From Trinickia caryophylli (GTDB lineage Bacteria; Pseudomonadota; Gammaproteobacteria; Burkholderiales; Burkholderiaceae), in assembly GCF_034424545.1 (NCBI RefSeq), contig NZ_CP139971.1:1798001-1862000 (forward strand): DNA of 64,000 bases. Reading direction: 5' to 3'. Positions within the stretch are counted from its first letter, which is position 1. Each line of letters opens with the position of its first letter. This document shows positions 1 to 64,000 of the stretch, in pieces. The translations under genes were made by a program, and so were the position numbers. Below the pieces are notes generated by a model. The model was not told the origin of the DNA and made no database searches. It saw nothing but the letters and a program-made list of their open reading frames with translations.

Positions 1-152
1 GGCCCGATAGCAGCGTCCGGCGTTTCGCTGCGCCGGCCGAGGCGTTCCAGGATGCGCTTAATCGCGCGACGGACGATGATAGAATTCTGGTTTTCGGCAG
101 TTTCTTCACCGTGGGCGGCGTAGTGGCCTACCGCAAGTCGCGGCAACATTGA
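1..152 (+). CDS. folC: FolC bifunctional folylpolyglutamate/dihydrofolate synthase, C-terminal end only
   Basis: Only the last ~50 codons are inside the window; the reading frame has codons starting at position 3 and a TGA at 150-152. The end reads RILVFGSFFTVGGV followed by a short basic tail, which is the typical last strand of FolC (LVFGSFxTVGxV). FolC adds glutamate to folates in the cytoplasm. The gene lies directly upstream of a SPOR protein, cvpA and purF, the conserved folC-dedD-cvpA-purF order of proteobacteria, which supports the call. A possible TTG start of the next frame (149-151) overlaps the stop, but the ATG at 191 is the better start for that gene. Confidence 0.85.
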   Translation, partial: PDSSVRRFAAPAEAFQDALNRATDDDRILVFGSFFTVGGVVAYRKSRQH

Positions 153-190
153 CCGATACCGACGCGCGCCAGCCCGTCATTCAGCGATTC

Positions 191-1066
191 ATGGGACTTT
201 TTTCGTTCGGCAAGAAAGACGACGCGCCGCGCCGGCGTGGCGGCAATGCCCGCTCCGAGCGGGTCGAGCGGCGTACCCGCCGTACCGAGCGTACGGCAGG
301 TGACGCCGATGCGATGCTGCTCGACCCGACGCTGCCCGAAAAGCAGCGCGCGAGGCGCCGGCTCGTCGGCGCCATTGCGCTTGTCGTTGCTGCCGTCGTG
401 ATTTTGCCGATGGTGCTCGATTCGCATCCTAAGCCCGTCACGGACGACATCGCCATCGATATCCCGAACCGACCGGCCACGGTGCCGTCGCGCGCAAGCG
501 ACGACCGCCCGGCCGAGACACCGGCAGTGCCCCCCGAACGGGGTGCGGGGGACGATGCGCCGGATGCCGCGCAAGGCGTGAGCCCGGCACCGGCACTCGC
601 TGGCAGCGCCGCGAATGGCGACACGCGCGACACGCACGGCAAATCCGACAAATCCGACAAATCCGGTAGAGCGGCCCAATCGTCTGCTCGGCAAAAGGCA
701 GACGCGCCATCGGCTCAGGCCTCTTCCTCCCCGATCTCGAAACCCCCGGCCGCCGCGCCCTCGCGCAGCCAGAGCGCGAAGCCTGCCGCGGCCAACGCCT
801 CCGCATCCGACCCCGGTTCCCCCTCGGCGCCTTCGGGCGCGCGATTTGCCGTGCAATTGGGTGCGTTCGCCGACGAGTCGAACGCGCGCCGTTGGGAAAC
901 GAAGTTGAAGGCTGCGGGTGTGCCCGCATATATCGAGCATCGCAAGCAGGCGGACGGTTCGACGCGCGCACTGTTGCGCGCGGGCCCGTTCCCCGACCGC
1001 GCCGCGGCTTCGGCCGCGATCGCCAAGGTACGCGAGGCCGGTTTGACGGCGAATGCGGGGCAATAA
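191..1066 (+). CDS. SPOR-domain membrane protein (DedD-like)
   Basis: A 291-residue single-pass inner-membrane protein expected to bind denuded septal peptidoglycan during cell division. The start is the ATG at 191 (MGLFSFGKKDD), preferred over an in-frame TTG at 149 because this N-terminus is typical of Burkholderia relatives. Residues 1-57 are cytoplasmic and very basic, a hydrophobic segment spans about 58-76, a long Ala/Pro/Ser-rich periplasmic linker follows, and the SPOR domain fills about 214-291 (FAVQLGAFADESNARRW and LLRAGPFPDRAAA). The linker contains a 9-base tandem repeat at about 641-666 giving KSDKSDKSG. It is the second gene of the folC-purF cluster. The family is clear; equivalence to E. 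coli DedD is inferred from position and architecture. Confidence 0.85.
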   Translation: MGLFSFGKKDDAPRRRGGNARSERVERRTRRTERTAGDADAMLLDPTLPEKQRARRRLVGAIALVVAAVVILPMVLDSHPKPVTDDIAIDIPNRPATVPSRASDDRPAETPAVPPERGAGDDAPDAAQGVSPAPALAGSAANGDTRDTHGKSDKSDKSGRAAQSSARQKADAPSAQASSSPISKPPAAAPSRSQSAKPAAANASASDPGSPSAPSGARFAVQLGAFADESNARRWETKLKAAGVPAYIEHRKQADGSTRALLRAGPFPDRAAASAAIAKVREAGLTANAGQ

Positions 1067-1075
1067 GACGCGTCT

Positions 1076-1570
1076 ATGCTGACCGCATTCGACTACGCCG
1101 CATTGGCGGTGATCACCCTGTCCGCGTTGCGCGGCGCATGGCGGGGCCTGTTGGCAGAGATTTTCGGCTTGATCGGCTGGGTCGCGGCTTTTTTTGTCGC
1201 AACCCGCTTCGTTGGGCGCCTGGTGCCCTATATTCCAGCTGACTGGCCCGGCGGCGCGCTGACGCAATGGCTGCTCGCGTTTGCGGCGATCATGGTGGGC
1301 GTGGTGCTCGTGGCGGGCGTCGCGAGCGCGCTGATTTCGCGCATTGTGGCGGCGAGCGGGCTCAATGGCGTGGACCGTTCGCTCGGCCTCTTGTTTGGCC
1401 TCGCGCGCGGCGTGATCCTTGTACTGGTGCTGGTTGCGCTGGCCGGGCTTACCGAGCTGCCGAAACAGGAATTCTGGCGCAATGCGCTGCTGCGGCCTTA
1501 TGCCGAGCAGGGCGTGCACAAGCTGAAACCGCTGCTTCCGCCACAGCTCGCGGAGTACGTCCGGATCTGA
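1076..1570 (+). CDS. cvpA: CvpA family inner-membrane protein
   Basis: A 164-residue protein with four predicted hydrophobic segments (roughly residues 5-22, 26-45, 62-88 and 100-125) and the CvpA start pattern in which a short N-terminus is followed by RGAWRGLLAEIFGLIGW. Family members are needed for colicin V production in E. coli and affect envelope homeostasis; the biochemical function is not settled. It begins 9 bases after the SPOR gene stop and precedes purF, as in many proteobacteria, so the three genes are probably co-transcribed. No frame damage is seen. Confidence 0.9.
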   Translation: MLTAFDYAALAVITLSALRGAWRGLLAEIFGLIGWVAAFFVATRFVGRLVPYIPADWPGGALTQWLLAFAAIMVGVVLVAGVASALISRIVAASGLNGVDRSLGLLFGLARGVILVLVLVALAGLTELPKQEFWRNALLRPYAEQGVHKLKPLLPPQLAEYVRI

Positions 1571-1666
1571 CGGCGCTTTCGTCGGGCGGCGGCAGCATGG
1601 GATCGCAAAGCGGTGCGCGGGCGCCGGCTGCGGTCGACGATTTTTCGTATCTTTGAAGGACCTGCC

Positions 1667-3214
1667 ATGTGCGGCATCGTAGGCGTAGTCTCCCATTCCC
1701 CGGTCAACCAGCTGGTCTACGACAGTCTTCTGCTGTTGCAACACCGCGGTCAGGACGCAGCCGGCATCGCAACGGCGAACGGCAGCACGTTCCACATGTA
1801 CAAGGCCAACGGCATGGTGCGCGACGTATTCCGTACGCGCAACATGCGCAGCCTGCCCGGCACCTCGGGCATCGGCCAGGTGCGCTACCCCACGGCCGGC
1901 TCGGCCACGAGCGAGGAAGAGGCGCAGCCGTTCTACGTGAACGCGCCGTTCGGGATCATCCTCGCGCATAACGGCAATCTCACGAACTGGCGGCAGTTGA
2001 AGGACGAAATGTTCCGCATCGACCGCCGGCACGTGAACACGAGCTCCGATACAGAGGTGCTGCTCAACGTGCTCGCGCACGAATTGCAGCTTGCCACCAC
2101 GGGCCTCGAGCTCGATCCGGCGACGATCTTCACGGCGGTGGCCGGGGTGCATCGCCGCGTGCGCGGCTCGTATGCGATCGTCTCGTTGATCTCCGGCCAC
2201 GGGCTGCTCGCTTTCCGCGACCCGTTCGGCATCCGCCCCCTTTGCATCGGCAAGCTCGAGACCGAGCAGGGCGTGGAGTGGATCATCGCGTCGGAATCGG
2301 TGGCCGTCGAGGGCATCGGCTTCGAATTCGTGCGTGACGTCGCGCCCGGCGAGGCGATCTTCATCGACAACGACGGCAAGCTGCACAGCCAGCAGTGCGC
2401 CACGAAGCCGAGCCTGAACCCCTGCATCTTCGAATACGTCTATCTTGCCCGGCCCGATTCGGTGCTCGACGGCGTGCCCGTCTACAACGTACGCCTGCGC
2501 ATGGGCGATTATCTGGCCGAAAAGATCAAGCGCGAGCTCGGCGATGTGAAGATCGACGTGGTCATGCCGATTCCCGACTCGTCGCGGCCCGCTGCCATGC
2601 AGGTTGCCGCGAAGCTCGGCGTGGAGTATCGGGAAGGCTTCTTCAAGAATCGTTATGTCGGCCGCACGTTCATCATGCCCGGCCAGGCCGTGCGCAAGAA
2701 ATCGGTGCGCCAGAAGCTCAATGCCATGGCCGTCGAGTTCAAGGGCAAGAACGTGCTCATCGTCGACGATTCCATCGTGCGCGGCACGACATCGCACGAG
2801 ATCGTGCAGATGGCGCGCGACGCGGGCGCGAACAAGGTGATCTTCGCGTCCGCCGCGCCGCCGGTGAAGTATCCGAACGTTTATGGCATCGACATGCCCA
2901 CGCGCGGCGAGCTCGTCGCCCATGGGCGCAGCGACGAGGAAGTGGCGAAGATCATCGGCGCCGACTACCTCGTGTACCAGGACGTCGAGGCGCTCAAGCA
3001 GGCTGTGCGCGACATCAATCCGTCGCTCCTGCGCTTCGAGGCGTCGTGTTTCGATGGCGATTACATCACGGGCGACGTCACGAGCGAATATCTGGACGTG
3101 ATCGAGCGCGCGCGCAACGCGCCCGCGTCGCAAGCCGATCGCGATTCGGCCGGCGACGTGACCGACAGTACGGTCACGCGCTCGCAATTGCACCTGCAAC
3201 TGTCGGTGGAGTGA
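1667..3214 (+). CDS. purF: Amidophosphoribosyltransferase (purine synthesis step 1)
   Basis: Transfers glutamine-derived ammonia to PRPP to make 5-phosphoribosylamine, the committed step of purine synthesis in the cytosol. The start is the ATG at 1667 with GAAGGA just upstream; it gives MCGIVGVV, so Cys2 becomes the N-terminal Ntn nucleophile after Met removal. An in-frame upstream GTG or ATG would bury this residue and is rejected. The glutaminase half carries LLQHRGQDAAGI and NGNLTN; the C-terminal half carries the PRPP-binding motif VLIVDDSIVRGTT near residue 361. At 515 residues it is a normal E. coli-type enzyme. It is the last gene of the folC cluster; a candidate riboswitch and a terminator follow. 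Confidence 0.97.
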   Translation: MCGIVGVVSHSPVNQLVYDSLLLLQHRGQDAAGIATANGSTFHMYKANGMVRDVFRTRNMRSLPGTSGIGQVRYPTAGSATSEEEAQPFYVNAPFGIILAHNGNLTNWRQLKDEMFRIDRRHVNTSSDTEVLLNVLAHELQLATTGLELDPATIFTAVAGVHRRVRGSYAIVSLISGHGLLAFRDPFGIRPLCIGKLETEQGVEWIIASESVAVEGIGFEFVRDVAPGEAIFIDNDGKLHSQQCATKPSLNPCIFEYVYLARPDSVLDGVPVYNVRLRMGDYLAEKIKRELGDVKIDVVMPIPDSSRPAAMQVAAKLGVEYREGFFKNRYVGRTFIMPGQAVRKKSVRQKLNAMAVEFKGKNVLIVDDSIVRGTTSHEIVQMARDAGANKVIFASAAPPVKYPNVYGIDMPTRGELVAHGRSDEEVAKIIGADYLVYQDVEALKQAVRDINPSLLRFEASCFDGDYITGDVTSEYLDVIERARNAPASQADRDSAGDVTDSTVTRSQLHLQLSVE

Positions 3215-3230
3215 TGCCGCCCCGGCGTGT

Positions 3231-3298
3231 TACGATGCAGGCTCAGCGTCGATTTGAGTTCAGCTTGCGGACGCGGGGCGCCCCCCGAAACAGCTAAA
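3231..3298 (+). promoter_or_regulatory. Candidate SAM-II riboswitch upstream of metZ, with -10 element
   Basis: A -10-like TACGAT lies at 3231-3236, placing a transcript start near 3243. Immediately after it are the conserved blocks of the SAM-II (metA) aptamer in the right order: P1 5' arm GCGTC (3246-3250), GATTTGA (3251-3257), GCTTGC (3263-3268), P1 3' arm GACGC (3270-3274), and the pseudoknot tail GCTAAA (3293-3298). The loop between P1 and the tail is GC-rich and holds a GGGGCGCCCC palindrome. SAM-II elements are known to control metA, metX and metZ, mainly in Alphaproteobacteria, and this one precedes metZ. The pairing was read by eye; no covariance search was done. Confidence 0.78.
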
Positions 3299-3358
3299 GC
3301 GAACGGGGCCGAAAGGCCGTCCGACGCCAAGCCGTTTTCTCGTAGCACCCCGTACACG

Positions 3359-3393
3359 AAGCCCGCTTTTGCCGACGCGAAGCGGGCTTTTTT
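3359..3393 (+). terminator. Intrinsic terminator between the SAM-II-like element and metZ
   Basis: Perfect 10-bp stem AAGCCCGCTT (3359-3368) / AAGCGGGCTT (3380-3389) with an 11-base loop, then a T-run at the base. It lies ~60 bases after the riboswitch-like tail and ~70 bases before metZ. It could end the purF transcript, or be the expression platform of the riboswitch, or both. Confidence 0.85.
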
Positions 3394-3461
3394 GTGGCCG
3401 GGCGCCGTGTGAACGCATTTCGCGGCTGCTCCTCTTCGATCCGGTTTCGAGTGCATAAGAC

Positions 3462-4661
3462 ATGACGGCTATGGACGACTTCTTCAATTTCGACACGCTC
3501 GCCGTTCGCTCCGGTACGGTGCGAACCGACTACAACGAGCATTCCGAGGCGCTCTTCCTGACTTCGAGCTTTTGCTTCACGAGCGCAGCCGAAGCCGCCG
3601 AGCGCTTCAAGCATTCCGAGGAGTACTACACCTATTCGCGCTTCACGAACCCGACCGTGACGATGTTCCAGGATCGCCTTGCCGCGTTGGAAGGCGGCGA
3701 GGCCTGCATCGCGACAGCGTCGGGCATGAGCGCGATTCTCTCGGTCGTCATGGCCGCGCTGCAGGCGGGTGACCATATCGTCAGTTCACGGGCGCTTTTC
3801 GGCTCGACGATCGGCTTGTTCACGCAGATTTTCGGCCGCTTCGGCGTGAGCACGACCTACGTGGACGCCAACGACCTCAGTGCCTGGAAAGAGGCCGTAC
3901 GGCCGGAAACGAAGCTGTTCTTTGTCGAAACGCCGTCGAACCCGCTCACCGAGCTGTGCGACATCGAGGCGATCGGCAAGATCGCCAAGGCGGCCGGCGC
4001 ACTCTTCGTCGTCGACAATTCGTTTTGCAGCCCGGCCGTGCAGCAACCGTTGAAGCTCGGCGCCGATGTCGTCATGCATTCGGCAACGAAGCTCATCGAC
4101 GGGCAGGGGCGTGTACTGGGCGGCGCGCTCGTGGGCACGCGCCAGTTCATCATGGAAAAAGTGTTCCCGTTCGTGCGTACGGCCGGCCCCACGATTTCGG
4201 CCTTCAACGCGTGGATCCTGCTCAAGGGTTTGGAGACGCTTGCCCTGCGGGCCGAGCGTCATTCGGCCAATGCGCTCGCTGTCGCCCGCTGGCTCGAGGC
4301 ACATCCGCGCGTCAAGCGCGTGTACTATCCGGGGCTCGAATCGCATCCGCAGTACGCGTTGGCTCTGCGCCAGCAGAAGTCAGGCGGCTCGGTACTCGCA
4401 TTCGAAGTGGTGGGCGAGACGCCCGAAGAGCAGCGCACGAATGCGTGGCGTGTGATCGACGGCACTCGCCTTTGCTCGATCACGGCCAACCTCGGCGATA
4501 CGCGCACGACCATCACGCACCCGGCCACGACGACGCACAGCCGTATCACGCCCGAGGCGCGGGCGGCTGCGGGCATTACCGAGGCGTTGCTGCGCGTGGC
4601 GGTGGGCCTCGAGGATGCCGGCGATATCCGTAGCGATCTTGCGCGCGGCCTCGACGGTTGA
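3462..4661 (+). CDS. metZ: O-succinylhomoserine sulfhydrylase
   Basis: A 399-residue PLP enzyme of the Cys/Met metabolism family, expected to make homocysteine from O-succinylhomoserine and sulfide. The N-terminus (DTLAVRSGTVRTDYNEHSEA) and the cofactor motif MHSATKLIDGQGR, with the Schiff-base lysine near residue 210, match MetZ rather than MetB or MetC. Start ATG at 3462; a second in-frame ATG three codons on (MDDFFNF) is also possible. The candidate SAM-II riboswitch upstream makes control by the methionine/SAM level likely. O-acetylhomoserine use cannot be excluded from sequence alone. Confidence 0.93.
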   Translation: MTAMDDFFNFDTLAVRSGTVRTDYNEHSEALFLTSSFCFTSAAEAAERFKHSEEYYTYSRFTNPTVTMFQDRLAALEGGEACIATASGMSAILSVVMAALQAGDHIVSSRALFGSTIGLFTQIFGRFGVSTTYVDANDLSAWKEAVRPETKLFFVETPSNPLTELCDIEAIGKIAKAAGALFVVDNSFCSPAVQQPLKLGADVVMHSATKLIDGQGRVLGGALVGTRQFIMEKVFPFVRTAGPTISAFNAWILLKGLETLALRAERHSANALAVARWLEAHPRVKRVYYPGLESHPQYALALRQQKSGGSVLAFEVVGETPEEQRTNAWRVIDGTRLCSITANLGDTRTTITHPATTTHSRITPEARAAAGITEALLRVAVGLEDAGDIRSDLARGLDG

Positions 4662-4690
4662 GATAAGCGCGGGCTGTGGGAGGAAACAGC

Positions 4691-4723
4691 GAGCTGGACG
4701 GCCCGCGTTCGGCCGTTCAGCTC
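4691..4723. terminator. Hairpin between convergent metZ and FKBP genes, possible bidirectional terminator
   Basis: A 13-bp stem (4691-4703 with 4711-4723, one G-T wobble) and a 7-base loop sit 29 bases after the metZ stop and 49 bases from the FKBP stop. There is no clear T-run on either strand, so terminator activity is uncertain. Confidence 0.4.
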
Positions 4724-4772
4724 GTTCGGGGTGGGGGAAGGCCGCTCGGGCCGGCACCCCGGCGTGAGCGCG

Positions 4773-5114
4773 TCAAACGTCGAGCAACTCGACTTCGAAC
4801 ACGAGCGTGGCGTTCGGCGGAATGACCCCACCCGCGCCGCGTACGCCGTAGCCGAGCTGGGGCGGAATCGTGAGCCGGCGCACGCCGCCTACCTTCATGC
4901 CCTGCACGCCTTCGTCCCAACCCTTGATGACCATGCCGCCGCCGAGCACGAACGCGAACGGCTCGTTGCGGTCCTTGCTCGAATCGAACTTCTGGCCGTC
5001 GGTGAGCCAGCCCGTGTAATGCACGCTGACGGTGCGGCCCGCTGTTGCTTCGGCGCCGCTGCCTTCCGTCAAGTCTTCGTACTTGAGCCCCGATTCGGTG
5101 GTCACGGTCGACAT
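4773..5114 (-). CDS. FKBP-type peptidyl-prolyl cis-trans isomerase
   Basis: A 113-residue cytosolic single-domain FKBP. Signature segments are [49 protein letters not shown] and [14 protein letters not shown], with the aromatic pocket residues in place. No signal peptide is present. Start ATG at 5114 is set by a strong AAGGAG (5121-5126, minus strand) at normal spacing; a -10-like TACAAT is at 5152-5147 on the same strand. Longer in-frame upstream ORF sequence runs into the facing gene and is rejected. It is convergent with metZ and divergent from the kinase-like gene. Confidence 0.95.
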
Positions 5115-5273
5115 GAAAAACTCCTTCGGTAACAGGGAAAACCGCCATTGTAGGCGTTCCCCGTCAGCCGGGGTGCCTATAATGGAGCCTTGCCAACGCG
5201 TCTCCAGGCCCGGCGCCTCGCGGATTTCGAGGCGCCGATCCGCCCCGGAGCGAATCAGATACGGGGGTCGATC

Positions 5274-6050
5274 GTGTCGACGTCTTTCAATGCCGCAGCC
5301 GTTGCCGCATCCGACGAACGTTTCGCTCGCCTGCGCGCCGAAACGGCGCTGTTCATGCGCGATCACGTGTTGTCGCTCGTTTCGCACGATCTTCGCAGCC
5401 CACTCAATGCAATCCATAGCTGGGCCTATGTGCTGGAGCGCAAGATCGACGTCGCGGACGCAGCGGCGCAACGGGCGCTGGCAGGTATTCGCTCCGGTAT
5501 CGATCAACAGGTGAAACTGCTCGAGGATGCGGTGGACAGCACGCGTTCGGCAACGAGAACGCTCGCCTTGCAGCGTGCGCCGTTCGCAATACGCGCGGTG
5601 GTCGACACGGTGGTGGGCGACGTGCAGCGCGCGCTCGCCGATGCTCGCGGTGTCTCCATCACGGTCGATATGCCGCTCGCGGACGAAATGTGCGACGGCG
5701 ATCGGGAGCGCGCCGCTCAGGCTGTCTGGGTCATGCTCGTCTTCGCTGTCGAATGCAGCGCGCCCGGTGCCGCGGTAAAGGTCGAGAGCCGAATCGACGC
5801 TGGCTTCTGGCACACCGATGTCGCGTGCTCGATGCGCTTCGCCGCGCTCGAGGATGCGGAGTTGCCGCATGCACTCGAGCCGTTTGCGCGCAAGCAGGCC
5901 ACGCTGCCGCGCGAAGCCGGGCGTATCGCCTGGGTGCTCGCTCTGCCGCATCGCGTTGCAACGGCGCACGGCGGGACGTTCGAGCAAGGTCCGACCGTCG
6001 ATGGGCAGCCCTCGACGGTTTCGCTGCGCCTGCCGCTGGCAGCGGCCTGA
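5274..6050 (+). CDS. Orphan histidine-kinase-like protein with degenerate ATPase domain
   Basis: About 258 residues from the GTG at 5274; an in-frame TTG at 5190 would add 28 residues but lies within ~10 bases of a TATAAT (5178-5183), so the GTG is preferred. There is no transmembrane segment or sensor domain. A HisKA-type H-box is intact ([17 protein letters not shown]), so the phospho-acceptor His is kept. The C-terminal half has the outline of a HATPase domain, but the N-box position reads [19 protein letters not shown], where both Asn are missing, and no DxGxG box is visible. It may accept phosphate from another kinase, or act only as a scaffold. No response regulator gene is adjacent. 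It is convergent with treY. Confidence 0.7.
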
Positions 6051-6091
6051 CGGCGACTTGGCATACGCAGGCCACGCCGTGTGCGGCTGTG

Positions 6092-8983
6092 TCAGCGCAC
6101 GCCCTCTTCCACGAGCAGGGCGACCGGCAGCGCGCTCAATGCCTCGGACAGCAGCAGCCGTCCGTTCGCGTCGGCCTTCGGTGCCGCCGGGCTGAACCAA
6201 TCGAACAGCGTGCGGCTGGCCAAGGTGGGCGGCAGCGTGATCGACGTGTCTTCCCACAAGGCCGGATCGACGAGCGGGACGTCGCTTTGCGGCGAGAGCA
6301 GCGAAGCAGCGAGCCGGGTGCCGATGACGATCGCGTAGGCGTCGCCGTGCCTGCGAGCGAAGGCAATGGCGTGTTCGGCGCAGTTGCCGGTCACCGGCAA
6401 AGGCTCGTAGTCGCCTTCGAGGAAAAGCGCGGGAGAATGGGCTCTAAGCGTCAGCGCGCGCTGCACGATGCCGAGCTTCACGCGTGCGTCGCGCCAACTC
6501 GCGAGATGGTCGCTCGGGGGCGCATCGGTCAACGCTGCCTTGCGCCTGGCGAAATCGACTGGCCGCCGATTGTCAGGGTCGACAAGACTGAAGTCCCACA
6601 GCTCGGTGCCCTGATAGAGGTCGGGCACACCGGGCGAGGTGATGCGCAGCACCGTTTGCAGGAGGCTGTTCACCGCGCCCGCGCGGGCTACGCGGGCGAC
6701 GAAGCGCGTGAGCTCGTGCAGGAAGCCGTCGCGGCGCTGTGGGGAAAGGATGTCGAAAAGGAATTCGCGCGAGGCCGATTCGTAAGTCTCGTCGGGCGCG
6801 TGCCAGCTCGTGCGCAGCTTCGCTTCGCGCAAGGCTTTGAGCTGCCACGCGGCGATACGCTGCGCGAACGCTTCGACACCGTCGGCATCGGACGGATCGA
6901 GTTCGTAGGGCCAGCAGCCGATGAGCGTTTGGTACAGCATCGCCTCCGCTGTCGGGCCCGGCGCCCAGTCGCGCGATGTGACCGAGCCCGGCAGCGGCGC
7001 ACTCGATAACGAACCGCCCGTGAGTGCTCGCCGCTGAGGCGCATTCAACGTCGACCACGCGCGCAGCGTCGCGCACCATTCGTCGGCCAATTCGCTCAGC
7101 ACCGCGAGGCGTGCCCGTACGTCCTCGCCGCGCTTGTGATCGTGCGTGGCCGTGGTGAGAAGGCCGTGCGCGAAACGCTTGGCACGCTCGGCGTTCGCCG
7201 CGTGGAATTGTTCGACCGACAGCGAGAAGACATTGGGTGCCGAGCCCACCTCGTTACGCGACAGCAGGCGGCCGTAGCGATAAAACGCCGTGTCTTCGAG
7301 CGCCTTTGCCGCGAGCGGCGCGGTCAGCTGTGCGAACACGGCGCTTGCCGTTCTGCGTTCGCGATTCGGTGCGGCACCGTGCGGGCCGCCCGCGCCTTGC
7401 ACGGAACTCGGTGGCTCGGCGCCATCGGCGCTGGCGCCGAGCCACCGATCGACCTGCTCGAGCACCGCATGATCGGCGGCGGGCAGTGCGGCTCGTGCCT
7501 GATCGTAAGCGTGGCGGAAGTAGGGCTCGTCGGCGCTTGTCCGTACGCCGCTGTTCGGGTAGAGGCGATAGACGGGGAAATGCACCGCGAGTTCGGTCAG
7601 CGCACGGCGGATCGCCGCGAAAGCGAAATCGCGCGTGGCCGGATGCTCGCGCGCCATCCGGTGCAGCGCGCGCGCGGCGCGATCGAGTTCCGCCGAAAAA
7701 TTCTCGGCAAGCAGCAGGCGGCGTGCGGCGCGCGCTTCGTCCTCGTACGAGGCGTTGCTGCCTGCGAGGTCGTTCCAGGCAGCGGTCAACGGCGCTTCGC
7801 CCCGCGCATCGTGCAGCAACGCCCCCACCTCGTTCATGAAGTCGTAGCCGGTCGTGCCGTCCGTGTTCCAATCGGCGGGCAACGTTTCGCCCGGCGCGAG
7901 GATCTTTTCGACGACGAGATAGGCGCGTGTGCCGTCGATCTGCGGCGGCCGCTGGGCTTCGCGTTCGGCGAGACGCTCGCGAAGACGGTGACAATAGTCG
8001 CGCGGGTCCAGCAGGCCGTCGATATGATCGATGCGTACCCCATCGACAATGCCTTGCGCAAAGAGCTGCAGGATCAGCCCGTGGGCGGCGTCGAACACTT
8101 CCACGCGCTCGGTGCGGATGGCGGCCAGCGTGGAGATGTCGAAAAAGCGCCGCCAGTTCACCTCGTCGGAAGCGGTGCGCCACCACGCCAATCGATAGAA
8201 CTGCCGCTCGAGCAGGCGGTGCAGCCGATCGCGCGAGGCGGGCGTGGCGGGCGAGTATGCGGCCAGTGCTGCTTCTATCGCGGGCTGGCCTTGCTCCGCC
8301 GCGAACGTTCGCAGTGCGTCCAGCGCGGCCTGCGCGCGCGGCCTGTCTTCGGGCTGCGGCGTCAGCCCGTCGAAGTGCTCCGCCAGTGCGGCCCGCTCGC
8401 TTGCCGAGCGCTCGTCGCCGGGCGCCTGCGTGCGCAGCAAGACGGGATAGTCGACGGGGCAGATCGGGAACACATGCTCGGCGTAGCGCGCGACGATGCG
8501 GCCGAGCGTTTCGTCGAAGGCCAGTGCGATGCGGCCGGCCGCGAGCTCCTCGCCGTACTGTGCGCCGAGGCACGGCGCGAGCACCTTGCCGCGTAACGCG
8601 GGGTCGGGCGAATGCCAATCCACGTCGAAATAGCGCGCATAGGCACTGTGCCGCCCCCATTCGAGGATGTCGAACCACCATGCGTTGTATCCGCATGCGA
8701 TGCCCATGTGATTCGGCACGATGTCGGCGATGATGCCCATTTGCCGCGCGCGCAGCGCCTGCGAGAGGCGTCGAAGCGCCGGCTCGCCGCCGAGCTCCGG
8801 GCTGACCGTGCCGTAGTCGACCGTATCGTAGCCGTGCGTCGATCCCGGTACCGCCGTGGTGAGCGGAGACAGGTAAAGATGGCTGATGCCCAGCGCCGCG
8901 AAGTAATCGACATGGGCAGCTGCATCGTCGAACGTAAAGCCGCGATGCAATTGCAGGCGCAGGGTCGAGCGGGGGAGCGTCAT
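6092..8983 (-). CDS. treY: Maltooligosyltrehalose synthase
   Basis: A 963-residue GH13 enzyme that turns the reducing end of alpha-1,4-glucans into a trehalose unit, in the cytosol. Start [18 protein letters not shown] and the segment [20 protein letters not shown] are typical of TreY. Catalytic regions: [13 protein letters not shown] (nucleophile Asp), [12 protein letters not shown] (acid Glu), and [18 protein letters not shown]. Its ATG overlaps the malQ stop by 4 bases (TCAT on the plus strand), so translation is likely coupled. It is the last gene of the seven-gene glucan operon and works with TreZ, which releases the trehalose. Confidence 0.96.
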
Positions 8984-11214
8984 GGTGCGCTCCGTTCATC
9001 CGGTTTCGGCACGCGTTGCGCCATGTCGTCGCGCAGCCGCGCGAGCGCCAGCAGACGATCGTTGAAGCCGGCATCGGCGAACAGCATGTCGAGCGGGGCC
9101 GTGAGGCGCCGCCGCCAGTTCGGATGTTCGTCGATGGAACCCGGCAGATTCGGCTGCTCGATCGTGCCCAGCAGATCCTCGAGCGGATACACGGCCAGTG
9201 GCGTGGGCGTCGACGAAACATAGGCGAGCGCTTCGTCCACGGGCGGCTGATCGGGCGGTGGTGCGCTCGTGTCGTCAGGCGCGAGGCCGGCACGCTGAAA
9301 CGCTTCCCATAGCGCGTCGCGATCGGCGGCTCGTTCGTCCCTGGCCGCCGCCACGGGGTCGCGCCCGTCGCGCCGCGGCACGGTTTGGCCTATGCGGTGG
9401 CGCCAATCGATATCGTGGCCTTGCCACCAGCCTGCCACGGTGGGCAGATCGTGGGTCGTCGTGGTGGCGAGCGAGTGATCGCCCCATTGTTGCGGCGGTA
9501 GAAAACCATGGCCGTCCGGCTCGCGTTCGAACCAGAGCACGCGCATGCCGAGCAGCCCATGCTGTGCAAGCCGCTCCCGGAAGCCGGGCGGTACCGTGCC
9601 GAGATCCTCGCCGATGACCACTGCCCGATGGCGTGACGACTCGAGCGCGATGAGGCGCAGCAGATCGGCGAACGGGTAGTTGAGGTAAGCGCCGTCCTTC
9701 GCTTGCGCGCCCTCGGGCACGAGCCAGAGGCGCTGCAGGCCCAGCACGTGATCGATGCGCAAGCCGCCCGCATGGGCGAACGAGGCGCGCAGCATATCGA
9801 TGAACGCCGTGAAGCCCTGGTTGCGCATCGCGCGCGGCGAGAACGTCGTGAGCCCCCATGCCTGCCCGGCCTGATTGAACAGATCGGGCGGCGCGCCGAC
9901 CGACACCTTCTGCAGCATGTCGTCGCAATAGGACCACGCGTGACTGCCCGCGCCGTCGCAGCCTACCGCGAGATCGGCCACGAGCCCGATCGCCATGCCC
10001 GCTTCGCGTGCGGACTGTTGGGCCCGATCGAGGCCCTTGGCCGCGAGCCACTGCATGAAAAGATGAAATTCCACCTCGCGTCGGTGGGCCTCGGCGAACG
10101 CCCGCACTTCCTTGCCGCGCGGATCGGTCAGGCCGGCGGCCCATTCGCGCCAGTGCATGCGGCCGTTGTGCTCGCGTTCGTAAGCGTCGAGCGCCTCGAA
10201 ACGGGCGTGATCCTCGAGCGCTCGCCCGCCGCGTGCGCAAAATGCCGAGAAGTCCGCGGCGAGAGCGGATCCGCTGGCGTGCTCGTGCGCGCAAAACGAT
10301 TCGAAGAGCGAGCGCAGCACCGCGAGCCGCAGCGAGAGCGCACGTGGCCAATCGATGAGAGGCGCGCTTTCGAGTGCCGCCCACGCGTCGCGCACGCCGG
10401 CGGCTTCGAGTGCACGTCCGGCCGCCTGCGCACCCAGCACGGCGGCCGGATCGATGTGCGCCACGTTGAGAAAGAGCCGCGATGACGGCGAGTAGGGGCT
10501 GAATTTCGAGGGATCGGCGCTGAACATCGCATGCGTCGGACTCACCGCGAGCGCAGCGGCGCCCCGGCGCGCGCTTTCCTCCGCGAAGGTGGCAAGCGCC
10601 GTGTAGTCGCCGAGCCCGCCGTCCCCGTCCCGCCGCAGGCTGTAGAGCTGGGCGCCAATGCCCCAGAGCGCGGTTTGCCGGGCCCTGTCCGTCGCCGTCG
10701 CCGCCGTTGCTTTCTCGGCGCCGGCGCGGCGCGCATCGTCGACGGTATGACAGCGTCGCGGCGCGACCGCCAGACGGACCTGCGCGCCGTCCACAAGCAG
10801 CGTGTGATAGCCGGGCTCGGCCACCGGCGCGATGATTGCCGGTTCGCCGCCGGGCGCGCTCACGTGGCCCTCGATCGCGCCGCCGCCTTCGAGTTCGATG
10901 CGATAACGGCTGTTCGGTTTCGCCGCGGGCCGCGGCAGCGATATGGCGCGATGACATTCGGCCGTGACGAGCGGCGGCAATACGCTCGCGGCGAGTTCCG
11001 CATCGAGCGCCGCTTGACTTTGCGCCGCTTCGTCGCGCGTACCGCATGGCAAGCCGAGCGCCGTGAGCAGGGCCGCGAGCGTATCCTGCGGCACGTGCTG
11101 CTCGCGGCCATGCGCATCCTCCCAGCGTACCGAGAAACCGGCGCGCGTCGCGAGCCGCTCCAGCGCATCGCGGCTCGCGCGCTGCCGCGCGGCCGAAGGC
11201 GTACGCGTACTCAC
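8980..11214 (-). CDS. malQ: 4-alpha-glucanotransferase (amylomaltase)
   Basis: A 744-residue GH77 enzyme that moves maltosyl and longer units between alpha-1,4-glucans. Motifs: GGLRIDHVLGLQRLWLVPEG (nucleophile region), VVIGEDLGTVPPGFRERL (acid Glu), and TTTTHDLPTVAGWW. The first ~150 residues form the N-terminal extension seen in long MalQ proteins. The start overlaps the treZ stop by 4 bases and the stop overlaps the treY start by 4 bases. In this operon it probably lengthens short oligosaccharides left by GlgX so that TreY can use them. Confidence 0.96.
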   Translation of the reverse strand: MSTRTPSAARQRASRDALERLATRAGFSVRWEDAHGREQHVPQDTLAALLTALGLPCGTRDEAAQSQAALDAELAASVLPPLVTAECHRAISLPRPAAKPNSRYRIELEGGGAIEGHVSAPGGEPAIIAPVAEPGYHTLLVDGAQVRLAVAPRRCHTVDDARRAGAEKATAATATDRARQTALWGIGAQLYSLRRDGDGGLGDYTALATFAEESARRGAAALAVSPTHAMFSADPSKFSPYSPSSRLFLNVAHIDPAAVLGAQAAGRALEAAGVRDAWAALESAPLIDWPRALSLRLAVLRSLFESFCAHEHASGSALAADFSAFCARGGRALEDHARFEALDAYEREHNGRMHWREWAAGLTDPRGKEVRAFAEAHRREVEFHLFMQWLAAKGLDRAQQSAREAGMAIGLVADLAVGCDGAGSHAWSYCDDMLQKVSVGAPPDLFNQAGQAWGLTTFSPRAMRNQGFTAFIDMLRASFAHAGGLRIDHVLGLQRLWLVPEGAQAKDGAYLNYPFADLLRLIALESSRHRAVVIGEDLGTVPPGFRERLAQHGLLGMRVLWFEREPDGHGFLPPQQWGDHSLATTTTHDLPTVAGWWQGHDIDWRHRIGQTVPRRDGRDPVAAARDERAADRDALWEAFQRAGLAPDDTSAPPPDQPPVDEALAYVSSTPTPLAVYPLEDLLGTIEQPNLPGSIDEHPNWRRRLTAPLDMLFADAGFNDRLLALARLRDDMAQRVPKPDERSAP

Positions 11215-13148
11215 AGATCGTCCTCCCGAGGCTCGATGATGCGGGCGTCGTGCCGCAGCGCATAGGCGTTGACGTCACCCGTGAGCCATGCGATGCACGC
11301 ATAGGCCGGCAACTCGCCCGCATCGACGCTGTCGCGCGTGCGCGGCGGTGTTTCGAAGATGACCATGCCGTCGGGGCGTGCCGGGAACGGCAGTGCATCG
11401 GGTGTCAGGTTCAACGCGATCGATAGCGTTTGTCCGTCGGAGAGTTGCCAGCGGGCGAGCAGGGCGTTGGCGTCACGGCCGCTCGCCATCGGCAGCACGA
11501 TGGCGCCGAGTGCACGCGCATGGGCAATGCGCGGCGCGATCAGCTTGGCGCGCACGGCGAGCGCCGAGCGATAGAAGTGCAGCCAAGCATCGCTTTCGCC
11601 GACTGTGCGCTCCCGCGGTTCGCTGCCGGGCTCGCAGTTGGCGTCGTCGGCCAGAGAGGAGAGCGCGAACGTCTGAACGGCGTTCGGATCGGGAATGCGC
11701 GCGCGCCGCTCTTCGTCGCTGAATGCCGAGAACCGGGCGAACTCGCGGCGGCGTCCTTCGCGCACCGCGTCGGCCAGATCGCCCGCATAGTCGGTGAAGT
11801 AGAGGAAAGGCTGAGTCGAGCCCGCTTCTTCGCCCATGAAGAGCAGCGGGATCTGCGGCGAGAGCAGCATGAGCGCCGTCGCGGCCAGAAGCGCCTGTGG
11901 CGCGCACAGCGTGCGCAGACGTTCGCCGAATGCGCGATTGCCGATCTGATCGTGATTCTGCAGGAACATGACGAACGCGCTCGGTGGCAGATGCGCGCTC
12001 GGCTCGCCGCGCGGTGCGCCGTCATGGATCGGAGACGGCTCTCCCTGGTAGGCGAACCCTTCGGCAAGCACGCGCGCGAGCTTCTCGATCGGTCGGTCGG
12101 CGTAGGCCCGGTAATAGCCTTCGTGCTCGCCCGTCAGCAGCACGTGCAGCGTATTGTGCGCATCGTCGTTCCATTGCGCGTCGAATGGCCCGCGCAGCAG
12201 GCTCGCCGTGTTGCGCTCGTTTTCGAGCACGAGATGGATGTGGCGGCCCGGTTCGGTCGAGCGCCGCACACGCTCGGCCAGCTCGCGCAGCCAGTCATCG
12301 TCGTCGATGGCATGGACGGCATCGAGACGCAGGCCGTCGAATCGATACTCGTCGAGCCAATAGCGTGCGTTCTGGCAGAAGAACTCGCGCACTTCCTGGC
12401 GGCGAAAGTCGATTGCGGCCCCCCAGGGCGTGGTTTTGTCCTGGCGAAAGAAGTGGGGGGCGTAGCGCGGCAGATGATTACCCTCCGGTCCGAAATGGTT
12501 GTAAACGACGTCGAGCAGTACGGCGAGCCCGAGCCCATGCGCGCAATCGATCAACGCCTTGAGGTCGTCGGGCCTGCCGTAGGACGAATCGGGCGCAAAC
12601 GGAAGTACGCCGTCATAGCCCCAGTTGCGATGGCCCGGAAAGTCGTTGAGCGGCATCAGTTCGATCGCCGTGACGCCGAGTTCGGCGAGGCGCGGCAGGC
12701 GCCGGGCGACGCTCGCGTACCCGCCGAGTGCGCCGACATGTAGCTCGTAGATGACCATCTCTTCCCACGGGCGGCCCATCCAATGCGTTTGCTGCCAGAC
12801 ATAGGCGCGCGGATCGACCACTTCGCTCGGGCCGCCTACGTCCTCCGGCTGGAAGCGCGAGGCCGGATCCGCCACGGCGCCGTTTGCGGCGCCATCCAGC
12901 CGGTAACGGTAGCGCGTGCCGGCACCGCAATCGGCTTGCGCTTCGAACCATCCGTTACCGGTGGCCGCCATGTCGACGAGCGTCGTCGTCGACGCGTCTT
13001 CGATTTCGACCTGCACAGAATGGCACGCCGGCGCCCAGAAGCGGAAGCGCGTGCGCGGCGAGGCACCCGGGGCACAGTCGAGAAGATGGGCACCGAACGG
13101 CAGGCAGTGCGCGTAGCGGGCCTGGCGATCGAACAGATGTTCAGGCAT
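11211..13148 (-). CDS. treZ: Malto-oligosyltrehalose trehalohydrolase
   Basis: A 645-residue GH13 enzyme that cleaves trehalose from maltooligosyltrehalose made by TreY. The start is the ATG at 13148 (MPEHLFDRQARYAHCLPFGA); an upstream in-frame extension inside glgX looks non-native. An N-terminal CBM48-like domain (FRFWAPACHSVQVEI) is followed by the catalytic barrel: GLRLDAVHAIDDDDW (nucleophile), HLVLENERNTAS (acid), and FLQNHDQIGNRAFGERL. It overlaps the glgX stop by 8 bases and the malQ start by 4 bases. Confidence 0.95.
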   Translation of the reverse strand: MPEHLFDRQARYAHCLPFGAHLLDCAPGASPRTRFRFWAPACHSVQVEIEDASTTTLVDMAATGNGWFEAQADCGAGTRYRYRLDGAANGAVADPASRFQPEDVGGPSEVVDPRAYVWQQTHWMGRPWEEMVIYELHVGALGGYASVARRLPRLAELGVTAIELMPLNDFPGHRNWGYDGVLPFAPDSSYGRPDDLKALIDCAHGLGLAVLLDVVYNHFGPEGNHLPRYAPHFFRQDKTTPWGAAIDFRRQEVREFFCQNARYWLDEYRFDGLRLDAVHAIDDDDWLRELAERVRRSTEPGRHIHLVLENERNTASLLRGPFDAQWNDDAHNTLHVLLTGEHEGYYRAYADRPIEKLARVLAEGFAYQGEPSPIHDGAPRGEPSAHLPPSAFVMFLQNHDQIGNRAFGERLRTLCAPQALLAATALMLLSPQIPLLFMGEEAGSTQPFLYFTDYAGDLADAVREGRRREFARFSAFSDEERRARIPDPNAVQTFALSSLADDANCEPGSEPRERTVGESDAWLHFYRSALAVRAKLIAPRIAHARALGAIVLPMASGRDANALLARWQLSDGQTLSIALNLTPDALPFPARPDGMVIFETPPRTRDSVDAGELPAYACIAWLTGDVNAYALRHDARIIEPREDDL

Positions 13149-15318
13149 GGGGGTTCCTTGCTTCGCCGGTCGGATGCGGGCCGATCGAGCGATCGCTCCA
13201 CGGGCTCGGCCCATCGGCCGGCTGGGGCCGTGCGCACAGCAGGGCAAAGCCGTGCGCGTAAAGCTCGAGTGCCTCGTCTTCGAGCCGGTGCGGCTCGCGC
13301 CAGGGGCGTCCCGTATCGGCCAGCACGTTCCATTCCAGGCGCGGCGCAGGCGGCACGAACGGCAACGGGCGATCGGAGCCGTTGAACATCAGCAGCAGCA
13401 CTTCCGTCTGCCCGTCGAGGCCCGGCCCGGCACGGCGCATCACGAGCGCGCGCCCCTCCGGGTCTTGCCACGTCTCGGCCGTCAACGGCTCGCCGCGTTC
13501 GTCGAACCATTCGGCGTCCTTGATCTGCGGCAGCACGTCGCCGTCGCCGCGCAGAAAATGGGTATCGCGCAGCAGCGGATGCGCGCGGCGCAGGGCGATC
13601 ATGCGCGAAACGAACGACGTCATCGCGCGTCCTTCGTCCGAAGCGGCTTGCCGCCAGTCGAGCCAGGATATTTCGTTATCCTGACAATAGGCGTTGTTGT
13701 TGCCGCCCTGGCTGCGCGCGAACTCGTCTCCGGCCGCAAGCATCGGCGTGCCGAGCGACGTGAAGAGGCACGCGAGCATCGAGCGCATCACACGGCGGCG
13801 CGTGTCCAGAACCTCTTCGTCCGCGGTCGGGCCCTCGGCTCCCCAGTTCGCGCTGCAGTTCTCGTTGTGCCCGTCGGCATTGTTCTCGCCGTTGGCCTCG
13901 TTGTGCTTTTGCTCGTATGAAACGACGTCGGCAAGCGTGAAGCCGTCGTGCGAGGCGAGGTAGTTTACCGAGGCCCACGGCCGTCGATAGCGGTGGTGGA
14001 ACAGCTCGGCCGAGCCCGCGATGCGTGCCGAGAGTTCGGCGCGCATGCTCGCGTCGCCGCGCCAGAACCGCCGCACGCAGTCGCGAAACTTGTCGTTCCA
14101 TTCCGCGAAGCCGGGCGGATGGTGGCCGACCTGGTAGCCGCCCGGGCCAACGTCCCACGGCTCGGAGATCAGCTTGCGTTGCGACAGCACCGGGTCTTGC
14201 CGGATTACGTCGAAAAAGCCCGAGCCGGGATCGAAGCCCGTGCCCTCGCGCCCCAGCGTCACGCCGAGGTCGAAGCGAAAGCCGTCGATGTGATAGGCAC
14301 TCGCCCAGTAGCGCAGCGAATCCATCACCATTTGCAGCACGCGCGGGTGCGACAGGTTCAGCGTGTTGCCGCAGCCCGTATCGTTGATGTAGTGCCGCTC
14401 GTCGCCCGGGATCAGACGATAGTAGCTGGCGTTGTCGAGGCCGCGCCAGGATACGGTCGGCCCAAGCTCGTTGCCTTCGCAGGTGTGGTTATAGACCACG
14501 TCGAGAATCACCTCGATTCCGGCTGCGTGGAACTGCCGCACGGCGATGCGCATTTCGTTGAGCCGTCGGGTCGACAGATAGGCCGGGTGCGGGGCGAAAA
14601 ACGCGGCGGTGTTGTAGCCCCAGTAGTTCGTGAGCTGCCGTTCGAGCAGAAACCGCTCGTCGAGAAACGCGTGAACGGGCAGCAGCTCGATGGCGGTCAC
14701 GCCGAGCCGGTGCAGATGTTCGATGAAATGCGGCGTGGCAAGCGCCGCGAAGCTGCCCCGTTCGTGCTGGCGCACTTCGTCGCTCAATATCGAGGCACCC
14801 TTCACATGCGCTTCGTAGATGATCGTCTCGGACCATGGCACGTCGGGTCGCACGTCGCGCGACCAGTCGAACGCTTCGTCGATGACGACGCACTTCGGCA
14901 CGGCCGGCGCCGAGTCGCGCCGGTCGAGCGACAAGTCGTGACGGCTCGAATGCACGCGATACCCGAAGAGCGCGTCGGACCATCGAAATGCCCCCGTGAG
15001 CTTCTTCGCGTACGGATCGAGCAGCAGCTTGTGCGCGTTGAAGCGGTGCCCTTGCTGCGGCAGATAGGCGCCATGCGCGCGAAATCCGTACACGGTGCCG
15101 GGGTGCGCGCCGGGCAGGTAGCCATGCCAGACTTCGTCCGTGCATTCGGGCAGCGGATAGCGCGCGAGTTCCTTGTGGCCGGTCGGATCGAAGACGCAGA
15201 GCTCGACTTGCTGGGCGTTCGCCGAGAACACGGCGAAATTGACGCCGAGGCCGTCCCATGTCGAGCCCAGCGGGTAGGCTGAGCCGGCCTCGAGCCGATC
15301 GGGTAGAGAATTCGCCAT
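13141..15318 (-). CDS. glgX: Glycogen debranching enzyme GlgX
   Basis: A 725-residue isoamylase-type GH13 protein that removes short branches from glycogen-like polymer. The N-terminal CBM48 segment (YPLGSTWDGLGVNFAVFS) precedes the barrel with GFRFDLGVTLGREGTGF (nucleophile), LISEPWDVGPGGYQVGHHPP (acid) and YLASHDGFTLADVVSYEQKH, all typical of GlgX/TreX. It is separated from glgB by 54 bases, one of only two real gaps in the operon, and overlaps treZ. It supplies linear chains to MalQ, TreY and TreZ. Confidence 0.96.
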   Translation of the reverse strand: MANSLPDRLEAGSAYPLGSTWDGLGVNFAVFSANAQQVELCVFDPTGHKELARYPLPECTDEVWHGYLPGAHPGTVYGFRAHGAYLPQQGHRFNAHKLLLDPYAKKLTGAFRWSDALFGYRVHSSRHDLSLDRRDSAPAVPKCVVIDEAFDWSRDVRPDVPWSETIIYEAHVKGASILSDEVRQHERGSFAALATPHFIEHLHRLGVTAIELLPVHAFLDERFLLERQLTNYWGYNTAAFFAPHPAYLSTRRLNEMRIAVRQFHAAGIEVILDVVYNHTCEGNELGPTVSWRGLDNASYYRLIPGDERHYINDTGCGNTLNLSHPRVLQMVMDSLRYWASAYHIDGFRFDLGVTLGREGTGFDPGSGFFDVIRQDPVLSQRKLISEPWDVGPGGYQVGHHPPGFAEWNDKFRDCVRRFWRGDASMRAELSARIAGSAELFHHRYRRPWASVNYLASHDGFTLADVVSYEQKHNEANGENNADGHNENCSANWGAEGPTADEEVLDTRRRVMRSMLACLFTSLGTPMLAAGDEFARSQGGNNNAYCQDNEISWLDWRQAASDEGRAMTSFVSRMIALRRAHPLLRDTHFLRGDGDVLPQIKDAEWFDERGEPLTAETWQDPEGRALVMRRAGPGLDGQTEVLLLMFNGSDRPLPFVPPAPRLEWNVLADTGRPWREPHRLEDEALELYAHGFALLCARPQPADGPSPWSDRSIGPHPTGEARNPHA

Positions 15319-15372
15319 GCCCCCTCGTTTCCTTGTCGATTCGAATCGCCGCGGCGTGCGCGCGGCGTATGG

Positions 15373-17616
15373 TTACGCCGCACGCAGCACGATCGTCGCG
15401 AGCGGCGGCAAGGTGAGGACGACCGATTGCGGCTTGCCATGGCTCGCGATGTTGTCGGTCGCGACGAGCCCGCCGTTGCCCACGTTCGATCCGCCATAGA
15501 CGCTCGCATCGGTGTTGAGCACTTCTTTCCACTGCCCCGCGCGCTGCATGCCGAGGCGATAGCCGTGGCGCGGCACCGGCGTGAAATTGCAGACCACGGC
15601 CACCTCGCGTCCCGTGCCGTCGCTGCGCCGATAGGCGAACACGCTGTTGCCGCTGTCGTCGCCCACGAGCCATTCGAAGCCGCCCGGTTCCGAGTCGAGC
15701 GCATGCAGTGCAGGCTCCTGCGCATAAAGGCAATTGAGGTCGCGCACGAGCAACTGCACCCCGTGATGCATCCCATCGTCGAGCAAGTGCCAGCGCGGCG
15801 AGCCGTCGTGGTCGAACTCGGTGTCCTGCCCGAACTCGCCGCCCATGAAGAGCAGTTTCTTGCCGGGATGCGTCCACATGAAGCCGAAGTAGGCGCGCAG
15901 ATTGGCAAAGCGCTGCCAGCGGTCGCCCGGCATCTTGCCGAGCAAAGAGCCTTTGCCGTGCACGACTTCGTCGTGCGAAAGCGGCAGGACGAAGCGCTCG
16001 GAATAGGCGTAAACCATTCCGAACGTCATGTTGTGATGGTGGTAGCGCCGATAGACCGGGTCTTCCTGCATGTAGTGGAGCGTGTCGTGCATCCATCCCA
16101 TGTTCCACTTGAAGCCGAAGCCGAGGCCGCCGTCTTCCACGCGCGCCGTCACGCCGGGCCAGGCCGTCGATTCCTCCGCGATCGTGACGGCGCCGGGCAC
16201 GCCGGGCGCGTGCGCCACTTCGTGGTTGACGCGCTTCAGGAAGGCGATGGCCTCCAGGTTCTCCCGCCCCCCGTAGATATTGGGTACCCATTGCCCTTCG
16301 GCACGCGAATAGTCGCGATAGAGCATCGATGCGACGGCGTCCACGCGCAGACCGTCGACGTGGTAGCGCAGCAGCCACGCGAGTGCGGAGGCGATCAGGA
16401 ACGCGGCAACCTCGTTGCGGCCGAGGTTGTAGATCATCGTGTTCCAGTCCTGGTGGTACCCCTCGCGCGGATCGGCATGCTCGTAGAGCGGGGTGCCGTC
16501 GAACGCGACGAGCCCGTGCGCGTCGTTCGGAAAATGCGCGCTGACCCAATCGAGGATTACGCCCAGCCCTGCCTCGTGAGCCCGGTTGACGAACTCGGCG
16601 AAGCCCTCCGGCGGGCCGAAGCGGGCAGACGGTGCGAACGGCGAAAGCGGCTGGTAGCCCCACGAGCCGCCGAACGGGTGTTCGGCGATCGGCAGGAATT
16701 CGACGTGTGTGAAGCCCATGCCGAGGGCGTACGGAATCAGGCGGTCGGCAAGCTCGGACCAGTTCAGCCCGCGGTGGCCTTCTTCGTCGATGCGCAGCCA
16801 CGATTCGGCATGGACTTCGTAGATCGCGATCGGCGCGCGCGGCGTGTGCAGGGCCGCGCGCTGCGCCATCCAGGCGCCGTCGGTCCAACCGAACTGCTCG
16901 ATGCCGGCTACGTCGGCCACGACGGAAGCCGTGGCCGGGGTGCGCTCCGTGCACATCGCGCAAGGGTCCGCCTTGAGCGGCAGCGTGTGGCCATCGCGCG
17001 TCACGATCTCGTACTTGTACCGCGTGCCGGCCGCGAGCCGCGGCACGAAGAGTTCCCAGACGCCGGCCACGTGGCGCAGGCGCATCGGGTGGCGGCGTCC
17101 GTCCCAGGTGTTGAAGTCGCCCACGACCGAAACCCGCCTTGCATTCGGCGCCCATACCGCGAAGCGCACGCCGGGCACGCCGTCGAGCGAGCAGGGCCGC
17201 GCGCCGAGGCATTGCAGCACGGCGTATGGGTCGGATCGCGCAAGGCGCCCGAGTGCTTCCTCGTCGAGCACGGGGCCGAACGAGTAGGTGTCCTCGATCT
17301 CCTGCTCGACGCCGTGCCAGTCGATGCGCAGCCTGTACGGCTCGGCCCGCTCAGCGAAACCGGCGAAGAGGCCGCTTGGGTGAATTCGCACGAGCCGGCC
17401 GAGACAGGCGCTGCCCGTGCGTTCTATCACGGTCACGCCGGCCGCGCCCGGCAGAAAGGCGCGCACCACAATGCCCGCGCTCGTGCGATGCATGCCGAGC
17501 CGCGAGAACGGGTCCGGATGGCGCGCATCGACAAGCGCTTCGATATCGACGAGGTCGAGCCCGACCGCGGCGTCGCGCTCGGCGATGGAATGAATCGGAG
17601 TGGCTTGGTCGTTCAT
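15373..17616 (-). CDS. glgB: 1,4-alpha-glucan branching enzyme
   Basis: A 747-residue GH13 branching enzyme. Two N-terminal CBM48-like domains are visible ([11 protein letters not shown] near residue 35 and [20 protein letters not shown] near 150), followed by the barrel with [17 protein letters not shown] (nucleophile Asp), [14 protein letters not shown] (acid Glu) and [20 protein letters not shown]. The start lies 11 bases after the treS-mak stop. Placed after glgE and treS-mak, it would branch the linear glucan made from maltose-1-phosphate. Confidence 0.97.
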
Positions 17617-17627
17617 TGGCCGCTACC

Positions 17628-20600
17628 TCATGGCGACGCGGGCGTGCCCTGCTCGCCGCCCTCGTCGCCGTTGTTGTCGCCTGAGGTGCCGTTTTCCGGC
17701 AGCTCGAACGGTTCGCCAAGCAGCCGGCTCGCGAGCAGCGCGAGTCCGCGCACGGGCAGCCCGAGCCACGAAGGCCGGTTGGCGGCCTCGTAACGGACCT
17801 CGTAGGCGGCTTTTTCGATGAGGAAGAGATCGAGCAGCGCAGCTTCGGCTTCCGGCGATACGAGCGGCTTCACGGCTTTGCTCACGGCCTCGCGGTATCC
17901 CCCCAGGAACGCTTCCTCCCCGCGCGTGCGGAAAAGCTCGAATAGTTGACGCTTGCGGTCTGCCGTCTGCGCCGGGGCGTTCTCGAGAACGGGCTGTGCG
18001 GCGGCGCTCGCATAGGAAAGCGAGCGCAGCAGGCCGGCCACATCCACGAGCGGGCTCCTTTTCAGCCGCCGCTCGTCGAGCGGGCGAGCAGGCTCGCCTT
18101 CGAAGTCGATCAGGAAGACATCGTTTTGCGCGATCAGTACCTGGCCCAGATGGAAGTCGCCATGCACGCGAATACGCAGTGCGTCGAGTTCGTGCGGTAC
18201 CTGAGCATCGATCGCGGCGGCGAGCCGTTCGCGCTGCGCGACGAGCCGCTGCGTAAGCGCACGCGTGTCGGGGCTCAAATGCTCGCCGGCCTTGGCCAGT
18301 TCGCCGTCCAGCACGTGGAGCGCGCCGGCGAGCATGGACTGCACGCCATCGATCCAGCCGCGCACGTCGTCGGGGGTGGCGGGCTCGGGGGCGAAAGCGG
18401 GGTCGTCGGTCGGCGCGGCCAGGGCCGCGTGCAATTCGCCAAGGCGCCTGCCGATGATGGACGCAAGGCCGCAATAGCCCTCGATCTTCTCCTGATCGGG
18501 CTCCTCGGTTTCGGCGGCCAGCGCGAGTTCGTCGATCACGCGGCGCAGGTAGTCGAGCGCCCAGTTCCATGCGTCGCCCTGGTTCTCGATGAAGCCTTGC
18601 AGCAGCGCAAGCGTATGCGGCACGCCGGCTGGATCCACGCGCACGACCTCGCCGTAGAGCGGCGCTGTGTTCGCGTAGCCGACATCGGTCAGATACCGGC
18701 TCATCTCGGCTTCGGGATGAATGCCGCCGACCACGCGCCGCACGAGCTTGAGCACGGCACGGTCGCCCATCACGAGCGAGCTGTTGCTTTGCTCGGCCGC
18801 GATCCAGCGAATCTCCGGCGTGTCCCCGATCTCGTCGAGTTCGTTGAACCGGGCCGTTGGCACGAAGCGGATTTCGCTCTTTTGCACGGTCGGCACGCTG
18901 GCATGCTCGCGCATCTTGCGAAGCACGCCGTGGGCGAACTGCGGCAGCGAGAAAGCGTCGGTCAGATGTCCCACGTTGCGGCCGCGCCTCACGCGTGCGA
19001 GCGCCAGCTGCATGAAAAGCGGCACGGTGGTGTCGGTTCCCCAGGTAATCGCGAGCGGCAGCACGTAGCGCTCGGTATGCGCGCCCACGTCGGCTTCGAT
19101 TTCCGTGAACGCGAAGCCCGCATCGGGGATCGTCGTCAGCGCGGCGAGGCGCACGGCTTTGAGCTTCTGATCCTTCGATGCGAACCAGCGACGCCGGCTC
19201 AGATACGAAGGCAGGACCTCCGATTCGAGCACCCGCACGTTCTCCGGCGTCGGACCCGTTTGCTCGGAGCGGATCACGAGCGTGACGAACTCGGGCAACT
19301 GCTGCGACCCGGGCTGGCTCCACGATGGGCGATCCTCGCTCTTGCAAAGCAGGAACCACAGGAAGCCATAAGGCGGAAACGTGAGCAGGTAGGTGAGCTG
19401 GCCGATCGCGGGGAAAATCGAATCGGCCGTCATCTCCACGGGTACTCGCCCGGCAAACTCGGAGAGATCGAGTTCGACCGCCTGCGGCGCGCGCGAGAGA
19501 TTGGCCACGCAGAGAATCGGCGGGTGACCTTCGAGTTCTCGCAGATACGCAAGTATCTTGCGGTTGGACGGCTTGAGGAAGCGAATGCTGCCGCGGCCGA
19601 ACGTATGCGTCGAACGGCGCGTGGCGAGCATGCGTCGCGTCCAGTTGAGCAGCGAGTGCGGGTCGCGCGTCTGCGCTTCCACGTTGACGGCATCGAAGCC
19701 GTAGAGCGATCCCATGACGGGCGGCAAGACGAGCTGCTCCGGGTCGGCACGCGAGAAGCCGCCGTTGCGGTCCGAGGACCACTGCATCGGCGTGCGCACG
19801 CCGTCGCGGTCACCGAGGTGGATGTTGTCGCCCATGCCGAGTTCATCGCCGTAGTAGATGACGGGCGTGCCCGGCATCGAAAGCAGCAGCGAGTTGATGA
19901 GTTCGATGCGCCGCCGGTCGCGCTCCATCAGCGGCGCGAGGCGCCGCCGGATACCGAGATTCAGCCGCGCCCGGCGGTCGCTTGCATAGGTGTTCCAGAG
20001 ATAATCGCGCTCGGAGTCGGTCACCATCTCGAGCGTGAGCTCATCATGATTGCGCAGGAAAATGGCCCACTGGCAGCTCGGTGGCAGTTCCGGCGTCTGG
20101 CGCATGATGTCGGTGATCGGAAAGCGGTCCTCACTTGCGATCGCCATATAGATGCGCGGCATCAGGGGGAAGTGGAACGCCATGTGGCATTCGTCTTCGT
20201 TGCCGAAATATTCCTGCACGTCTTCGGGCCACTGGTTCGCCTCGGCCAGCAGCATCCGGTTCGGATACTCGGCGTCGATGGTGGCGCGGATGCGCTTGAG
20301 GACCGCGTGCGTTTCGGGCAGGTTCTCGTTGTTCGTGCCTTCGCGCTCGACGAGGTAGGGCACGGCGTCGAGCCGCAGCCCGTCGATGCCCATGTCGAGC
20401 CAGAAACGCATCACCTGCAGCACCTCGCGCGTGACCGAGGGGTTGTCGAAGTTCAGATCGGGCTGATGCGAATAGAAGCGGTGCCAGTAGTACGCGCCCG
20501 CAACCGGGTCGTGAGTCCAGTTCGACGGTTCGGTATCGATGAAAATGATGCGCGTGCCCTCGTACTTCTTGTCGGTATCGGACCACACGTAGTAATTGCG

Positions 20601-21080
20601 ATGATTCGAGCCCGGCTTTGCGCGGCGCGCGCGCTGAAACCAGGGATGCTGATCGGACGTGTGATTGATGACGAGCTCGGTCACCACGCGCATGCCGCGT
20701 GCGTGCGCACCCTGGATGAAGCGGCGCACGTCGGCGAGCGTGCCGTAGTCGGGGTGCACGCCGCGATAGTCGGCGATGTCGTAGCCGTCGTCGCGGCGCG
20801 GCGACGGATAGAACGGCAGCAGCCAGATCGTGTCGACGCCGAGTTCCGCAATGTAGTCGAGCTTCGCAATGAGGCCGGGAAAGTCGCCGACGCCGTCGTT
20901 GTTCGCATCGAAGAACGACTTGACGTGTACCTGATAGATGATGGCGTCCTTGTACCAGAGCGGGTCGTCCGCGAGCGGCGAGCGTTTGGCCCGCCGCCCG
21001 GTGCGCGCGTGCATCCGCTCGGTGTCGCCGGTGTTGGCGCCGTGGGCGACCGGGTCGATATGTTGATCTTCACGCTTCAT
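17628..21080 (-). CDS. treS: Trehalose synthase fused to maltokinase
   Basis: An 1150-residue fusion. Start ATG at 21080 (MKREDQHIDPVAHGAN), overlapping the glgE stop by 11 bases. The N-terminal ~590 residues are TreS, which interconverts trehalose and maltose: WYKDAIIYQVHVKSFFDANN, GLRLDAVPYLVEREGTNNEN (nucleophile), MLLAEANQWPEDV (acid) and FLRNHDELTLEMV. The C-terminal ~460 residues are a maltokinase of the aminoglycoside-phosphotransferase fold, with HGDFHLGQ near residue 975 (catalytic Asp) and LIDFEGEPARP near 992 (metal-binding Asp). TreS-Mak fusions are known in GlgE-pathway operons and channel maltose into maltose-1-phosphate. Confidence 0.95.
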   Translation of the reverse strand: MKREDQHIDPVAHGANTGDTERMHARTGRRAKRSPLADDPLWYKDAIIYQVHVKSFFDANNDGVGDFPGLIAKLDYIAELGVDTIWLLPFYPSPRRDDGYDIADYRGVHPDYGTLADVRRFIQGAHARGMRVVTELVINHTSDQHPWFQRARRAKPGSNHRNYYVWSDTDKKYEGTRIIFIDTEPSNWTHDPVAGAYYWHRFYSHQPDLNFDNPSVTREVLQVMRFWLDMGIDGLRLDAVPYLVEREGTNNENLPETHAVLKRIRATIDAEYPNRMLLAEANQWPEDVQEYFGNEDECHMAFHFPLMPRIYMAIASEDRFPITDIMRQTPELPPSCQWAIFLRNHDELTLEMVTDSERDYLWNTYASDRRARLNLGIRRRLAPLMERDRRRIELINSLLLSMPGTPVIYYGDELGMGDNIHLGDRDGVRTPMQWSSDRNGGFSRADPEQLVLPPVMGSLYGFDAVNVEAQTRDPHSLLNWTRRMLATRRSTHTFGRGSIRFLKPSNRKILAYLRELEGHPPILCVANLSRAPQAVELDLSEFAGRVPVEMTADSIFPAIGQLTYLLTFPPYGFLWFLLCKSEDRPSWSQPGSQQLPEFVTLVIRSEQTGPTPENVRVLESEVLPSYLSRRRWFASKDQKLKAVRLAALTTIPDAGFAFTEIEADVGAHTERYVLPLAITWGTDTTVPLFMQLALARVRRGRNVGHLTDAFSLPQFAHGVLRKMREHASVPTVQKSEIRFVPTARFNELDEIGDTPEIRWIAAEQSNSSLVMGDRAVLKLVRRVVGGIHPEAEMSRYLTDVGYANTAPLYGEVVRVDPAGVPHTLALLQGFIENQGDAWNWALDYLRRVIDELALAAETEEPDQEKIEGYCGLASIIGRRLGELHAALAAPTDDPAFAPEPATPDDVRGWIDGVQSMLAGALHVLDGELAKAGEHLSPDTRALTQRLVAQRERLAAAIDAQVPHELDALRIRVHGDFHLGQVLIAQNDVFLIDFEGEPARPLDERRLKRSPLVDVAGLLRSLSYASAAAQPVLENAPAQTADRKRQLFELFRTRGEEAFLGGYREAVSKAVKPLVSPEAEAALLDLFLIEKAAYEVRYEAANRPSWLGLPVRGLALLASRLLGEPFELPENGTSGDNNGDEGGEQGTPASP

Positions 21081-24000
21081 GATGCGTCTCCGAGGCTGCG
21101 TGCCCATGCGGCGCGAGCTGTGCGCGCATGTCGCGCGGCAGCCCGGCGGCCGGCGCAATGCGCCAGATCGCGAACGGTTGCGTGTCCGGGTCGATATGTA
21201 CGTGCTGCCGTCGCCCTCGCCATTCGAAGCGCGCGCCGTTCATGAGGTCGGTCACCGCGAGCGCGTCCCAGTCGTTCATGTGCCAATGCGCGAACGTATG
21301 CCACGGCAGTTCGATATCGGCCGCTTGCGGCGAAAACGGATCGAGACTGATCGCGACGAGCACGACGTTGTCGCGCGCGGGCGTTGCCTTTTCGAAAAAG
21401 AGAATCCGGTCGTTGTGCGCGGGCAGGAACGTGAGCCCGAGATGCGTCTGCAGTGCGCGATTCGCGCGTCGAATCCGATTGAGTGCCGTCACGATGCCCA
21501 CGATGTTGCCGGGCCGGTGCCAGTCCCATGCGCGGAGCTGGTACTTCTCGGAATCGAGGTACTCCTCGCTGTTGGGCAGTGCCTTGGCCTCGCAGAGCTC
21601 GAAGCCGCTATAGACGCCCCACAGGCCCGAGAGTGTCGCCGCGAGCGCAGCGCGGATCATGAACCCGGCGCGCCCCGACGCCTGCAGATGGCGCGGATTG
21701 ATGTCGGGCGTATTGACGAAGAAGTGCGGGCGGAAGAAGTCGCGCACGTTCGTCTGCGTGAGCTCGGACAGGTACTCGGTGAAATCGCGCTTCGTCTCGC
21801 GCCACGTGAAGTAGGTGTAGGACTGCGAGAAGCCGATCTTCGCGAGCCGATACATGAGCCTGGGCCGCGTAAACGCCTCCGACAGAAAGATGACGTCGGG
21901 CCGCTCCGCGCGAATGTCTGCGATCATCCATTCCCAGAACGGCAGCGGTTTCGTGTGCGGGTTGTCGACACGGAAGATGCGCACGCCGGCATCGATCCAG
22001 AAACGTATGACATCGCGCAGCGCGAGCCACAGCGAGGGCTTCGCATCGTGCGCGTAGAACTCGGGGTTGACGATGTCCTGATACTTCTTCGGCGGATTCT
22101 CCGCATAGCGTAGCGTGCCGTCGGGCCGCCATGCGAACCAGGCGGCGTGCTCGGTGAGCCACGGGTGATCGGGCGAGCATTGAATCGCGAAATCGAGCGC
22201 GATCTCGAGGCCGTGCGCGTGCGCGGCCGCGAGCATGCGCTTGAAATCCTCGAGCGTGCCAAGTTCCGGGTGGACAGCGGTATGGCCGCCTGCTTGGCCG
22301 CCGATCGCGTAGGGGCTGCCCACATCGCCGGGCTGCGCGTTGAGCGTGTTGTTGCGGCCTTTGCGGTTCGCCTTGCCGATCGGATGGATCGGCGGGAAAT
22401 AAAGCACGTCGAAGCCCATGTCGCGGATGCGCGGCAATTGCGCGATCACGTCGTCGAATGTGCCGTGACGCGATTCGTCGCCGCTCATCGAGCGCGGAAA
22501 GATCTCGTACCAGCTCGAGAATCGCGCAGCGAGGCGCTCCGCGTCGATTCGATAAGTGATCGGGTCGCGCGAGAGGAACGGCCTGTGCCGTGCGAGCGCG
22601 ACGATCGATTCGGTCTCGCGCGCGAGCACGAGTTCCTGGCGCGCGTCGCGGCTCGCGCGCGAGAACCGCTGCGCGATGTCCTTGAGTTCGTTCACGGCGG
22701 CGCGCTGCGTTTCGTGCGCCCGGTGCTCGTGCTGAAGCGGCTGTTGCGTCCCCGTGGCGTCGGCCGTCTCGGCTTCGGCCAGCACGCGCGCGAGCAGATG
22801 GCGCGCTTCTTCCAGTTCGAGATCGACGGATTGCCCGGCGTTGAGCTTCTTGCGGATGTGATCGACGAGCGAGGCGAAATCGTCGCGCCAGGCGATGACG
22901 GTGAATTCGTGACGGCCCACACGCGTGAGTGCGATGCGTGCGCGCCAGAGATCCATCCCGGCCGGCTCGGCCGGTGTCATCGGCGTTTCGCGCCACGCGA
23001 CTTCATCGGCCGCGCGCCAGATCACGGCGGCCGCAATCTTGTCGTGGCCTTCGCCGAAGATCGCCGCACTGATCTCGACCTCCTCGCCCACGACGCGCTT
23101 GACGGCGAAGCGGCCCGCATCGACGCACGGCGATACGCTTTCGATCGCGATACGCGGTGCGGCGAGTGCCTCCGTGACGGCAGTCGTGGCGGCGCGCTTG
23201 GAGCCGTGCCGCATCGTCACGCCGGGGCAGGCGCGCGCGCGCAACGCGCGTGCTTCGCCGGGCGCGAGCGTGAAGGGTTCGAGCGGCTCGGGCGTGGTCG
23301 TGCAGGCTTCGGTCAGTGGCTTGAAGGCCGTGAAGCTGCCGGGCACGCCATCGAGGAAATGCGCGGGATCGACGAATGCGGGCGTGTTCAGGTCCGCATT
23401 GGCGAGCAGCAGCAAGGCTTCGCTCGAATCGCGCAGGTCGGGACGCTCGCCGCGCAGCATGACGGCCACATGCGCACCCGGCGCGGAGAGCGCGCGCAAC
23501 TCGCCGGTAGTCGCGAGCAGCGGCGTTTGCCGATGCAGCGCATTCGCTGCGGCGACCGTGGCGGACAGGTCGAAACGCCGGTTTTCGCACGCTCGCCGAT
23601 ACTGCTCGGCGTTGCCGGACCGGTACGAAAGCGGCTCGCCGATACCGTACTCGAAGCCCATGGGCATGAGCCATCCGGTGCCGAGCGCTACGGCCGCGTC
23701 GAGCGCGCGGCGATAGGCGCGCTCGACGATTGCCGCATCGCTCGCGGCCGTGTAGTCCGAGGCGAGGCGCGGCCCGTACGGCGACTCTGGGAAGGCGATC
23801 GGAGCGCCCACCTGCACGAGCGCCGCGTGCTCGTCCACGAGCCAGTCTTCGCGGAAGTCCCACCAGCGTACAGACGAAAAAACGCTGTCGAACTGCGCCC
23901 CGGCGAGCCGTACGAGTTCGCCGCGGGCGATGCCCGGCGTTGCGGCCAGAAAGCGCGCGTCGCGTTGGCGCTTGCGAACGGCAGCGCCGAGCTCGCGCCA

Positions 24001-24540
24001 GACGTCGATCGGAACGTGATGCGGCGAGTCGAAGCGGAACCCGGCCACGCCGGCATCGGCGAGCGCAACGAGACGCTCGCACCACCAGGCGCCGAGCCCC
24101 GCGGCGGCGCCGGGGTTGGAGAAGTCCGCGTAGGCGCAATGGTCCTCGCGCCGCGCGTGGCGCGGATCGAGCTGTGCCTCGTCGGGCTCGAATGGCCGGA
24201 ACCACTCGCGATGCTCCTGAAAGAGCGCGCTATCGGCCGCAACGCGGTCGAGCACGATGTCGACCAGCACGGCGAGCCCCTGTGTGCGGGCTTCATCCGC
24301 GAGCCGGCGCAAGGCGTCGTCGGCTGTGCCCTCGGCCTGCAGGGCGGGATGCAGCCGCGCATGATCGGCAACGAGTTGAATGTGGCCGGCGTCCCCCGGT
24401 GCGAACGGCGAGCCGATCAGAACGTGATCGAACCCGAGCGCGGCTGCCCGTTCGAAATGCGCGGGCCACGCGTGGAGCGGCCCGGTCAGGAGGGGGTGAA
24501 TGAAGTAGATCCGCGGCGCATACGTTTGACGTCGTTCCAT
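21070..24540 (-). CDS. glgE: Maltose-1-phosphate maltosyltransferase GlgE with an extra N-terminal GH13-like domain
   Basis: An 1156-residue first gene of the operon; start ATG at 24540 (MERRQTYAPRIYFIHPLL). The second half (from ~residue 460) is a full GlgE, which extends alpha-1,4-glucan using maltose-1-phosphate: RISIESVSPC-like start, SWYEIFPRSMSGDESRHGTF, FPPIHPIGKANRKGRNN, nucleophile FRVDNPHTKP near 857, acid FLSEAFTRP near 887 and NTPDINPRHLQ. The first ~460 residues resemble another GH13 barrel (HPLLTGPLHAW, VLVDIVLDRVA, GFRFDSPHHVP), but the position expected for the acid Glu reads FLAATPG, so it is probably inactive. Actinobacterial GlgE is ~670 residues and lacks this half. An in-frame start 16 codons upstream is less likely. 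Confidence 0.93.
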   Translation of the reverse strand: MERRQTYAPRIYFIHPLLTGPLHAWPAHFERAAALGFDHVLIGSPFAPGDAGHIQLVADHARLHPALQAEGTADDALRRLADEARTQGLAVLVDIVLDRVAADSALFQEHREWFRPFEPDEAQLDPRHARREDHCAYADFSNPGAAAGLGAWWCERLVALADAGVAGFRFDSPHHVPIDVWRELGAAVRKRQRDARFLAATPGIARGELVRLAGAQFDSVFSSVRWWDFREDWLVDEHAALVQVGAPIAFPESPYGPRLASDYTAASDAAIVERAYRRALDAAVALGTGWLMPMGFEYGIGEPLSYRSGNAEQYRRACENRRFDLSATVAAANALHRQTPLLATTGELRALSAPGAHVAVMLRGERPDLRDSSEALLLLANADLNTPAFVDPAHFLDGVPGSFTAFKPLTEACTTTPEPLEPFTLAPGEARALRARACPGVTMRHGSKRAATTAVTEALAAPRIAIESVSPCVDAGRFAVKRVVGEEVEISAAIFGEGHDKIAAAVIWRAADEVAWRETPMTPAEPAGMDLWRARIALTRVGRHEFTVIAWRDDFASLVDHIRKKLNAGQSVDLELEEARHLLARVLAEAETADATGTQQPLQHEHRAHETQRAAVNELKDIAQRFSRASRDARQELVLARETESIVALARHRPFLSRDPITYRIDAERLAARFSSWYEIFPRSMSGDESRHGTFDDVIAQLPRIRDMGFDVLYFPPIHPIGKANRKGRNNTLNAQPGDVGSPYAIGGQAGGHTAVHPELGTLEDFKRMLAAAHAHGLEIALDFAIQCSPDHPWLTEHAAWFAWRPDGTLRYAENPPKKYQDIVNPEFYAHDAKPSLWLALRDVIRFWIDAGVRIFRVDNPHTKPLPFWEWMIADIRAERPDVIFLSEAFTRPRLMYRLAKIGFSQSYTYFTWRETKRDFTEYLSELTQTNVRDFFRPHFFVNTPDINPRHLQASGRAGFMIRAALAATLSGLWGVYSGFELCEAKALPNSEEYLDSEKYQLRAWDWHRPGNIVGIVTALNRIRRANRALQTHLGLTFLPAHNDRILFFEKATPARDNVVLVAISLDPFSPQAADIELPWHTFAHWHMNDWDALAVTDLMNGARFEWRGRRQHVHIDPDTQPFAIWRIAPAAGLPRDMRAQLAPHGHAASETHHEA

Positions 24541-25074
24541 CGGTCGATTCCCTGGTCGTCCGGCGGTGGGGATGCGCGCGGCTCGCACGCGATCGCCCCG
24601 CCAAAGAGAGCGGCGCTTGAAAGCGTCGAGGCGCGGATCGGCGGGTGTCGGTCCAGAGCCGCGGGCGGCTTCGCGAGCGCGAGTGCAGAAGAAGCACGTT
24701 GTGTGCCGCGGCGCGTGAACGGAGCAGGCGGGGGCGGGCGCGCGGGCGCGGCATCGTCGGCGAGAACAAGTATGCGCGCCCGGTACGCGCAGCGTGAGCC
24801 ATTTGTGCGGCGTCGCCGGCCCGGGCGACCCGAGCTGTAGATATGACGGCCTTCGACCACGCGTTTTTACATCGTCGTGTCGATTTGGCCGTGTGCACCG
24901 GCTCGTTCTCGTTGCTGCCGCGCGAAGCAGGCAGGCCCGCGCGTCGAGCTTTGCAGAAGGCTTACGGTGGAGTGCGACTGGTCATGCATGCGCGGGAACG
25001 CGCTCCGCAGGCGATTGTCGAACCGCGCCGACGCAGCTATATTTCGTCGCAGTGGGCGCCGCCCGCGCATCTCG
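24541..25074. other. Intergenic region between divergent glgE and glucose dehydrogenase operons
   Basis: About 530 bases without a convincing gene; short ORFs here have no recognisable product and disagree with each other in frame. It should hold the promoter of the large glucan operon on the minus strand, but no well-formed -35/-10 pair was found. A 6-bp inverted repeat GTCGCC/GGCGAC (24822-24827 and 24834-24839) is the only clear palindrome. The stretch around 24841-24870 is locally AT-rich. Confidence 0.6.
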
Positions 25075-25181
25075 CATAATGAAAGACCGCCGGCTGGAGG
25101 GCGGCGTCAAGACCGCATTCGGGGGCGACCTCAAATGCCGGCGCAGGCCGGCAGGGTCAAGAACATGACCTTGGAGCCCAC
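25075..25181 (+). promoter_or_regulatory. Promoter and structured leader of the glucose dehydrogenase operon
   Basis: A -10-like CATAAT (25075-25080) is followed by three successive stem-loops before the Shine-Dalgarno TTGGAG (25171-25176): CCGCC/GGCGG (25087-25104), TGCCGGC/GCCGGCA with a GCAG loop (25136-25153), and GGTCA/TGACC (25155-25170). No T-run follows, so this is not a simple terminator. I do not recognise it as a known RNA class. The -35 element is not clear. Confidence 0.45.
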
Positions 25182-25745
25182 ATGACAGATGCTCGAGAAA
25201 GCCGGCGCGACCACGCTGGGCCGGCTTTCGCCCGCAGACGATTCATGCTCGGCGCATGCGCGTCGACGATGGCGGCCTCCATTGCCGCCTCGCTTGGCCT
25301 GCCGCTTGGCAGCTTTGCCGCCGCCGCGGGCTACATGCCGCCAGCCGGCGGCGGATTCGACGCGTTCGTCGCGTTGTCGCAACACCTCACCGGGCGTCCG
25401 AGCGTCGAGCCCGTGCTCGGCCGGCGCATATATGACGCGCTCGTGAAGGCCGACAGCTCCTTCGCCGATAACGTGGCCGCGCTCAACACATGGCTCAAGG
25501 CGCACGGCGGCGTGCCGAGCGATACGGTCACTGCCGCGCTCGAGGCAGAAGACGCGCGTCTCTCGAGGGCGGTCGGCCAGATCATGCGTGCTTGGTACCT
25601 GGGCCTTGTGGGCGAAGCGCCGACCGTCAAGGTGCTCGCGTACGAGCATGCGCTGATGTTCGATCCGGTGAAGGACGTGCTGACGATTCCGTCGTATTGC
25701 CGCGATGTGCCGTTTTACTGGGCGCGCAAGCCGTTGAGCGGATAA
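25182..25745 (+). CDS. Glucose/sugar dehydrogenase complex, Tat-exported small (gamma) subunit
   Basis: A 187-residue protein with a twin-arginine signal (RRRFMLGACAST followed by a hydrophobic stretch ending at FAAAAG). The mature part is mostly helical and has no cofactor motif. Start ATG at 25182 with TTGGAG 6 bases upstream. In Burkholderia cepacia FAD-dependent glucose dehydrogenase, the gamma subunit is a hitch-hiker chaperone that takes the signal-less flavoprotein through the Tat system; the order gamma-alpha-beta there is the same as here. The sugar used by this complex is not shown by the sequence. Confidence 0.85.
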   Translation: MTDARESRRDHAGPAFARRRFMLGACASTMAASIAASLGLPLGSFAAAAGYMPPAGGGFDAFVALSQHLTGRPSVEPVLGRRIYDALVKADSSFADNVAALNTWLKAHGGVPSDTVTAALEAEDARLSRAVGQIMRAWYLGLVGEAPTVKVLAYEHALMFDPVKDVLTIPSYCRDVPFYWARKPLSG

Positions 25746-25873
25746 CGGCATGACCGCCGGCTCAGGCGACGCCAACGACGTATCCCGTGGCGCGTCGGCG
25801 AGACGATATCCCGCCGGCATGCGGCCCCGAGACAACCCGCGAACGATGGATCTGGCGCAGCACTTTTTTTCAC

Positions 25874-27475
25874 ATGGCTAACAACCCTTCTGCCGACGTC
25901 GTCATAGTCGGCTCCGGCGTGGCGGGCAGTCTCGTCGCGCATCAGCTCGCGCTGGCGGGCGCCTCGGTGATCGTGCTGGAGGCCGGCCCGCGCCTCGCGC
26001 GCTGGCAGATCGTCGAAAACTTTCGGAATTCGCCGGCCAAGGCGGATTTCGCAACGCCTTATCCGTCGATGCCGTACGCGCCGCATCCGCAATACTCGCC
26101 GCCGAACGACTATCTGGTTCAGAAGGGCGACTACCCTTACGAGTCGCAGTATCTGCGGCTCGTTGGCGGGACCACCTGGCACTGGGCGGCGGCGGCCTGG
26201 CGCCTGCTGCCGTCGGACTTCAAGCTGAAGACGCAGTACGGCGTCGGCCGCGACTGGCCGTTTCCTTACGAAACACTGGAGCCTTGGTATTACGCGGCCG
26301 AGGTCCAGCTCGGCGTCTCCGGCCCGGCCCTTACGGTCGATCTCGGCTCGCCGCGCACGAAGCCCTATCCGATGCCGCAACTGCCGTTGTCCTATCTCGA
26401 CGCGCGTTTCAGCGAGGTCCTCAACGGCAACGGCTTCACGGTGGTTCCCGAGCCCGTGGCCCGCAACAGCCAGCCCTACGATGCGCGCCCGACCTGTTGC
26501 GGCAACAACAACTGCATGCCGATCTGCCCGATCGCGGCCATGTACAACGGTATCGTGCATGCCGAAAAAGCTGAGCGCGCCGGTGCTCAAATCGTGCCGC
26601 AGGCCATCGTCTATCGGATAGAGGCGGACGACAAGGGGCTCATTTCGGCCGTGCACTACAAGGACCCGTCCGGCGGCACCACGCGTGTGACGGGGAAGTT
26701 CTTCGTGCTGGCGGCCAACGGCATCGAAACGCCGAAGCTGATGCTGATGTCGGCCTCGGAGAAGTTTCCGCGCGGCATCGGCAACGGGTCGGATCAGGTC
26801 GGCCGCAACCTCATGGATCACCCGGGCACGGGCGTGAGCTTCGTGGCGAACGAGGCGCTGTGGCCGGGGCGCGGGCCGATGGAAATGACCTCGGTCGTCA
26901 ATTTCCGCGACGGCGCGTTTCGCGCCGATTACGCAGCGAAGAAACTGCATTTGTCGAATGGCGTGCCGACGATGGCGGTCACGGCCGCGCTGCTCAAGAA
27001 GGGTTTGACGGGCGCGGAGCTCGACCGGCAGATCCGCGACCGCGCCTCGCGCACGCTGACGATCAACAGTTTTCACGAGATCCTGCCGCAGCCGAAAAAC
27101 CGCATCGTGCCGTCGGCCGATCGCAGGGATGCGCTCGGCATCCCTCAACCTGAGATCTATTACTCGATCGACGATTACGTGCAACGCAGCGCGGCGCACA
27201 CGCACGAGATGTATTCGCAGATCGCGGCGCTTTTCAGCGGCACGGAAGTTACGTTCGACGACCGCTTCGCGCCGAACAACCACATCATGGGCACGACGAT
27301 CATGGGCAACGAGCCGGCCGATTCGGTCGTCGATGCGGACTGCCGCACGCACGATCACCCGAACCTCTTTCTCGCGACGAGCGGCGTGATGCCGTCGGCG
27401 GCTTCCGTAAATTGCACGCTGACGATTGCAGCGCTGGCCTTGCGGCTTGCGGACAAGCTCAAGCGCGAGCTTTGA
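25874..27475 (+). CDS. Glucose/sugar dehydrogenase catalytic (alpha) subunit, GMC flavoprotein
   Basis: A 533-residue FAD protein of the GMC family. Start ATG at 25874 (MANNPSADVVIVGSGVAGS) is chosen because the dinucleotide-binding motif normally begins within ~10 residues; an in-frame upstream start at 25787 would add 29 residues. No Shine-Dalgarno is visible, only a T7 tract (25864-25870), and there is an unusual 128-base gap after the gamma gene. Cys208, 209, 214 and 218 (CCGNNNCMPIC) match the spacing of the 3Fe-4S ligands of B. cepacia glucose dehydrogenase. The catalytic His/Asn region is NNHIMGTTIMG near the C-terminus. It lacks a signal peptide, so periplasmic export would need the gamma subunit. 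Confidence 0.9.
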   Translation: MANNPSADVVIVGSGVAGSLVAHQLALAGASVIVLEAGPRLARWQIVENFRNSPAKADFATPYPSMPYAPHPQYSPPNDYLVQKGDYPYESQYLRLVGGTTWHWAAAAWRLLPSDFKLKTQYGVGRDWPFPYETLEPWYYAAEVQLGVSGPALTVDLGSPRTKPYPMPQLPLSYLDARFSEVLNGNGFTVVPEPVARNSQPYDARPTCCGNNNCMPICPIAAMYNGIVHAEKAERAGAQIVPQAIVYRIEADDKGLISAVHYKDPSGGTTRVTGKFFVLAANGIETPKLMLMSASEKFPRGIGNGSDQVGRNLMDHPGTGVSFVANEALWPGRGPMEMTSVVNFRDGAFRADYAAKKLHLSNGVPTMAVTAALLKKGLTGAELDRQIRDRASRTLTINSFHEILPQPKNRIVPSADRRDALGIPQPEIYYSIDDYVQRSAAHTHEMYSQIAALFSGTEVTFDDRFAPNNHIMGTTIMGNEPADSVVDADCRTHDHPNLFLATSGVMPSAASVNCTLTIAALALRLADKLKREL

Positions 27476-27490
27476 CGTGGATTCGATTCG

Positions 27491-29206
27491 ATGAGAAGAA
27501 TGCCGATGAGCGATCCGCAGGCTCGAACCGCACGGTCACCCAGGCGCGGCCGCGCCGAGCCTTCCTCGCGCCGCCGGCCGGTGCGCATGGCGAGCGTGGC
27601 CGCCGCGTTTTCGCTGTTCGCGTTGTATCTCGCATGGCATGCCGCGACGCAGGATACGGCGATGGCCGACGAGGTGCCGCTCGCGAGCGCCCAGGCACAG
27701 GCGTCGAAAGGCGCTTTCGCGCCGGCCTCGGCCGTCTCGGGTGCCGTGAGGCGCGTCGGCCAGCCCGCGCCGCACCCTGCGTCCGATCAGACGGGGGCGC
27801 CCATATCCAGTGGCGCGCTCGCTGGCTCGGGTGCAGGCATATCGACGCCTGCGGCAGCGTCGGGCGAGCTCCCGGTGCCGGCATCGCCTTCCGCTTCCAG
27901 CGCCACTTTCGGTTCGGCGGCGGCTTCGGCAGCGGAGGTGCCGGCGCCGTCGGCCGGTCCGGACGAGCCGGGCGAGGCGGCGGCAGGCACGATGCTCGTG
28001 CAAAGCGAGGCGAACAGCACCGATCTCGTGAAGCGCGGCGCGTATCTGGCGCGCGCGGGAGATTGCATCGCGTGCCATACCGCCGACAAAAGCCAGCCTT
28101 TCGCGGGCGGGCTACCGATCGGGACGCCGTTTGGCATTATCTACACGCCGAACATCACACCGGATCCCGACACGGGCATCGGCCGCTGGACGGACGCGGA
28201 CTTTATCCGCGCGATGCACGAAGGCGTGGGCAAGGGCGGCGAGCATCTCTACCCGGCGTTTCCTTATACGGAGTACACCCGTGTAGCGGAACGGGACTTG
28301 CTTGCCGTACGCGCGTATCTGAATACGCTCGCTCCGATCCATTACACGCCACCGCGCAACGAACTCAGGTTTCCGTTCAATCAGCGTTGGCTGCTGTTTT
28401 TCTGGAAGCTATTCAACTTCGAGGAGGGGCGCTTCGTGCCGGACCCGAAGCGCAGTCCGCAATGGAATCGCGGCGCTTATCTCGTGCAGGGGCTCGCGCA
28501 TTGCGGCGAATGCCATACGCCGCGCAACCTCATGCAGGGCCTGAAGACGACGAGCCAATTTTCGGGCGGCGAGCAGGCGGGCTGGCGCGCGTTCAATATC
28601 ACGCCCGACAAGGCAGGCGGAATCGGCGGATGGAGCGACGACGATCTGGTGCACTATCTGGCCACGGGCGTCGCGGCGGGCCGGGCGAACGCCGCGGGGC
28701 CGATGGCAGATGTCGTTGCGAACAGTACGCAGTTCCTCAACGCTGAGGACCTGCGTTCGATCAATGTGTATCTGCGCTCGCTGCCCCCGGTTTCGGGTGG
28801 GCAGACGCACCCGCGCGATGCCTGGGGCAAGCCGGCCGACGACGTGCTGCGCCTGCGCGGCGCGACGGTAAAAGGTATCGACGGCGCGCAGCTTTTCGTG
28901 GCGAACTGCGCGAGTTGCCATGGCTGGACCGGACAGGGCGCGGGTGGCACCGCGCCGCTCGCCTATCCGTCGCTGATTCGCAATAGCGCGGTGGGCGCGC
29001 CCGACGCGGGCAATCTCGCGATGGTCGTACTGCATGGCGTCGCGAGACGAACGAAGGACGCCGACGTGATGATGCCGGCTTTCGGCAACGAACTGGACGA
29101 CGAGCAGATCGCCGCGATCGTCAACTATGTTACGCAGCGTTTCGGCAATCCGCACGCGACTCTGACGGCGGCCGATATTGCCAAACTCCGAACGCGGCCG
29201 CAGTAA
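27491..29206 (+). CDS. Triheme cytochrome c (beta) subunit of the sugar dehydrogenase
   Basis: A 571-residue membrane-anchored cytochrome with three CxxCH heme sites (CIACH, CGECH, CASCH). It would take electrons from the flavoprotein and pass them to quinone. A basic N-terminus and one hydrophobic segment (about residues 33-52) act as anchor or signal. Between ~60 and ~170 lies a low-complexity Ala/Pro/Gly/Ser linker that is not part of the usual ~425-residue beta subunit. Three in-frame ATGs occur within six codons (27491, 27500, 27506); the third (MSDPQ) has a GAGAAG at good spacing and is an alternative. It is the last gene of the operon. Confidence 0.88.
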   Translation: MRRMPMSDPQARTARSPRRGRAEPSSRRRPVRMASVAAAFSLFALYLAWHAATQDTAMADEVPLASAQAQASKGAFAPASAVSGAVRRVGQPAPHPASDQTGAPISSGALAGSGAGISTPAAASGELPVPASPSASSATFGSAAASAAEVPAPSAGPDEPGEAAAGTMLVQSEANSTDLVKRGAYLARAGDCIACHTADKSQPFAGGLPIGTPFGIIYTPNITPDPDTGIGRWTDADFIRAMHEGVGKGGEHLYPAFPYTEYTRVAERDLLAVRAYLNTLAPIHYTPPRNELRFPFNQRWLLFFWKLFNFEEGRFVPDPKRSPQWNRGAYLVQGLAHCGECHTPRNLMQGLKTTSQFSGGEQAGWRAFNITPDKAGGIGGWSDDDLVHYLATGVAAGRANAAGPMADVVANSTQFLNAEDLRSINVYLRSLPPVSGGQTHPRDAWGKPADDVLRLRGATVKGIDGAQLFVANCASCHGWTGQGAGGTAPLAYPSLIRNSAVGAPDAGNLAMVVLHGVARRTKDADVMMPAFGNELDDEQIAAIVNYVTQRFGNPHATLTAADIAKLRTRPQ

Positions 29207-29227
29207 GGCCGCCCTCCAATGACGTTC

Positions 29228-29249
29228 GTCCCGTGGGCGGACACGGGAC
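29228..29249 (+). repeat. 8-bp inverted repeat before the metallophosphatase gene
   Basis: GTCCCGTG (29228-29235) and CACGGGAC (29242-29249) form a perfect stem with a 6-base loop. It lies 21 bases after the cytochrome stop and abuts a -10-like TATGAT (29250-29255). It could be the end of the dehydrogenase transcript or an operator; no T-run follows. Confidence 0.5.
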
Positions 29250-29261
29250 TATGATCGCGGT

Positions 29262-30005
29262 ATGGAAACCAGGCCTGGATATTTCCCCGTCGTTTGCCGG
29301 CATGAACCGAACGTTGCCGGGCGCGACTTCGTCGTCGGCGATCTGCACGGCTGTGTGGATGCGCTGCGCTACCTGCTGCGCGAAATCGAATTCGACGGCG
29401 AGCTCGACCGGCTTTTCTCGGTCGGAGACCTCGTCGATCGCGGCAGCCAGTCGGAGGAGGCGCTGACGCTGCTCGACAAGCCCTGGTTCTATCCGGTGCT
29501 GGGCAATCACGAAGAGGCGCTGTGCCTTGTCGTCGAAGGCGGCATGAGGCGCAATTGGTGGTATGGAATCGGCGGCGAGTGGGCCGAGGGCGTGCCCGAC
29601 GACGTACTGCGCGAATATGCGCGGCGACTCCGAACGCTGCCGCTCGTGCGCGTGGTGGGCACCGGCATGCGCCGTTTCAACGTACTGCATGCGGAGTTTT
29701 TCGGCAGTGACGCCGAACTGGACGCGGGCGCGTTCAACGAGCGCGTGCGTCAGCAACTGCTCTGGGGGCGCGAGTTGGCGCTTGGCAGTGCCGACCCGGC
29801 TCGGCAAACGGGGCTTTCGGTCACCTATTGCGGCCACACGCCGATGCGCGACATGGGGCGCATCGGCTCTCAGATCTTCATCGACACCGGCGCATTTGCC
29901 GCCACCGGCAAGCTCACCATCACGGAAGCGCTGACGCCGAAGACGTGGTCGGTATCCGTTCATACCGCGCTTGCGGAGGGTGCGGCGCAAATGTCGTTGC
30001 CGTAG
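29262..30005 (+). CDS. Calcineurin-type metallophosphatase (Ser/Thr protein phosphatase-like)
   Basis: A 247-residue cytosolic phosphatase with the full metal-binding set of the PPP family: GDLHGCVD near residue 26, GDLVDRGSQSEE near 52, GNHE near 77, LHAEF in place of the usual second His motif, and YCGHTPM near 190. It resembles the lambda/PrpA group that removes phosphate from Ser/Thr, or may act on small phosphoesters. The ATG at 29262 lies only 6 bases after a TATGAT, so the mRNA may be leaderless. It is convergent with the RES toxin gene. Confidence 0.85.
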   Translation: METRPGYFPVVCRHEPNVAGRDFVVGDLHGCVDALRYLLREIEFDGELDRLFSVGDLVDRGSQSEEALTLLDKPWFYPVLGNHEEALCLVVEGGMRRNWWYGIGGEWAEGVPDDVLREYARRLRTLPLVRVVGTGMRRFNVLHAEFFGSDAELDAGAFNERVRQQLLWGRELALGSADPARQTGLSVTYCGHTPMRDMGRIGSQIFIDTGAFAATGKLTITEALTPKTWSVSVHTALAEGAAQMSLP

Positions 30006-30116
30006 TGCGGCTGGCGCCGTTCGTCGTGGCGGCAAGGCTTTTTCCGATGCATCTCGACGGTGGCTGGCGCCCGCTCTCGGTCGTACTCGGAGAACGCGTG
30101 GCCGTGCGCTAGCGGC

Positions 30117-30824
30117 TCAGCCCACCTGATTCAGCTCGAAGACGCTGTCGATCGCGTTGCCGTTCCAGTTGTATTCCAGATACGCCGCATGATGGCAGTC
30201 GCGCAAAATGGTCGTTTTCAGCGCGGCGAGACATTCGCCGCCCGCGTCGCGCACCGATGGGTAGGCGATGCCGGATGCGCCCGCGTCGCGTACCTCGCGG
30301 CCGAGAGCGCGTCCGGCCGTATAGTCGCTCGGCGACAGCACGGCCGGATCGAGGGACGGCTCGCCGCGCAGATCGACCACCTGCCCGCGCGCGATAACCG
30401 AGTACAGGCGCATCTGCTGGCGCATGGGGGGCTCTTGCGTTGCCGCGAGAAAGTTTGCCGCGTGATAGCGTGTTTCCGCGATGGCCGTTCGCGCTTCGCG
30501 GGCGCAGTAGAACACGCCGTAGCTGCCGTCCGAAAAGCGGCTGCCGAGCGGATTGAGGTGGGTGAAGGCCGCCATGATGGGCCCGTAGCCCGGGCCGAAG
30601 CGCCGCTCCTCCGCAGGCACGAGATCGAGTTCGCCCACCTCGGTGCGCAGGCGGTCGTTGGTCATGGCTTCCAGTGCGTACAGCGCCTCGAAGTCTTCGG
30701 GGGACGCCACGCGATCGAACAGGTTGACGGCCGGAAAGCGTGTCGGGATGACGCGATAGGCGGGGGACCAATCGAGCGCCGTGGTGCGCCAGCGCAGTAG
30801 CCGGTTTTCAGCGATCACGCCCAC
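30117..30824 (-). CDS. RES-domain toxin
   Basis: A 235-residue RES-domain protein. Conserved features are YRVIPTRFPAVNLF at the start of the domain and GSRFSDGSYGVFYCAREART with the following E-T-R-Y, which carry the Arg, Tyr and Glu of the NAD-handling pocket. RES toxins (MbcT, ParT types) degrade NAD+ or ADP-ribosylate targets. The gene starts 10 bases inside the upstream antitoxin gene, the normal antitoxin-then-toxin order. The N-terminal ~20 residues (RLLRWRTTALDWSPA) are typical of Burkholderia RES proteins. Target and activity are inferred from the family. Confidence 0.88.
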   Translation of the reverse strand: MGVIAENRLLRWRTTALDWSPAYRVIPTRFPAVNLFDRVASPEDFEALYALEAMTNDRLRTEVGELDLVPAEERRFGPGYGPIMAAFTHLNPLGSRFSDGSYGVFYCAREARTAIAETRYHAANFLAATQEPPMRQQMRLYSVIARGQVVDLRGEPSLDPAVLSPSDYTAGRALGREVRDAGASGIAYPSVRDAGGECLAALKTTILRDCHHAAYLEYNWNGNAIDSVFELNQVG

Positions 30825-31255
30825 CCGCCCCGCATTGCGTCGAGATACTGCCGCACCGCGACGAGATCGCTGACGTTGCCGGCCAGCATGCGGTCGAGAG
30901 CGCGGGCGCCGCCGAACGGCGGGGCACTGTTGCGCCGCTTGATCCAGGTATCCGCGGTGGCCGGGGTGGGCAGCAGGATCTGCAGCGCCTTGTAGATGCC
31001 GAGCAGCAGCGAAAGCCGCTCGAGCGTGTCGCGCGAGAGCCGTGCGGATTCAGGTGCGGTTTTCCATTTGAAGAACGTCGAGCGGCCGGGCGAACCGAGC
31101 AGCACGATCTGCTCGTCGGCGGACAACTCCCAATCGCGTGCGATGTTGAAGAATGCGCGCAGGCCTGCTGCCGACATATCGGCGACCGACGGCGTCGCGC
31201 CGGACGGTCTCGGGAGGTGCGCGGCGGAAGCGGCGCGATGGGTGGCGGCGGCCAT
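30815..31255 (-). CDS. Xre/MbcA/ParS-type antitoxin (DUF2384)
   Basis: A 146-residue protein with an N-terminal helical DNA-binding region (WELSADEQIVLLGSPGRSTF, about 40-60) and a C-terminal DUF2384 domain (ALQILLPTPATADTWIKRRN and PFGGARALDRMLAG), which normally inserts into the RES active site. It overlaps the toxin gene by 10 bases. A palindrome overlaps its probable promoter, suggesting autoregulation. ATG at 31255; a later in-frame Met at the start of MSAAGLRAFF is possible but would shorten only the flexible N-terminus. Confidence 0.87.
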   Translation of the reverse strand: MAAATHRAASAAHLPRPSGATPSVADMSAAGLRAFFNIARDWELSADEQIVLLGSPGRSTFFKWKTAPESARLSRDTLERLSLLLGIYKALQILLPTPATADTWIKRRNSAPPFGGARALDRMLAGNVSDLVAVRQYLDAMRGGWA

Positions 31256-31275
31256 GATGATTGAGTCTCTAAGTG

Positions 31276-31315
31276 GTCTACGGTTGAATCGTAGTCTATT
31301 TATGGATTAATGCAA
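31276..31315 (-). promoter_or_regulatory. Promoter and operator of the toxin-antitoxin pair
   Basis: On the minus strand a -35-like TTGCAT (31315-31310) and a -10-like TACGAT (31293-31288) are separated by 16 bases. The -10 sits inside an inverted repeat with CTACG/CGTAG arms (31278-31282 and 31290-31294, 7-base centre). The repeat would let the antitoxin or the complex block RNA polymerase. The surrounding 40 bases are clearly more AT-rich than the genome. Confidence 0.6.
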
Positions 31316-31402
31316 GCGTTGCCGGGCGTTCTCTGTGCTATCCGCAGCGCACGGAGCGGATGGGCGGGTGCCAGGGCTGGGGCTCCGGCTCGAACCACCC
31401 GT

Positions 31403-32266
31403 TCAGCGACGAGCGAGTGTCTCCGTGAGCATTCGCAGGGCCGAGCGCGCATGCGGCTCTCGAACGCGCGAATGCAGGACGATTTGCGCGTCGGGCAGTG
31501 CCGGCAGGCCGGCCTGCGCATCGAGCTCGACGACGCCGGGAGGCGCAATGCGTTTCGCCAGCGCGCAGATGGCGAGCCCGGCCGCCACGGCCGCGCCGAC
31601 GGCCGCGATCCCGCCTCCAACGAACGCCTCACGCCAGGAGAAGCCCGCCCGTTCGAGCGCCCTGATAGCCACGGCCCGCACGGCGCAAGTCCCGGCCATC
31701 GTTGCGAGCGGCACCGCTTCGCCGGGGATGAGCCGGAACGTAGGGGCGGCGAGCCAGGCGAGCGGCTCGGCGAAAAGAAGTTCGGCGTCGCTGCGCGCCG
31801 ACCAGCGCGATGCTTCGTCGAGTTCGTAACGTACGATGCAGGCGTCGAACTGCCGGTCTTCATACTGCGCGAGCAATGCCGCTGACAACCCGAGGTGCAT
31901 TTCGACGACGAGCCGCGGATCGTGGCGATGCAGCGCAGCCACGATCCGGTGCAGATCGGCGCCGGCGACATGCTCGCTCAGACCGATCTTGAGCCGGCGC
32001 CGCTCGATGCCTATCGACGTGACGGCTCGCGTGTGGGCATCGAGCAACTCGCGCGCCGATTCGAGGAACGCCGCGCCGGCCTGCGAGAGCCGAACGGAAC
32101 GCGGCGTGCGCTCGAGCAGCGATTGGCCGAGCTGCGCTTCGAGCCGCCTGAGCTTGAGGCTGACGGCCGACTGGGTAGTCCCGAGCGTTTGGGCGGCTCG
32201 CGTGAAGCTGCTGAGGTCGGCCACCTGGACAAAAGCGCGCACGGCGTCGAGGTCGAGTAATTCCAT
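31403..32266 (-). CDS. LysR-family transcriptional regulator
   Basis: A 287-residue LTTR. The start is the ATG at 32266 (MELLDLDAVRAFVQVAD), which gives the usual N-terminal helix-turn-helix (SFTRAAQTLGTTQSAVSLKL); in-frame Mets further upstream would place up to 24 unrelated residues before it. The effector-binding domain follows from ~90 (LKIGLSEHVAGADLHRIV). It is divergent from a tautomerase gene 101 bases away, with a T-N11-A palindrome between them, so the tautomerase is a probable target. The inducer is unknown. Confidence 0.88.
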   Translation of the reverse strand: MELLDLDAVRAFVQVADLSSFTRAAQTLGTTQSAVSLKLRRLEAQLGQSLLERTPRSVRLSQAGAAFLESARELLDAHTRAVTSIGIERRRLKIGLSEHVAGADLHRIVAALHRHDPRLVVEMHLGLSAALLAQYEDRQFDACIVRYELDEASRWSARSDAELLFAEPLAWLAAPTFRLIPGEAVPLATMAGTCAVRAVAIRALERAGFSWREAFVGGGIAAVGAAVAAGLAICALAKRIAPPGVVELDAQAGLPALPDAQIVLHSRVREPHARSALRMLTETLARR

Positions 32267-32294
32267 TTTGGTTGGAAATGACTGATATCGTCGT

Positions 32295-32313
32295 TGATGA
32301 GTTTTCATTATCA
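32295..32313. promoter_or_regulatory. Candidate LysR-type operator (TGAT-N11-ATCA)
   Basis: TGAT (32295-32298), 11 bases, then ATCA (32310-32313): the T-N11-A dyad expected of LTTR recognition sites. It lies between the LysR start (32266) and the tautomerase start (32368), the usual place for a site that controls both genes. Confidence 0.55.
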
Positions 32314-32367
32314 CTCGCGCGCCGTAAGCTGTCTTCACCCATCCAGGATGAAGACCAGGAACTCGCC

Positions 32368-32769
32368 ATGCCGCTTACCCGTATTGCCCTGCGCGCCGGA
32401 AAATCGTTCGACTATCGGCTCGCCATCGTCGGCAGCGTCCAGCAGGCGCTCGTCGAAACCTTCAACGTTCCAGAGGATGATCAGTTCGTGTTGCTGTCGG
32501 AGCACGAGCCGGACACGATCTTGTATAACCGGCGCTACCTGGGAATCGAACGTGGCGACGATTTCGTCGTCATCCAACTGACCGTGAGCAATACGCGCTC
32601 GACTGCGCAAAAACAGGCGCTCTTCAGGCGCATCGCTGAACTGCTGCACGAGCGTTGCGGTCTGCGCATGGAGGACGTCTTCATCAACCTGGTCGAAGTG
32701 CTGCCGGAGAACTGGTCGTTCGGTAATGGAGAGGCGCAATACGTCGAGCCGCGCCGCGCCGTGCGATAA
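32368..32769 (+). CDS. Tautomerase family protein
   Basis: A 133-residue member of the tautomerase superfamily. The ATG at 32368 gives MPLTRIALRAGKSFDYR, exposing Pro as residue 1 after Met removal, the catalytic base of this superfamily; a longer in-frame start at 32272 would hide it and is rejected. The rest (VQQALVETFNVPEDDQFVLL, MEDVFINLVEVLPENWSFGNG) matches the long-chain tautomerase group found next to LysR genes. An AGGA lies just upstream of the start. The physiological substrate is unknown. Confidence 0.87.
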   Translation: MPLTRIALRAGKSFDYRLAIVGSVQQALVETFNVPEDDQFVLLSEHEPDTILYNRRYLGIERGDDFVVIQLTVSNTRSTAQKQALFRRIAELLHERCGLRMEDVFINLVEVLPENWSFGNGEAQYVEPRRAVR

Positions 32770-32910
32770 ATGGCCGGATTCATACGGAACAGGGGGAGCA
32801 ATAAGTGGCGCAATGCACCGAGCGACCACGGGTCGCCGGCTGTACAGCGCCCGAACGTATAAGATCGATGGTGCCCTGCCCCTTCATCGCAATCTTTAGC
32901 GGCCACGACC

Positions 32911-34557
32911 TTGCGCACCGTCGAGCTTGTTCTGGAAATCGAGCCGAAATCCTGCTCGGAATGGCTTCGCGCGCGTAGCGAACGCGCGCGCGGCGCGAAG
33001 CATCGCCCGGGGAGCGAACCGATTGGTGAGGCGGTTGCGGCAGTGCTGGGCCGTATGCCCGGTATGGCGAAGGTTGCCGCGCGCGAGGACGTGACGATGC
33101 GCGTCGTTGGCGGCACCGGTGCGCAAGCGGATATCCGGCTCCTGCTCGACGAGACGACGGACGCGCGGCGCCTGTCGTTATCGCGCGCCATGTCGATCGT
33201 GCCGGGCCTGACATTGCGCGACACGATTCGCACCGAGCTGATCGAGCCCCGGGCGGCCATCGACGATGCCGGTACCCTGCCCGAAGCGTTTCGTGAAGTG
33301 GCTGGGCTTGACTGCGCCGCCGCCCGAGCGGCGCCGTTGCTCGCCAATCGCACCGCGTTTCGCTGCCGCATTCCGGCGAGCGGGCCGCCGGTGGAAGTCG
33401 TCTTGCTCTCGGCGCCGTCCATTCGCGTGACGCCGCCGCGTGCGCCCGGCTCAGGGGCGACGGAAAGCCGGCGGCGGGCCTCGCAGGCGTTTTGCGAACT
33501 TCATCTGTTGGCGGAGTGCGGCGAAGGCGCGAAAGAGTCGCCCATCGGTGCGTCCGTGCAGGCGGCGGGTGCGGCCGTGTTGGCCGTGGCGGACTCGATC
33601 GTGGCACGGCTGCCGGCATTCGTCGCAACCGGTGATGCCTACGCACGTGCACTCGGTGCGGCTGTAGGCAGCGAGCCGGTGCGCGCGACGCGTGTGGATC
33701 TCGCCGGTGCGCGCACGCCGCACGATGCGCTCGTGGCGATCGGTTGCAACGTTGCGTCCCATTGGTTCGGCAACGAACGTGGCGCCCGCGAGCAGACGGC
33801 GCCCGAGTCCGTGCATCAGATGCGTGTGGCGTTGAGGCGGGCCAGGACGCTCGTGCGGCTTTTTCCGCGCTGGCGGGACGAAGCCTGGCATACGCGTGTC
33901 GAACCCGGCATCAAATGGCTTGGCGGCCTGCTTGGCGCGGCGCGGGACCTGGATGTATTCGTCGATTCCACACTGCCGGCGCTGGCCGCCGCGGACGGCG
34001 ACGCCTCTCGCTGGGCTCCGGTGCAGGCGAAGGCCGATGCCCGGCGGCAGGAGGCGCACGCGCAGCTTCAAGAGGCACTGCGCTCGCGCCGGCACGCGGA
34101 GCTTTCGCTCGCGTGGCTCGAATGGCTGATGGCGCAGCGGTTCTCCGACGGGCCGCCGAAGCACGCGCGGCGGTCGCTCGCGTCATACGCGGGAAAGCGC
34201 GTGAAGCGCTATTACACGCGGCTCACAGCGCCCCCCGCGCTGACGTCGCTCGACGCGGCTGGGCGGCACCGCCGACGGATCGCGGCGAAACGGCTGCGCT
34301 ATGCGCTCGAATTCTTTCAGGCTCTTACGGCATCGCGCACGCGGGGAAAGGTCACGCAGCGGCTCAGCCTGATCCAGGAGACGCTGGGCGAGGGCAGTGA
34401 TGCCGCAACCGCGTTGCGTTTCATCGAAGCGCTCGATGTGACGCCGTATCAGCAGGGCTTCGCAAGAGGATGGTGCGAAGCCGTCAATCGTGGCACGGCG
34501 CGCGTTGCCGAGCGCCTGCTCGGCAAGCTGCGTCGTCCGGTGTTGCGCGACCGATGA
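32911..34557 (+). CDS. CYTH-CHAD domain protein
   Basis: A 548-residue protein with a TTG start at 32911, chosen because the CYTH motif ExExK (LVLEIEPK) then lies at the N-terminus. The CYTH half (to ~250) is poorly conserved beyond this motif. The C-terminal CHAD half (~265-545) is clear: PESVHQMRVALRRARTLVRLF and HRRRIAAKRLRYALEFFQ, rich in conserved His and Arg. CHAD domains bind polyphosphate, and CYTH domains are triphosphate-handling enzymes; a role with polyphosphate granules is an inference. No Shine-Dalgarno is obvious; TATAAG at 32858-32863 is a possible -10. Confidence 0.8.
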   Translation: MRTVELVLEIEPKSCSEWLRARSERARGAKHRPGSEPIGEAVAAVLGRMPGMAKVAAREDVTMRVVGGTGAQADIRLLLDETTDARRLSLSRAMSIVPGLTLRDTIRTELIEPRAAIDDAGTLPEAFREVAGLDCAAARAAPLLANRTAFRCRIPASGPPVEVVLLSAPSIRVTPPRAPGSGATESRRRASQAFCELHLLAECGEGAKESPIGASVQAAGAAVLAVADSIVARLPAFVATGDAYARALGAAVGSEPVRATRVDLAGARTPHDALVAIGCNVASHWFGNERGAREQTAPESVHQMRVALRRARTLVRLFPRWRDEAWHTRVEPGIKWLGGLLGAARDLDVFVDSTLPALAAADGDASRWAPVQAKADARRQEAHAQLQEALRSRRHAELSLAWLEWLMAQRFSDGPPKHARRSLASYAGKRVKRYYTRLTAPPALTSLDAAGRHRRRIAAKRLRYALEFFQALTASRTRGKVTQRLSLIQETLGEGSDAATALRFIEALDVTPYQQGFARGWCEAVNRGTARVAERLLGKLRRPVLRDR

Positions 34558-34641
34558 GCTGGTCCGGGCTGGCCTCCCTCGCTGCGTGCGACAACGCGCG
34601 CTGCCTATAATGACCGGCCCGTGATTCTTGCCCGCCTTGCC

Positions 34642-35547
34642 ATGACTGACCGATCCTTACCCCCGCACCATGCCGTGGCGCGCCCTGCAACCGAGGCGAG
34701 CGCGTCACCGGGCGGCGACACGCTCGCGCTCGGCGGAGCCCTGTGGCTGCGCTCGGGCGGCGAGACGCTGGCGGGCGCGGCACGCATCGCACTATTGGCG
34801 GCGATCCACGAAACCGGATCGATCACGGGCGCGGCGAAGGCCGTTGGCCTCAGCTACAAGGCGGCCTGGGATGCCGTCGATGCGATGAACAATCTCGCGG
34901 GCGAGGCGCTCGTCGTCCGTGCGACGGGCGGAAAGGGCGGCGGCGGCACCACACTGACGGCGCGCGCACTTCGCCTGATCGACACCTTCCGTGCGATTGA
35001 GCGCGAGCATAGGCAATTCATCGAGCGCGCCAGTGGTGCGATCGAGGGATTTTCGGGCGACTGGGCCCTGATCGGGAGAATTGGAATGAAAACGAGTGCA
35101 CGTAATCAACTCTACGGGAAGATCGCCGAAATACGAACCGGCGCGGTCAATGACGAAATCGTCCTGACGCTGCCCGGCGGCCAGCAACTGATTGCCATCG
35201 TCACCCACGAAAGCACGCAAACGCTGGGACTTGCCGTCGGCGGCGACGTTGTGGCGCTCGTCAAGGCGTCGTGGATCGTGCTGGCCGTCGAAGACGATCA
35301 CGACGACAAGCCCGGACTGCGCCTTTCCGCGCGCAATCAGTTGTCGGGCAAAGTGACGGAAGTGACGCCGGGCGCGGTCAATGCCGAGGTGTCCATCGAG
35401 CTCGATGGAGCGGCCGGCACGTCGGGCAAGACGGTGTTGACGGCGATCGTGACGAACGGAAGCGTCGAGACGCTCGGGTTGGCGCGCGGCAAGCCCGCCA
35501 TCGCGGCATTCAAGGCATCGAGCGTGATTCTGGGGACGACGGCGTGA
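34642..35547 (+). CDS. modE: Molybdate-responsive regulator ModE
   Basis: A 301-residue regulator with an N-terminal winged helix (ALLAAIHETGSITGAAKAVG, then SYKAAWDAVDAMNNLAGE) and two Mop domains in the C-terminal half (KTSARNQLYGKIAEIRTGAV and LRLSARNQLSGKVTEVTPGA), the molybdate-binding pair. ATG at 34642 is used; a GTG at 34621 lies only 9 bases after a TATAAT (34606-34611) and is less likely. It faces modABC convergently. A ModE-like palindrome precedes modA, so this protein is probably its molybdate-dependent repressor. Confidence 0.93.
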   Translation: MTDRSLPPHHAVARPATEASASPGGDTLALGGALWLRSGGETLAGAARIALLAAIHETGSITGAAKAVGLSYKAAWDAVDAMNNLAGEALVVRATGGKGGGGTTLTARALRLIDTFRAIEREHRQFIERASGAIEGFSGDWALIGRIGMKTSARNQLYGKIAEIRTGAVNDEIVLTLPGGQQLIAIVTHESTQTLGLAVGGDVVALVKASWIVLAVEDDHDDKPGLRLSARNQLSGKVTEVTPGAVNAEVSIELDGAAGTSGKTVLTAIVTNGSVETLGLARGKPAIAAFKASSVILGTTA

Positions 35548-35651
35548 GCCCCGCAGCTCGAGCCTCGAGCGCAGATCCCCGAGCGCCACGCCTTCGCGAT
35601 GCCTGAGCGGCGTGCCGAGGCGGGCAGGCGCCGAGGCGGGTGGGCGCGGCC

Positions 35652-36356
35652 TCAGGCATGCCGCCGAGCAAGCGTGGGCACCGGCGCCGCGGTGGCTTCC
35701 ACGCGCCCGTCGATGATGCGCACCACCTGATCGCCGAACGCGGCCACGTCGGCGGCGTCGTGCGTAATCAGCACCATCGGGATATCGAGCCGCGTTTGCA
35801 GCGCGGAGAGTTCGTGCCGCATGCGCTCGCGCATGCCCGCATCGAGCGCGGCGAACGGCTCGTCGAGCAGCAGCATCTTCGGCTTGGCCACGAGCGCGCG
35901 CGCAAGCGCGACGCGTTGCCGTTGGCCGCCCGACAGCTGCGCCGGGTAATTGCCGGCCACCTCGGCGAGTTCGAATGCGTCGATCCAGTAGTCGACTTCC
36001 GCATGCTGTTCTTTCGAGCGGGGGTTGAACCAGCCCCGGCGCAGCGCGAACCCGATGTTCTGCCGGACATTCAGATGCGGAAACAGCGCATAGTCCTGGA
36101 AAAGATAGGCGGCGCCGCGCGCGCGCGCGGGCACGTCGATGCTGCGCGCCGCGTCGAACAGTACTTCGCCGGCCAATGAAATGGTGCCGTCGTCGGGCGG
36201 CAGCAGCCCCGCGATGGCCTGCAACGTCAGCGTCTTGCCGGCACCCGATGGGCCGAACAGCACGACGCGGCGGCATGTCGTCGAAAAGGAGACGTCGAGC
36301 GTGAAGCGTCGCTCGCGCGTGACGAGCGTCTTGCGGATGTCGACTGCGAGCGTCAT
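35652..36356 (-). CDS. modC: Molybdate ABC transporter ATP-binding protein
   Basis: A 234-residue ATPase with Walker A GPSGAGKT, signature LSGGQRQR, Walker B LLLDEPFAALD and switch His in LITHD. It lacks the C-terminal Mop/TOBE domain of E. coli ModC (352 residues), so molybdate-responsive gating at the ATPase is not expected. It starts 1 base after the modB stop. The C-terminal end lies in an imperfect long inverted repeat shared with the modE-modC junction. Confidence 0.93.
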   Translation of the reverse strand: MTLAVDIRKTLVTRERRFTLDVSFSTTCRRVVLFGPSGAGKTLTLQAIAGLLPPDDGTISLAGEVLFDAARSIDVPARARGAAYLFQDYALFPHLNVRQNIGFALRRGWFNPRSKEQHAEVDYWIDAFELAEVAGNYPAQLSGGQRQRVALARALVAKPKMLLLDEPFAALDAGMRERMRHELSALQTRLDIPMVLITHDAADVAAFGDQVVRIIDGRVEATAAPVPTLARRHA

Positions 36357-36357
36357 A

Positions 36358-37035
36358 TCAGCGCGAGGTCAGAAGCGAATGCTGAGGAACGAGCCGGCCC
36401 GCGACGAGCAACACGACGATGCAAACCACCGATGTCACGAGTACGAGCACGTTCGCAGTGGTGTCGTCGCCGGCCTGCACGGCCGAGTAGACGGCGACCG
36501 AGAGCGTTTGAGTCTGGCCCGGCAGATTGCCGGCGATCATCAATGTGGCGCCGAACTCGCCGAGCGCGCGCGCAAAAGCGAGCAGCCCGCCCGCGAGGAT
36601 GCCGCGCGCTGCCAGTGGCAGCGTGATCCGAAAGAAAAGTGCTGTTTCGCCCATGCCGAGCGTGCGGGCTGCTTGCTCGAACTGTGGCTCCACGGCTTCG
36701 AACGCCGCGCGTGCCGATTTCAGAACGAGCGGAAAGGCGACGATCATCGCGGCGAGCACCGCTCCTTGCCAGGTGAACACGAGCCGGATGCCGAGCGACT
36801 CCAGCCAGCTTCCGAACACGCCGCGCCGCCCGAGCAGCACGAGCAGATAGTAGCCGAGCACGGTTGGCGGCATCACGAGCGGGAGCGTCAGCAGTGAATC
36901 GACGATGTCGCGTGCCGCGCTGCGCCAGCGGGCGAGCGCAAGCCCGGCTGCCACGCCGAGCACGATGTCGAGCGCGGTTGCCCATCCGGCAACCTTGAGC
37001 GACAGCAGAAGCGGAGTCCAGGCTTGTTCCATCAT
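36358..37035 (-). CDS. modB: Molybdate ABC transporter permease
   Basis: A 225-residue permease with about five transmembrane segments and the EAA-type coupling loop (EQAARTLGMGETALFFRITLP then ARGILAGGLLAFARALGEFG). Two adjacent Mets (37035 and 37032, MMEQAWTPLLLSL) are both possible starts. A longer in-frame upstream extension reaches into modA and lacks membrane character, so it is rejected. It is the middle gene of modABC and delivers molybdate from ModA into the cytoplasm. Confidence 0.93.
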   Translation of the reverse strand: MMEQAWTPLLLSLKVAGWATALDIVLGVAAGLALARWRSAARDIVDSLLTLPLVMPPTVLGYYLLVLLGRRGVFGSWLESLGIRLVFTWQGAVLAAMIVAFPLVLKSARAAFEAVEPQFEQAARTLGMGETALFFRITLPLAARGILAGGLLAFARALGEFGATLMIAGNLPGQTQTLSVAVYSAVQAGDDTTANVLVLVTSVVCIVVLLVAGRLVPQHSLLTSR

Positions 37036-37078
37036 CGATGCAATCCGCGACGCGTACAGAGCGCGTCCATGCGCGGCC

Positions 37079-37876
37079 TCATTTCGGGCTGGGCGATTTG
37101 AAACCGTACTTCGCGAGCATGGCCTGACCTTCCGGCGACAGCACGTAATCCTCGAATGCTCGCGCCTGTGCCTCACGGGTACCGGATTTGACGAGTGCGA
37201 TCGGGTAGGTGACTGGCGTACGCGTCGGCAGCGTGGCCGCTACCTTGACGCGGCCCTTGGCGATGGCGGCATCGGTGCCGAACACGAAGCCGGCTTCCAC
37301 TTCGCCGCGCGACACGTAATCGAGGCATTGCCGGACGTTGGTGGCCAGCACGGACTTCGCCTTCACGGCGTCCCAAACGTCCTTGCCGTTGGCTTCGAGC
37401 GCCTGTTGCGCGTAGCGGCCGGCCGGCACCGAGGCGGGATCGGCAAGCGCGATGCGCTTGACTTCCGGCGTTGCGATCAAATCGCGCGGGCTGCCCAACG
37501 AGAGCCGGCTGTCCGCCGGCACGATCATGACGAGCGAATTCGCAGCGAAGTCCTTGCGCGTGGACGGATCGACGACACCGGCCTGAGCTGCCTTGTCCAT
37601 GGCCGTTTCGTCGGCCGATGCGAAGACGTCGGCCGGCGCGCCGTTGACGATCTGCTGCATGAGCACATCGGACGCGCCGAAGTTCAGCACGACTTTCGTG
37701 CCCGGGTGCTGCCGCTCGAAGCCGGCTGCGACATCCTTGAACGCGTTGGTCAGGCTTGCCGCGGCCGAGACCACGAGCTCGTCGGCCCGCGCCGAGGTGA
37801 CGGCCAGGAGGGACACGGCTGCGACAGCGAATGCCCGGCGAAGCAGGCCCCTGGGGGGGCGACAGAAAATGGACAT
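37079..37876 (-). CDS. modA: Molybdate-binding periplasmic protein
   Basis: A 265-residue solute-binding protein. The ATG at 37876 gives a normal Sec signal peptide (basic MSIFCRPPRGLLRR, hydrophobic core, cleavage after SARA) before ELVVSAAASLTNAF, the ModA mature start with its oxyanion-binding Ser. GASDVLMQQIVNGAPADVFAS and SVLATNVRQCLDYVSRGEVE are further ModA landmarks. An upstream in-frame Met at 37918 would lie inside the ModE-like operator and is rejected. A C7 tract lies in the signal-peptide codons (37853-37859). Confidence 0.94.
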   Translation of the reverse strand: MSIFCRPPRGLLRRAFAVAAVSLLAVTSARADELVVSAAASLTNAFKDVAAGFERQHPGTKVVLNFGASDVLMQQIVNGAPADVFASADETAMDKAAQAGVVDPSTRKDFAANSLVMIVPADSRLSLGSPRDLIATPEVKRIALADPASVPAGRYAQQALEANGKDVWDAVKAKSVLATNVRQCLDYVSRGEVEAGFVFGTDAAIAKGRVKVAATLPTRTPVTYPIALVKSGTREAQARAFEDYVLSPEGQAMLAKYGFKSPSPK

Positions 37877-37906
37877 GATGGATGGGGTCGGAGGATTAAA
37901 CGTGCC

Positions 37907-37930
37907 CGTAATATACATCAGGTTATAACG
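37907..37930 (-). promoter_or_regulatory. ModE-like operator overlapping the modABC promoter
   Basis: Reading the minus strand: CGTTATAAC, 6 bases, then TATATTACG, close to the ModE consensus CGNTATATA-N6-TATATAACG. The TATATT part (37915-37910) would also serve as the -10 of modA. A ModE homologue is encoded 2.4 kb away, so molybdate-bound ModE should repress here. Confidence 0.72.
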
Positions 37931-37953
37931 CTTCGCGCGCTCGCGGACGAAAT

Positions 37954-37972
37954 GCCGCCGCCCTTCGGCGGC
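37954..37972 (-). terminator. Hairpin after the PAP2 gene, weak terminator
   Basis: A 7-bp perfect stem (GCCGCCG/CGGCGGC) with a 5-base loop lies 7 bases after the PAP2 stop on the minus strand; only a short ATTT follows. It would separate the PAP2 transcript from the modABC promoter. Confidence 0.45.
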
Positions 37973-37978
37973 GAGCGT

Positions 37979-38674
37979 TCAGGCGAGGCGCGAGGGAAGC
38001 GAGGCGTCGTGCGGGGTTGCCGCTGCGGGCGGGCGCCGCGGCGGCTGGATGCCGGCTTTCCAGCGGGCGCGGATGAACGGGCGGTCGCGCCCGGATAGAT
38101 GCAGGGCCACGTGGGTGATCCAGCGCTGGGTCGGCACGCGCACATCGTGCAGCGCGACCGCCAGCATGAGCAGGCTCACGGCCACCGGCACGACCGAGAG
38201 CTTGCCCGGACGGGCGCCCCAGGCAATCCAGATAAAGAAAATGGCGGCAAGCGCGCCCACGGCGCACCCGGCGACGGCTTCGGACGGCGAGTGCGCATCG
38301 AGTACGACGCGCGAGAGCCCGACCGCCATGCCTGCCGCGAGGCCGACCACTACGCCCGCAATGCGCAGCGGTGGGCGGACGGACAGCAGAGTCAGAAAGA
38401 AGCCGACCGGATAGACCGCTGTGGACAGCATCGCGTGCCCGCTCACGCCCGTGAAATCCCAGGCGCGCACGCCGACGCCCCAGCCCAGGAACGCGATTTT
38501 CGTGAGCGCGACAATGCCGACCGCTCCTGCGAGGATGCCGAGCCATGCCAAGGCGAGCCGCCACGTATAGCCGAGCGCGAGCCACAGTGCGATCGTTACG
38601 GCGAGCGGCAGCGTGAGGCCCGCGCCGCCCAGGCGCGTGATCGAATACCAGAGGTGAAGTGGCAGGTCGTACAT
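37979..38674 (-). CDS. PAP2-family membrane phosphatase
   Basis: A 231-residue protein with about six hydrophobic segments. The phosphatase motifs are present in part: SGHAMLST (motif 2, His) and SRVVLDAHSPSEAVAG (motif 3, Arg and His); motif 1 (KxxxxxxRP) is represented only by KIAFLGWGVGVR. Members remove phosphate from lipid or isoprenoid phosphates. The Arg-rich C-terminal tail is probably cytoplasmic. ATG at 38674 (MYDLPLHLWYS) is preferred; a Met 4 codons upstream is possible. Confidence 0.75.
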   Translation of the reverse strand: MYDLPLHLWYSITRLGGAGLTLPLAVTIALWLALGYTWRLALAWLGILAGAVGIVALTKIAFLGWGVGVRAWDFTGVSGHAMLSTAVYPVGFFLTLLSVRPPLRIAGVVVGLAAGMAVGLSRVVLDAHSPSEAVAGCAVGALAAIFFIWIAWGARPGKLSVVPVAVSLLMLAVALHDVRVPTQRWITHVALHLSGRDRPFIRARWKAGIQPPRRPPAAATPHDASLPSRLA

Positions 38675-38825
38675 GAATGGCGGCAATGCGGGAACGAGCG
38701 CGGCTCGATGTTACCGTTAGAACGCGCCAGCCTTCCGTCCGGAAGACAAAAAATACGTGCGCGAACCCACAGTATAGCCAGAGCGGGCCGGTCGAGCCTG
38801 TTACGAACAGAACCCTGGGCGAAAA

Positions 38826-38849
38826 GCGGTACTATGGGCGGTACTATGG
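38826..38849 (+). repeat. Tandem 12-bp repeat, two copies of GCGGTACTATGG
   Basis: Two perfect, adjacent copies (38826-38837, 38838-38849), 60 bases before the esterase start. Each copy carries TACTAT, which resembles a -10 element, so the duplication may have doubled a promoter element or an operator. Confidence 0.6.
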
Positions 38850-38908
38850 TGCAGTGCGTCATGATCCTGTATCGGCGACGCGCGCCCCCTGCCACTCCGG
38901 GAGCACTG

Positions 38909-40045
38909 ATGACCAAAAGTCTCACTAAAATCTGGCTTCGTGGTTTCAAGCGGCTGATGTCGGCGGTGCCGGCCATGCAAGAAGAATATTTGCGCACCGC
39001 AGCGAAGAACGAGCGGCGGCGCCGCCGTGAAAGCGCGGCGGGTGCCGCGCGCCGCGCCCGCCGCGATGCGGCGGACTCCCGCGTGCGCCCCCGGCCGGCT
39101 GCGTGGGCGAAGGGGCGTTGGATCCGCTCCTACCATTCGGCGCCGCCCTTGCCGGGGCGGCTCGTCAATCACCTCTCTTACGCGCTGTACATTCCGCCGG
39201 CAAAGGCGACGCTGCATATGCCGCTCGTCGTCATGTTGCACGGCTGCAAGCAGACCATCGACGAATTTGCGGCCGGCACGCGGATGAATCTGCTCGCCGA
39301 CGCGCAAGGTTTCGCGGTCGTCTATCCGGAGCAATCGCGTCATGCCCATGCGCACCGTTGCTGGCACTGGTACGACGACCGCGACACGGCGGGGCGCGGC
39401 GAGGCGCGGGCGGTCGTCTCGCTCGTCGACGCGCTTGTCGAGGAGTACGGTTTCGACGCGCAACGCGTGTACGTAGCCGGCCTTTCCGCCGGCGCGGGGC
39501 TGGCCTCGCTGCTGGCGTTGCATTGGCCGGATCGGTTCGCGGCGGTTGCGCTGCACTCGGGGCCGGCGCTTGGCGACGCGCATTCGGGCATGACGGCCAT
39601 GGACACGATGCGCCGCGGCGCGCGACGCGATCCGGTGTCGCTCGTCGATGCCGCCGTGAACGTCGCGGGCTACCCCGGTATGCCCGCGATCATTGTCCAC
39701 GGCGACGCCGACCGGGTCGTCTCCGCGCAGAATGCCGATCAACTGGCCGCGCAGTACCGCCGCCTGAACGGTCTGCTCGATGCCGAGGGCGAACCGATCG
39801 CCGGCACGGTGAGCGAGACGCGCCAGTCGGGCGCGGTTATTCGAGATTACGGGCTGAATGCCCGCCGGCTGGTGCGAGTGGCGCGCGTGGCGGACCTCGG
39901 GCATGCATGGGCGGGCGGCGATGAAGCGATTCCGTTCCACTCGCGCAAAGGGCCCGACGCGAGCGCGCTCATTTGGGACTTTTTCCGGACACATCGTCGC
40001 CGGCGCGACGCTACGGCCGCTGCCCGGGCGGTGGCGGGCAGGTGA
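38909..40045 (+). CDS. PHB-depolymerase-family esterase
   Basis: A 378-residue alpha/beta hydrolase of the PHB depolymerase/feruloyl esterase group. Motifs: VVMLHGCKQTIDEFA (oxyanion side), AGLSAGAGLAS (nucleophile Ser), VHGDADRVV (Asp) and DLGHAWAGGD (His). No signal peptide is seen; the first ~85 residues are basic and Arg-rich, with a short helical start (MTKSLTKIWLRGFKRLM). ATG at 38909 with GGGAG at good spacing; longer in-frame sequence upstream has no support. It could act on intracellular polyhydroxyalkanoate or short esters; the substrate is not shown. Confidence 0.85.
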   Translation: MTKSLTKIWLRGFKRLMSAVPAMQEEYLRTAAKNERRRRRESAAGAARRARRDAADSRVRPRPAAWAKGRWIRSYHSAPPLPGRLVNHLSYALYIPPAKATLHMPLVVMLHGCKQTIDEFAAGTRMNLLADAQGFAVVYPEQSRHAHAHRCWHWYDDRDTAGRGEARAVVSLVDALVEEYGFDAQRVYVAGLSAGAGLASLLALHWPDRFAAVALHSGPALGDAHSGMTAMDTMRRGARRDPVSLVDAAVNVAGYPGMPAIIVHGDADRVVSAQNADQLAAQYRRLNGLLDAEGEPIAGTVSETRQSGAVIRDYGLNARRLVRVARVADLGHAWAGGDEAIPFHSRKGPDASALIWDFFRTHRRRRDATAAARAVAGR

Positions 40046-40114
40046 AAACCGCTCCTGGTTGGATTGAGGAATGACGCGTAAACGCCACACCCGACAAAAA
40101 CGCTGGCAGTGCCG

Positions 40115-40159
40115 TAGGGTTTTCCCTATAATCGGGTATGTCCTTAGGGGTTAACCCTA
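40115..40159 (+). promoter_or_regulatory. Promoter with two TAGGG-N4/5-CCCTA palindromes before the DUF3563 gene
   Basis: Palindrome 1 is TAGGG-TTTT-CCCTA (40115-40128), overlapping a perfect -10 TATAAT (40127-40132). Palindrome 2 is TAGGG-GTTAA-CCCTA (40145-40159), just after the expected transcript start. The centres are ~30 bases apart, close to three helical turns, so two protein dimers could bind on one DNA face around the -10. No -35 consensus is seen. Confidence 0.6.
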
Positions 40160-40175
40160 GCAAGAGAGGTTCATC

Positions 40176-40352
40176 ATGTTTCTGCTCAGCCGTTTGTTCC
40201 TGTTCCTGACGAAATCCGCCGACGAGCGCAAGCAAGAAAGCGACGACGCTTATCTGGCTGAAGCCACCGATCTTTACGATCTTGAATTCCGTATGCGCAA
40301 GCTGGACCGCGACGCGGCCCTCGCTTCGAACGCCTGGCTCAGCAGCCGCTGA
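40176..40352 (+). CDS. DUF3563 family microprotein
   Basis: A 58-residue protein too short for most gene finders' thresholds: starts MFLLSRLFLFLTKSADERK, then YLAEATDLYDLEFRMRKLDR, the conserved DUF3563 core. The N-terminus is amphipathic or weakly hydrophobic, and the rest is highly charged. GAGAGG (40164-40169) is a good ribosome-binding site. The function of this Burkholderiales-enriched family is unknown. The strong promoter-like region and twin palindromes suggest regulated, possibly high, expression. It is convergent with the BPSS1780-type gene, 11 bases away. Confidence 0.85.
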   Translation: MFLLSRLFLFLTKSADERKQESDDAYLAEATDLYDLEFRMRKLDRDAALASNAWLSSR

Positions 40353-40363
40353 GTGCTGGCTGG

Positions 40364-41179
40364 TCAGCGCGGCGCGGTATCGGCAGTATCGTTCGCCGGT
40401 GAGTCGTTGGGCCCTTGCTGGCCGAAGCAGCCGCGATAAGTGGCATAGATCGAGCAGTAGAGCATCGTAGTCAACGTGATCGTGGCCGGAAACATGGCGG
40501 CCACCGCATAGGCGGCGGCACCGAGCGCGCTCATCAGCATCAGGATGGCCGTGGACGTGGCGACGAGCGTTGCCAGCCAGAGTGCGGCATAGACGATGAA
40601 TGCGCCGCGGTTGCGCCAGCAACTGACCACGCTGAAGAACAGCGCCTTCACGGGCGGCACGTCGTGCCATGCCGTCAGCACCGGGGCGAACCAGAACAGC
40701 ATCGCCACCGGCACGTACGCCGCGAGCGAGACGAGCATCGCCAGCGGCACCGTTTCATCGTCGAGCTTGGCCGCCGAGGGGCTCGCGGTTCCCATCATCA
40801 ATCCGAAGAACGTCCCACCATCCACGAGCGCCGAGGCAGCCAGCACGAGCGCCATCGCCACGGCGTAGATCGCCCCGAGTTCGATCAGGCGGCGTGCGGT
40901 CACCGCGCCGTAAGACCGGAAACCATCCAGCAGTACGATCGGAAAGACCGGCTTGCCGGCCACTGCGTCGCGGCAGGCAGCCATGAAGCCAACCGTTACC
41001 CCCGGAATCAGGATCGGCGGCAGCACTCCGCCTATGAGCGGGACGTGCGCAATGAGCCACATCAAAAACAGGTAGGTGACAAAAAGCGTCAGGAACGCGA
41101 CGGGGCTTCGGCGAAAAAGCCAGATGCCTTGTCTGAACCAGACGTAGCCTGTCTTGGCCCGAACTTCTATGAGTTGCAT
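40364..41179 (-). CDS. BPSS1780-type multi-pass membrane protein
   Basis: A 271-residue inner-membrane protein with about six hydrophobic segments (first at ~28-45 after a short cytoplasmic start [19 protein letters not shown]). It resembles the BPSS1780 family of unknown function. The start overlaps the thrB stop by 13 bases, so the two are probably translated together. No catalytic motif is visible. Confidence 0.75.
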
Positions 41180-42171
41180 ATCGTGAACGAGTGGGCGCCG
41201 GGTTGCGCGGCGCCGGCGAGGCGCTCGCGCAAAATGCGCTCGAAATGGGACGGATCGTGCGGCTGCAGCATCGCCGCCGCGCGTGGCAGGTGGAAGTCAT
41301 AAAGCCGCGAGACCCAGAAGCGGTAAGCTCCGGCGCGGAGCATGTCGCCCCAGTGCCGGTCTTCGGCAGGCGTGAGCGGGCGAACGGTCTGGTAAGCGCG
41401 CAGCAGCGCTTGCGCGCGCGGCGCGTCGAGCTTGCCCGTGGGAAGATCGACGCACCAGTCGTTGACCGTCACGGCCAGATCGAAGAGCCACTTGTCGCAG
41501 CCTGCGAAATAGAAATCGAAAAAGCCGCCGAGCCTTACGCGATGGTCGGCGCCGGGCAGTGCCGGCGCGAACAGCACGTTGTCGCGGAACAGATCGCAGT
41601 GGCAAGGTCCGCCCGGCAGTTCGGCGTAATCGGTCGATTCGAAAAATGCGCTCTGATGGGCCAGTTCTGCGAGGAGGAGTTCGCGCTGCGGCTCCGAGAC
41701 GAACGGAACGATGGCGGGCACCGTCTCCTGCCACCACGCAAGGCTGCGCAGGTTAGGCTGGTAGGGAGCGAAGTCGCGGCCTGCCAAGTGCATCCGTGCC
41801 AGCATCTGGCCGACTTCCGCGCAGTGCTCGACACCAGGGGTAAGTTCCGCCGCACCCTCGAGCTTGGTGACGATCGTTGCCGGCTTGCCGTGCAGGATGC
41901 CGAAGAGCGCGCCGTCGTCGCGCGGCACGGGGTCCGGCACCGGCACGCTGTGCGAGGCGAGGTGCCGCATCAGATCGAGGTAGAACGGCAGTTGCGCGGC
42001 CGTCAGCTTTTCGAAAACCGTGAGAACGTATTCGCCGCGCGTGGTCGTCAGAAAGAAATTGCTGTTTTCGATGCCGGAGCTGATGCCGCGAAAATCGATG
42101 ACCTCGCCAAGGGCGTAGTGATCCATCCACTGTGCGAGGTCGGTTTCGGTGACGACGGTAAATACGGCCAT
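41167..42171 (-). CDS. thrB: Homoserine kinase
   Basis: A 334-residue kinase of the choline/aminoglycoside-kinase fold (ThrB type of many Betaproteobacteria and pseudomonads), which phosphorylates homoserine on the way to threonine. Landmarks are [29 protein letters not shown], and the catalytic loop [14 protein letters not shown], with [19 protein letters not shown] supplying the metal-binding Asp. The sequence differs entirely from GHMP-type ThrB. It is followed by the overlapping BPSS1780-type gene and preceded by a DUF2782 gene, a common order near polA in this family of bacteria. Confidence 0.93.
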
Positions 42172-42288
42172 GCGAGAAGCTTGGAGTCGGATGATGAAGG
42201 CGAGAGCCGGCGCGACGCACGATGCCTTGCTCGCGGCGGCCCCGGCCTGGAGAAACGCGCTGCCTGACTGGCGGCGCCCTTGCGCGGG

Positions 42289-42702
42289 TCAGTAACGCAG
42301 GTTGATCGACGGCAGCCGCGTGCTGGCCTGACCGTTGTCGCGCACTTTCGGCGCGGTATCGGGCGATGCGCTCATCTGATAGTGGGTGCCGAAGTTCGAG
42401 CGAACGTCGATTTCCACGGGCTTGCCCTTGTCGCGGTACTCGGTGATGACCGTGCCGGTCCGGCTCTTTTCGTAATAGCTCGGCGTGCGCGGCACGTTGA
42501 TGTCCACTTTCGACGAGACTTCCGCTGCCGGACGATTGATGGCTTCGAGGTCAGGCAGGCCCGCGGCCTCGTTCGCGGCGTGGCGCTGGGCACGCTGCTG
42601 CGCGTCGTCGGCAGGCTGCGCCGCCATGGCTGCGTTGCTCACGGCGAGTATCGCGGCGACAGCAGCGGCGACAGCAGCGGCGGCGGGAAGATGCGGCTTC
42701 AT
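42289..42702 (-). CDS. DUF2782 periplasmic protein
   Basis: A 137-residue protein with a Sec-type signal peptide (MKPHLPAAAAVAAAVAAILA, cleavage near AMA). The mature part is short, charged and ends in TVITEYRDKGKPVEIDVRSN and LPSINLRY, the DUF2782 region. The DNA of the signal peptide includes short GCGGCGACAGCA repeats. Start ATG at 42702 with GGAG upstream. It lies between thrB and the divergent amn gene. The function is unknown; the family is often found beside thrB and polA. Confidence 0.8.
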   Translation of the reverse strand: MKPHLPAAAAVAAAVAAILAVSNAAMAAQPADDAQQRAQRHAANEAAGLPDLEAINRPAAEVSSKVDINVPRTPSYYEKSRTGTVITEYRDKGKPVEIDVRSNFGTHYQMSASPDTAPKVRDNGQASTRLPSINLRY

Positions 42703-42865
42703 GATTGTTCTCCGAGGGAATCTCCCGATTCTAGCAAATGCCACCGGTATGACGGCGGCGGCCCGCATCTTTTGCGAGTGCCGCCGCACCCGTCGGCGCC
42801 GCGCGGGCGGGGTCGCGGCGGAGCCGTTCGTGGTAATGTCGTCACGTGAACCGAGGCAAGCCGAA

Positions 42866-44395
42866 ATGAAAAACGATATGACGACACAGCACACGGGGGC
42901 CTTGCGCCCGAGCGATTTTCCCACCGAGGCCTACGGCGATCCGGCCGATGCGGTTGCGCGGCTTTCGGCGATCTACGAGGCGAATACGGCATTTTTACGC
43001 GATGCGTTTGCGCGGTATCGGCGCAACGAGCCGTTCGGCGAGCATGTGCGCGCCTGCTATCCGTTCGTGCGGCTGCAGACGGAAGTCAATACGCGCGTGG
43101 ATTCGCGCCGTTCCTATGGCTTCGTGGCGGGCCCCGGTGTCTATGAAACGACGGTGACGCGCCCCGATCTTTTCGGCAACTACTACCGCGAGCAACTGCG
43201 GCTGCTGGCGAAGAACCATCATGTGTCGATCGAAGTCGGCGTGTCGCAGCATCCGATTCCGATTCACTTCGCCTTTGCCGAGGGCATTCATCTGGAGGGC
43301 GATCTGGGCCGCGAACGGCTGATGGCGATGCGCGACGTGTTCGATACGCCCGATCTCGCCCAGCTCGACGATCGGATCGTGAACGGAACGTACGAGCCGG
43401 CGCCCGGCGAGCCCTATCCGCTCGCGCTCTTCACGGCGCCGCGGGTCGACTTCTCGCTGCATCGGCTCAAGCACTACACGGCTACGTCGCCTACCCACTT
43501 CCAGAATTACGTGCTGTATACGAACTACCAGTTCTATATCGACGAATTCACGAAGCTCGGGCATGCGCTGATGTCGCATACCGACGACGAGGCACTGCGC
43601 GCCTATCGCAGCGAGTACACCTCGTTCGTCGAGCCGGGAGACGTCGTCACCTACAACGCGAATCTGGGCGAGCAGCCGGACGAAGGCACGCCGCCCGCCC
43701 GGCTGCCGCAGATGCCGGCCTATCATTTGAAGCGCGCGGACGGCAGCGGCATCACGATGATCAACATCGGCGTCGGCCCGTCGAATGCGAAGACGATCAC
43801 GGATCACGTTGCCGTGCTGCGTCCGCATGCGTGGATCATGCTCGGCCACTGTGCAGGACTGCGCAACACGCAGCGGCTCGGCGACTACGTCCTCGCTCAC
43901 GGGTACGTGCGCGAGGACCACGTGCTGGATGCGGACCTGCCGCTCTGGGTGCCGATCCCGGCGCTCGCCGAGGTGCAGGTGGCGCTCGAGCGCGCCGTCG
44001 CGCAGGTGACGCGGCTGGAGGGCGTGGAACTCAAGCGCGTCATGCGCACGGGCACGGTGGCGAGCGTCGACAACCGCAACTGGGAGCTGCGCGATCATCG
44101 CGAACCGGTGCAGCGGCTCTCGCAAAGCCGGGCCATCGCGCTCGACATGGAAAGCGCCACGATCGCGGCGAACGGCTTCCGTTTCCGCGTGCCCTACGGC
44201 ACGCTGCTGTGCGTATCGGACAAGCCGCTGCACGGCGAGCTGAAGCTGCCGGGCATGGCCGACCAGTTCTATCGCGCGCAAGTGGATCAGCACTTGCAGA
44301 TCGGCGTGAAGGCGATGGAGCTGCTGCGCATGAACGGCCTCGACCGCCTGCACAGCCGCAAGCTGCGCAGCTTCGCCGAGGTGGCGTTTCAGTAA
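42866..44395 (+). CDS. amn: AMP nucleosidase
   Basis: A 509-residue enzyme that splits AMP into adenine and ribose-5-phosphate. The ATG at 42866 (MKNDMTTQHTGALRPSDF) has GAGG 9 bases upstream; in-frame starts at 42836 and 42878 are alternatives. The N-terminal domain holds YPFVRLQTEVNTRVDSRRSY; the C-terminal nucleosidase domain has INIGVGPSNAKTITDHVA, MLGHCAGLRN and AIALDMESATIAANGF, where the Glu/Asp pair that contacts ribose lies. It is convergent with another nucleotide-glycosidase gene (LOG family). Confidence 0.94.
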   Translation: MKNDMTTQHTGALRPSDFPTEAYGDPADAVARLSAIYEANTAFLRDAFARYRRNEPFGEHVRACYPFVRLQTEVNTRVDSRRSYGFVAGPGVYETTVTRPDLFGNYYREQLRLLAKNHHVSIEVGVSQHPIPIHFAFAEGIHLEGDLGRERLMAMRDVFDTPDLAQLDDRIVNGTYEPAPGEPYPLALFTAPRVDFSLHRLKHYTATSPTHFQNYVLYTNYQFYIDEFTKLGHALMSHTDDEALRAYRSEYTSFVEPGDVVTYNANLGEQPDEGTPPARLPQMPAYHLKRADGSGITMINIGVGPSNAKTITDHVAVLRPHAWIMLGHCAGLRNTQRLGDYVLAHGYVREDHVLDADLPLWVPIPALAEVQVALERAVAQVTRLEGVELKRVMRTGTVASVDNRNWELRDHREPVQRLSQSRAIALDMESATIAANGFRFRVPYGTLLCVSDKPLHGELKLPGMADQFYRAQVDQHLQIGVKAMELLRMNGLDRLHSRKLRSFAEVAFQ

Positions 44396-44437
44396 TTCAG
44401 CAATGAAGCGCGAGCGAAGCGAAGACCTCTCGCCACG

Positions 44438-44466
44438 GCCGGCCGCCCTTTGCGCGGGCGGCCGGC
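44438..44466. terminator. GC-rich hairpin between convergent amn and LOG genes
   Basis: An 11-bp perfect stem (44438-44448 with 44456-44466) with a TTTGCGC loop. It is centred in the 78-base gap between the two stop codons. No T-run on either side, so it may act only as a weak or bidirectional terminator. Confidence 0.45.
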
Positions 44467-44473
44467 GTTCGGC

Positions 44474-45223
44474 TCAGAGATAGAACATCCGATCTTCTTC
44501 GGACTTGGCCTCGGTGGCTGGCTGCGTGCCTTCGCGGTCTTCGTAGAACGCGAGCACGGCCTCGAGCACCTTGTCCGGATCGTCGATCACTTGCATGAGG
44601 TTCATGTCCTCGGGATTGATGAGGCCCATCGGCAGCAATGCCGTTTCGAACCAGTGCAGCAACCCCTTCCAGAACTCGGCCCCCACGAGAATGATCGGCA
44701 CGTGGCGCGACTTCTTCGTCTGAATCAGCGTGAGCACCTCGGCGAGCTCGTCGAGCGTGCCGAAGCCGCCAGGCATGACGATCACCGCATCCGAGTTCTT
44801 GACGAACGTGACCTTGCGCGTGAAGAAGTGCCGAAAGCGCAGCGAGATGTCCTGCCACTGGTTGCCCGATTGCTCGTGCGGCAGCTCGATGTTGAGCCCG
44901 ACGGACGGCGCCTTGCCCGCGTGCGCGCCCTTGTTCGCGGCAGCCATGATGCCGGGGCCGCCGCCGGAGATGACGGCGAAGCCGGCATCGGAGAGCTTGC
45001 GCGCGATTTGCGTCGCGAGCTTGTAGTAGGGCGAATTCGGCTTGAGACGCGCCGAACCGTAGATGCTGACGGCGGGGCGGATCTCCGAGAGGTACTCGGT
45101 TGCCTCGATGAACTCTGCCATAATCGTGAACATCTGCCACGACGCGCGCGCCTTCTTGGCTGTTGCGCGCTCTTGATCTGCGAGCGATCGCAGACTCGGA
45201 ATCACTTTTCTTCTCTTGTTCAT
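44474..45223 (-). CDS. LOG-family nucleotide 5'-monophosphate nucleosidase (TIGR00730)
   Basis: A 249-residue Rossmann-fold protein. The LOG motif PGGFGTLDEL and the phosphate loop ISGGGPGIM are intact. Homologues are cytokinin riboside 5'-phosphate phosphoribohydrolases or general purine/pyrimidine nucleosidases that release the base. The ATG at 45223 is separated from the polA ATG by one base. The N-terminus (KKARASWQMFTIMAEFIEAT) is conserved in the family, so the long start is kept. The last ~25 residues are acidic and variable. Confidence 0.88.
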   Translation of the reverse strand: MNKRRKVIPSLRSLADQERATAKKARASWQMFTIMAEFIEATEYLSEIRPAVSIYGSARLKPNSPYYKLATQIARKLSDAGFAVISGGGPGIMAAANKGAHAGKAPSVGLNIELPHEQSGNQWQDISLRFRHFFTRKVTFVKNSDAVIVMPGGFGTLDELAEVLTLIQTKKSRHVPIILVGAEFWKGLLHWFETALLPMGLINPEDMNLMQVIDDPDKVLEAVLAFYEDREGTQPATEAKSEEDRMFYL

Positions 45224-45224
45224 A

Positions 45225-48005
45225 ATGCCTGCAGAACGGAACCTGGAAGGTAAGACTCTCGTGCTCGTCGACGGCTCGAGCTATCTCTATAGGGCTTACC
45301 ACGCGATGCCTGACTTGCGCGGTCCGGACGGCGAACCGACGGGTGCGCTCTACGGAATCGTCAACATGCTGCGACGCATGCGCAAGGAAGTCACCGCAGA
45401 GTATAGCGCGTGCGTGTTCGACGCCAAGGGCAAGACGTTCCGCGACGATTGGTACCCCCAGTACAAAGCCCATCGCCCGCCGATGCCCGACGATCTCGGG
45501 AAGCAGATCGAGCCGATTCATTTCGCCGTGCGTGCGTTGGGCTGGCCGCTGCTCATGGTGGACGGCGTCGAAGCCGACGACGTCATCGGCACGCTGGCGG
45601 CCGAGGCCGAGCGGCAAGGCATGAACGTGCTCGTCTCGACGGGCGACAAGGATCTGGCCCAACTCGTGAGCGATCGCGTCACGCTCGTCAATACGATGAC
45701 GAACGAGAAGCTCGATCGTGAAGCCGTGATCGCAAAGTTCGGCGTGCCGCCCGAACGGATCGTCGACTACCTCTCGCTCATCGGCGATACGGTCGACAAT
45801 GTGCCCGGCGTGGAGAAGTGCGGCCCGAAGACGGCCGTCAAATGGCTCATGCAGTACGGCACGCTCGACGATATCGTCGCGAATGCGGGCGACATCAAGG
45901 GCGCTGTCGGCGAGAACCTGCGGCGTGCGCTCGATTTTCTGCCGCTGGGCCGCAAGCTCGTAACGGTCGAGCGCGCCTGCGATCTGAAGGACCATGTCGA
46001 ATCGATCGAGGCGTCGCTCGTCACGCGGCCCGAATCGCCGCTCGAGCTGCGCGAGATCTTCATGCGCCACGGCTTCAAGACGTGGCTGCGCGAAGTCGAC
46101 GCGCTGATCGCGAGCGCGGAAGACGCGCAGGCACTCGAGCCGGGGTTGACCGGTTCCGCCGCGGTGTTGGCGGCCGAGCCGGCGCCGACCATCGACGCGC
46201 CGCGCTGCTACGAAACCGTGCAGACGTGGGAGCACTTCGATACGTGGCTCGCCAGGATCGACGCCGCCCCGATCACCTCCTTCGATACGGAAACGACCTC
46301 GCTCGACCCGATGCGGGCCCAGATCGTCGGGCTGTCCCTCTCCGTGGGTGCCGGTTGCGCGGCCTATGTTCCCCTCGCGCACCGGGGCCCCGACGCGCCT
46401 CGGCAGTTGCCGCGCGACGAAGTGCTCGCCAAGCTCAAGCCGTGGCTCGAAAGCCACGACAAGAAGAAGCTCGGGCAGCATCTCAAGTACGACGAGCAGG
46501 TGCTGGCGAACTACGGTATCGCGCTGAACGGCATCGAGCACGATACCCTGCTCGAGTCGTATGTGCTCGAGTCGCACCGCACGCACGACATGGACAGCCT
46601 CGCCATGCGTCACCTGGGCGTGAAGACGATCAAGTACGAGGAGGTGGCGGGCAAGGGCGCGCAGCAGATCGGTTTCGACGAAGTGCCGCTCGAGACCGCC
46701 GCCGAATATGCGGCCGAGGATGCCGACATCACGTTCCAGCTGCACACGGCGCTCTATCCGCAAGTGGAAGCCGAGCCGGGGCTCTTGCACGTCTATCGCG
46801 ACATCGAAATTCCGACCTCGCGCGTGCTGCGCAAGATGGAGCGCAACGGTGTGCTGATCGACAGCGAACGGCTGCGCCAGCAGAGCAATGAAATTGCGTC
46901 TCGGCTCATTCAGCTGGAGGCCGAGGCGTATACGCTCGCGGGCGGCGAATTCAACCTCGGTTCGCCGAAGCAGATCGGCCAGATCTTTTTCGAACGCCTG
47001 CAACTGCCCGTCGTCAAGAAAACGCCGAGCGGCGCGCCTTCCACCGACGAAGAAGTGCTGCAAAAGCTCGCCGAAGACTACCCGCTGCCGAAGCTGCTGC
47101 TCGAGCATCGTGGCCTCTCGAAGCTGAAGTCCACCTATACGGACAAGCTCCCGCGCATGGTCAATCCGGACACGGGGCGGGTGCATACGAACTATGCTCA
47201 GGCCGTTGCCGTCACCGGGCGCCTTGCGTCGAACGATCCGAATCTGCAAAACATCCCTGTGCGCACGGCCGAAGGGCGGCGCATTCGCGAAGCGTTTATC
47301 GCGCCGCCGGGCAGCAAGATCGTCTCGGCCGACTACTCGCAGATCGAACTGCGGATCATGGCCCACATTTCCGGTGACGAGTCGCTGCTGCGCGCGTTCT
47401 CGCAGGGCGAGGACATTCATCGCGCGACGGCCGCCGAAGTGTTCGGCGTCACGCCGCTCGAAGTCACGAGCGACCAGCGCCGCATCGCCAAGGTCATCAA
47501 TTTCGGCCTCATCTACGGCATGAGCTCGTTTGGCCTCGCTTCGAATCTCGGCATTACGCGCGACGCGGCGAAGCTCTATATCGACCGTTACTTCGCCCGT
47601 TATCCCGGCGTCGCACGCTATATGGACGACACGCGCGCGAGCGCCAGGCAAAAGGGCTATGTGGAAACCGTATTCGGCCGCCGGCTCTGGCTGCCTGAAA
47701 TCAACGGCGGTAACGGGCCGCGCCGTCAGGCCGCGGAACGGGCCGCGATCAATGCGCCGATGCAGGGCACGGCGGCCGATCTCATCAAGATGTCGATGAT
47801 CGCGGTGCAGGACTGGCTCGAACGCGAGCGGGCCGCGAGCCTGATGATCATGCAAGTGCATGACGAACTGGTACTCGAAGTCCCCGATAGCGAACTTCCC
47901 ACGGTGCGCGAGAAACTGCCGCAGCTCATGTGCGACGTAGCCGAGCTCAAGGTGCCGCTCGTCGCCGAAGTCGGCGTCGGTACGAACTGGGAGGAAGCGC
48001 ATTGA
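45225..48005 (+). CDS. polA: DNA polymerase I
   Basis: A 926-residue polymerase with three parts: 5'-3' exonuclease (LVLVDGSSYLYRAYHAMPDL, VSTGDKDLAQLV), an active 3'-5' exonuclease (SFDTETTSLDPM and later HDMDSLAMRHL), and polymerase (motif A VSADYSQIELRIMAH, motif B RRIAKVINFGLIYGMSS, motif C MQVHDELVLEVP). ATG at 45225 (MPAERNLEGK); a TTG 9 bases upstream is in frame but would overlap the LOG start codon. No clear Shine-Dalgarno is seen. The promoter must lie within the divergent LOG gene. Confidence 0.97.
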   Translation: MPAERNLEGKTLVLVDGSSYLYRAYHAMPDLRGPDGEPTGALYGIVNMLRRMRKEVTAEYSACVFDAKGKTFRDDWYPQYKAHRPPMPDDLGKQIEPIHFAVRALGWPLLMVDGVEADDVIGTLAAEAERQGMNVLVSTGDKDLAQLVSDRVTLVNTMTNEKLDREAVIAKFGVPPERIVDYLSLIGDTVDNVPGVEKCGPKTAVKWLMQYGTLDDIVANAGDIKGAVGENLRRALDFLPLGRKLVTVERACDLKDHVESIEASLVTRPESPLELREIFMRHGFKTWLREVDALIASAEDAQALEPGLTGSAAVLAAEPAPTIDAPRCYETVQTWEHFDTWLARIDAAPITSFDTETTSLDPMRAQIVGLSLSVGAGCAAYVPLAHRGPDAPRQLPRDEVLAKLKPWLESHDKKKLGQHLKYDEQVLANYGIALNGIEHDTLLESYVLESHRTHDMDSLAMRHLGVKTIKYEEVAGKGAQQIGFDEVPLETAAEYAAEDADITFQLHTALYPQVEAEPGLLHVYRDIEIPTSRVLRKMERNGVLIDSERLRQQSNEIASRLIQLEAEAYTLAGGEFNLGSPKQIGQIFFERLQLPVVKKTPSGAPSTDEEVLQKLAEDYPLPKLLLEHRGLSKLKSTYTDKLPRMVNPDTGRVHTNYAQAVAVTGRLASNDPNLQNIPVRTAEGRRIREAFIAPPGSKIVSADYSQIELRIMAHISGDESLLRAFSQGEDIHRATAAEVFGVTPLEVTSDQRRIAKVINFGLIYGMSSFGLASNLGITRDAAKLYIDRYFARYPGVARYMDDTRASARQKGYVETVFGRRLWLPEINGGNGPRRQAAERAAINAPMQGTAADLIKMSMIAVQDWLERERAASLMIMQVHDELVLEVPDSELPTVREKLPQLMCDVAELKVPLVAEVGVGTNWEEAH

Positions 48006-48105
48006 TGCGCTGAGCCTGCCTCGTCGTTTCGTCGTCCCGCCGCGGCGCCGCTCGACCGGCGCCCGCGACCAGAAGAATCAGCAACGGCAGATACGGAGAA
48101 TCAGC

Positions 48106-49455
48106 ATGCATCGTTTCATCGTGGTTGGGGGAGGTGCCGGGGGGCTCGAGCTCGCGACGCGGCTCGGCGATCGATATGGCACGAGCAGGGGGCGAGCCGA
48201 GCCGCGCGCGCTCGTCACGCTCGTCGATCGCTATCCGACACACATCTGGAAGCCGCTGCTGCATGAGGTGGCGGCCGGCAGCATGGACCCCTTCACGCAG
48301 GAACTCGAGTATGCGGCTCAGGCCCGCTGGCACGGCTTCGAGTTTCAGCAGGGCGAACTCGTCAGTTTGGACCGTACTGCCAGGCGCATCACGCTCGGGC
48401 CCGTGCTCGACGACGATGGCGCCGAACTCCTGCCCTCGCGCGAACTCGAGTACGACACGCTCGTGATCGCCATCGGCAGCACGACGCATTTCTTCGGCGT
48501 GAAAGGCGCGGAGGAGCATTCGATCGCGCTCGATACGGTGGGGCAGGCCGAGCGCTTCCGCAAGCGGCTCATCGCCGCTTGCATGCGCGCCGAACACCGG
48601 CAGCACGAGGCCGTGGAAAGCGGCCCCGGCACATCGCCCGAGACCGAGCCGCGCATTCAGGTGGCGATCGTCGGCGGCGGCGCGACGGGCGTCGAACTCT
48701 CGGCGGAACTGCGCAATACTGCCCAGGTGCTGTCGGCCTACGGCCTGCACAAGCTCGACCCGCGCCACGACATCGGCATCGTCCTGATCGAGGCGGGGCC
48801 GCGCATTTTGCCGGCGCTGGCCGAGCGCGTTTCGAGCGCGACGGCCGAACTGCTGCGCAAACTCGGGGTCAAGCTGATGATCGGCGAGACGGTGGCAGAG
48901 GTCGCGCCCGGTGTGGTGCGCACGGCGAGCGGCAAGACGGTGCGCGCCGATCTGACCGTCTGGGCCGCGGGAATCAAGGCGCCGGCCGTGCTCGGCAGGC
49001 TCGATGGGCTGCCGGTGACGCGGCTCGGACAGTTGTCCGTGCGCCGAACCCTGCAGACCGAGATCGATGACAACGTCTTCGCCCTCGGCGATTGCGCCGC
49101 GTGCCCCTGGCCCGGTAACGAACGCAATGTCCCGCCGCGTGCCCAGGCCGCGCATCAGCAGGCAAGCTTTCTTCTTAGGGCACTCGGCAACCGCCTGGAA
49201 GGGCGGCCGTTGCCCGAGTTCACTTATCGCGACTTCGGCTCGCTCGTGTCGCTCGGGCACTTCAGTGCGGTCGGCAACCTCATGGGTGGGCTGATCGGCG
49301 GCAACATGCTCGTGGAGGGGCTCTTCGCGCGGTTCATGTATATGTCGCTCTACCGGCTCCATATCGCTGCGCTGCATGGCTATCCACGCATGATGCTCGA
49401 TACCGTCGCGCATTGGCTGCGTCGCACGACGTTGCCGCGCGTGAAATTGCATTAG
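48106..49455 (+). CDS. ndh: NADH dehydrogenase type II (NAD(P)/FAD oxidoreductase)
   Basis: A 449-residue two-dinucleotide-fold flavoprotein: FAD site VVGGGAGGLELATRLG at the N-terminus, NAD site AIVGGGATGVELSAEL near 185, and a second FAD contact ALGDCAACPWPGNE near 325. The C-terminal ~60 residues are hydrophobic/amphipathic (GNLMGGLIGGNMLVEGLFAR), as in NDH-2 membrane binding. It would pass electrons from NADH to quinone without proton pumping. It begins 100 bases after polA. A related sulfide:quinone reductase role is less likely, since no catalytic Cys pair is seen. Confidence 0.85.
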   Translation: MHRFIVVGGGAGGLELATRLGDRYGTSRGRAEPRALVTLVDRYPTHIWKPLLHEVAAGSMDPFTQELEYAAQARWHGFEFQQGELVSLDRTARRITLGPVLDDDGAELLPSRELEYDTLVIAIGSTTHFFGVKGAEEHSIALDTVGQAERFRKRLIAACMRAEHRQHEAVESGPGTSPETEPRIQVAIVGGGATGVELSAELRNTAQVLSAYGLHKLDPRHDIGIVLIEAGPRILPALAERVSSATAELLRKLGVKLMIGETVAEVAPGVVRTASGKTVRADLTVWAAGIKAPAVLGRLDGLPVTRLGQLSVRRTLQTEIDDNVFALGDCAACPWPGNERNVPPRAQAAHQQASFLLRALGNRLEGRPLPEFTYRDFGSLVSLGHFSAVGNLMGGLIGGNMLVEGLFARFMYMSLYRLHIAALHGYPRMMLDTVAHWLRRTTLPRVKLH

Positions 49456-49565
49456 CAGTTCGACTGCTGGGCGCGCGGCTGAGCTATCGTCTGAATTTTC
49501 GGGAACGCTGAACTCAGTGGCTTTCGGCCGGGTAGATTGCCGGTTTTGGCAAATCGAGAGGTCAT

Positions 49566-49591
49566 GCGGCGCCGTCACTGCACGGCGCCGC
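49566..49591 (+). repeat. Perfect 10-bp hairpin before the unrecognised gene
   Basis: GCGGCGCCGT (49566-49575) pairs with ACGGCGCCGC (49582-49591) across a CACTGC loop. It lies 110 bases after ndh and 14 bases before the next ATG, so it is either the ndh terminator (only GTT follows) or a structure near the ribosome-binding site of the next gene. Confidence 0.5.
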
Positions 49592-49604
49592 GTTCACGAA
49601 TCCG

Positions 49605-50162
49605 ATGACGACGGTGCACCCCCCCGAAGCAACTCACATGGTCTCCTTTCCCGACTGGGAGCCGGACAACAATGCGCTGGGCTATTGTTCCAGCAGCGCT
49701 CAGAACCCAAATCTCACCATTACGCTCACCCCTATTGGAAAAGCCTGGAGCAGGTGGGCGCTGGCCGGAACGAACGTGATCGTCAAATGGCTGAAACTGC
49801 CCGGCACCCCTGAATATCTTCATGTGCTCGACGGCGAGACGTCCACGTCGATGCGATTGCCGCGGCGTTTGCGTCAACGCTCCGCGATGGACATCGTAAG
49901 AGTCAACACATCGCTTTCCACGCATTTTGGTGTTCGTACGGTGCTTTACTACGGGAAAACGGCCGCGTTCGCCAACGACGCGATCACCGTGACGCCGCTT
50001 GGCAAATGGCTCTACGCCGTACCGATGGGCTCGACTATCGAAATCATCAACCTGAGCGACCCCGGTAATGGGTTGAAAAGCGGCGTATTCGGCTCGCAGT
50101 CGACTATCGAAAAGAATTCGATTGCACCGGCCAAATTCTTCAAGGACGCTCCCGCCGCATGA
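49605..50162 (+). CDS. Unrecognised protein with an internal repeat
   Basis: 185 residues; I do not recognise the family. It is soluble, with no signal peptide or membrane segment, and the codon use seems less GC-biased than neighbours. Two copies of a ~45-residue beta-rich unit can be seen: LTITLTPIGKAWSRWALAG near 37 and AITVTPLGKWLYAVPMG near 126, each with the pattern TxTPxGK...G(T/S)xxxI and a following L-x-x-PG. A C7 tract lies at 49619-49625, four codons after the ATG; the next in-frame ATG is 49638 (MVSFPDWEPD). No Shine-Dalgarno is evident for either start. The ORF is long for this GC content but unproven. Confidence 0.55.
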   Translation: MTTVHPPEATHMVSFPDWEPDNNALGYCSSSAQNPNLTITLTPIGKAWSRWALAGTNVIVKWLKLPGTPEYLHVLDGETSTSMRLPRRLRQRSAMDIVRVNTSLSTHFGVRTVLYYGKTAAFANDAITVTPLGKWLYAVPMGSTIEIINLSDPGNGLKSGVFGSQSTIEKNSIAPAKFFKDAPAA

Positions 50163-50361
50163 CGAATACCCGGCGGATCTGTCGATAGCGCCGCTTCTCC
50201 TTGCTGACTTGCTCTGAACGGATCGAGCAGATCGGGTACGATGCGCGCAAGCCGTGGTTTCGTGTCGGCCTGTTGCAGCCTGTTTCCGCTTGTTTCCGCT
50301 TGTTGCGCCGTGGACCTCGTGCTGGTGCGGGCCCCCTTTTGATCCCGAGAAGGAGCGAACG

Positions 50362-51234
50362 ATGCTGAGCCCCGATGTCGATAGCCTTATTCCGCAGGTA
50401 CCTTTCGACCGTCGCACTTTTTTGAAAGCGGCGATCGGCAGCGGGTTCGCTGCAGCCGTCCTTCCCGTGTCGGCGCAAACGGTGCATACCGACAGCACGG
50501 GCCTCGAGGCCGGCCCCGTGTCGTTCGAATCCCAAGGCGCCTCCGTGCCGGCCTATCGCGCTCAGCCGATCGGCAAGCGCCACTTGCCGATCGTCGTCGT
50601 CATTCATGAGATATTCGGCGTGCACGAACATATCGCCGACGTATGCCGGCGTTTCGCCAAGCTAGGCTACCTCGCCGTCGCGCCCGATCTTTATTCGCGG
50701 CAGGGCGATGCATCGAAGTATCCGTCGATTCAGGAGCTCAACGATAAACTTGTCAGCAAGGTGCCCGACGCTTCGGTGATGGCCGACCTGGACGCCGCCG
50801 TGCAATGGGCGGCGCAAAACGGCGGCGATGCGGACAGGCTCGGCGTGGTCGGTTTCTGCTGGGGCGGGCGGCAGGCATGGCTCTTTGCCGAGCACAGCAC
50901 GCGGCCGAAAGCGGTGGTGGCGTTCTATGGCCGCGTGGCCGGTACCCGCAGCGGGAACACGCCGTCGAACCCGATCGACCGCGCGGCCGATCTTCATGCC
51001 CCGGTTCTGGGGCTTTACGGTCTACAGGATGCGAGTATCCCGCAGGATACGCTGGAGCAGATGAAGGCGCAGATCGCGCGCGGGCCACAGGCGGCGCGAG
51101 GCTCCGAGTTCGTGGTCTATCCCGATGCCGGCCACGCGTTCTTTGCCGATTACCGCCCGAGCTATCGCAAGGCCGATGCGGAAGATGCCTGGCGCCGCAC
51201 GCTCGCCTGGTTCAAGGATCACGGTGTGGCCTGA
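50362..51234 (+). CDS. Dienelactone hydrolase family protein, Tat-exported
   Basis: A 290-residue alpha/beta hydrolase. Start ATG at 50362 with a strong AAGGAG (50350-50355); upstream in-frame codons are rejected. A twin-arginine signal is present (DRRTFLKAAIGSGFAAAVLP, cut near VSA). The catalytic triad is Cys in GFCWGGRQAWL, Asp in YGLQDASIP, and His in DAGHAFFADYRP. HEIFGVHEHIADVCRR is the family landmark. Members hydrolyse dienelactones or other small lactones and esters. Periplasmic location is inferred from the Tat signal. Confidence 0.88.
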   Translation: MLSPDVDSLIPQVPFDRRTFLKAAIGSGFAAAVLPVSAQTVHTDSTGLEAGPVSFESQGASVPAYRAQPIGKRHLPIVVVIHEIFGVHEHIADVCRRFAKLGYLAVAPDLYSRQGDASKYPSIQELNDKLVSKVPDASVMADLDAAVQWAAQNGGDADRLGVVGFCWGGRQAWLFAEHSTRPKAVVAFYGRVAGTRSGNTPSNPIDRAADLHAPVLGLYGLQDASIPQDTLEQMKAQIARGPQAARGSEFVVYPDAGHAFFADYRPSYRKADAEDAWRRTLAWFKDHGVA

Positions 51235-51365
51235 GCCCCGCTCCCGCGTCTTGCTCCTGCGTCTAGATCGCTACGCGCCGAGCGAAGCGAAAAGGCGCAG
51301 GCCGAAGGCACGCGCGCATGCCCCTCGCCGAAGGCGCGAAGCACGCGAACAGGCCGAGCGGCCGA

Positions 51366-52235
51366 TCAGGGGGTCGGGCCCGTTGCCACCGCGCGCCCCG
51401 GCTCGGCGCACCATTCGCTCCAAGACCCCGGATAAAGCGCTGCGCCATGCAGGCCGGCTACTTCCATCGCCAGTGCGTTATGGCAGGCCGTGACGCCAGA
51501 GCCGCACTGCAGCACGACGTGTTCGGGCTGCGTCGAACCCATGACGGCCTTGAACTCGTCGCGCAGCGTATGCGCCGGCTTGAAGCGCCCGTCGGCCGTG
51601 AGGTTGTCTTTGAAGAAACGGTTCGCCGCGCCGGGAATGTGCCCGGCGACGGGGTCGATCGTCTCGTTCTCGCCGCGGTAGCGATCCGGCGAACGGGCAT
51701 CGACGACGAGCCTGTCGTGCGTTGTCAGGTTCTGCTCGACCGCATGCGCGTCGACGGTGACGGCAAGCGGTGCACCGGCCTTGAAGTCGCCGCGCTTGCG
51801 CGCGGGCGTCGAGGTTTCGAGCGCATAGCCGCCCGCCTGCCACGCCTGCAGCCCTCCGTCGAGCAGTGCCACGGAATCGTGGCCGAGCCATCGCAGCAGC
51901 CACCAGAGGCGAGCGGCAAAGGCGCCGCCTTGCGCGTCGTAGGCGACCACCTGTTGGTGCTGCATGAGGCCATGGGCGGCGAGTGTATCGACGATCGCCG
52001 ACCGATCGGGCAGCGGGTGGCGCCCGTTCTTGCCCGTTGGCCGGCCTGACAGGTCGCGCTCGAGATGCAGGTAATGCGCGCCCGGAATGTGTCCCGCCGC
52101 GTAGGCTTGCTCCCCCGCGCCGGGGTTGGCCAGATCGAAGCTGCAATCGAAAACGAGCACGCTGTCGGGAGCACCCGCGAGGCGCTCGGCCAGATTGCCG
52201 GGCAGGATCAAGGTGGTGTAATGGGTGTGCGGCAT
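51366..52235 (-). CDS. sseA: 3-mercaptopyruvate/thiosulfate sulfurtransferase
   Basis: A 289-residue protein with two rhodanese domains. The C-terminal active loop CGSGVTAC near residue 235 is the mercaptopyruvate type (CG[ST]GVTA), with catalytic Cys first. The N-terminal domain has FDCSFDLANPGAGEQAY and DAQGGAFAARLWW but no Cys nucleophile, as expected. Two ATGs overlap (52238 and 52235); the second has GAGGA at a 5-base spacing, the first only 2 bases, so 52235 is used. Confidence 0.9.
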   Translation of the reverse strand: MPHTHYTTLILPGNLAERLAGAPDSVLVFDCSFDLANPGAGEQAYAAGHIPGAHYLHLERDLSGRPTGKNGRHPLPDRSAIVDTLAAHGLMQHQQVVAYDAQGGAFAARLWWLLRWLGHDSVALLDGGLQAWQAGGYALETSTPARKRGDFKAGAPLAVTVDAHAVEQNLTTHDRLVVDARSPDRYRGENETIDPVAGHIPGAANRFFKDNLTADGRFKPAHTLRDEFKAVMGSTQPEHVVLQCGSGVTACHNALAMEVAGLHGAALYPGSWSEWCAEPGRAVATGPTP

Positions 52236-52289
52236 CATGGTCCTCGTTGGGGGCGAGCGCCCCATCGGCGCTGTTTGTTCCAGTCTAGA

Positions 52290-52333
52290 CAAAAAGACGG
52301 GCAAGGGGCGCTCGCGCCGCCTTGCCCGTCTTT
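52290..52333 (-). terminator. Strong intrinsic terminator after the Rieske oxygenase gene
   Basis: A 14-bp perfect arm (52293-52306 with 52320-52333) plus an inner GGCGC/GCGCC stem. On the minus strand it ends in TTTTT (52295-52291), so it terminates the oxygenase transcript before the sulfurtransferase gene. It lies 21 bases after the oxygenase stop. Confidence 0.9.
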
Positions 52334-52354
52334 AGCGTTTTGCCGCAGCGCGGC

Positions 52355-53461
52355 TCAGATATGGCCGAGCTCGCGGCGCAGGAATTCGTGAAAATGCTGC
52401 ATGCCGTCTTCCATGGGGCTCTGATACGGCCCGACCTGTGACTCGCCGCGCTGCATGAGTGCGAGCCGGCCCGCATCCATGCGCTCGGCGATTTCGTCGT
52501 CCTCGCGCGCCGTTTCCATGTAGGCCGCCCGCTCGGCTTCGACGAATTCGCGTTCGAAGAGTGCGATTTCCTCTGGATAATAAAACTCGACGATGTTCGT
52601 GGTCTTGCCCGTGCCGCGCGGGATCAGCCAGGAAACGACGAGCACGTGCGGGTACCACTCGATCATCAGATTGGGGTAGTACACCATCCAGATCGCGCCG
52701 TATTCGGGCGCCTTGCCGTTGCGCATGCGCAGCACTTCGTCTTGCCACTTGCGGTACACGGGGCTACCCGCCTTCGCCAGTTCCGCATGCACGCCCACCG
52801 TCTGCACGCTGTACCACTTGCCGAACTCCCATTGGAGGTCGTCGCAATTGACGAAACTGCCGAGACCGGGATGGAACGGCACGACGTGGTAGTCCTCGAG
52901 GTAGACCTCGATGAACGTCTTCCAGTTGTAGTTGCACTCGTGTACTTCGACGTGATCGAACATGTAGTCCGAAAAGTCGAAGTGATGGCGCGTGCCGAGG
53001 TCCGCGAGGTCTTTCGCGACGTCGCGGCCCTGGGTTTCGAACAGCAGGCCCTGCCAGTTCTGCAGCGGCGATGCGCCGAGGTTGAGGCAGGGGTTGTCGG
53101 CAAAATGCGGGGCGCCGAGCAGTTCGCCATCGAGGTTGTAGGTCCAGCGGTGCAGCGGGCACACGATGTTACCCGCCTGCCCGCGGCCGTTGAGCATGAT
53201 CGCCTGCCGATGACGGCATACGTTCGAAAGCAGTTCGATTTCCGAGCGCTCGTTGCGAACGAGGACGCGGCCCTCGTTTTCGCTCGGCAAGGCGAAGTAA
53301 TGCCCGGCCTCGGGCACCATCAGTTCGTGCCCGACGTAGCGGGGACCCTTCTTGAAGAGTACTTCCAGTTCGCGCGCGAGAAGCGCTTCGTCAAAGTAAG
53401 CCGTGACAGGCAGCTGGCTCGAAATGGCCTTGAGCTGCAACGCATTGCTCAGATTGGACAT
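52355..53461 (-). CDS. Rieske non-heme iron oxygenase, alpha subunit
   Basis: A 368-residue ring-hydroxylating-type oxygenase. Rieske cluster: CRHRQ and, 18 residues on, CPLHRW. Mononuclear iron site: EDYHVVPFH, giving Asp, His and His. Other landmarks: NYNWKTFIEVYLEDY. ATG at 53461 with GGGAG upstream; an in-frame start 15 codons earlier is unlikely. No beta subunit, ferredoxin or reductase gene is adjacent, so it must borrow electrons from elsewhere. The C-terminal half resembles small-amine or quaternary-ammonium oxygenases more than toluene types, but the substrate cannot be called. Confidence 0.87.
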   Translation of the reverse strand: MSNLSNALQLKAISSQLPVTAYFDEALLARELEVLFKKGPRYVGHELMVPEAGHYFALPSENEGRVLVRNERSEIELLSNVCRHRQAIMLNGRGQAGNIVCPLHRWTYNLDGELLGAPHFADNPCLNLGASPLQNWQGLLFETQGRDVAKDLADLGTRHHFDFSDYMFDHVEVHECNYNWKTFIEVYLEDYHVVPFHPGLGSFVNCDDLQWEFGKWYSVQTVGVHAELAKAGSPVYRKWQDEVLRMRNGKAPEYGAIWMVYYPNLMIEWYPHVLVVSWLIPRGTGKTTNIVEFYYPEEIALFEREFVEAERAAYMETAREDDEIAERMDAGRLALMQRGESQVGPYQSPMEDGMQHFHEFLRRELGHI

Positions 53462-53820
53462 TCCCACTCCCGGTGAAGACGTGAAAGCAGTGAACAACCC
53501 AACCATCGAAGATTCGATTTGGGAAGCCGGCGATTATACCCTTTCCCTTCCCCTTGGGACAGATAAGTCTATGATTTGTGTAAAAAACCGCCGACGCCTG
53601 CCCGAATCCGGGCCATGCGGAGCCCGGGTCCGCCGTGCGGAGCGGGGGCATAAGCAGGTGCGCAAGCGAGTGCCCGCGCACGGTTGCGGCGCTGCGCGCG
53701 CCGGCCCCGCGGCACGCGGGCGGTGTGCGTGTTTCACCGACGCGACGCGGGCGGATGGGGCCTGTTGGGCGCTTTTGCCGTAGAATGTCCGACTTGTTTT
53801 CGAATTCACCCCTATCTTCG
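53462..53820. promoter_or_regulatory. Divergent control region between the Rieske oxygenase and xseB genes
   Basis: 359 bases with no supported gene. On the minus strand a perfect TATAAT (53538-53533) lies 72 bases before the oxygenase start, and a 14-base palindrome ATCGAAGATTCGAT (53505-53518) sits between the two, a likely operator in the leader. The middle (53590-53760) is very GC-rich and featureless. On the plus strand TAGAAT (53781-53786) is a possible -10 for xseB-ispA-dxs. Confidence 0.6.
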
Positions 53821-54141
53821 ATGGCGAAAACCGTGTCCCGGGATCCTGCTGCGCCTGCCGCAGGCGGCCAAAACGGCAATGGCGGCAATGGCGGCGAGCT
53901 CCCGCTGCCTGACAGCTACGAAACGGCCGTCGCGGAACTGGAGCAGTTGGTCGCGCGGATGGAAGGTGGCGCGTTGAGCCTCGAGGAGTCGCTTGCCGCT
54001 TATCGGCGCGGCGCGGCGCTCGTGGCGTACTGTCAGCAACAACTGGAGAAGGTGGAGCAGCAAGTGCGCGTGCTCGACGGCGAGACGTTGAAGCCGCTGC
54101 CCGCCGGCACCTCTGCCGCGGACTGCGGAGACGATCTATGA
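53821..54141 (+). CDS. xseB: Exodeoxyribonuclease VII small subunit
   Basis: A 106-residue protein. The conserved core SYETAVAELEQLVARMEGGA, then LSLEESLAAYRRGAALVAYC and QQQLEKVEQQVRVLDGE, is the XseB helical pair that binds XseA. ATG at 53821 gives the usual MAKTVSRD start with a Gly/Asn-rich linker; an in-frame ATG at 53785 is inside a possible -10. The stop overlaps ispA by 4 bases, the standard xseB-ispA-dxs arrangement. Confidence 0.93.
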   Translation: MAKTVSRDPAAPAAGGQNGNGGNGGELPLPDSYETAVAELEQLVARMEGGALSLEESLAAYRRGAALVAYCQQQLEKVEQQVRVLDGETLKPLPAGTSAADCGDDL

Positions 54142-55022
54142 CATTTGAAGAATGGATGCGCGCGGTGCTCGCGCGCGTCGAATCGGCACTCGAACATTAC
54201 CTGCCGGCAGCCGGTACGGAGCCGGCCCGGCTGCACGAAGCGATGCGATATGCGGTGCTCGGCGGCGGCAAGCGCGTACGGCCGCTGCTCGCGCATGCGG
54301 CCGGCGAACTGACGAGCGCACAGCCGAAGGCGCTGGAAGCCGCGTCGGCCGCGCTCGAGATGATTCACGTGTACTCGCTCGTGCACGACGACATGCCCTG
54401 TATGGACGACGACGCGCTGCGCCGGGGCAAGCCCACCGTGCACGTGCAGTACGACGAGCCCACGGCGCTGCTCGTCGGCGATGCGCTGCAGTCCCAGGCG
54501 TTCGTCGCGCTGACCGACGAGACGGTACTCGATGCGCGCCAGCAGGCGGCGCTCGTGCGCGAGCTCGCGTTCGCTAGCGGCTCGCTCGGCATGGCCGGGG
54601 GGCAGGCGATCGATCTCGCGAGCGTTGGCCTCACGCTGTCGCGGCCGCAGTTGGAGACGATGCACAGAATGAAGACGGGGGCGCTGCTGCGCGCGTCGGT
54701 GCGCATGGGCGCGCTGGCGGGCAGTACGCCCGACGCCGCGGCGATGCGTGCGCTCGACGCCTACGCGGCCGCTGTCGGGCTCGCCTTCCAGGTGGTCGAC
54801 GACATTCTCGACGTCACCACCGATTCGGCAACGCTCGGCAAGACCGCGGGCAAGGACGCGAAGGACGGCAAGCCGACCTACGTGTCGATCATCGGGCTTG
54901 ATGCCTCGCGGGCGTTGGCTGCGCAGCTGCGGCGCGACGCACACGAGGCGCTGGCACCGTTCGGTGCTCGGGCTCAGCGCCTGGCCGAGTTGGCCGACCT
55001 GGTCGTCAACCGGGTGAGTTAA
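54138..55022 (+). CDS. ispA: Farnesyl diphosphate synthase
   Basis: A 294-residue prenyltransferase that condenses IPP with DMAPP and GPP. Both Asp-rich motifs are present: [16 protein letters not shown] near residue 84 and [17 protein letters not shown] near 222, and [10 protein letters not shown] near 41 contributes to diphosphate binding. A 4-base overlap with xseB couples their translation. The neighbour dxs supplies the MEP pathway, so the two genes cover isoprenoid entry and chain extension. Confidence 0.95.
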
Positions 55023-55107
55023 TGCGAAAGCCCGCCGGCGCGCGCGAAGGCTACGGGGTGCGCGAACAACGAAGCGGGCGCGTGAGATTTCCTACAATGG
55101 AACGACG

Positions 55108-57003
55108 ATGTACGACTTGCTGAAAACCATCGACGACCCGGCGGACCTGCGCCGGCTAGACCGTCGTCAACTGAAGCCCCTCGCGGACGAGCTGCGTGCG
55201 TACGTGCTCGACAGCGTATCGCAAACGGGCGGGCACTTGTCGTCGAACCTTGGCACGGTCGAGTTGACGATCGCGCTGCATTACGTATTCGAGACGCCCC
55301 ACGACCGCATCGTCTGGGACGTCGGCCATCAGACCTATCCGCACAAAATCCTGACCGGGCGCCGCGACCGCATGCATACGCTGCGCCAGCGCGGCGGCAT
55401 TTCAGGCTTTCCGCGCCGCGTGGAATCGGAGTACGACACGTTTGGCACGGCTCATTCGAGCACGTCGATTTCGGCCGCGCTCGGCATGGCCATCGCGAGC
55501 AAGCTCGAAGGGCAGAACCGTTTCTCGATTGCCGTGATCGGCGACGGCGCGATGACGGCCGGCATGGCGTTCGAGGCCATGAACAACGCCGGCGTTTGTG
55601 ACGACGTGCCGCTGCTCGTCATTCTCAACGACAACGACATGTCGATTTCGCCGCCTGTCGGCGCGCTGAATCGCCATCTCGCGCGACTGATGTCGGGCCG
55701 TTTCTACGCGGCCGCCCGCGCGGGCGTCGAACGTGTGCTGCGCGTCGCGCCGCCGGTGCTCGAACTCGCGCGCAAGCTCGAGGAGCACGCGAAGGGCATG
55801 GTCGTGCCGGCCACGCTCTTCGAGGAGTTCGGCTTCAACTACATCGGCCCGATCGACGGCCACGACCTCGATTCGCTGATCCCCACGCTGCAGAACATCC
55901 GCGAGCTGCGCGGCCCCCAGTTCCTGCACGTCGTGACGAAGAAAGGCCAGGGCTACAAGCTCGCCGAGGCCGACCCGGTGCTTTATCACGGCCCCGGCAA
56001 GTTCAATCCGGCCGAAGGCATCAAGCCGTCGTCGTCGCCGAGCAAGAAGACTTACACCCAGGTGTTCGGCGAGTGGCTCTGCGACGCGGCGGAACTCGAT
56101 TCGCGCGTGGTCGGCATCACGCCCGCGATGCGCGAGGGCTCGGGGCTCGTCGAGTTCGAAAAGCGGTTTCCCGATCGCTACTTCGACGTCGGCATCGCGG
56201 AGCAGCATGCCGTCACGTTCGCGGGCGGGCTGGCGGCCGAGGGCATGAAGCCTGTGGTGGCCATCTATTCGACCTTCCTGCAGCGCGCTTACGACCAGTT
56301 GATTCACGACGTGGCATTGCAAAATCTGCCCGTCGTGTTTGCGATCGACCGTGCGGGCCTCGTCGGTGCCGACGGTGCAACGCATGCGGGCGCCTACGAT
56401 CTTGCGTTCCTGCGCTGCATTCCGAACATGACGGTCATGGTGCCGTCCGACGAGAACGAATGCCGCCAGATGCTCTATACGGCGCTGCAGCAGCCGAACC
56501 CGACGGCCGTGCGCTATCCGCGCGGCGCCGGCACGGGTGTGGCCACGGTCAAGCAGATGACGGAGATTCCCGTCGGCCGCGGTGAGATTCGCCGCCAGTC
56601 CACGGCGGCCAAGGGCAGCCGCATCGCAATCCTCGCATTCGGCACGATGGTCGCGCCGGCGCTGGCTGCGGCGGAGAAGCTCGACGCCACGGTGGCCAAC
56701 ATGCGCTTTGTCAAGCCGATCGATGCCGAGCTCGTGCTCGAGCTCGCCAAGACGCACGACATGCTCGTGACGGTGGAAGAGGGTTGCGTGATGGGCGGGG
56801 CAGGCTCTGCCTGTATCGAATCCCTGCTCGCCAACGGGGTTGTTCGCCCCGTACTACAATTGGGCCTCCCCGACACCTTCATCGATCATGGCGATCCGGC
56901 GAAGCTGTTGGCGGAATGCGGTCTCGACGGCGCGGGGCTCGAGAAATCGATTCGCGCGCGGTTCCTCGAGCCTGCCGCCAAACTCGCGCAGCGCGTCGCA
57001 TAA
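55108..57003 (+). CDS. dxs: 1-deoxy-D-xylulose-5-phosphate synthase
   Basis: A 631-residue ThDP enzyme that joins pyruvate and glyceraldehyde-3-phosphate, the first step of the MEP pathway. Motifs: [16 protein letters not shown], ThDP/Mg site [32 protein letters not shown], and the second-half Glu region [15 protein letters not shown]. It starts 85 bases after ispA. A -10-like TACAAT (55093-55098) lies 9 bases before the ATG, so dxs may have its own promoter with a very short leader. Confidence 0.96.
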
Positions 57004-57054
57004 GCCATCGCGTGCCGCGCCGCCGCGTCGGCTGCCGCACGTTCCGCATGCATG

Positions 57055-57078
57055 CATGGGCCTTCGCGGCCCATGTTT
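57055..57078 (+). terminator. Hairpin after dxs, probable terminator
   Basis: CATGGGCC (57055-57062) pairs with GGCCCATG (57068-57075) across a TTCGC loop, then TTT. It lies 51 bases after the dxs stop and 69 bases before folE2. The T-run is short. Confidence 0.55.
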
Positions 57079-57147
57079 CGTTATAGGCTTGACCAGACCT
57101 GCCGGGCACGGCGCGTCTGGCGCTGCGTCCTTCAGGACAGAACAACG

Positions 57148-57957
57148 ATGAATCACATGAATCCAGCCTTCGTGATGCCCGACGTTCAGAGCTCGGTCGA
57201 TACTCGCCAGATTGCTATTCAGCGAGTCGGCGTGAAGGGCGTACGGCATCCGCTGACGGTGCGCACACTGCGCGGGGACGCGCAGCCGACGGTCGGCACG
57301 TGGAATTTGGACGTCCATCTTCCGGCGGACCAGAAGGGCACCCATATGTCGCGCTTCGTCGCGTTGCTGGAAGACGGCTGTGCGCCGCTCGATTCGGCGA
57401 CGATGCGCGCGATGCTCGCCGCGATGCTCGAGAAACTCGAAGCTTCGGCAGGCCGCATCGAGGTGACGTTTCCGTACTTCGTGAGCAAGACGGCGCCGGT
57501 TTCAGGCGTGTCGAGCCTGCTCGATTACGAAGTCACGATGACGGGTGAGTTGCGTGACGGTGCCCTGCGTGCCTTTTTGCAGGTGCTCGTACCGGTCACG
57601 AGCCTCTGCCCCTGCTCGAAGGAAATTTCGCAGTACGGCGCGCACAATCAGCGTTCGCACGTGACGATCCGGGCCGAGCTTGCGGCGGATATGCCGGCGG
57701 AAGAACTGATCCGGATCGCCGAGGAAGAAGCGTCGTGCGAGTTGTGGGGGCTGCTCAAGCGCCCGGACGAAAAGTTCGTGACCGAGCGCGCTTACGAGAA
57801 CCCCAAGTTCGTCGAGGATCTCGTGCGCGACGTGGCGCGGCGCCTGGATGCCGACGAGCGCGTCGCGGCGTATGTGCTCGAAGCCGAGAACTTCGAATCG
57901 ATCCACAATCACAGCGCTTACGCCGTGATCGAGCGCGATAAGCGCCATCCCGCCTGA
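57148..57957 (+). CDS. folE2: GTP cyclohydrolase FolE2
   Basis: A 269-residue type IB GTP cyclohydrolase that opens GTP to dihydroneopterin triphosphate for folate. The metal/catalytic Cys lies in [20 protein letters not shown] near residue 155, with [10 protein letters not shown] and [20 protein letters not shown] as further family landmarks. ATG at 57148 ([14 protein letters not shown]) with AGGA upstream; a longer in-frame start is rejected as Cys/Arg-rich non-family sequence. It is convergent with tsaD. Confidence 0.95.
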
Positions 57958-58034
57958 TTTTTTGCCCCGGTCCGCGGCCGGCATTCGTCCGAGAAGCATG
58001 AGCGAACGACAGCCGCGACGGCGCGCCCCGTGGC

Positions 58035-59060
58035 TCAACGAGCGAGCGAGGACAAATCCCAGCGCGGCTTGACGGTGAATGCGTAGTCGGTGCTGGCCTG
58101 CGCGGGCCAGCGCTGCAGGCGCAGCGTGCCTGCCAGCGCGATCATGGCGCCGTTATCGGTGCAAAGTGCAAGGTCCGGGTAATGAACGTCGAAGCCGCGG
58201 CGCCGCGCCGCGGTGGACAGCGCTTCTCGCAGTTGCCGGTTGGCGCCTACGCCCCCCGCCACGACAAGGCGCTTGAGCCGTGTTTTCTTCAACGCGGCGA
58301 GCGACTTGGCCGCGAGCACGTCCACGGCCGCATCCACGAAGCCGCGTGCGAGGTCGGCTTTGTCCTGTTCGCAGACGTTCGTGCCGAGCTTCTTCATATG
58401 CGTGAGCACGGCCGTCTTGAGCCCGCTGAAGCTGAAATCCAGATCGCCCGAATGCAGCATCGGGCGGGGCAGTACGACGGCGCCCGGTATGCCGAACTCG
58501 GCCAGCCGGGAGACTTCGGGGCCGCCCGGGTAGCCGAGGCCGAGCAGCTTGGCTGTTTTGTCGAATGCCTCGCCGGCTGCATCGTCGAGCGTTTCGCCGA
58601 GCGTGTCGTACTCGCCTACATCGGTGACGCGCATGAGCTGCGTATGGCCGCCCGAGACGAGCAGTGCCACGAACGGGAACGGCGGCGGCTCGGCCACCAG
58701 CAGCGGCGAGAGCAGGTGCCCTTCGAGATGATGGATGCCGATGATGGGTTTGTCCCACGCCATGGCGAGCGCATTGGCAATGCTCGCGCCGACGAGCAGG
58801 GCGCCGGCGAGGCCGGGGCCCTGCGTGAAGGCGATGGCGTCGATATCGGTGGTGCGGGCACCCGAGCGGGCCAGCACGTCCTCGAGCAGCGGCAGCGCGC
58901 GGCGGATGTGGTCGCGCGAGGCGAGTTCCGGCACGACGCCGCCGTATTCGCGATGCATGGCGATCTGCGAATGGAGGGCGTGCGCGAGCAGGCCGCGCTG
59001 CGAATCGTAGAGCGCGAGGCCTGTTTCGTCGCAGGAGCTTTCGATGCCGAGAACGAGCAT
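58035..59060 (-). CDS. tsaD: tRNA N6-adenosine threonylcarbamoyltransferase TsaD
   Basis: A 341-residue Kae1/Qri7-family enzyme that finishes t6A37 on tRNAs. [19 protein letters not shown] is the ATP/N-terminal motif; the metal-binding [10 protein letters not shown] near 110 and SGGHTQLM near 135 are intact, as are [12 protein letters not shown] (second metal ligand Asp) and [14 protein letters not shown] at 59060. A TATACT (59124-59119, minus strand) is a probable -10. The gene is divergent from the HI0933-type flavoprotein. Confidence 0.96.
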
Positions 59061-59168
59061 GATGCAAAGGCAGCCGCGGCGAGGCGCGGGTGCGGTGGGC
59101 ATGAAGAGGAAACGTAGAAGTATATCAGTGCGCCCGGCGGTGCCTCGCGGGCGGTTAGAATGCGCGGC

Positions 59169-60386
59169 ATGGAATCTTTCGACATAGCGGTGATCGGCGC
59201 GGGTGCGGCCGGAATGATGTGTGCCGCGGTGGCCGGCCAGCGCGGGCGGCGCGTGGTGTTGATCGACCATTCGCCGCGGCTTGCGGAGAAGATCCGGATC
59301 TCGGGCGGCGGCCGCTGCAATTTCACCAATCTGCATGCGGGCCCCGCGAACTATCTCTCGGCCAATCCGCATTTTTGCCGTTCGGCGCTGGCGCGCTATA
59401 CGCCGCGCGATTTTCTCTCTTTGCTGAAGGCGCACCGCGTGAGCTGGCACGAGAAGCACCGTGGCCAACTGTTCTGCGATCATTCGAGCGAAGCGATTAT
59501 CGACATGCTCAAGGCCGAGTGCGATGCCGGGAGCATTGCATGGCGACGCCCCGTGGCCGTCGAGGCGATCCGCCATACGGACGGGCGCGGCTTCGTGCTC
59601 GATTCGAGTGCGGGGGCGATAGCGGCGCGCGCGCTCGTCATTGCCACTGGCGGCCTCTCTATCCCGAAAATCGGTGCGACCGATTTTGCCTATCGCGTTG
59701 CCAAACAGTTCGGCCACAGGCTCGTCGATACGCGGCCGGCGCTCGTGCCGCTCACGTTTTCGTCCGATCAATGGGCGCCCTTCGCGACGCTCTCGGGGGT
59801 ATCGCTCGAAGTCGAGATTTCGGTGGGCGGCAAGAAGCCCACGGCCGCGTTCGTGGAAGACCTGTTGTTCACCCATCGGGGCATTTCCGGGCCCGGCGTG
59901 CTGCAGATTTCGAGCTACTGGCAATCGGGCGAGACCGTGCGCATCGATCTGCTGCCTGGCCGCGATCCGGGCGGCGAGCTGCTTGCCGCCAAGGCCGCGA
60001 CGAAGCGTCAGATCGGCAGCCTGCTGGCGGAGTGGGTGCCGGCGCGCCTGGCTCATGCCTGGCTCGAAACCCACGACGTGGCGCCGGACGCACGCCTCGC
60101 GGATCTGCCCGACAAGGCGCTGCGCCGCGTAGGCGAGGCGCTCTCGCATTGGACGCTCGTGCCGAGCGGCACGGAGGGTTATCGCAAGGCCGAAGTGACG
60201 AAGGGGGGCGTCGATACGCGCGAGCTCTCTTCGGCGACGATGATGAGCGAGCGCGTGCCGGGCCTTTTCTTCGTGGGTGAAGCCGTCGATGTCACGGGTT
60301 GGCTTGGTGGTTACAACTTCCAGTGGGCGTGGGCCTCGGCCGTGGCCGCAGGGCAGGCCGCGGCCGAAGTTGCACTCGGCGCTTGA
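59169..60386 (+). CDS. HI0933/BaiN-family NAD(P)/FAD-dependent flavoprotein
   Basis: A 405-residue flavoprotein. FAD motif [19 protein letters not shown], then [13 protein letters not shown], the family signature, and [20 protein letters not shown] at the C-terminus. ATG at 59169 (MESFDIAV) starts only 7 bases after a TAGAAT (59156-59161), so the mRNA may be leaderless; an ATG at 59160 overlaps that element. The physiological reaction of the HI0933 family is not settled. Its stop overlaps a TTGACA (60383-60388) upstream of rpsU. Confidence 0.9.
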
Positions 60387-60457
60387 CAACTTGGGTGAAT
60401 TTATGCAGAACGTCTGCTATACTCCCGAACCTTTGTGATATTTCCGCCTCTGGAAAC

Positions 60458-60670
60458 ATGACGATCATCCGCGTTAAAGAAAACGAGCCCTTTGAAGTCG
60501 CGATGCGCCGCTTCAAGCGCACGATCGAGAAGAACGGTCTGCTGACTGAACTTCGTGCGCGCGAGTTCTACGAGAAGCCGACGGCTGAGCGCAAGCGCAA
60601 GAAGGCCGCTGCGGTGAAGCGCCATTTCAAGCGCCTGCGCAGCCAGATGCTGCCGAAGAAATTCTACTGA
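60458..60670 (+). CDS. rpsU: 30S ribosomal protein S21
   Basis: A 70-residue basic protein, [20 protein letters not shown] ... [16 protein letters not shown], a complete S21. It precedes yqeY, dnaG and rpoD, the usual macromolecular-synthesis order. A TTGACA (60383-60388) and TATACT (60418-60423) lie upstream, but they are 29 bases apart, too far for one promoter; TATACT is the likelier -10. The spacing to yqeY is unusually large here because of a tandem-repeat segment and a terminator. Confidence 0.97.
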
Positions 60671-60721
60671 TCGAAGTATTTTCCAGCGCGGCGGCCGCCG
60701 CGATGTGGCTTTGCCGCTTTG

Positions 60722-60838
60722 GGCCTTGGGGGCCTTCGGACCTTTGGGACCTTTGGTACCTTTGGGACCTTTGGTACCTTTGGGACCTTTAGTACCTTTA
60801 GTACCTTTAGGACCTTTAGTACCTTTAGGGCCTTCGGG
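60722..60838. repeat. 9-bp tandem repeat (ACCTTTRGK), about 13 units
   Basis: Ten clear units of ACCTTTGGG, ACCTTTGGT, ACCTTTAGT or ACCTTTAGG run without a break from 60740 to 60829, with degenerate units (GCCTTCGGG type) on both flanks. Because the unit is a multiple of three, it stays open in several frames: on the minus strand it reads collagen-like Gly-Pro-Lys-Gly-Thr-Lys, and on the plus strand Gly-Pro-Leu-Val-Pro-Leu. It lies between rpsU and yqeY. No gene here is convincing; see findings. The rest of the 384-base gap (60671-61054) holds only the terminator at 60968-61001. Confidence 0.95.
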
Positions 60839-60967
60839 TCGAGCGCCGCTGCGTTGGCCGGATGGGGGGCGGCGTGCCCGTGTACGACGGCTGCCTTTGC
60901 GGCGCTCTCGCACCCGCTGTCCGATCATGATCGCCGGCGTCGCTACCCAGCGCAACGGGCGTGCGAG

Positions 60968-61001
60968 AACCCGCTTGAGGAAAGGTCCCAAGCGGGTTTT
61001 T
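60968..61001 (+). terminator. Intrinsic terminator after rpsU and the repeat
   Basis: Perfect 10-bp stem AACCCGCTTG (60968-60977) / CAAGCGGGTT (60989-60998), 11-base loop, then a T-run (to 61001). It should end most rpsU transcripts, so yqeY-dnaG may need its own promoter or read-through. Confidence 0.88.
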
Positions 61002-61054
61002 GCGCTCATGCAGGCGGCGCGCTATTTTCCTTTCTCTATGGATCCGGGTGAAAG

Positions 61055-61501
61055 ATGAGTTTGAAGGACCGCATCAACGATGACATGAAGGCGGCTATGC
61101 GCGCGCGCGAAACGCAGCGCCTGGCCACGGTTCGCCTGCTGCTGGCGGCGATCAAGCAGCGCGAAGTCGACGAACGGACCACGCTGGACGATGCCGGCAT
61201 CACGGCCGTCATCGACAAGATGATCAAGCAGCGCAAAGACTCGATCAGCCAGTTCGAGGCGGCCGGCCGCACGGACCTCGTCGAACAGGAGAGCGCGGAG
61301 TTGGCCGTACTGGCGGCCTATATGCCCGAGCAGATGTCGGAGGCCGAGATCGCCGCCGAGGTGCGGGCGGCGGTGGCGCAAACAGGCGCGGCCGGCCCGC
61401 AGGACATGGGCAAGGTGATGGGCTTGCTCAAGGGCAAACTCGCGGGCCGCGCCGATATGACGGCCGTTTCCGGGCTCGTGAAGGCGGCGCTCGCGAAGTA
61501 A
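61055..61501 (+). CDS. yqeY: GatB/YqeY domain protein
   Basis: A 148-residue protein homologous to the tRNA-binding tail of GatB: MSLKDRINDDMKAAMRARE, TVRLLLAAIKQREVDER, MIKQRKDSISQFEAAGRTDL, LAAYMPEQMSEAEIAAEV and MGLLKGKLAGRADMT. Its role as a stand-alone protein is unclear; tRNA or translation binding is inferred. An upstream frame crossing the repeat ends in a TGA that overlaps this ATG (ATGA, 61055-61058). GTGAAAG precedes the start. Confidence 0.93.
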   Translation: MSLKDRINDDMKAAMRARETQRLATVRLLLAAIKQREVDERTTLDDAGITAVIDKMIKQRKDSISQFEAAGRTDLVEQESAELAVLAAYMPEQMSEAEIAAEVRAAVAQTGAAGPQDMGKVMGLLKGKLAGRADMTAVSGLVKAALAK

Positions 61502-61558
61502 AGGGGCGGCCGGCCTCCGCGCGTTGCGCGGCAGGTCCGGCCCGAACGCGCACGCAAC

Positions 61559-63445
61559 GTGATTCCGCACTCGTTCCTGCAGGACCTCTTGAATCGCGTC
61601 GATATAGTCGACGTGGTGGGCAAGTACGTCCAGCTGAAAAAGGGCGGCGCGAATTTCATGGGGCTGTGCCCGTTTCACAACGAGAAGAGCCCCTCGTTCA
61701 CCGTGAGCCCGACCAAGCAGTTCTACCACTGCTTCGGCTGCGGCGCGCACGGCACGGCGATCGGCTTTCTGATGGAGCATGCCGGGCTCGCATTTCCCGA
61801 GGCCGTCAACGAGCTGGCGCAGTCGGTCGGCCTCACGGTGCCGCAGGAGCCGTCGCCCATACGCGCCGGGGGCGGAGGGCCGGGGGGCGAGCGCTACGGC
61901 GGCGAGCGATCCGCGGGGTACGACTACAAGGCGAGCAGCGCGTTGTCGGATCTCATGCAGACCGCCTGCGACTACTACCGCAAGGCGCTGCGCGGCGCAC
62001 CCGAAGCCATCCGCTACCTCAAGAAGCGCGGGCTGACAGGCGAAATCGCGGCGCGCTTCGGCCTTGGCTATGCGCCTGACGGCTGGCAAAACCTCGAGGC
62101 GGTTTTTCCCGATTACCGCAACGATTCGCTCGTCGAAGCGGGGCTCGTGATCGTGAGCGAGAAGACGGATGCACAGGGGCAGGCGCGCCGCTACGATCGT
62201 TTCCGGGAACGGATCATGTTCCCAATCCGCAACGTCAAAGGGCAGGTGATCGGCTTCGGCGGGCGGGTGCTCGAATCGGGCGAGCCGAAGTATTTGAATT
62301 CGCCGGAAACGCCGCTATTTAGCAAGGGAAGCGAGTTGTATGGCCTGTTCGAGGCGCGCCTCGCGATCCGTGAGGCGCGTTTCGTGTTGGTCGTGGAAGG
62401 GTATATGGACGTGGTGGCGCTCGCGCAGCTCGGGTTTCCGAACGCCGTTGCGACGCTGGGCACGGCCTGTACCCCCGTGCATGTGCAGAAGCTGCTGCGG
62501 CAGACCGATACCGTGGTGTTCAGCTTCGACGGCGATGCGGCGGGGCGCCGCGCGGCGCGGCGCGCGCTCGACGCATGCCTGCCCCACGCGGCCGACAACC
62601 GGACGATCCGGTTCCTGTTCCTGCCCGCTGAGCACGACCCCGATAGTTATGTCCGGGAGTTTGGCAAGGAGGCGTTCGCCGAGCAGATCGACCGCGCGAT
62701 GCCGTTGTCGCAGTTCATGTTGAGCGAAGTGGTGGCCGGCAAGGAGCTCGATACGCCGGAAGGGCGCGCCCGTGCGCTTTTCGACGCGAAACCGCTCCTG
62801 CAGGCGCTGCCGCCCAATGCGCTGCGCGCACAGATCATGCACATGTTCGCGGAGCGGCTCGACGTGCCGTTCGACGAGGTTGCGGCACTGTGCGACGTCG
62901 ATGCCCGGATCGTGGCCGCGGCCCGGCCGGCACCGGCGCGCAACGACCGGCGGCGCGTAACGGGGATCGAACAGCGCGCGCTGCGCAATCTCGTCATGTA
63001 TCCGCGCATCGTGGCGGTGCTCGACGAGCACGACGAGGAAAGCCTTTACGCGCAGGCGCACGGCGAACTCTTTGCCGAAGTGGCGACGCACGCCCGCGCA
63101 TTGGGGGAGCCGGCCGAGTTTCGCTTGTTGTCCGATTTGCTGCGTACGGGCGCCAACGCGGCGACGTTCGAGGAAATCTTTCGTGAAATTCTGGCCTATG
63201 ATGAAAATGTGCGTGATTTGCTGCTCCAGAGCCCGGAACAGGACGCCGCCATCGAACAGCACCGCGAACGCGAACGCATCGCGGGCGAAGAACTCCAGGC
63301 GGCCATCCGGAAAATGCGTTACGACGCCTGCTGTCAGCGGCTCGAGCGCCTCTCGCGGCAATCGAAGCTCACTTCGGAAGAGATGGCGGAATACGCCGAC
63401 CTGGATCGCCAGCGTGCGGAGATGAAGCGCAACCTCGGCCTCTGA
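61559..63445 (+). CDS. dnaG: DNA primase
   Basis: A 628-residue primase with a GTG start at 61559 (IPHSFLQDLLNRVDIVDVV). N-terminal zinc-binding domain: CPFHNEKSPSF, later FYHCFGCGAHG. Toprim: FVLVVEGYMDVVALAQLGF near 278 and VVFSFDGDAAGRRAARRAL near 320. The C-terminal helicase-binding region is normal in length. A Gly-rich insert (~102-115) lies between the zinc domain and the catalytic core. It is 57 bases after yqeY and directly upstream of rpoD. Confidence 0.97.
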   Translation: MIPHSFLQDLLNRVDIVDVVGKYVQLKKGGANFMGLCPFHNEKSPSFTVSPTKQFYHCFGCGAHGTAIGFLMEHAGLAFPEAVNELAQSVGLTVPQEPSPIRAGGGGPGGERYGGERSAGYDYKASSALSDLMQTACDYYRKALRGAPEAIRYLKKRGLTGEIAARFGLGYAPDGWQNLEAVFPDYRNDSLVEAGLVIVSEKTDAQGQARRYDRFRERIMFPIRNVKGQVIGFGGRVLESGEPKYLNSPETPLFSKGSELYGLFEARLAIREARFVLVVEGYMDVVALAQLGFPNAVATLGTACTPVHVQKLLRQTDTVVFSFDGDAAGRRAARRALDACLPHAADNRTIRFLFLPAEHDPDSYVREFGKEAFAEQIDRAMPLSQFMLSEVVAGKELDTPEGRARALFDAKPLLQALPPNALRAQIMHMFAERLDVPFDEVAALCDVDARIVAAARPAPARNDRRRVTGIEQRALRNLVMYPRIVAVLDEHDEESLYAQAHGELFAEVATHARALGEPAEFRLLSDLLRTGANAATFEEIFREILAYDENVRDLLLQSPEQDAAIEQHRERERIAGEELQAAIRKMRYDACCQRLERLSRQSKLTSEEMAEYADLDRQRAEMKRNLGL

Positions 63446-63468
63446 CGGGCCGGGTAGACAGCGTGTGC

Positions 63469-63474
63469 TATAAT
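63469..63474 (+). promoter_or_regulatory. -10 element TATAAT before rpoD
   Basis: A perfect TATAAT lies 73 bases upstream of the rpoD ATG and 23 bases after the dnaG stop. A TAGACA (63455-63460) is too close to be its -35. It likely gives rpoD a promoter separate from dnaG. Confidence 0.55.
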
Positions 63475-63547
63475 AAAAGGTTTCCAGCGGATTGATTTTT
63501 CAGGATTTCTGGCAGAGGCGCACAGATACGGCGAGGGCGGAATAGCA

Positions 63548-64000
63548 ATGGCGAAGACGACAGGCGCAAAGGCGGCAGCGGTGACGGGTTCGGGCAAAGG
63601 CAAGCGCTCCGGTTCCGGCAAGCCGGCGTCGCAGGCAGTGCGCAAGGCGTCCGAGGCCAAGGCTGCGGCCCCGGTTGCCGCCAGGAAATCGGCAGGTAAG
63701 ACCGCGCCAGGTAAGGCAGCGGCAGGTAAGACGGTTGCTCGAGCTTCGGCGGTGGCGGCCGGTGTGACGAAGGCGGCGAAAGCGACCGCCAGACCGAAAG
63801 CGGAGACGGGAGCCGCCGCTGAGCGGGCAGTAAAGCGGGCAGGTTCGAAAAGCGTAGTGGGCGCGGCTGCCAGGCCGGACGATTCGGCAGTGCGCGAAGC
63901 CCAGGTATCCACGGTGCAACCGGCTGAAGTCCAACAGCCGCGAGTCGAGACTAATGCCGGTACGGCGAACTCCATGACGAAAAAGCTGAACGAAGTATCC
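63548..64000 (+). CDS. rpoD: RNA polymerase primary sigma factor, N-terminal part (cut by window end)
   Basis: 151 codons are open to the last base of the window with no stop. MAKTTGAKAAAVTG is followed by a long Ala/Lys/Gly-rich stretch (to ~140) and then SMTKKLNEVS. This low-complexity tail is the N-terminal extension found on RpoD of Burkholderia relatives, lying before the conserved 1.1 region that is outside the window. The identity rests on the start sequence and the position after dnaG; the conserved sigma domains are not visible here. Confidence 0.8.
   Translation, partial: MAKTTGAKAAAVTGSGKGKRSGSGKPASQAVRKASEAKAAAPVAARKSAGKTAPGKAAAGKTVARASAVAAGVTKAAKATARPKAETGAAAERAVKRAGSKSVVGAAARPDDSAVREAQVSTVQPAEVQQPRVETNAGTANSMTKKLNEVS

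Follow-up and report, generated by a model that had tools for sequence, protein, structure and literature searches.

The purF-metZ interval

The window analyzed here is a 64-kb stretch of the Trinickia caryophylli genome in which metZ follows purF on the plus strand (Table 1). The closest named MetZ proteins are those of Paraburkholderia sp. NMBU_R16 and of Trinickia (88-91%). The interval between the two genes carries all of the SAM-II blocks in the correct order on the plus strand, within positions 3246-3304. The original prediction had pointed out these blocks, from the P1 stem GCGTC/GACGC through GATTTGA and GCTTGC to GCTAAA, along with a TACGAT -10 element and a palindrome in the GC-rich loop; all are present, with the palindrome lying inside a hairpin.

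Table 1. Features of the purF-metZ interval, with positions in the window
Feature	Position	Strand	Basis
purF, upstream gene	1661-3214	+	TIGR01134, 513.6 bits
Extended -10 promoter element TGtTACGAT	3228-3236	+	TG 3228-3229, TACGAT 3231-3236; sequence
P1 5' strand GCGUC	3246-3250	+	Pair counts in alignment A1
L1 GAUUUGA, SAM pocket uridines	3251-3257	+	Pocket positions from PMC3764141
P2 pseudoknot 5' strand: P2a GUUC, A, GC, then P2b UUGC	3258-3268	+	
GCTTGC block	3263-3268	+	Sequence
P1 3' strand GACGC	3270-3274	+	Pairs with GCGTC 3246-3250
Palindrome GGGGCGCCCC	3275-3284	+	Inside hairpin P3
P3, extra hairpin GGGG/CCCC directly after P1	3275-3286	+	Folding of inserts
Rest of L3, A-rich GAAACA	3287-3292	+	Alignment A1
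P2 3' strand: GCUAAA (SAM pocket, 3293-3298), GC, GAAC	3293-3304	+	
Intrinsic terminator: stem 3359-3369/3379-3389, T-tract 3388-3393	3359-3393	+	Script and folding
CGACGC in terminator loop, predicted antiterminator partner	3373-3378	+	Complement of P1 5' strand plus G, 3246-3251
metZ, O-succinylhomoserine sulfhydrylase, regulated gene	3462-4661	+	NF006003, 718.5 bits; TIGR01325, 567.1 bits (cut-off 510)

The -10 element is an extended one, and the consensus TGNTANNMT occurs just ahead of P1 in 49 of 57 loci from the window's own family, the Burkholderiaceae (family loci below), compared to 1 of 855 control windows taken further upstream. From this position, we infer that transcription starts at about 3242-3245. 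A simple scan for promoter and terminator consensus sequences missed both the -10 element and the terminator, its sole terminator-like site lying elsewhere, at 3233-3251. The CGACGC motif of the terminator loop has a second copy upstream of the terminator, at 3322-3327, a possible competitor for the P1 5' strand; an extra copy of this kind is also seen in loci of the same genus, for example L023 and L025.

The gene context is that of methionine metabolism. Downstream of the element lies metZ in 56 of the 57 family loci (window included) and metX in the remaining one, L119. Among 19 loci with canonical SAM-II leaders, described below, the downstream gene is metX in nine, metZ in eight, metK in one and metH in one, the last two being named from the starts of their proteins. 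These two loci, L042 and L052, thus present canonical SAM-II leaders in front of apparent metK and metH genes in Burkholderiales.

Homology searches and the identity of the aptamer

When the whole window is searched with Rfam, the sole match above a curated cut-off is to RF02424 (Bp2_287), on the minus strand at 3392-3216 (98.4 bits, gathering cut-off 70). The SAM-II family RF00521 reaches 13.7 bits at the element against a gathering cut-off of 36, in a partial match covering 3246-3274, and RF01726 (SAM-II long loops, gathering cut-off 44 bits) gives no match at cut-off in the window, nor any at E<=10 in positions 3700 and below down to 2900. A match above threshold to the Rfam SAM-II model was what the original prediction had called for; this failed to appear, and a literal reading of that test would have led to the claim being dropped. 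The failure of RF00521 is probably due to the extra hairpin together with local divergence. Elsewhere in the source genome, the best RF00521 match (15.3 bits, E 1.84) is a site directly before metX; all 14 control genomes also give matches.

RF00521 passes its cut-off in 36 of 200 Burkholderiales genomes. As the canonical set, 20 RF00521-positive loci were retrieved, and the 19 with a full core were aligned (A2), L049 being left out for want of a core. The covariance model R1 was made from these 19 SAM-II loci, all of them outside the Burkholderiaceae. R1 finds the element in the window with 31.9 bits (E 4.9e-7, 64 kb searched), the runner-up scoring 12.9 bits. It also detects all 18 sources tested, namely 17 family loci and the metX leader of the source genome, at E 1.1e-4 or better, with the match in four of them covering the 5' half of the model only. 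At E<=0.01, 134 of 150 Burkholderiaceae genomes contain an R1 match, a count of model matches whatever gene follows. In these same 150 genomes, RF00521 has no match over its cut-off and reaches E<=0.01 in three, and RF01726 likewise has none over its cut-off. A search of 150 family genomes with an exact pattern spanning the complete core finds it in 34, and the reversed pattern in none. In the phylum at large, R1 matches 61 of 299 genomes at E 0.001. One genome of the same phylum and another class (G359) has two same-strand R1 matches, C1:2499283-2499343 and 2499451-2499507, which are 107 bases apart, score 70 and 27.1 bits and are possibly a tandem SAM-II arrangement.

The conservation of the element was followed in alignment A1, with 58 sequences: 39 family loci (including the window and L119), 18 canonical loci and the source genome's metX leader. 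These 58 were taken from 77 cores after near-duplicates had been removed by hand; alignment A3 took 41. From 34 loci fetched, the eight in which the pattern found no core (L114-L118, L120-L122) had been left out before the counts. Two pairs of P1 change on both sides in A1 and are never broken: pair 2-32 is GC in 51 sequences and AU in 7, and pair 5-29 is UA in 38 and CG in 20. Pair 6-28, which adjoins the loop, is broken in one sequence (L093), and 15 of the 58, the window included, leave a potential sixth P1 pair open. GAUUUG, UUGC and GCUAAA are invariant in all 58, and the pocket pairs UUGC:GCUAA are intact throughout. Within P2a, the inner two pairs are kept in 57/58 and 54/58 sequences and the outer two in 28/58 and 31/51. 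The covariation among relatives that the original prediction had looked for is seen in two pairs of P1; the outer P2a pairs are poorly kept.

How much of this variation exceeds chance? Alignment cells with double changes number 50, compared to 18.8 in shuffles, and none of 500 shuffles is as high. No excess is seen for pairs with double changes (6 versus 4.8, with 105 of 500 shuffles as high) or for further pair types (16 versus 15.9, with 287 of 500 as high); of the five measures of covariation, these two do not exceed the shuffles. The aptamer folded alone is no more stable than its shuffles (z -0.21). In the crystal structure 2QWY, the SAM contacts and pocket are reported to involve U10-U12, U20, U21, G22, C23 and G42-A47 (PMC3764141), and the corresponding positions are invariant in A1.

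Considering the model matches, the covariation, the conserved pocket and the neighboring genes, the sequence comparisons argue strongly that the element in the metZ leader is a SAM-II-class aptamer, as had been predicted. The betaproteobacterial lineage had been singled out as being of interest in itself. This part stands less well, given that Barrick & Breaker 2007 (PMC2258182) had already described SAM-II from beta-Proteobacteria, frequently together with terminators, and that RF00521 passes in Burkholderiales as described above; the hairpin variant, on the other hand, appears to be new.

The extra helix P3

In the family metZ copies, a hairpin comes straight after P1 and is followed in most cases by (G/A)AAACA. 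The inserts of the metZ set fold into hairpins of 3-13 pairs. Comparing each distinct insert with its own shuffles puts 28 of 32 ahead of 95% of them in folding, as against none of 16 distinct canonical L3 sequences. Canonical SAM-II loci of the order, in the aligned set, differ in being without P3 and in having an L3 of the type UUAAAAAU.

The copies in front of metX retain a canonical L3 (for example ACUAUAAAUGCG) and carry, at the place of P3, a different hairpin. This insert is present in 18 of 20 loci fetched and in the source genome's own copy; L142 is without the insert and L141 without the core. Fourteen of 19 distinct metX inserts beat 95% of their shuffles, and in the alignment of these inserts five helix pairs change on both sides, with the innermost broken in up to 6 of 19. 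In the proposed structure, P3 would separate P1 from L3 and would probably stack on P1.

Terminator and predicted antiterminator in front of metZ

The terminator of the window has a predicted stability of -21 kcal/mol (z -3.96), which none of 200 shuffles equals. When the leader is folded only up to the terminator loop, without the 3' arm, the P1 5' strand pairs with the loop CGACGC, and GCUU and CG of the P2 5' strand pair with the foot of the terminator. When the full leader is folded, the terminator wins and P1 is formed.

These folds suggest the following switch. With SAM scarce, the P1 5' strand (3246-3251) would capture the terminator loop (3373-3378) as it emerges, and the P2 5' strand (3263-3266 and 3268-3269) would pair with the terminator foot (3357-3362); with both pairings in place the terminator would be blocked, and metZ would be read. 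With SAM bound, the P1/P2 pseudoknot would hold both strands, the terminator would form, and the product would be a leader of about 150 nt only.

L040 and L046 exemplify canonical leaders whose terminator carries the complement of the P2 5' strand instead of that of P1, so that the partner strand differs and the switching logic may still be shared; an antiterminator of the P2 5' strand alone, as in these two leaders, accounts for just part of the fold in the window. An inner antiterminator helix between GCGGG 3273-3277 and CCCGC 3362-3366 is absent from the folds and was dropped, and a count of G-U versus A-C by strand proved to be biased by the terminator finder and was set aside.

By the finder script, 49 family leaders have a good terminator and 8 of the 57 family loci have weak ones only. 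GACGC is present in the terminator loop of 34 of the 49, and in all but one of these 34 leaders (L095) the pairing between P1 and the loop dominates the fold made before the 3' arm. The mean over the 34 is 4.7 of 5 pairs, compared to 1.3 with the terminator segment shuffled, although single shuffles reach up to 5.0. Since the remaining 15 of the 49 terminators, mostly from genus g11, are without loop GACGC and eight loci have only weak terminators, the P1-loop antiterminator is not universal. At L092, L093, L104, L108 and L110-L112, the terminator that was picked mismatches the P1 strand, and another antiterminator or mechanism may apply there; the L092 terminator was probably mis-picked by the finder.

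A natural test is offered by 80 named loci, 70 with the aptamer before metZ and 10 without. All 70 aptamer-bearing loci have GCGTC as P1 5' strand. The terminator persists in nine of the ten relatives without an aptamer before metZ (L148, L153, L168, L189, L191, L195, L204, L206 and L220), where the aptamer has been lost and the terminator kept. Of the aptamer-bearing loci, 67 of 70 have GACGC in the terminator loop; of the aptamer-less ones, 3 of 9 do (Fisher p 2.3e-5, an optimistic value that ignores the kinship of the loci, which are related). If G-U pairs are allowed, two of the three aptamer loci without loop GACGC (L150 and L209) still pair, and so does L206, one of the six aptamer-less loci without GACGC.

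The original prediction had offered the terminator as a possible expression platform. With the loop motif tracking the presence of the aptamer, it is now very probably just that, and the P1-loop antiterminator is a prediction supported by the folds. On the evidence of sequence, we regard it as highly likely that the leader is a SAM-II-class riboswitch that switches metZ through transcription termination.

A second copy in front of metX

The metX leader of the source genome (L001, on contig C1) is a second SAM-II copy, and the finder reports no terminator in it; further loci with a metX copy are L123-L140. In the source genome, this copy probably acts on translation. A segment U(U/C)UAGCCGC precedes the start codon in 14 of 20 metX leaders examined and is the complement, or nearly so, of the aptamer strand GCGGCUAAA. 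As an alternative, GCCGCC within the module can pair with GGCGG adjoining the metX start codon. When the leaders are folded only up to the module, the pairing with the aptamer strand forms in all 14, with 6.9-9.0 of 9 pairs. When they are folded whole, eight of the 14 favor the aptamer pairing, five (including the source genome's copy) favor the start-codon hairpin and L126 is near balance. The other six metX leaders are without the module, and four of them (L134, L135, L137 and L138) show a T-tract of 6-7.

The P2b 3' strand GCGGCUAAA would thus act as an anti-sequestor by pairing with U(U/C)UAGCCGC, a platform for metX that is, again, a supported prediction from modelling. Putting the two leaders together, we lean towards a separate SAM-II subclass with P3, one that is missed by the Rfam SAM-II models and filed as an antisense small RNA, and that may be used twice in one genome, with different outputs: with the P1 5' strand as antiterminator before metZ and with the P2b 3' strand as anti-sequestor before metX.

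Alternative explanations

Given that RF02424 is the only Rfam family above its cut-off at the element, and that the RF02424 candidate was detected by RT-PCR (Khoo 2012, PMC3521395), could the conserved RNA be an antisense or trans-acting small RNA made from the minus strand? The arrangement of the locus speaks against it. In all 57 loci compared, the window included, RF02424 runs on the opposite strand to the aptamer, and in 56 of these metZ follows the aptamer on the aptamer's own strand; the conserved -10 element, the aptamer and the T-tract are all on the metZ strand; and the RF02424 model starts with the reverse complement of the terminator. Moreover, Khoo et al. themselves proposed a cis element of methionine metabolism. 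A minus-strand small RNA was rejected on these strand grounds and seems very unlikely, and the RF02424 model appears to represent the complement of the leader strand. A further possibility is that the fold is the same but binds another ligand, such as S-adenosylhomocysteine, or that the aptamer has decayed. There is precedent for a SAM-II domain that is silent in its context (PMC11508383), but the positions that contact SAM or line its pocket in 2QWY are invariant here and the downstream genes make methionine or SAM, which leaves this reading very improbable.

Perhaps the aptamer is real and the terminator is the mere end of purF, insensitive to SAM, with control exerted elsewhere, for example on translation. 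The similar terminator left in nine of ten aptamer-less relatives, after what appears by eye to be the end of purF, is what one would expect in that case, and the terminator may indeed also end the purF transcript. However, GACGC in the loop has been retained chiefly by loci that have the aptamer, and the promoter sits between purF and the terminator, so that metZ needs read-through from that promoter. In addition, the terminators of canonical L040 and L046 are complementary to an aptamer strand, that of P2, instead. We consider a purF terminator that does not respond to SAM unlikely.

Comparison with known systems

Elements that are probably or apparently the same have surfaced several times under other names. 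Beta-Proteobacteria are also named for SAM-II in a 2009 paper (PMC2704228). Leyn 2014 (PMC4239095) describes a metXZ element of beta-proteobacteria, found before metX or metZ, with a possible pseudoknot and a terminator downstream; there it is called new, and SAM_alpha is reported only in Rhizobiales and Rhodobacterales. Each genome in that study has a single copy, which precedes metXW in 30 of 35 cases and metZ only in five others, and the element is tabulated for 8 of 8 Burkholderia genomes. We infer that it is SAM-II. Because it is single-copy and mostly precedes metXW, it probably equals the metX copy described here, and the metZ copy seems absent from the Leyn 2014 counts.

The metZ leader itself has been met as a small RNA. 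Bp2_Cand287_SIPHT/RF02424, suggested as a cis element of methionine metabolism in Khoo 2012, BTH_s31 of B. thailandensis (PMC4035088) and RIT77 of B. cenocepacia (PMC10987360) are the same element by the cross-naming of these sources themselves (PMC3521395, PMC4035088, PMC10987360). The 135 nt of RIT77 compare with 138 nt for the predicted terminated leaders of the same-genus loci L005, L009 and L011. They differ from the present reading in that all three are handled as small RNAs, and RF02424 models the strand opposite metZ. In the literature searched, mostly outside subscription papers and hence weak evidence, no paper was seen to equate the Burkholderia element with SAM-II. Apparently new are the variant with its hairpin, the misfiling of the RNA family and both platforms.

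If the interpretation is correct, it supplies a ligand and a mechanism for an RNA that has been reported repeatedly without either, as Bp2_287/RF02424, BTH_s31, RIT77 and probably metXZ. It would also make SAM-II-type control of methionine genes common in Burkholderiaceae (134 of 150 genomes with R1, none with the Rfam SAM-II models), put an Rfam family on its proper strand, and provide a natural test of one aptamer wired to two kinds of output.

Among established families, the element resembles RF00521 (SAM_alpha) in P1, GAUUUGA, UUGC, GCUAAA, the P2 pseudoknot, the methionine genes and the terminator platform, and the link between the two runs via the betaproteobacterial loci that pass RF00521. 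It differs from that family in the extra P3 after P1, the shortened L3 and the low score (13.7 versus 36 bits). RF01726, listed for Bacteroidetes and marine samples (Weinberg 2010, PMC2864571), is a SAM-II variant held as a family of its own and thus a precedent for splitting; the family element is told apart from it by model scores and by the taxa listed in that source. A parallel in arrangement comes from S. meliloti, where SAM-II likewise lies before metZ with a terminator, and where the terminated leader has been seen as the small RNA RZ (PMC9373788); that leader is alphaproteobacterial, unlike the element of the Burkholderiaceae.
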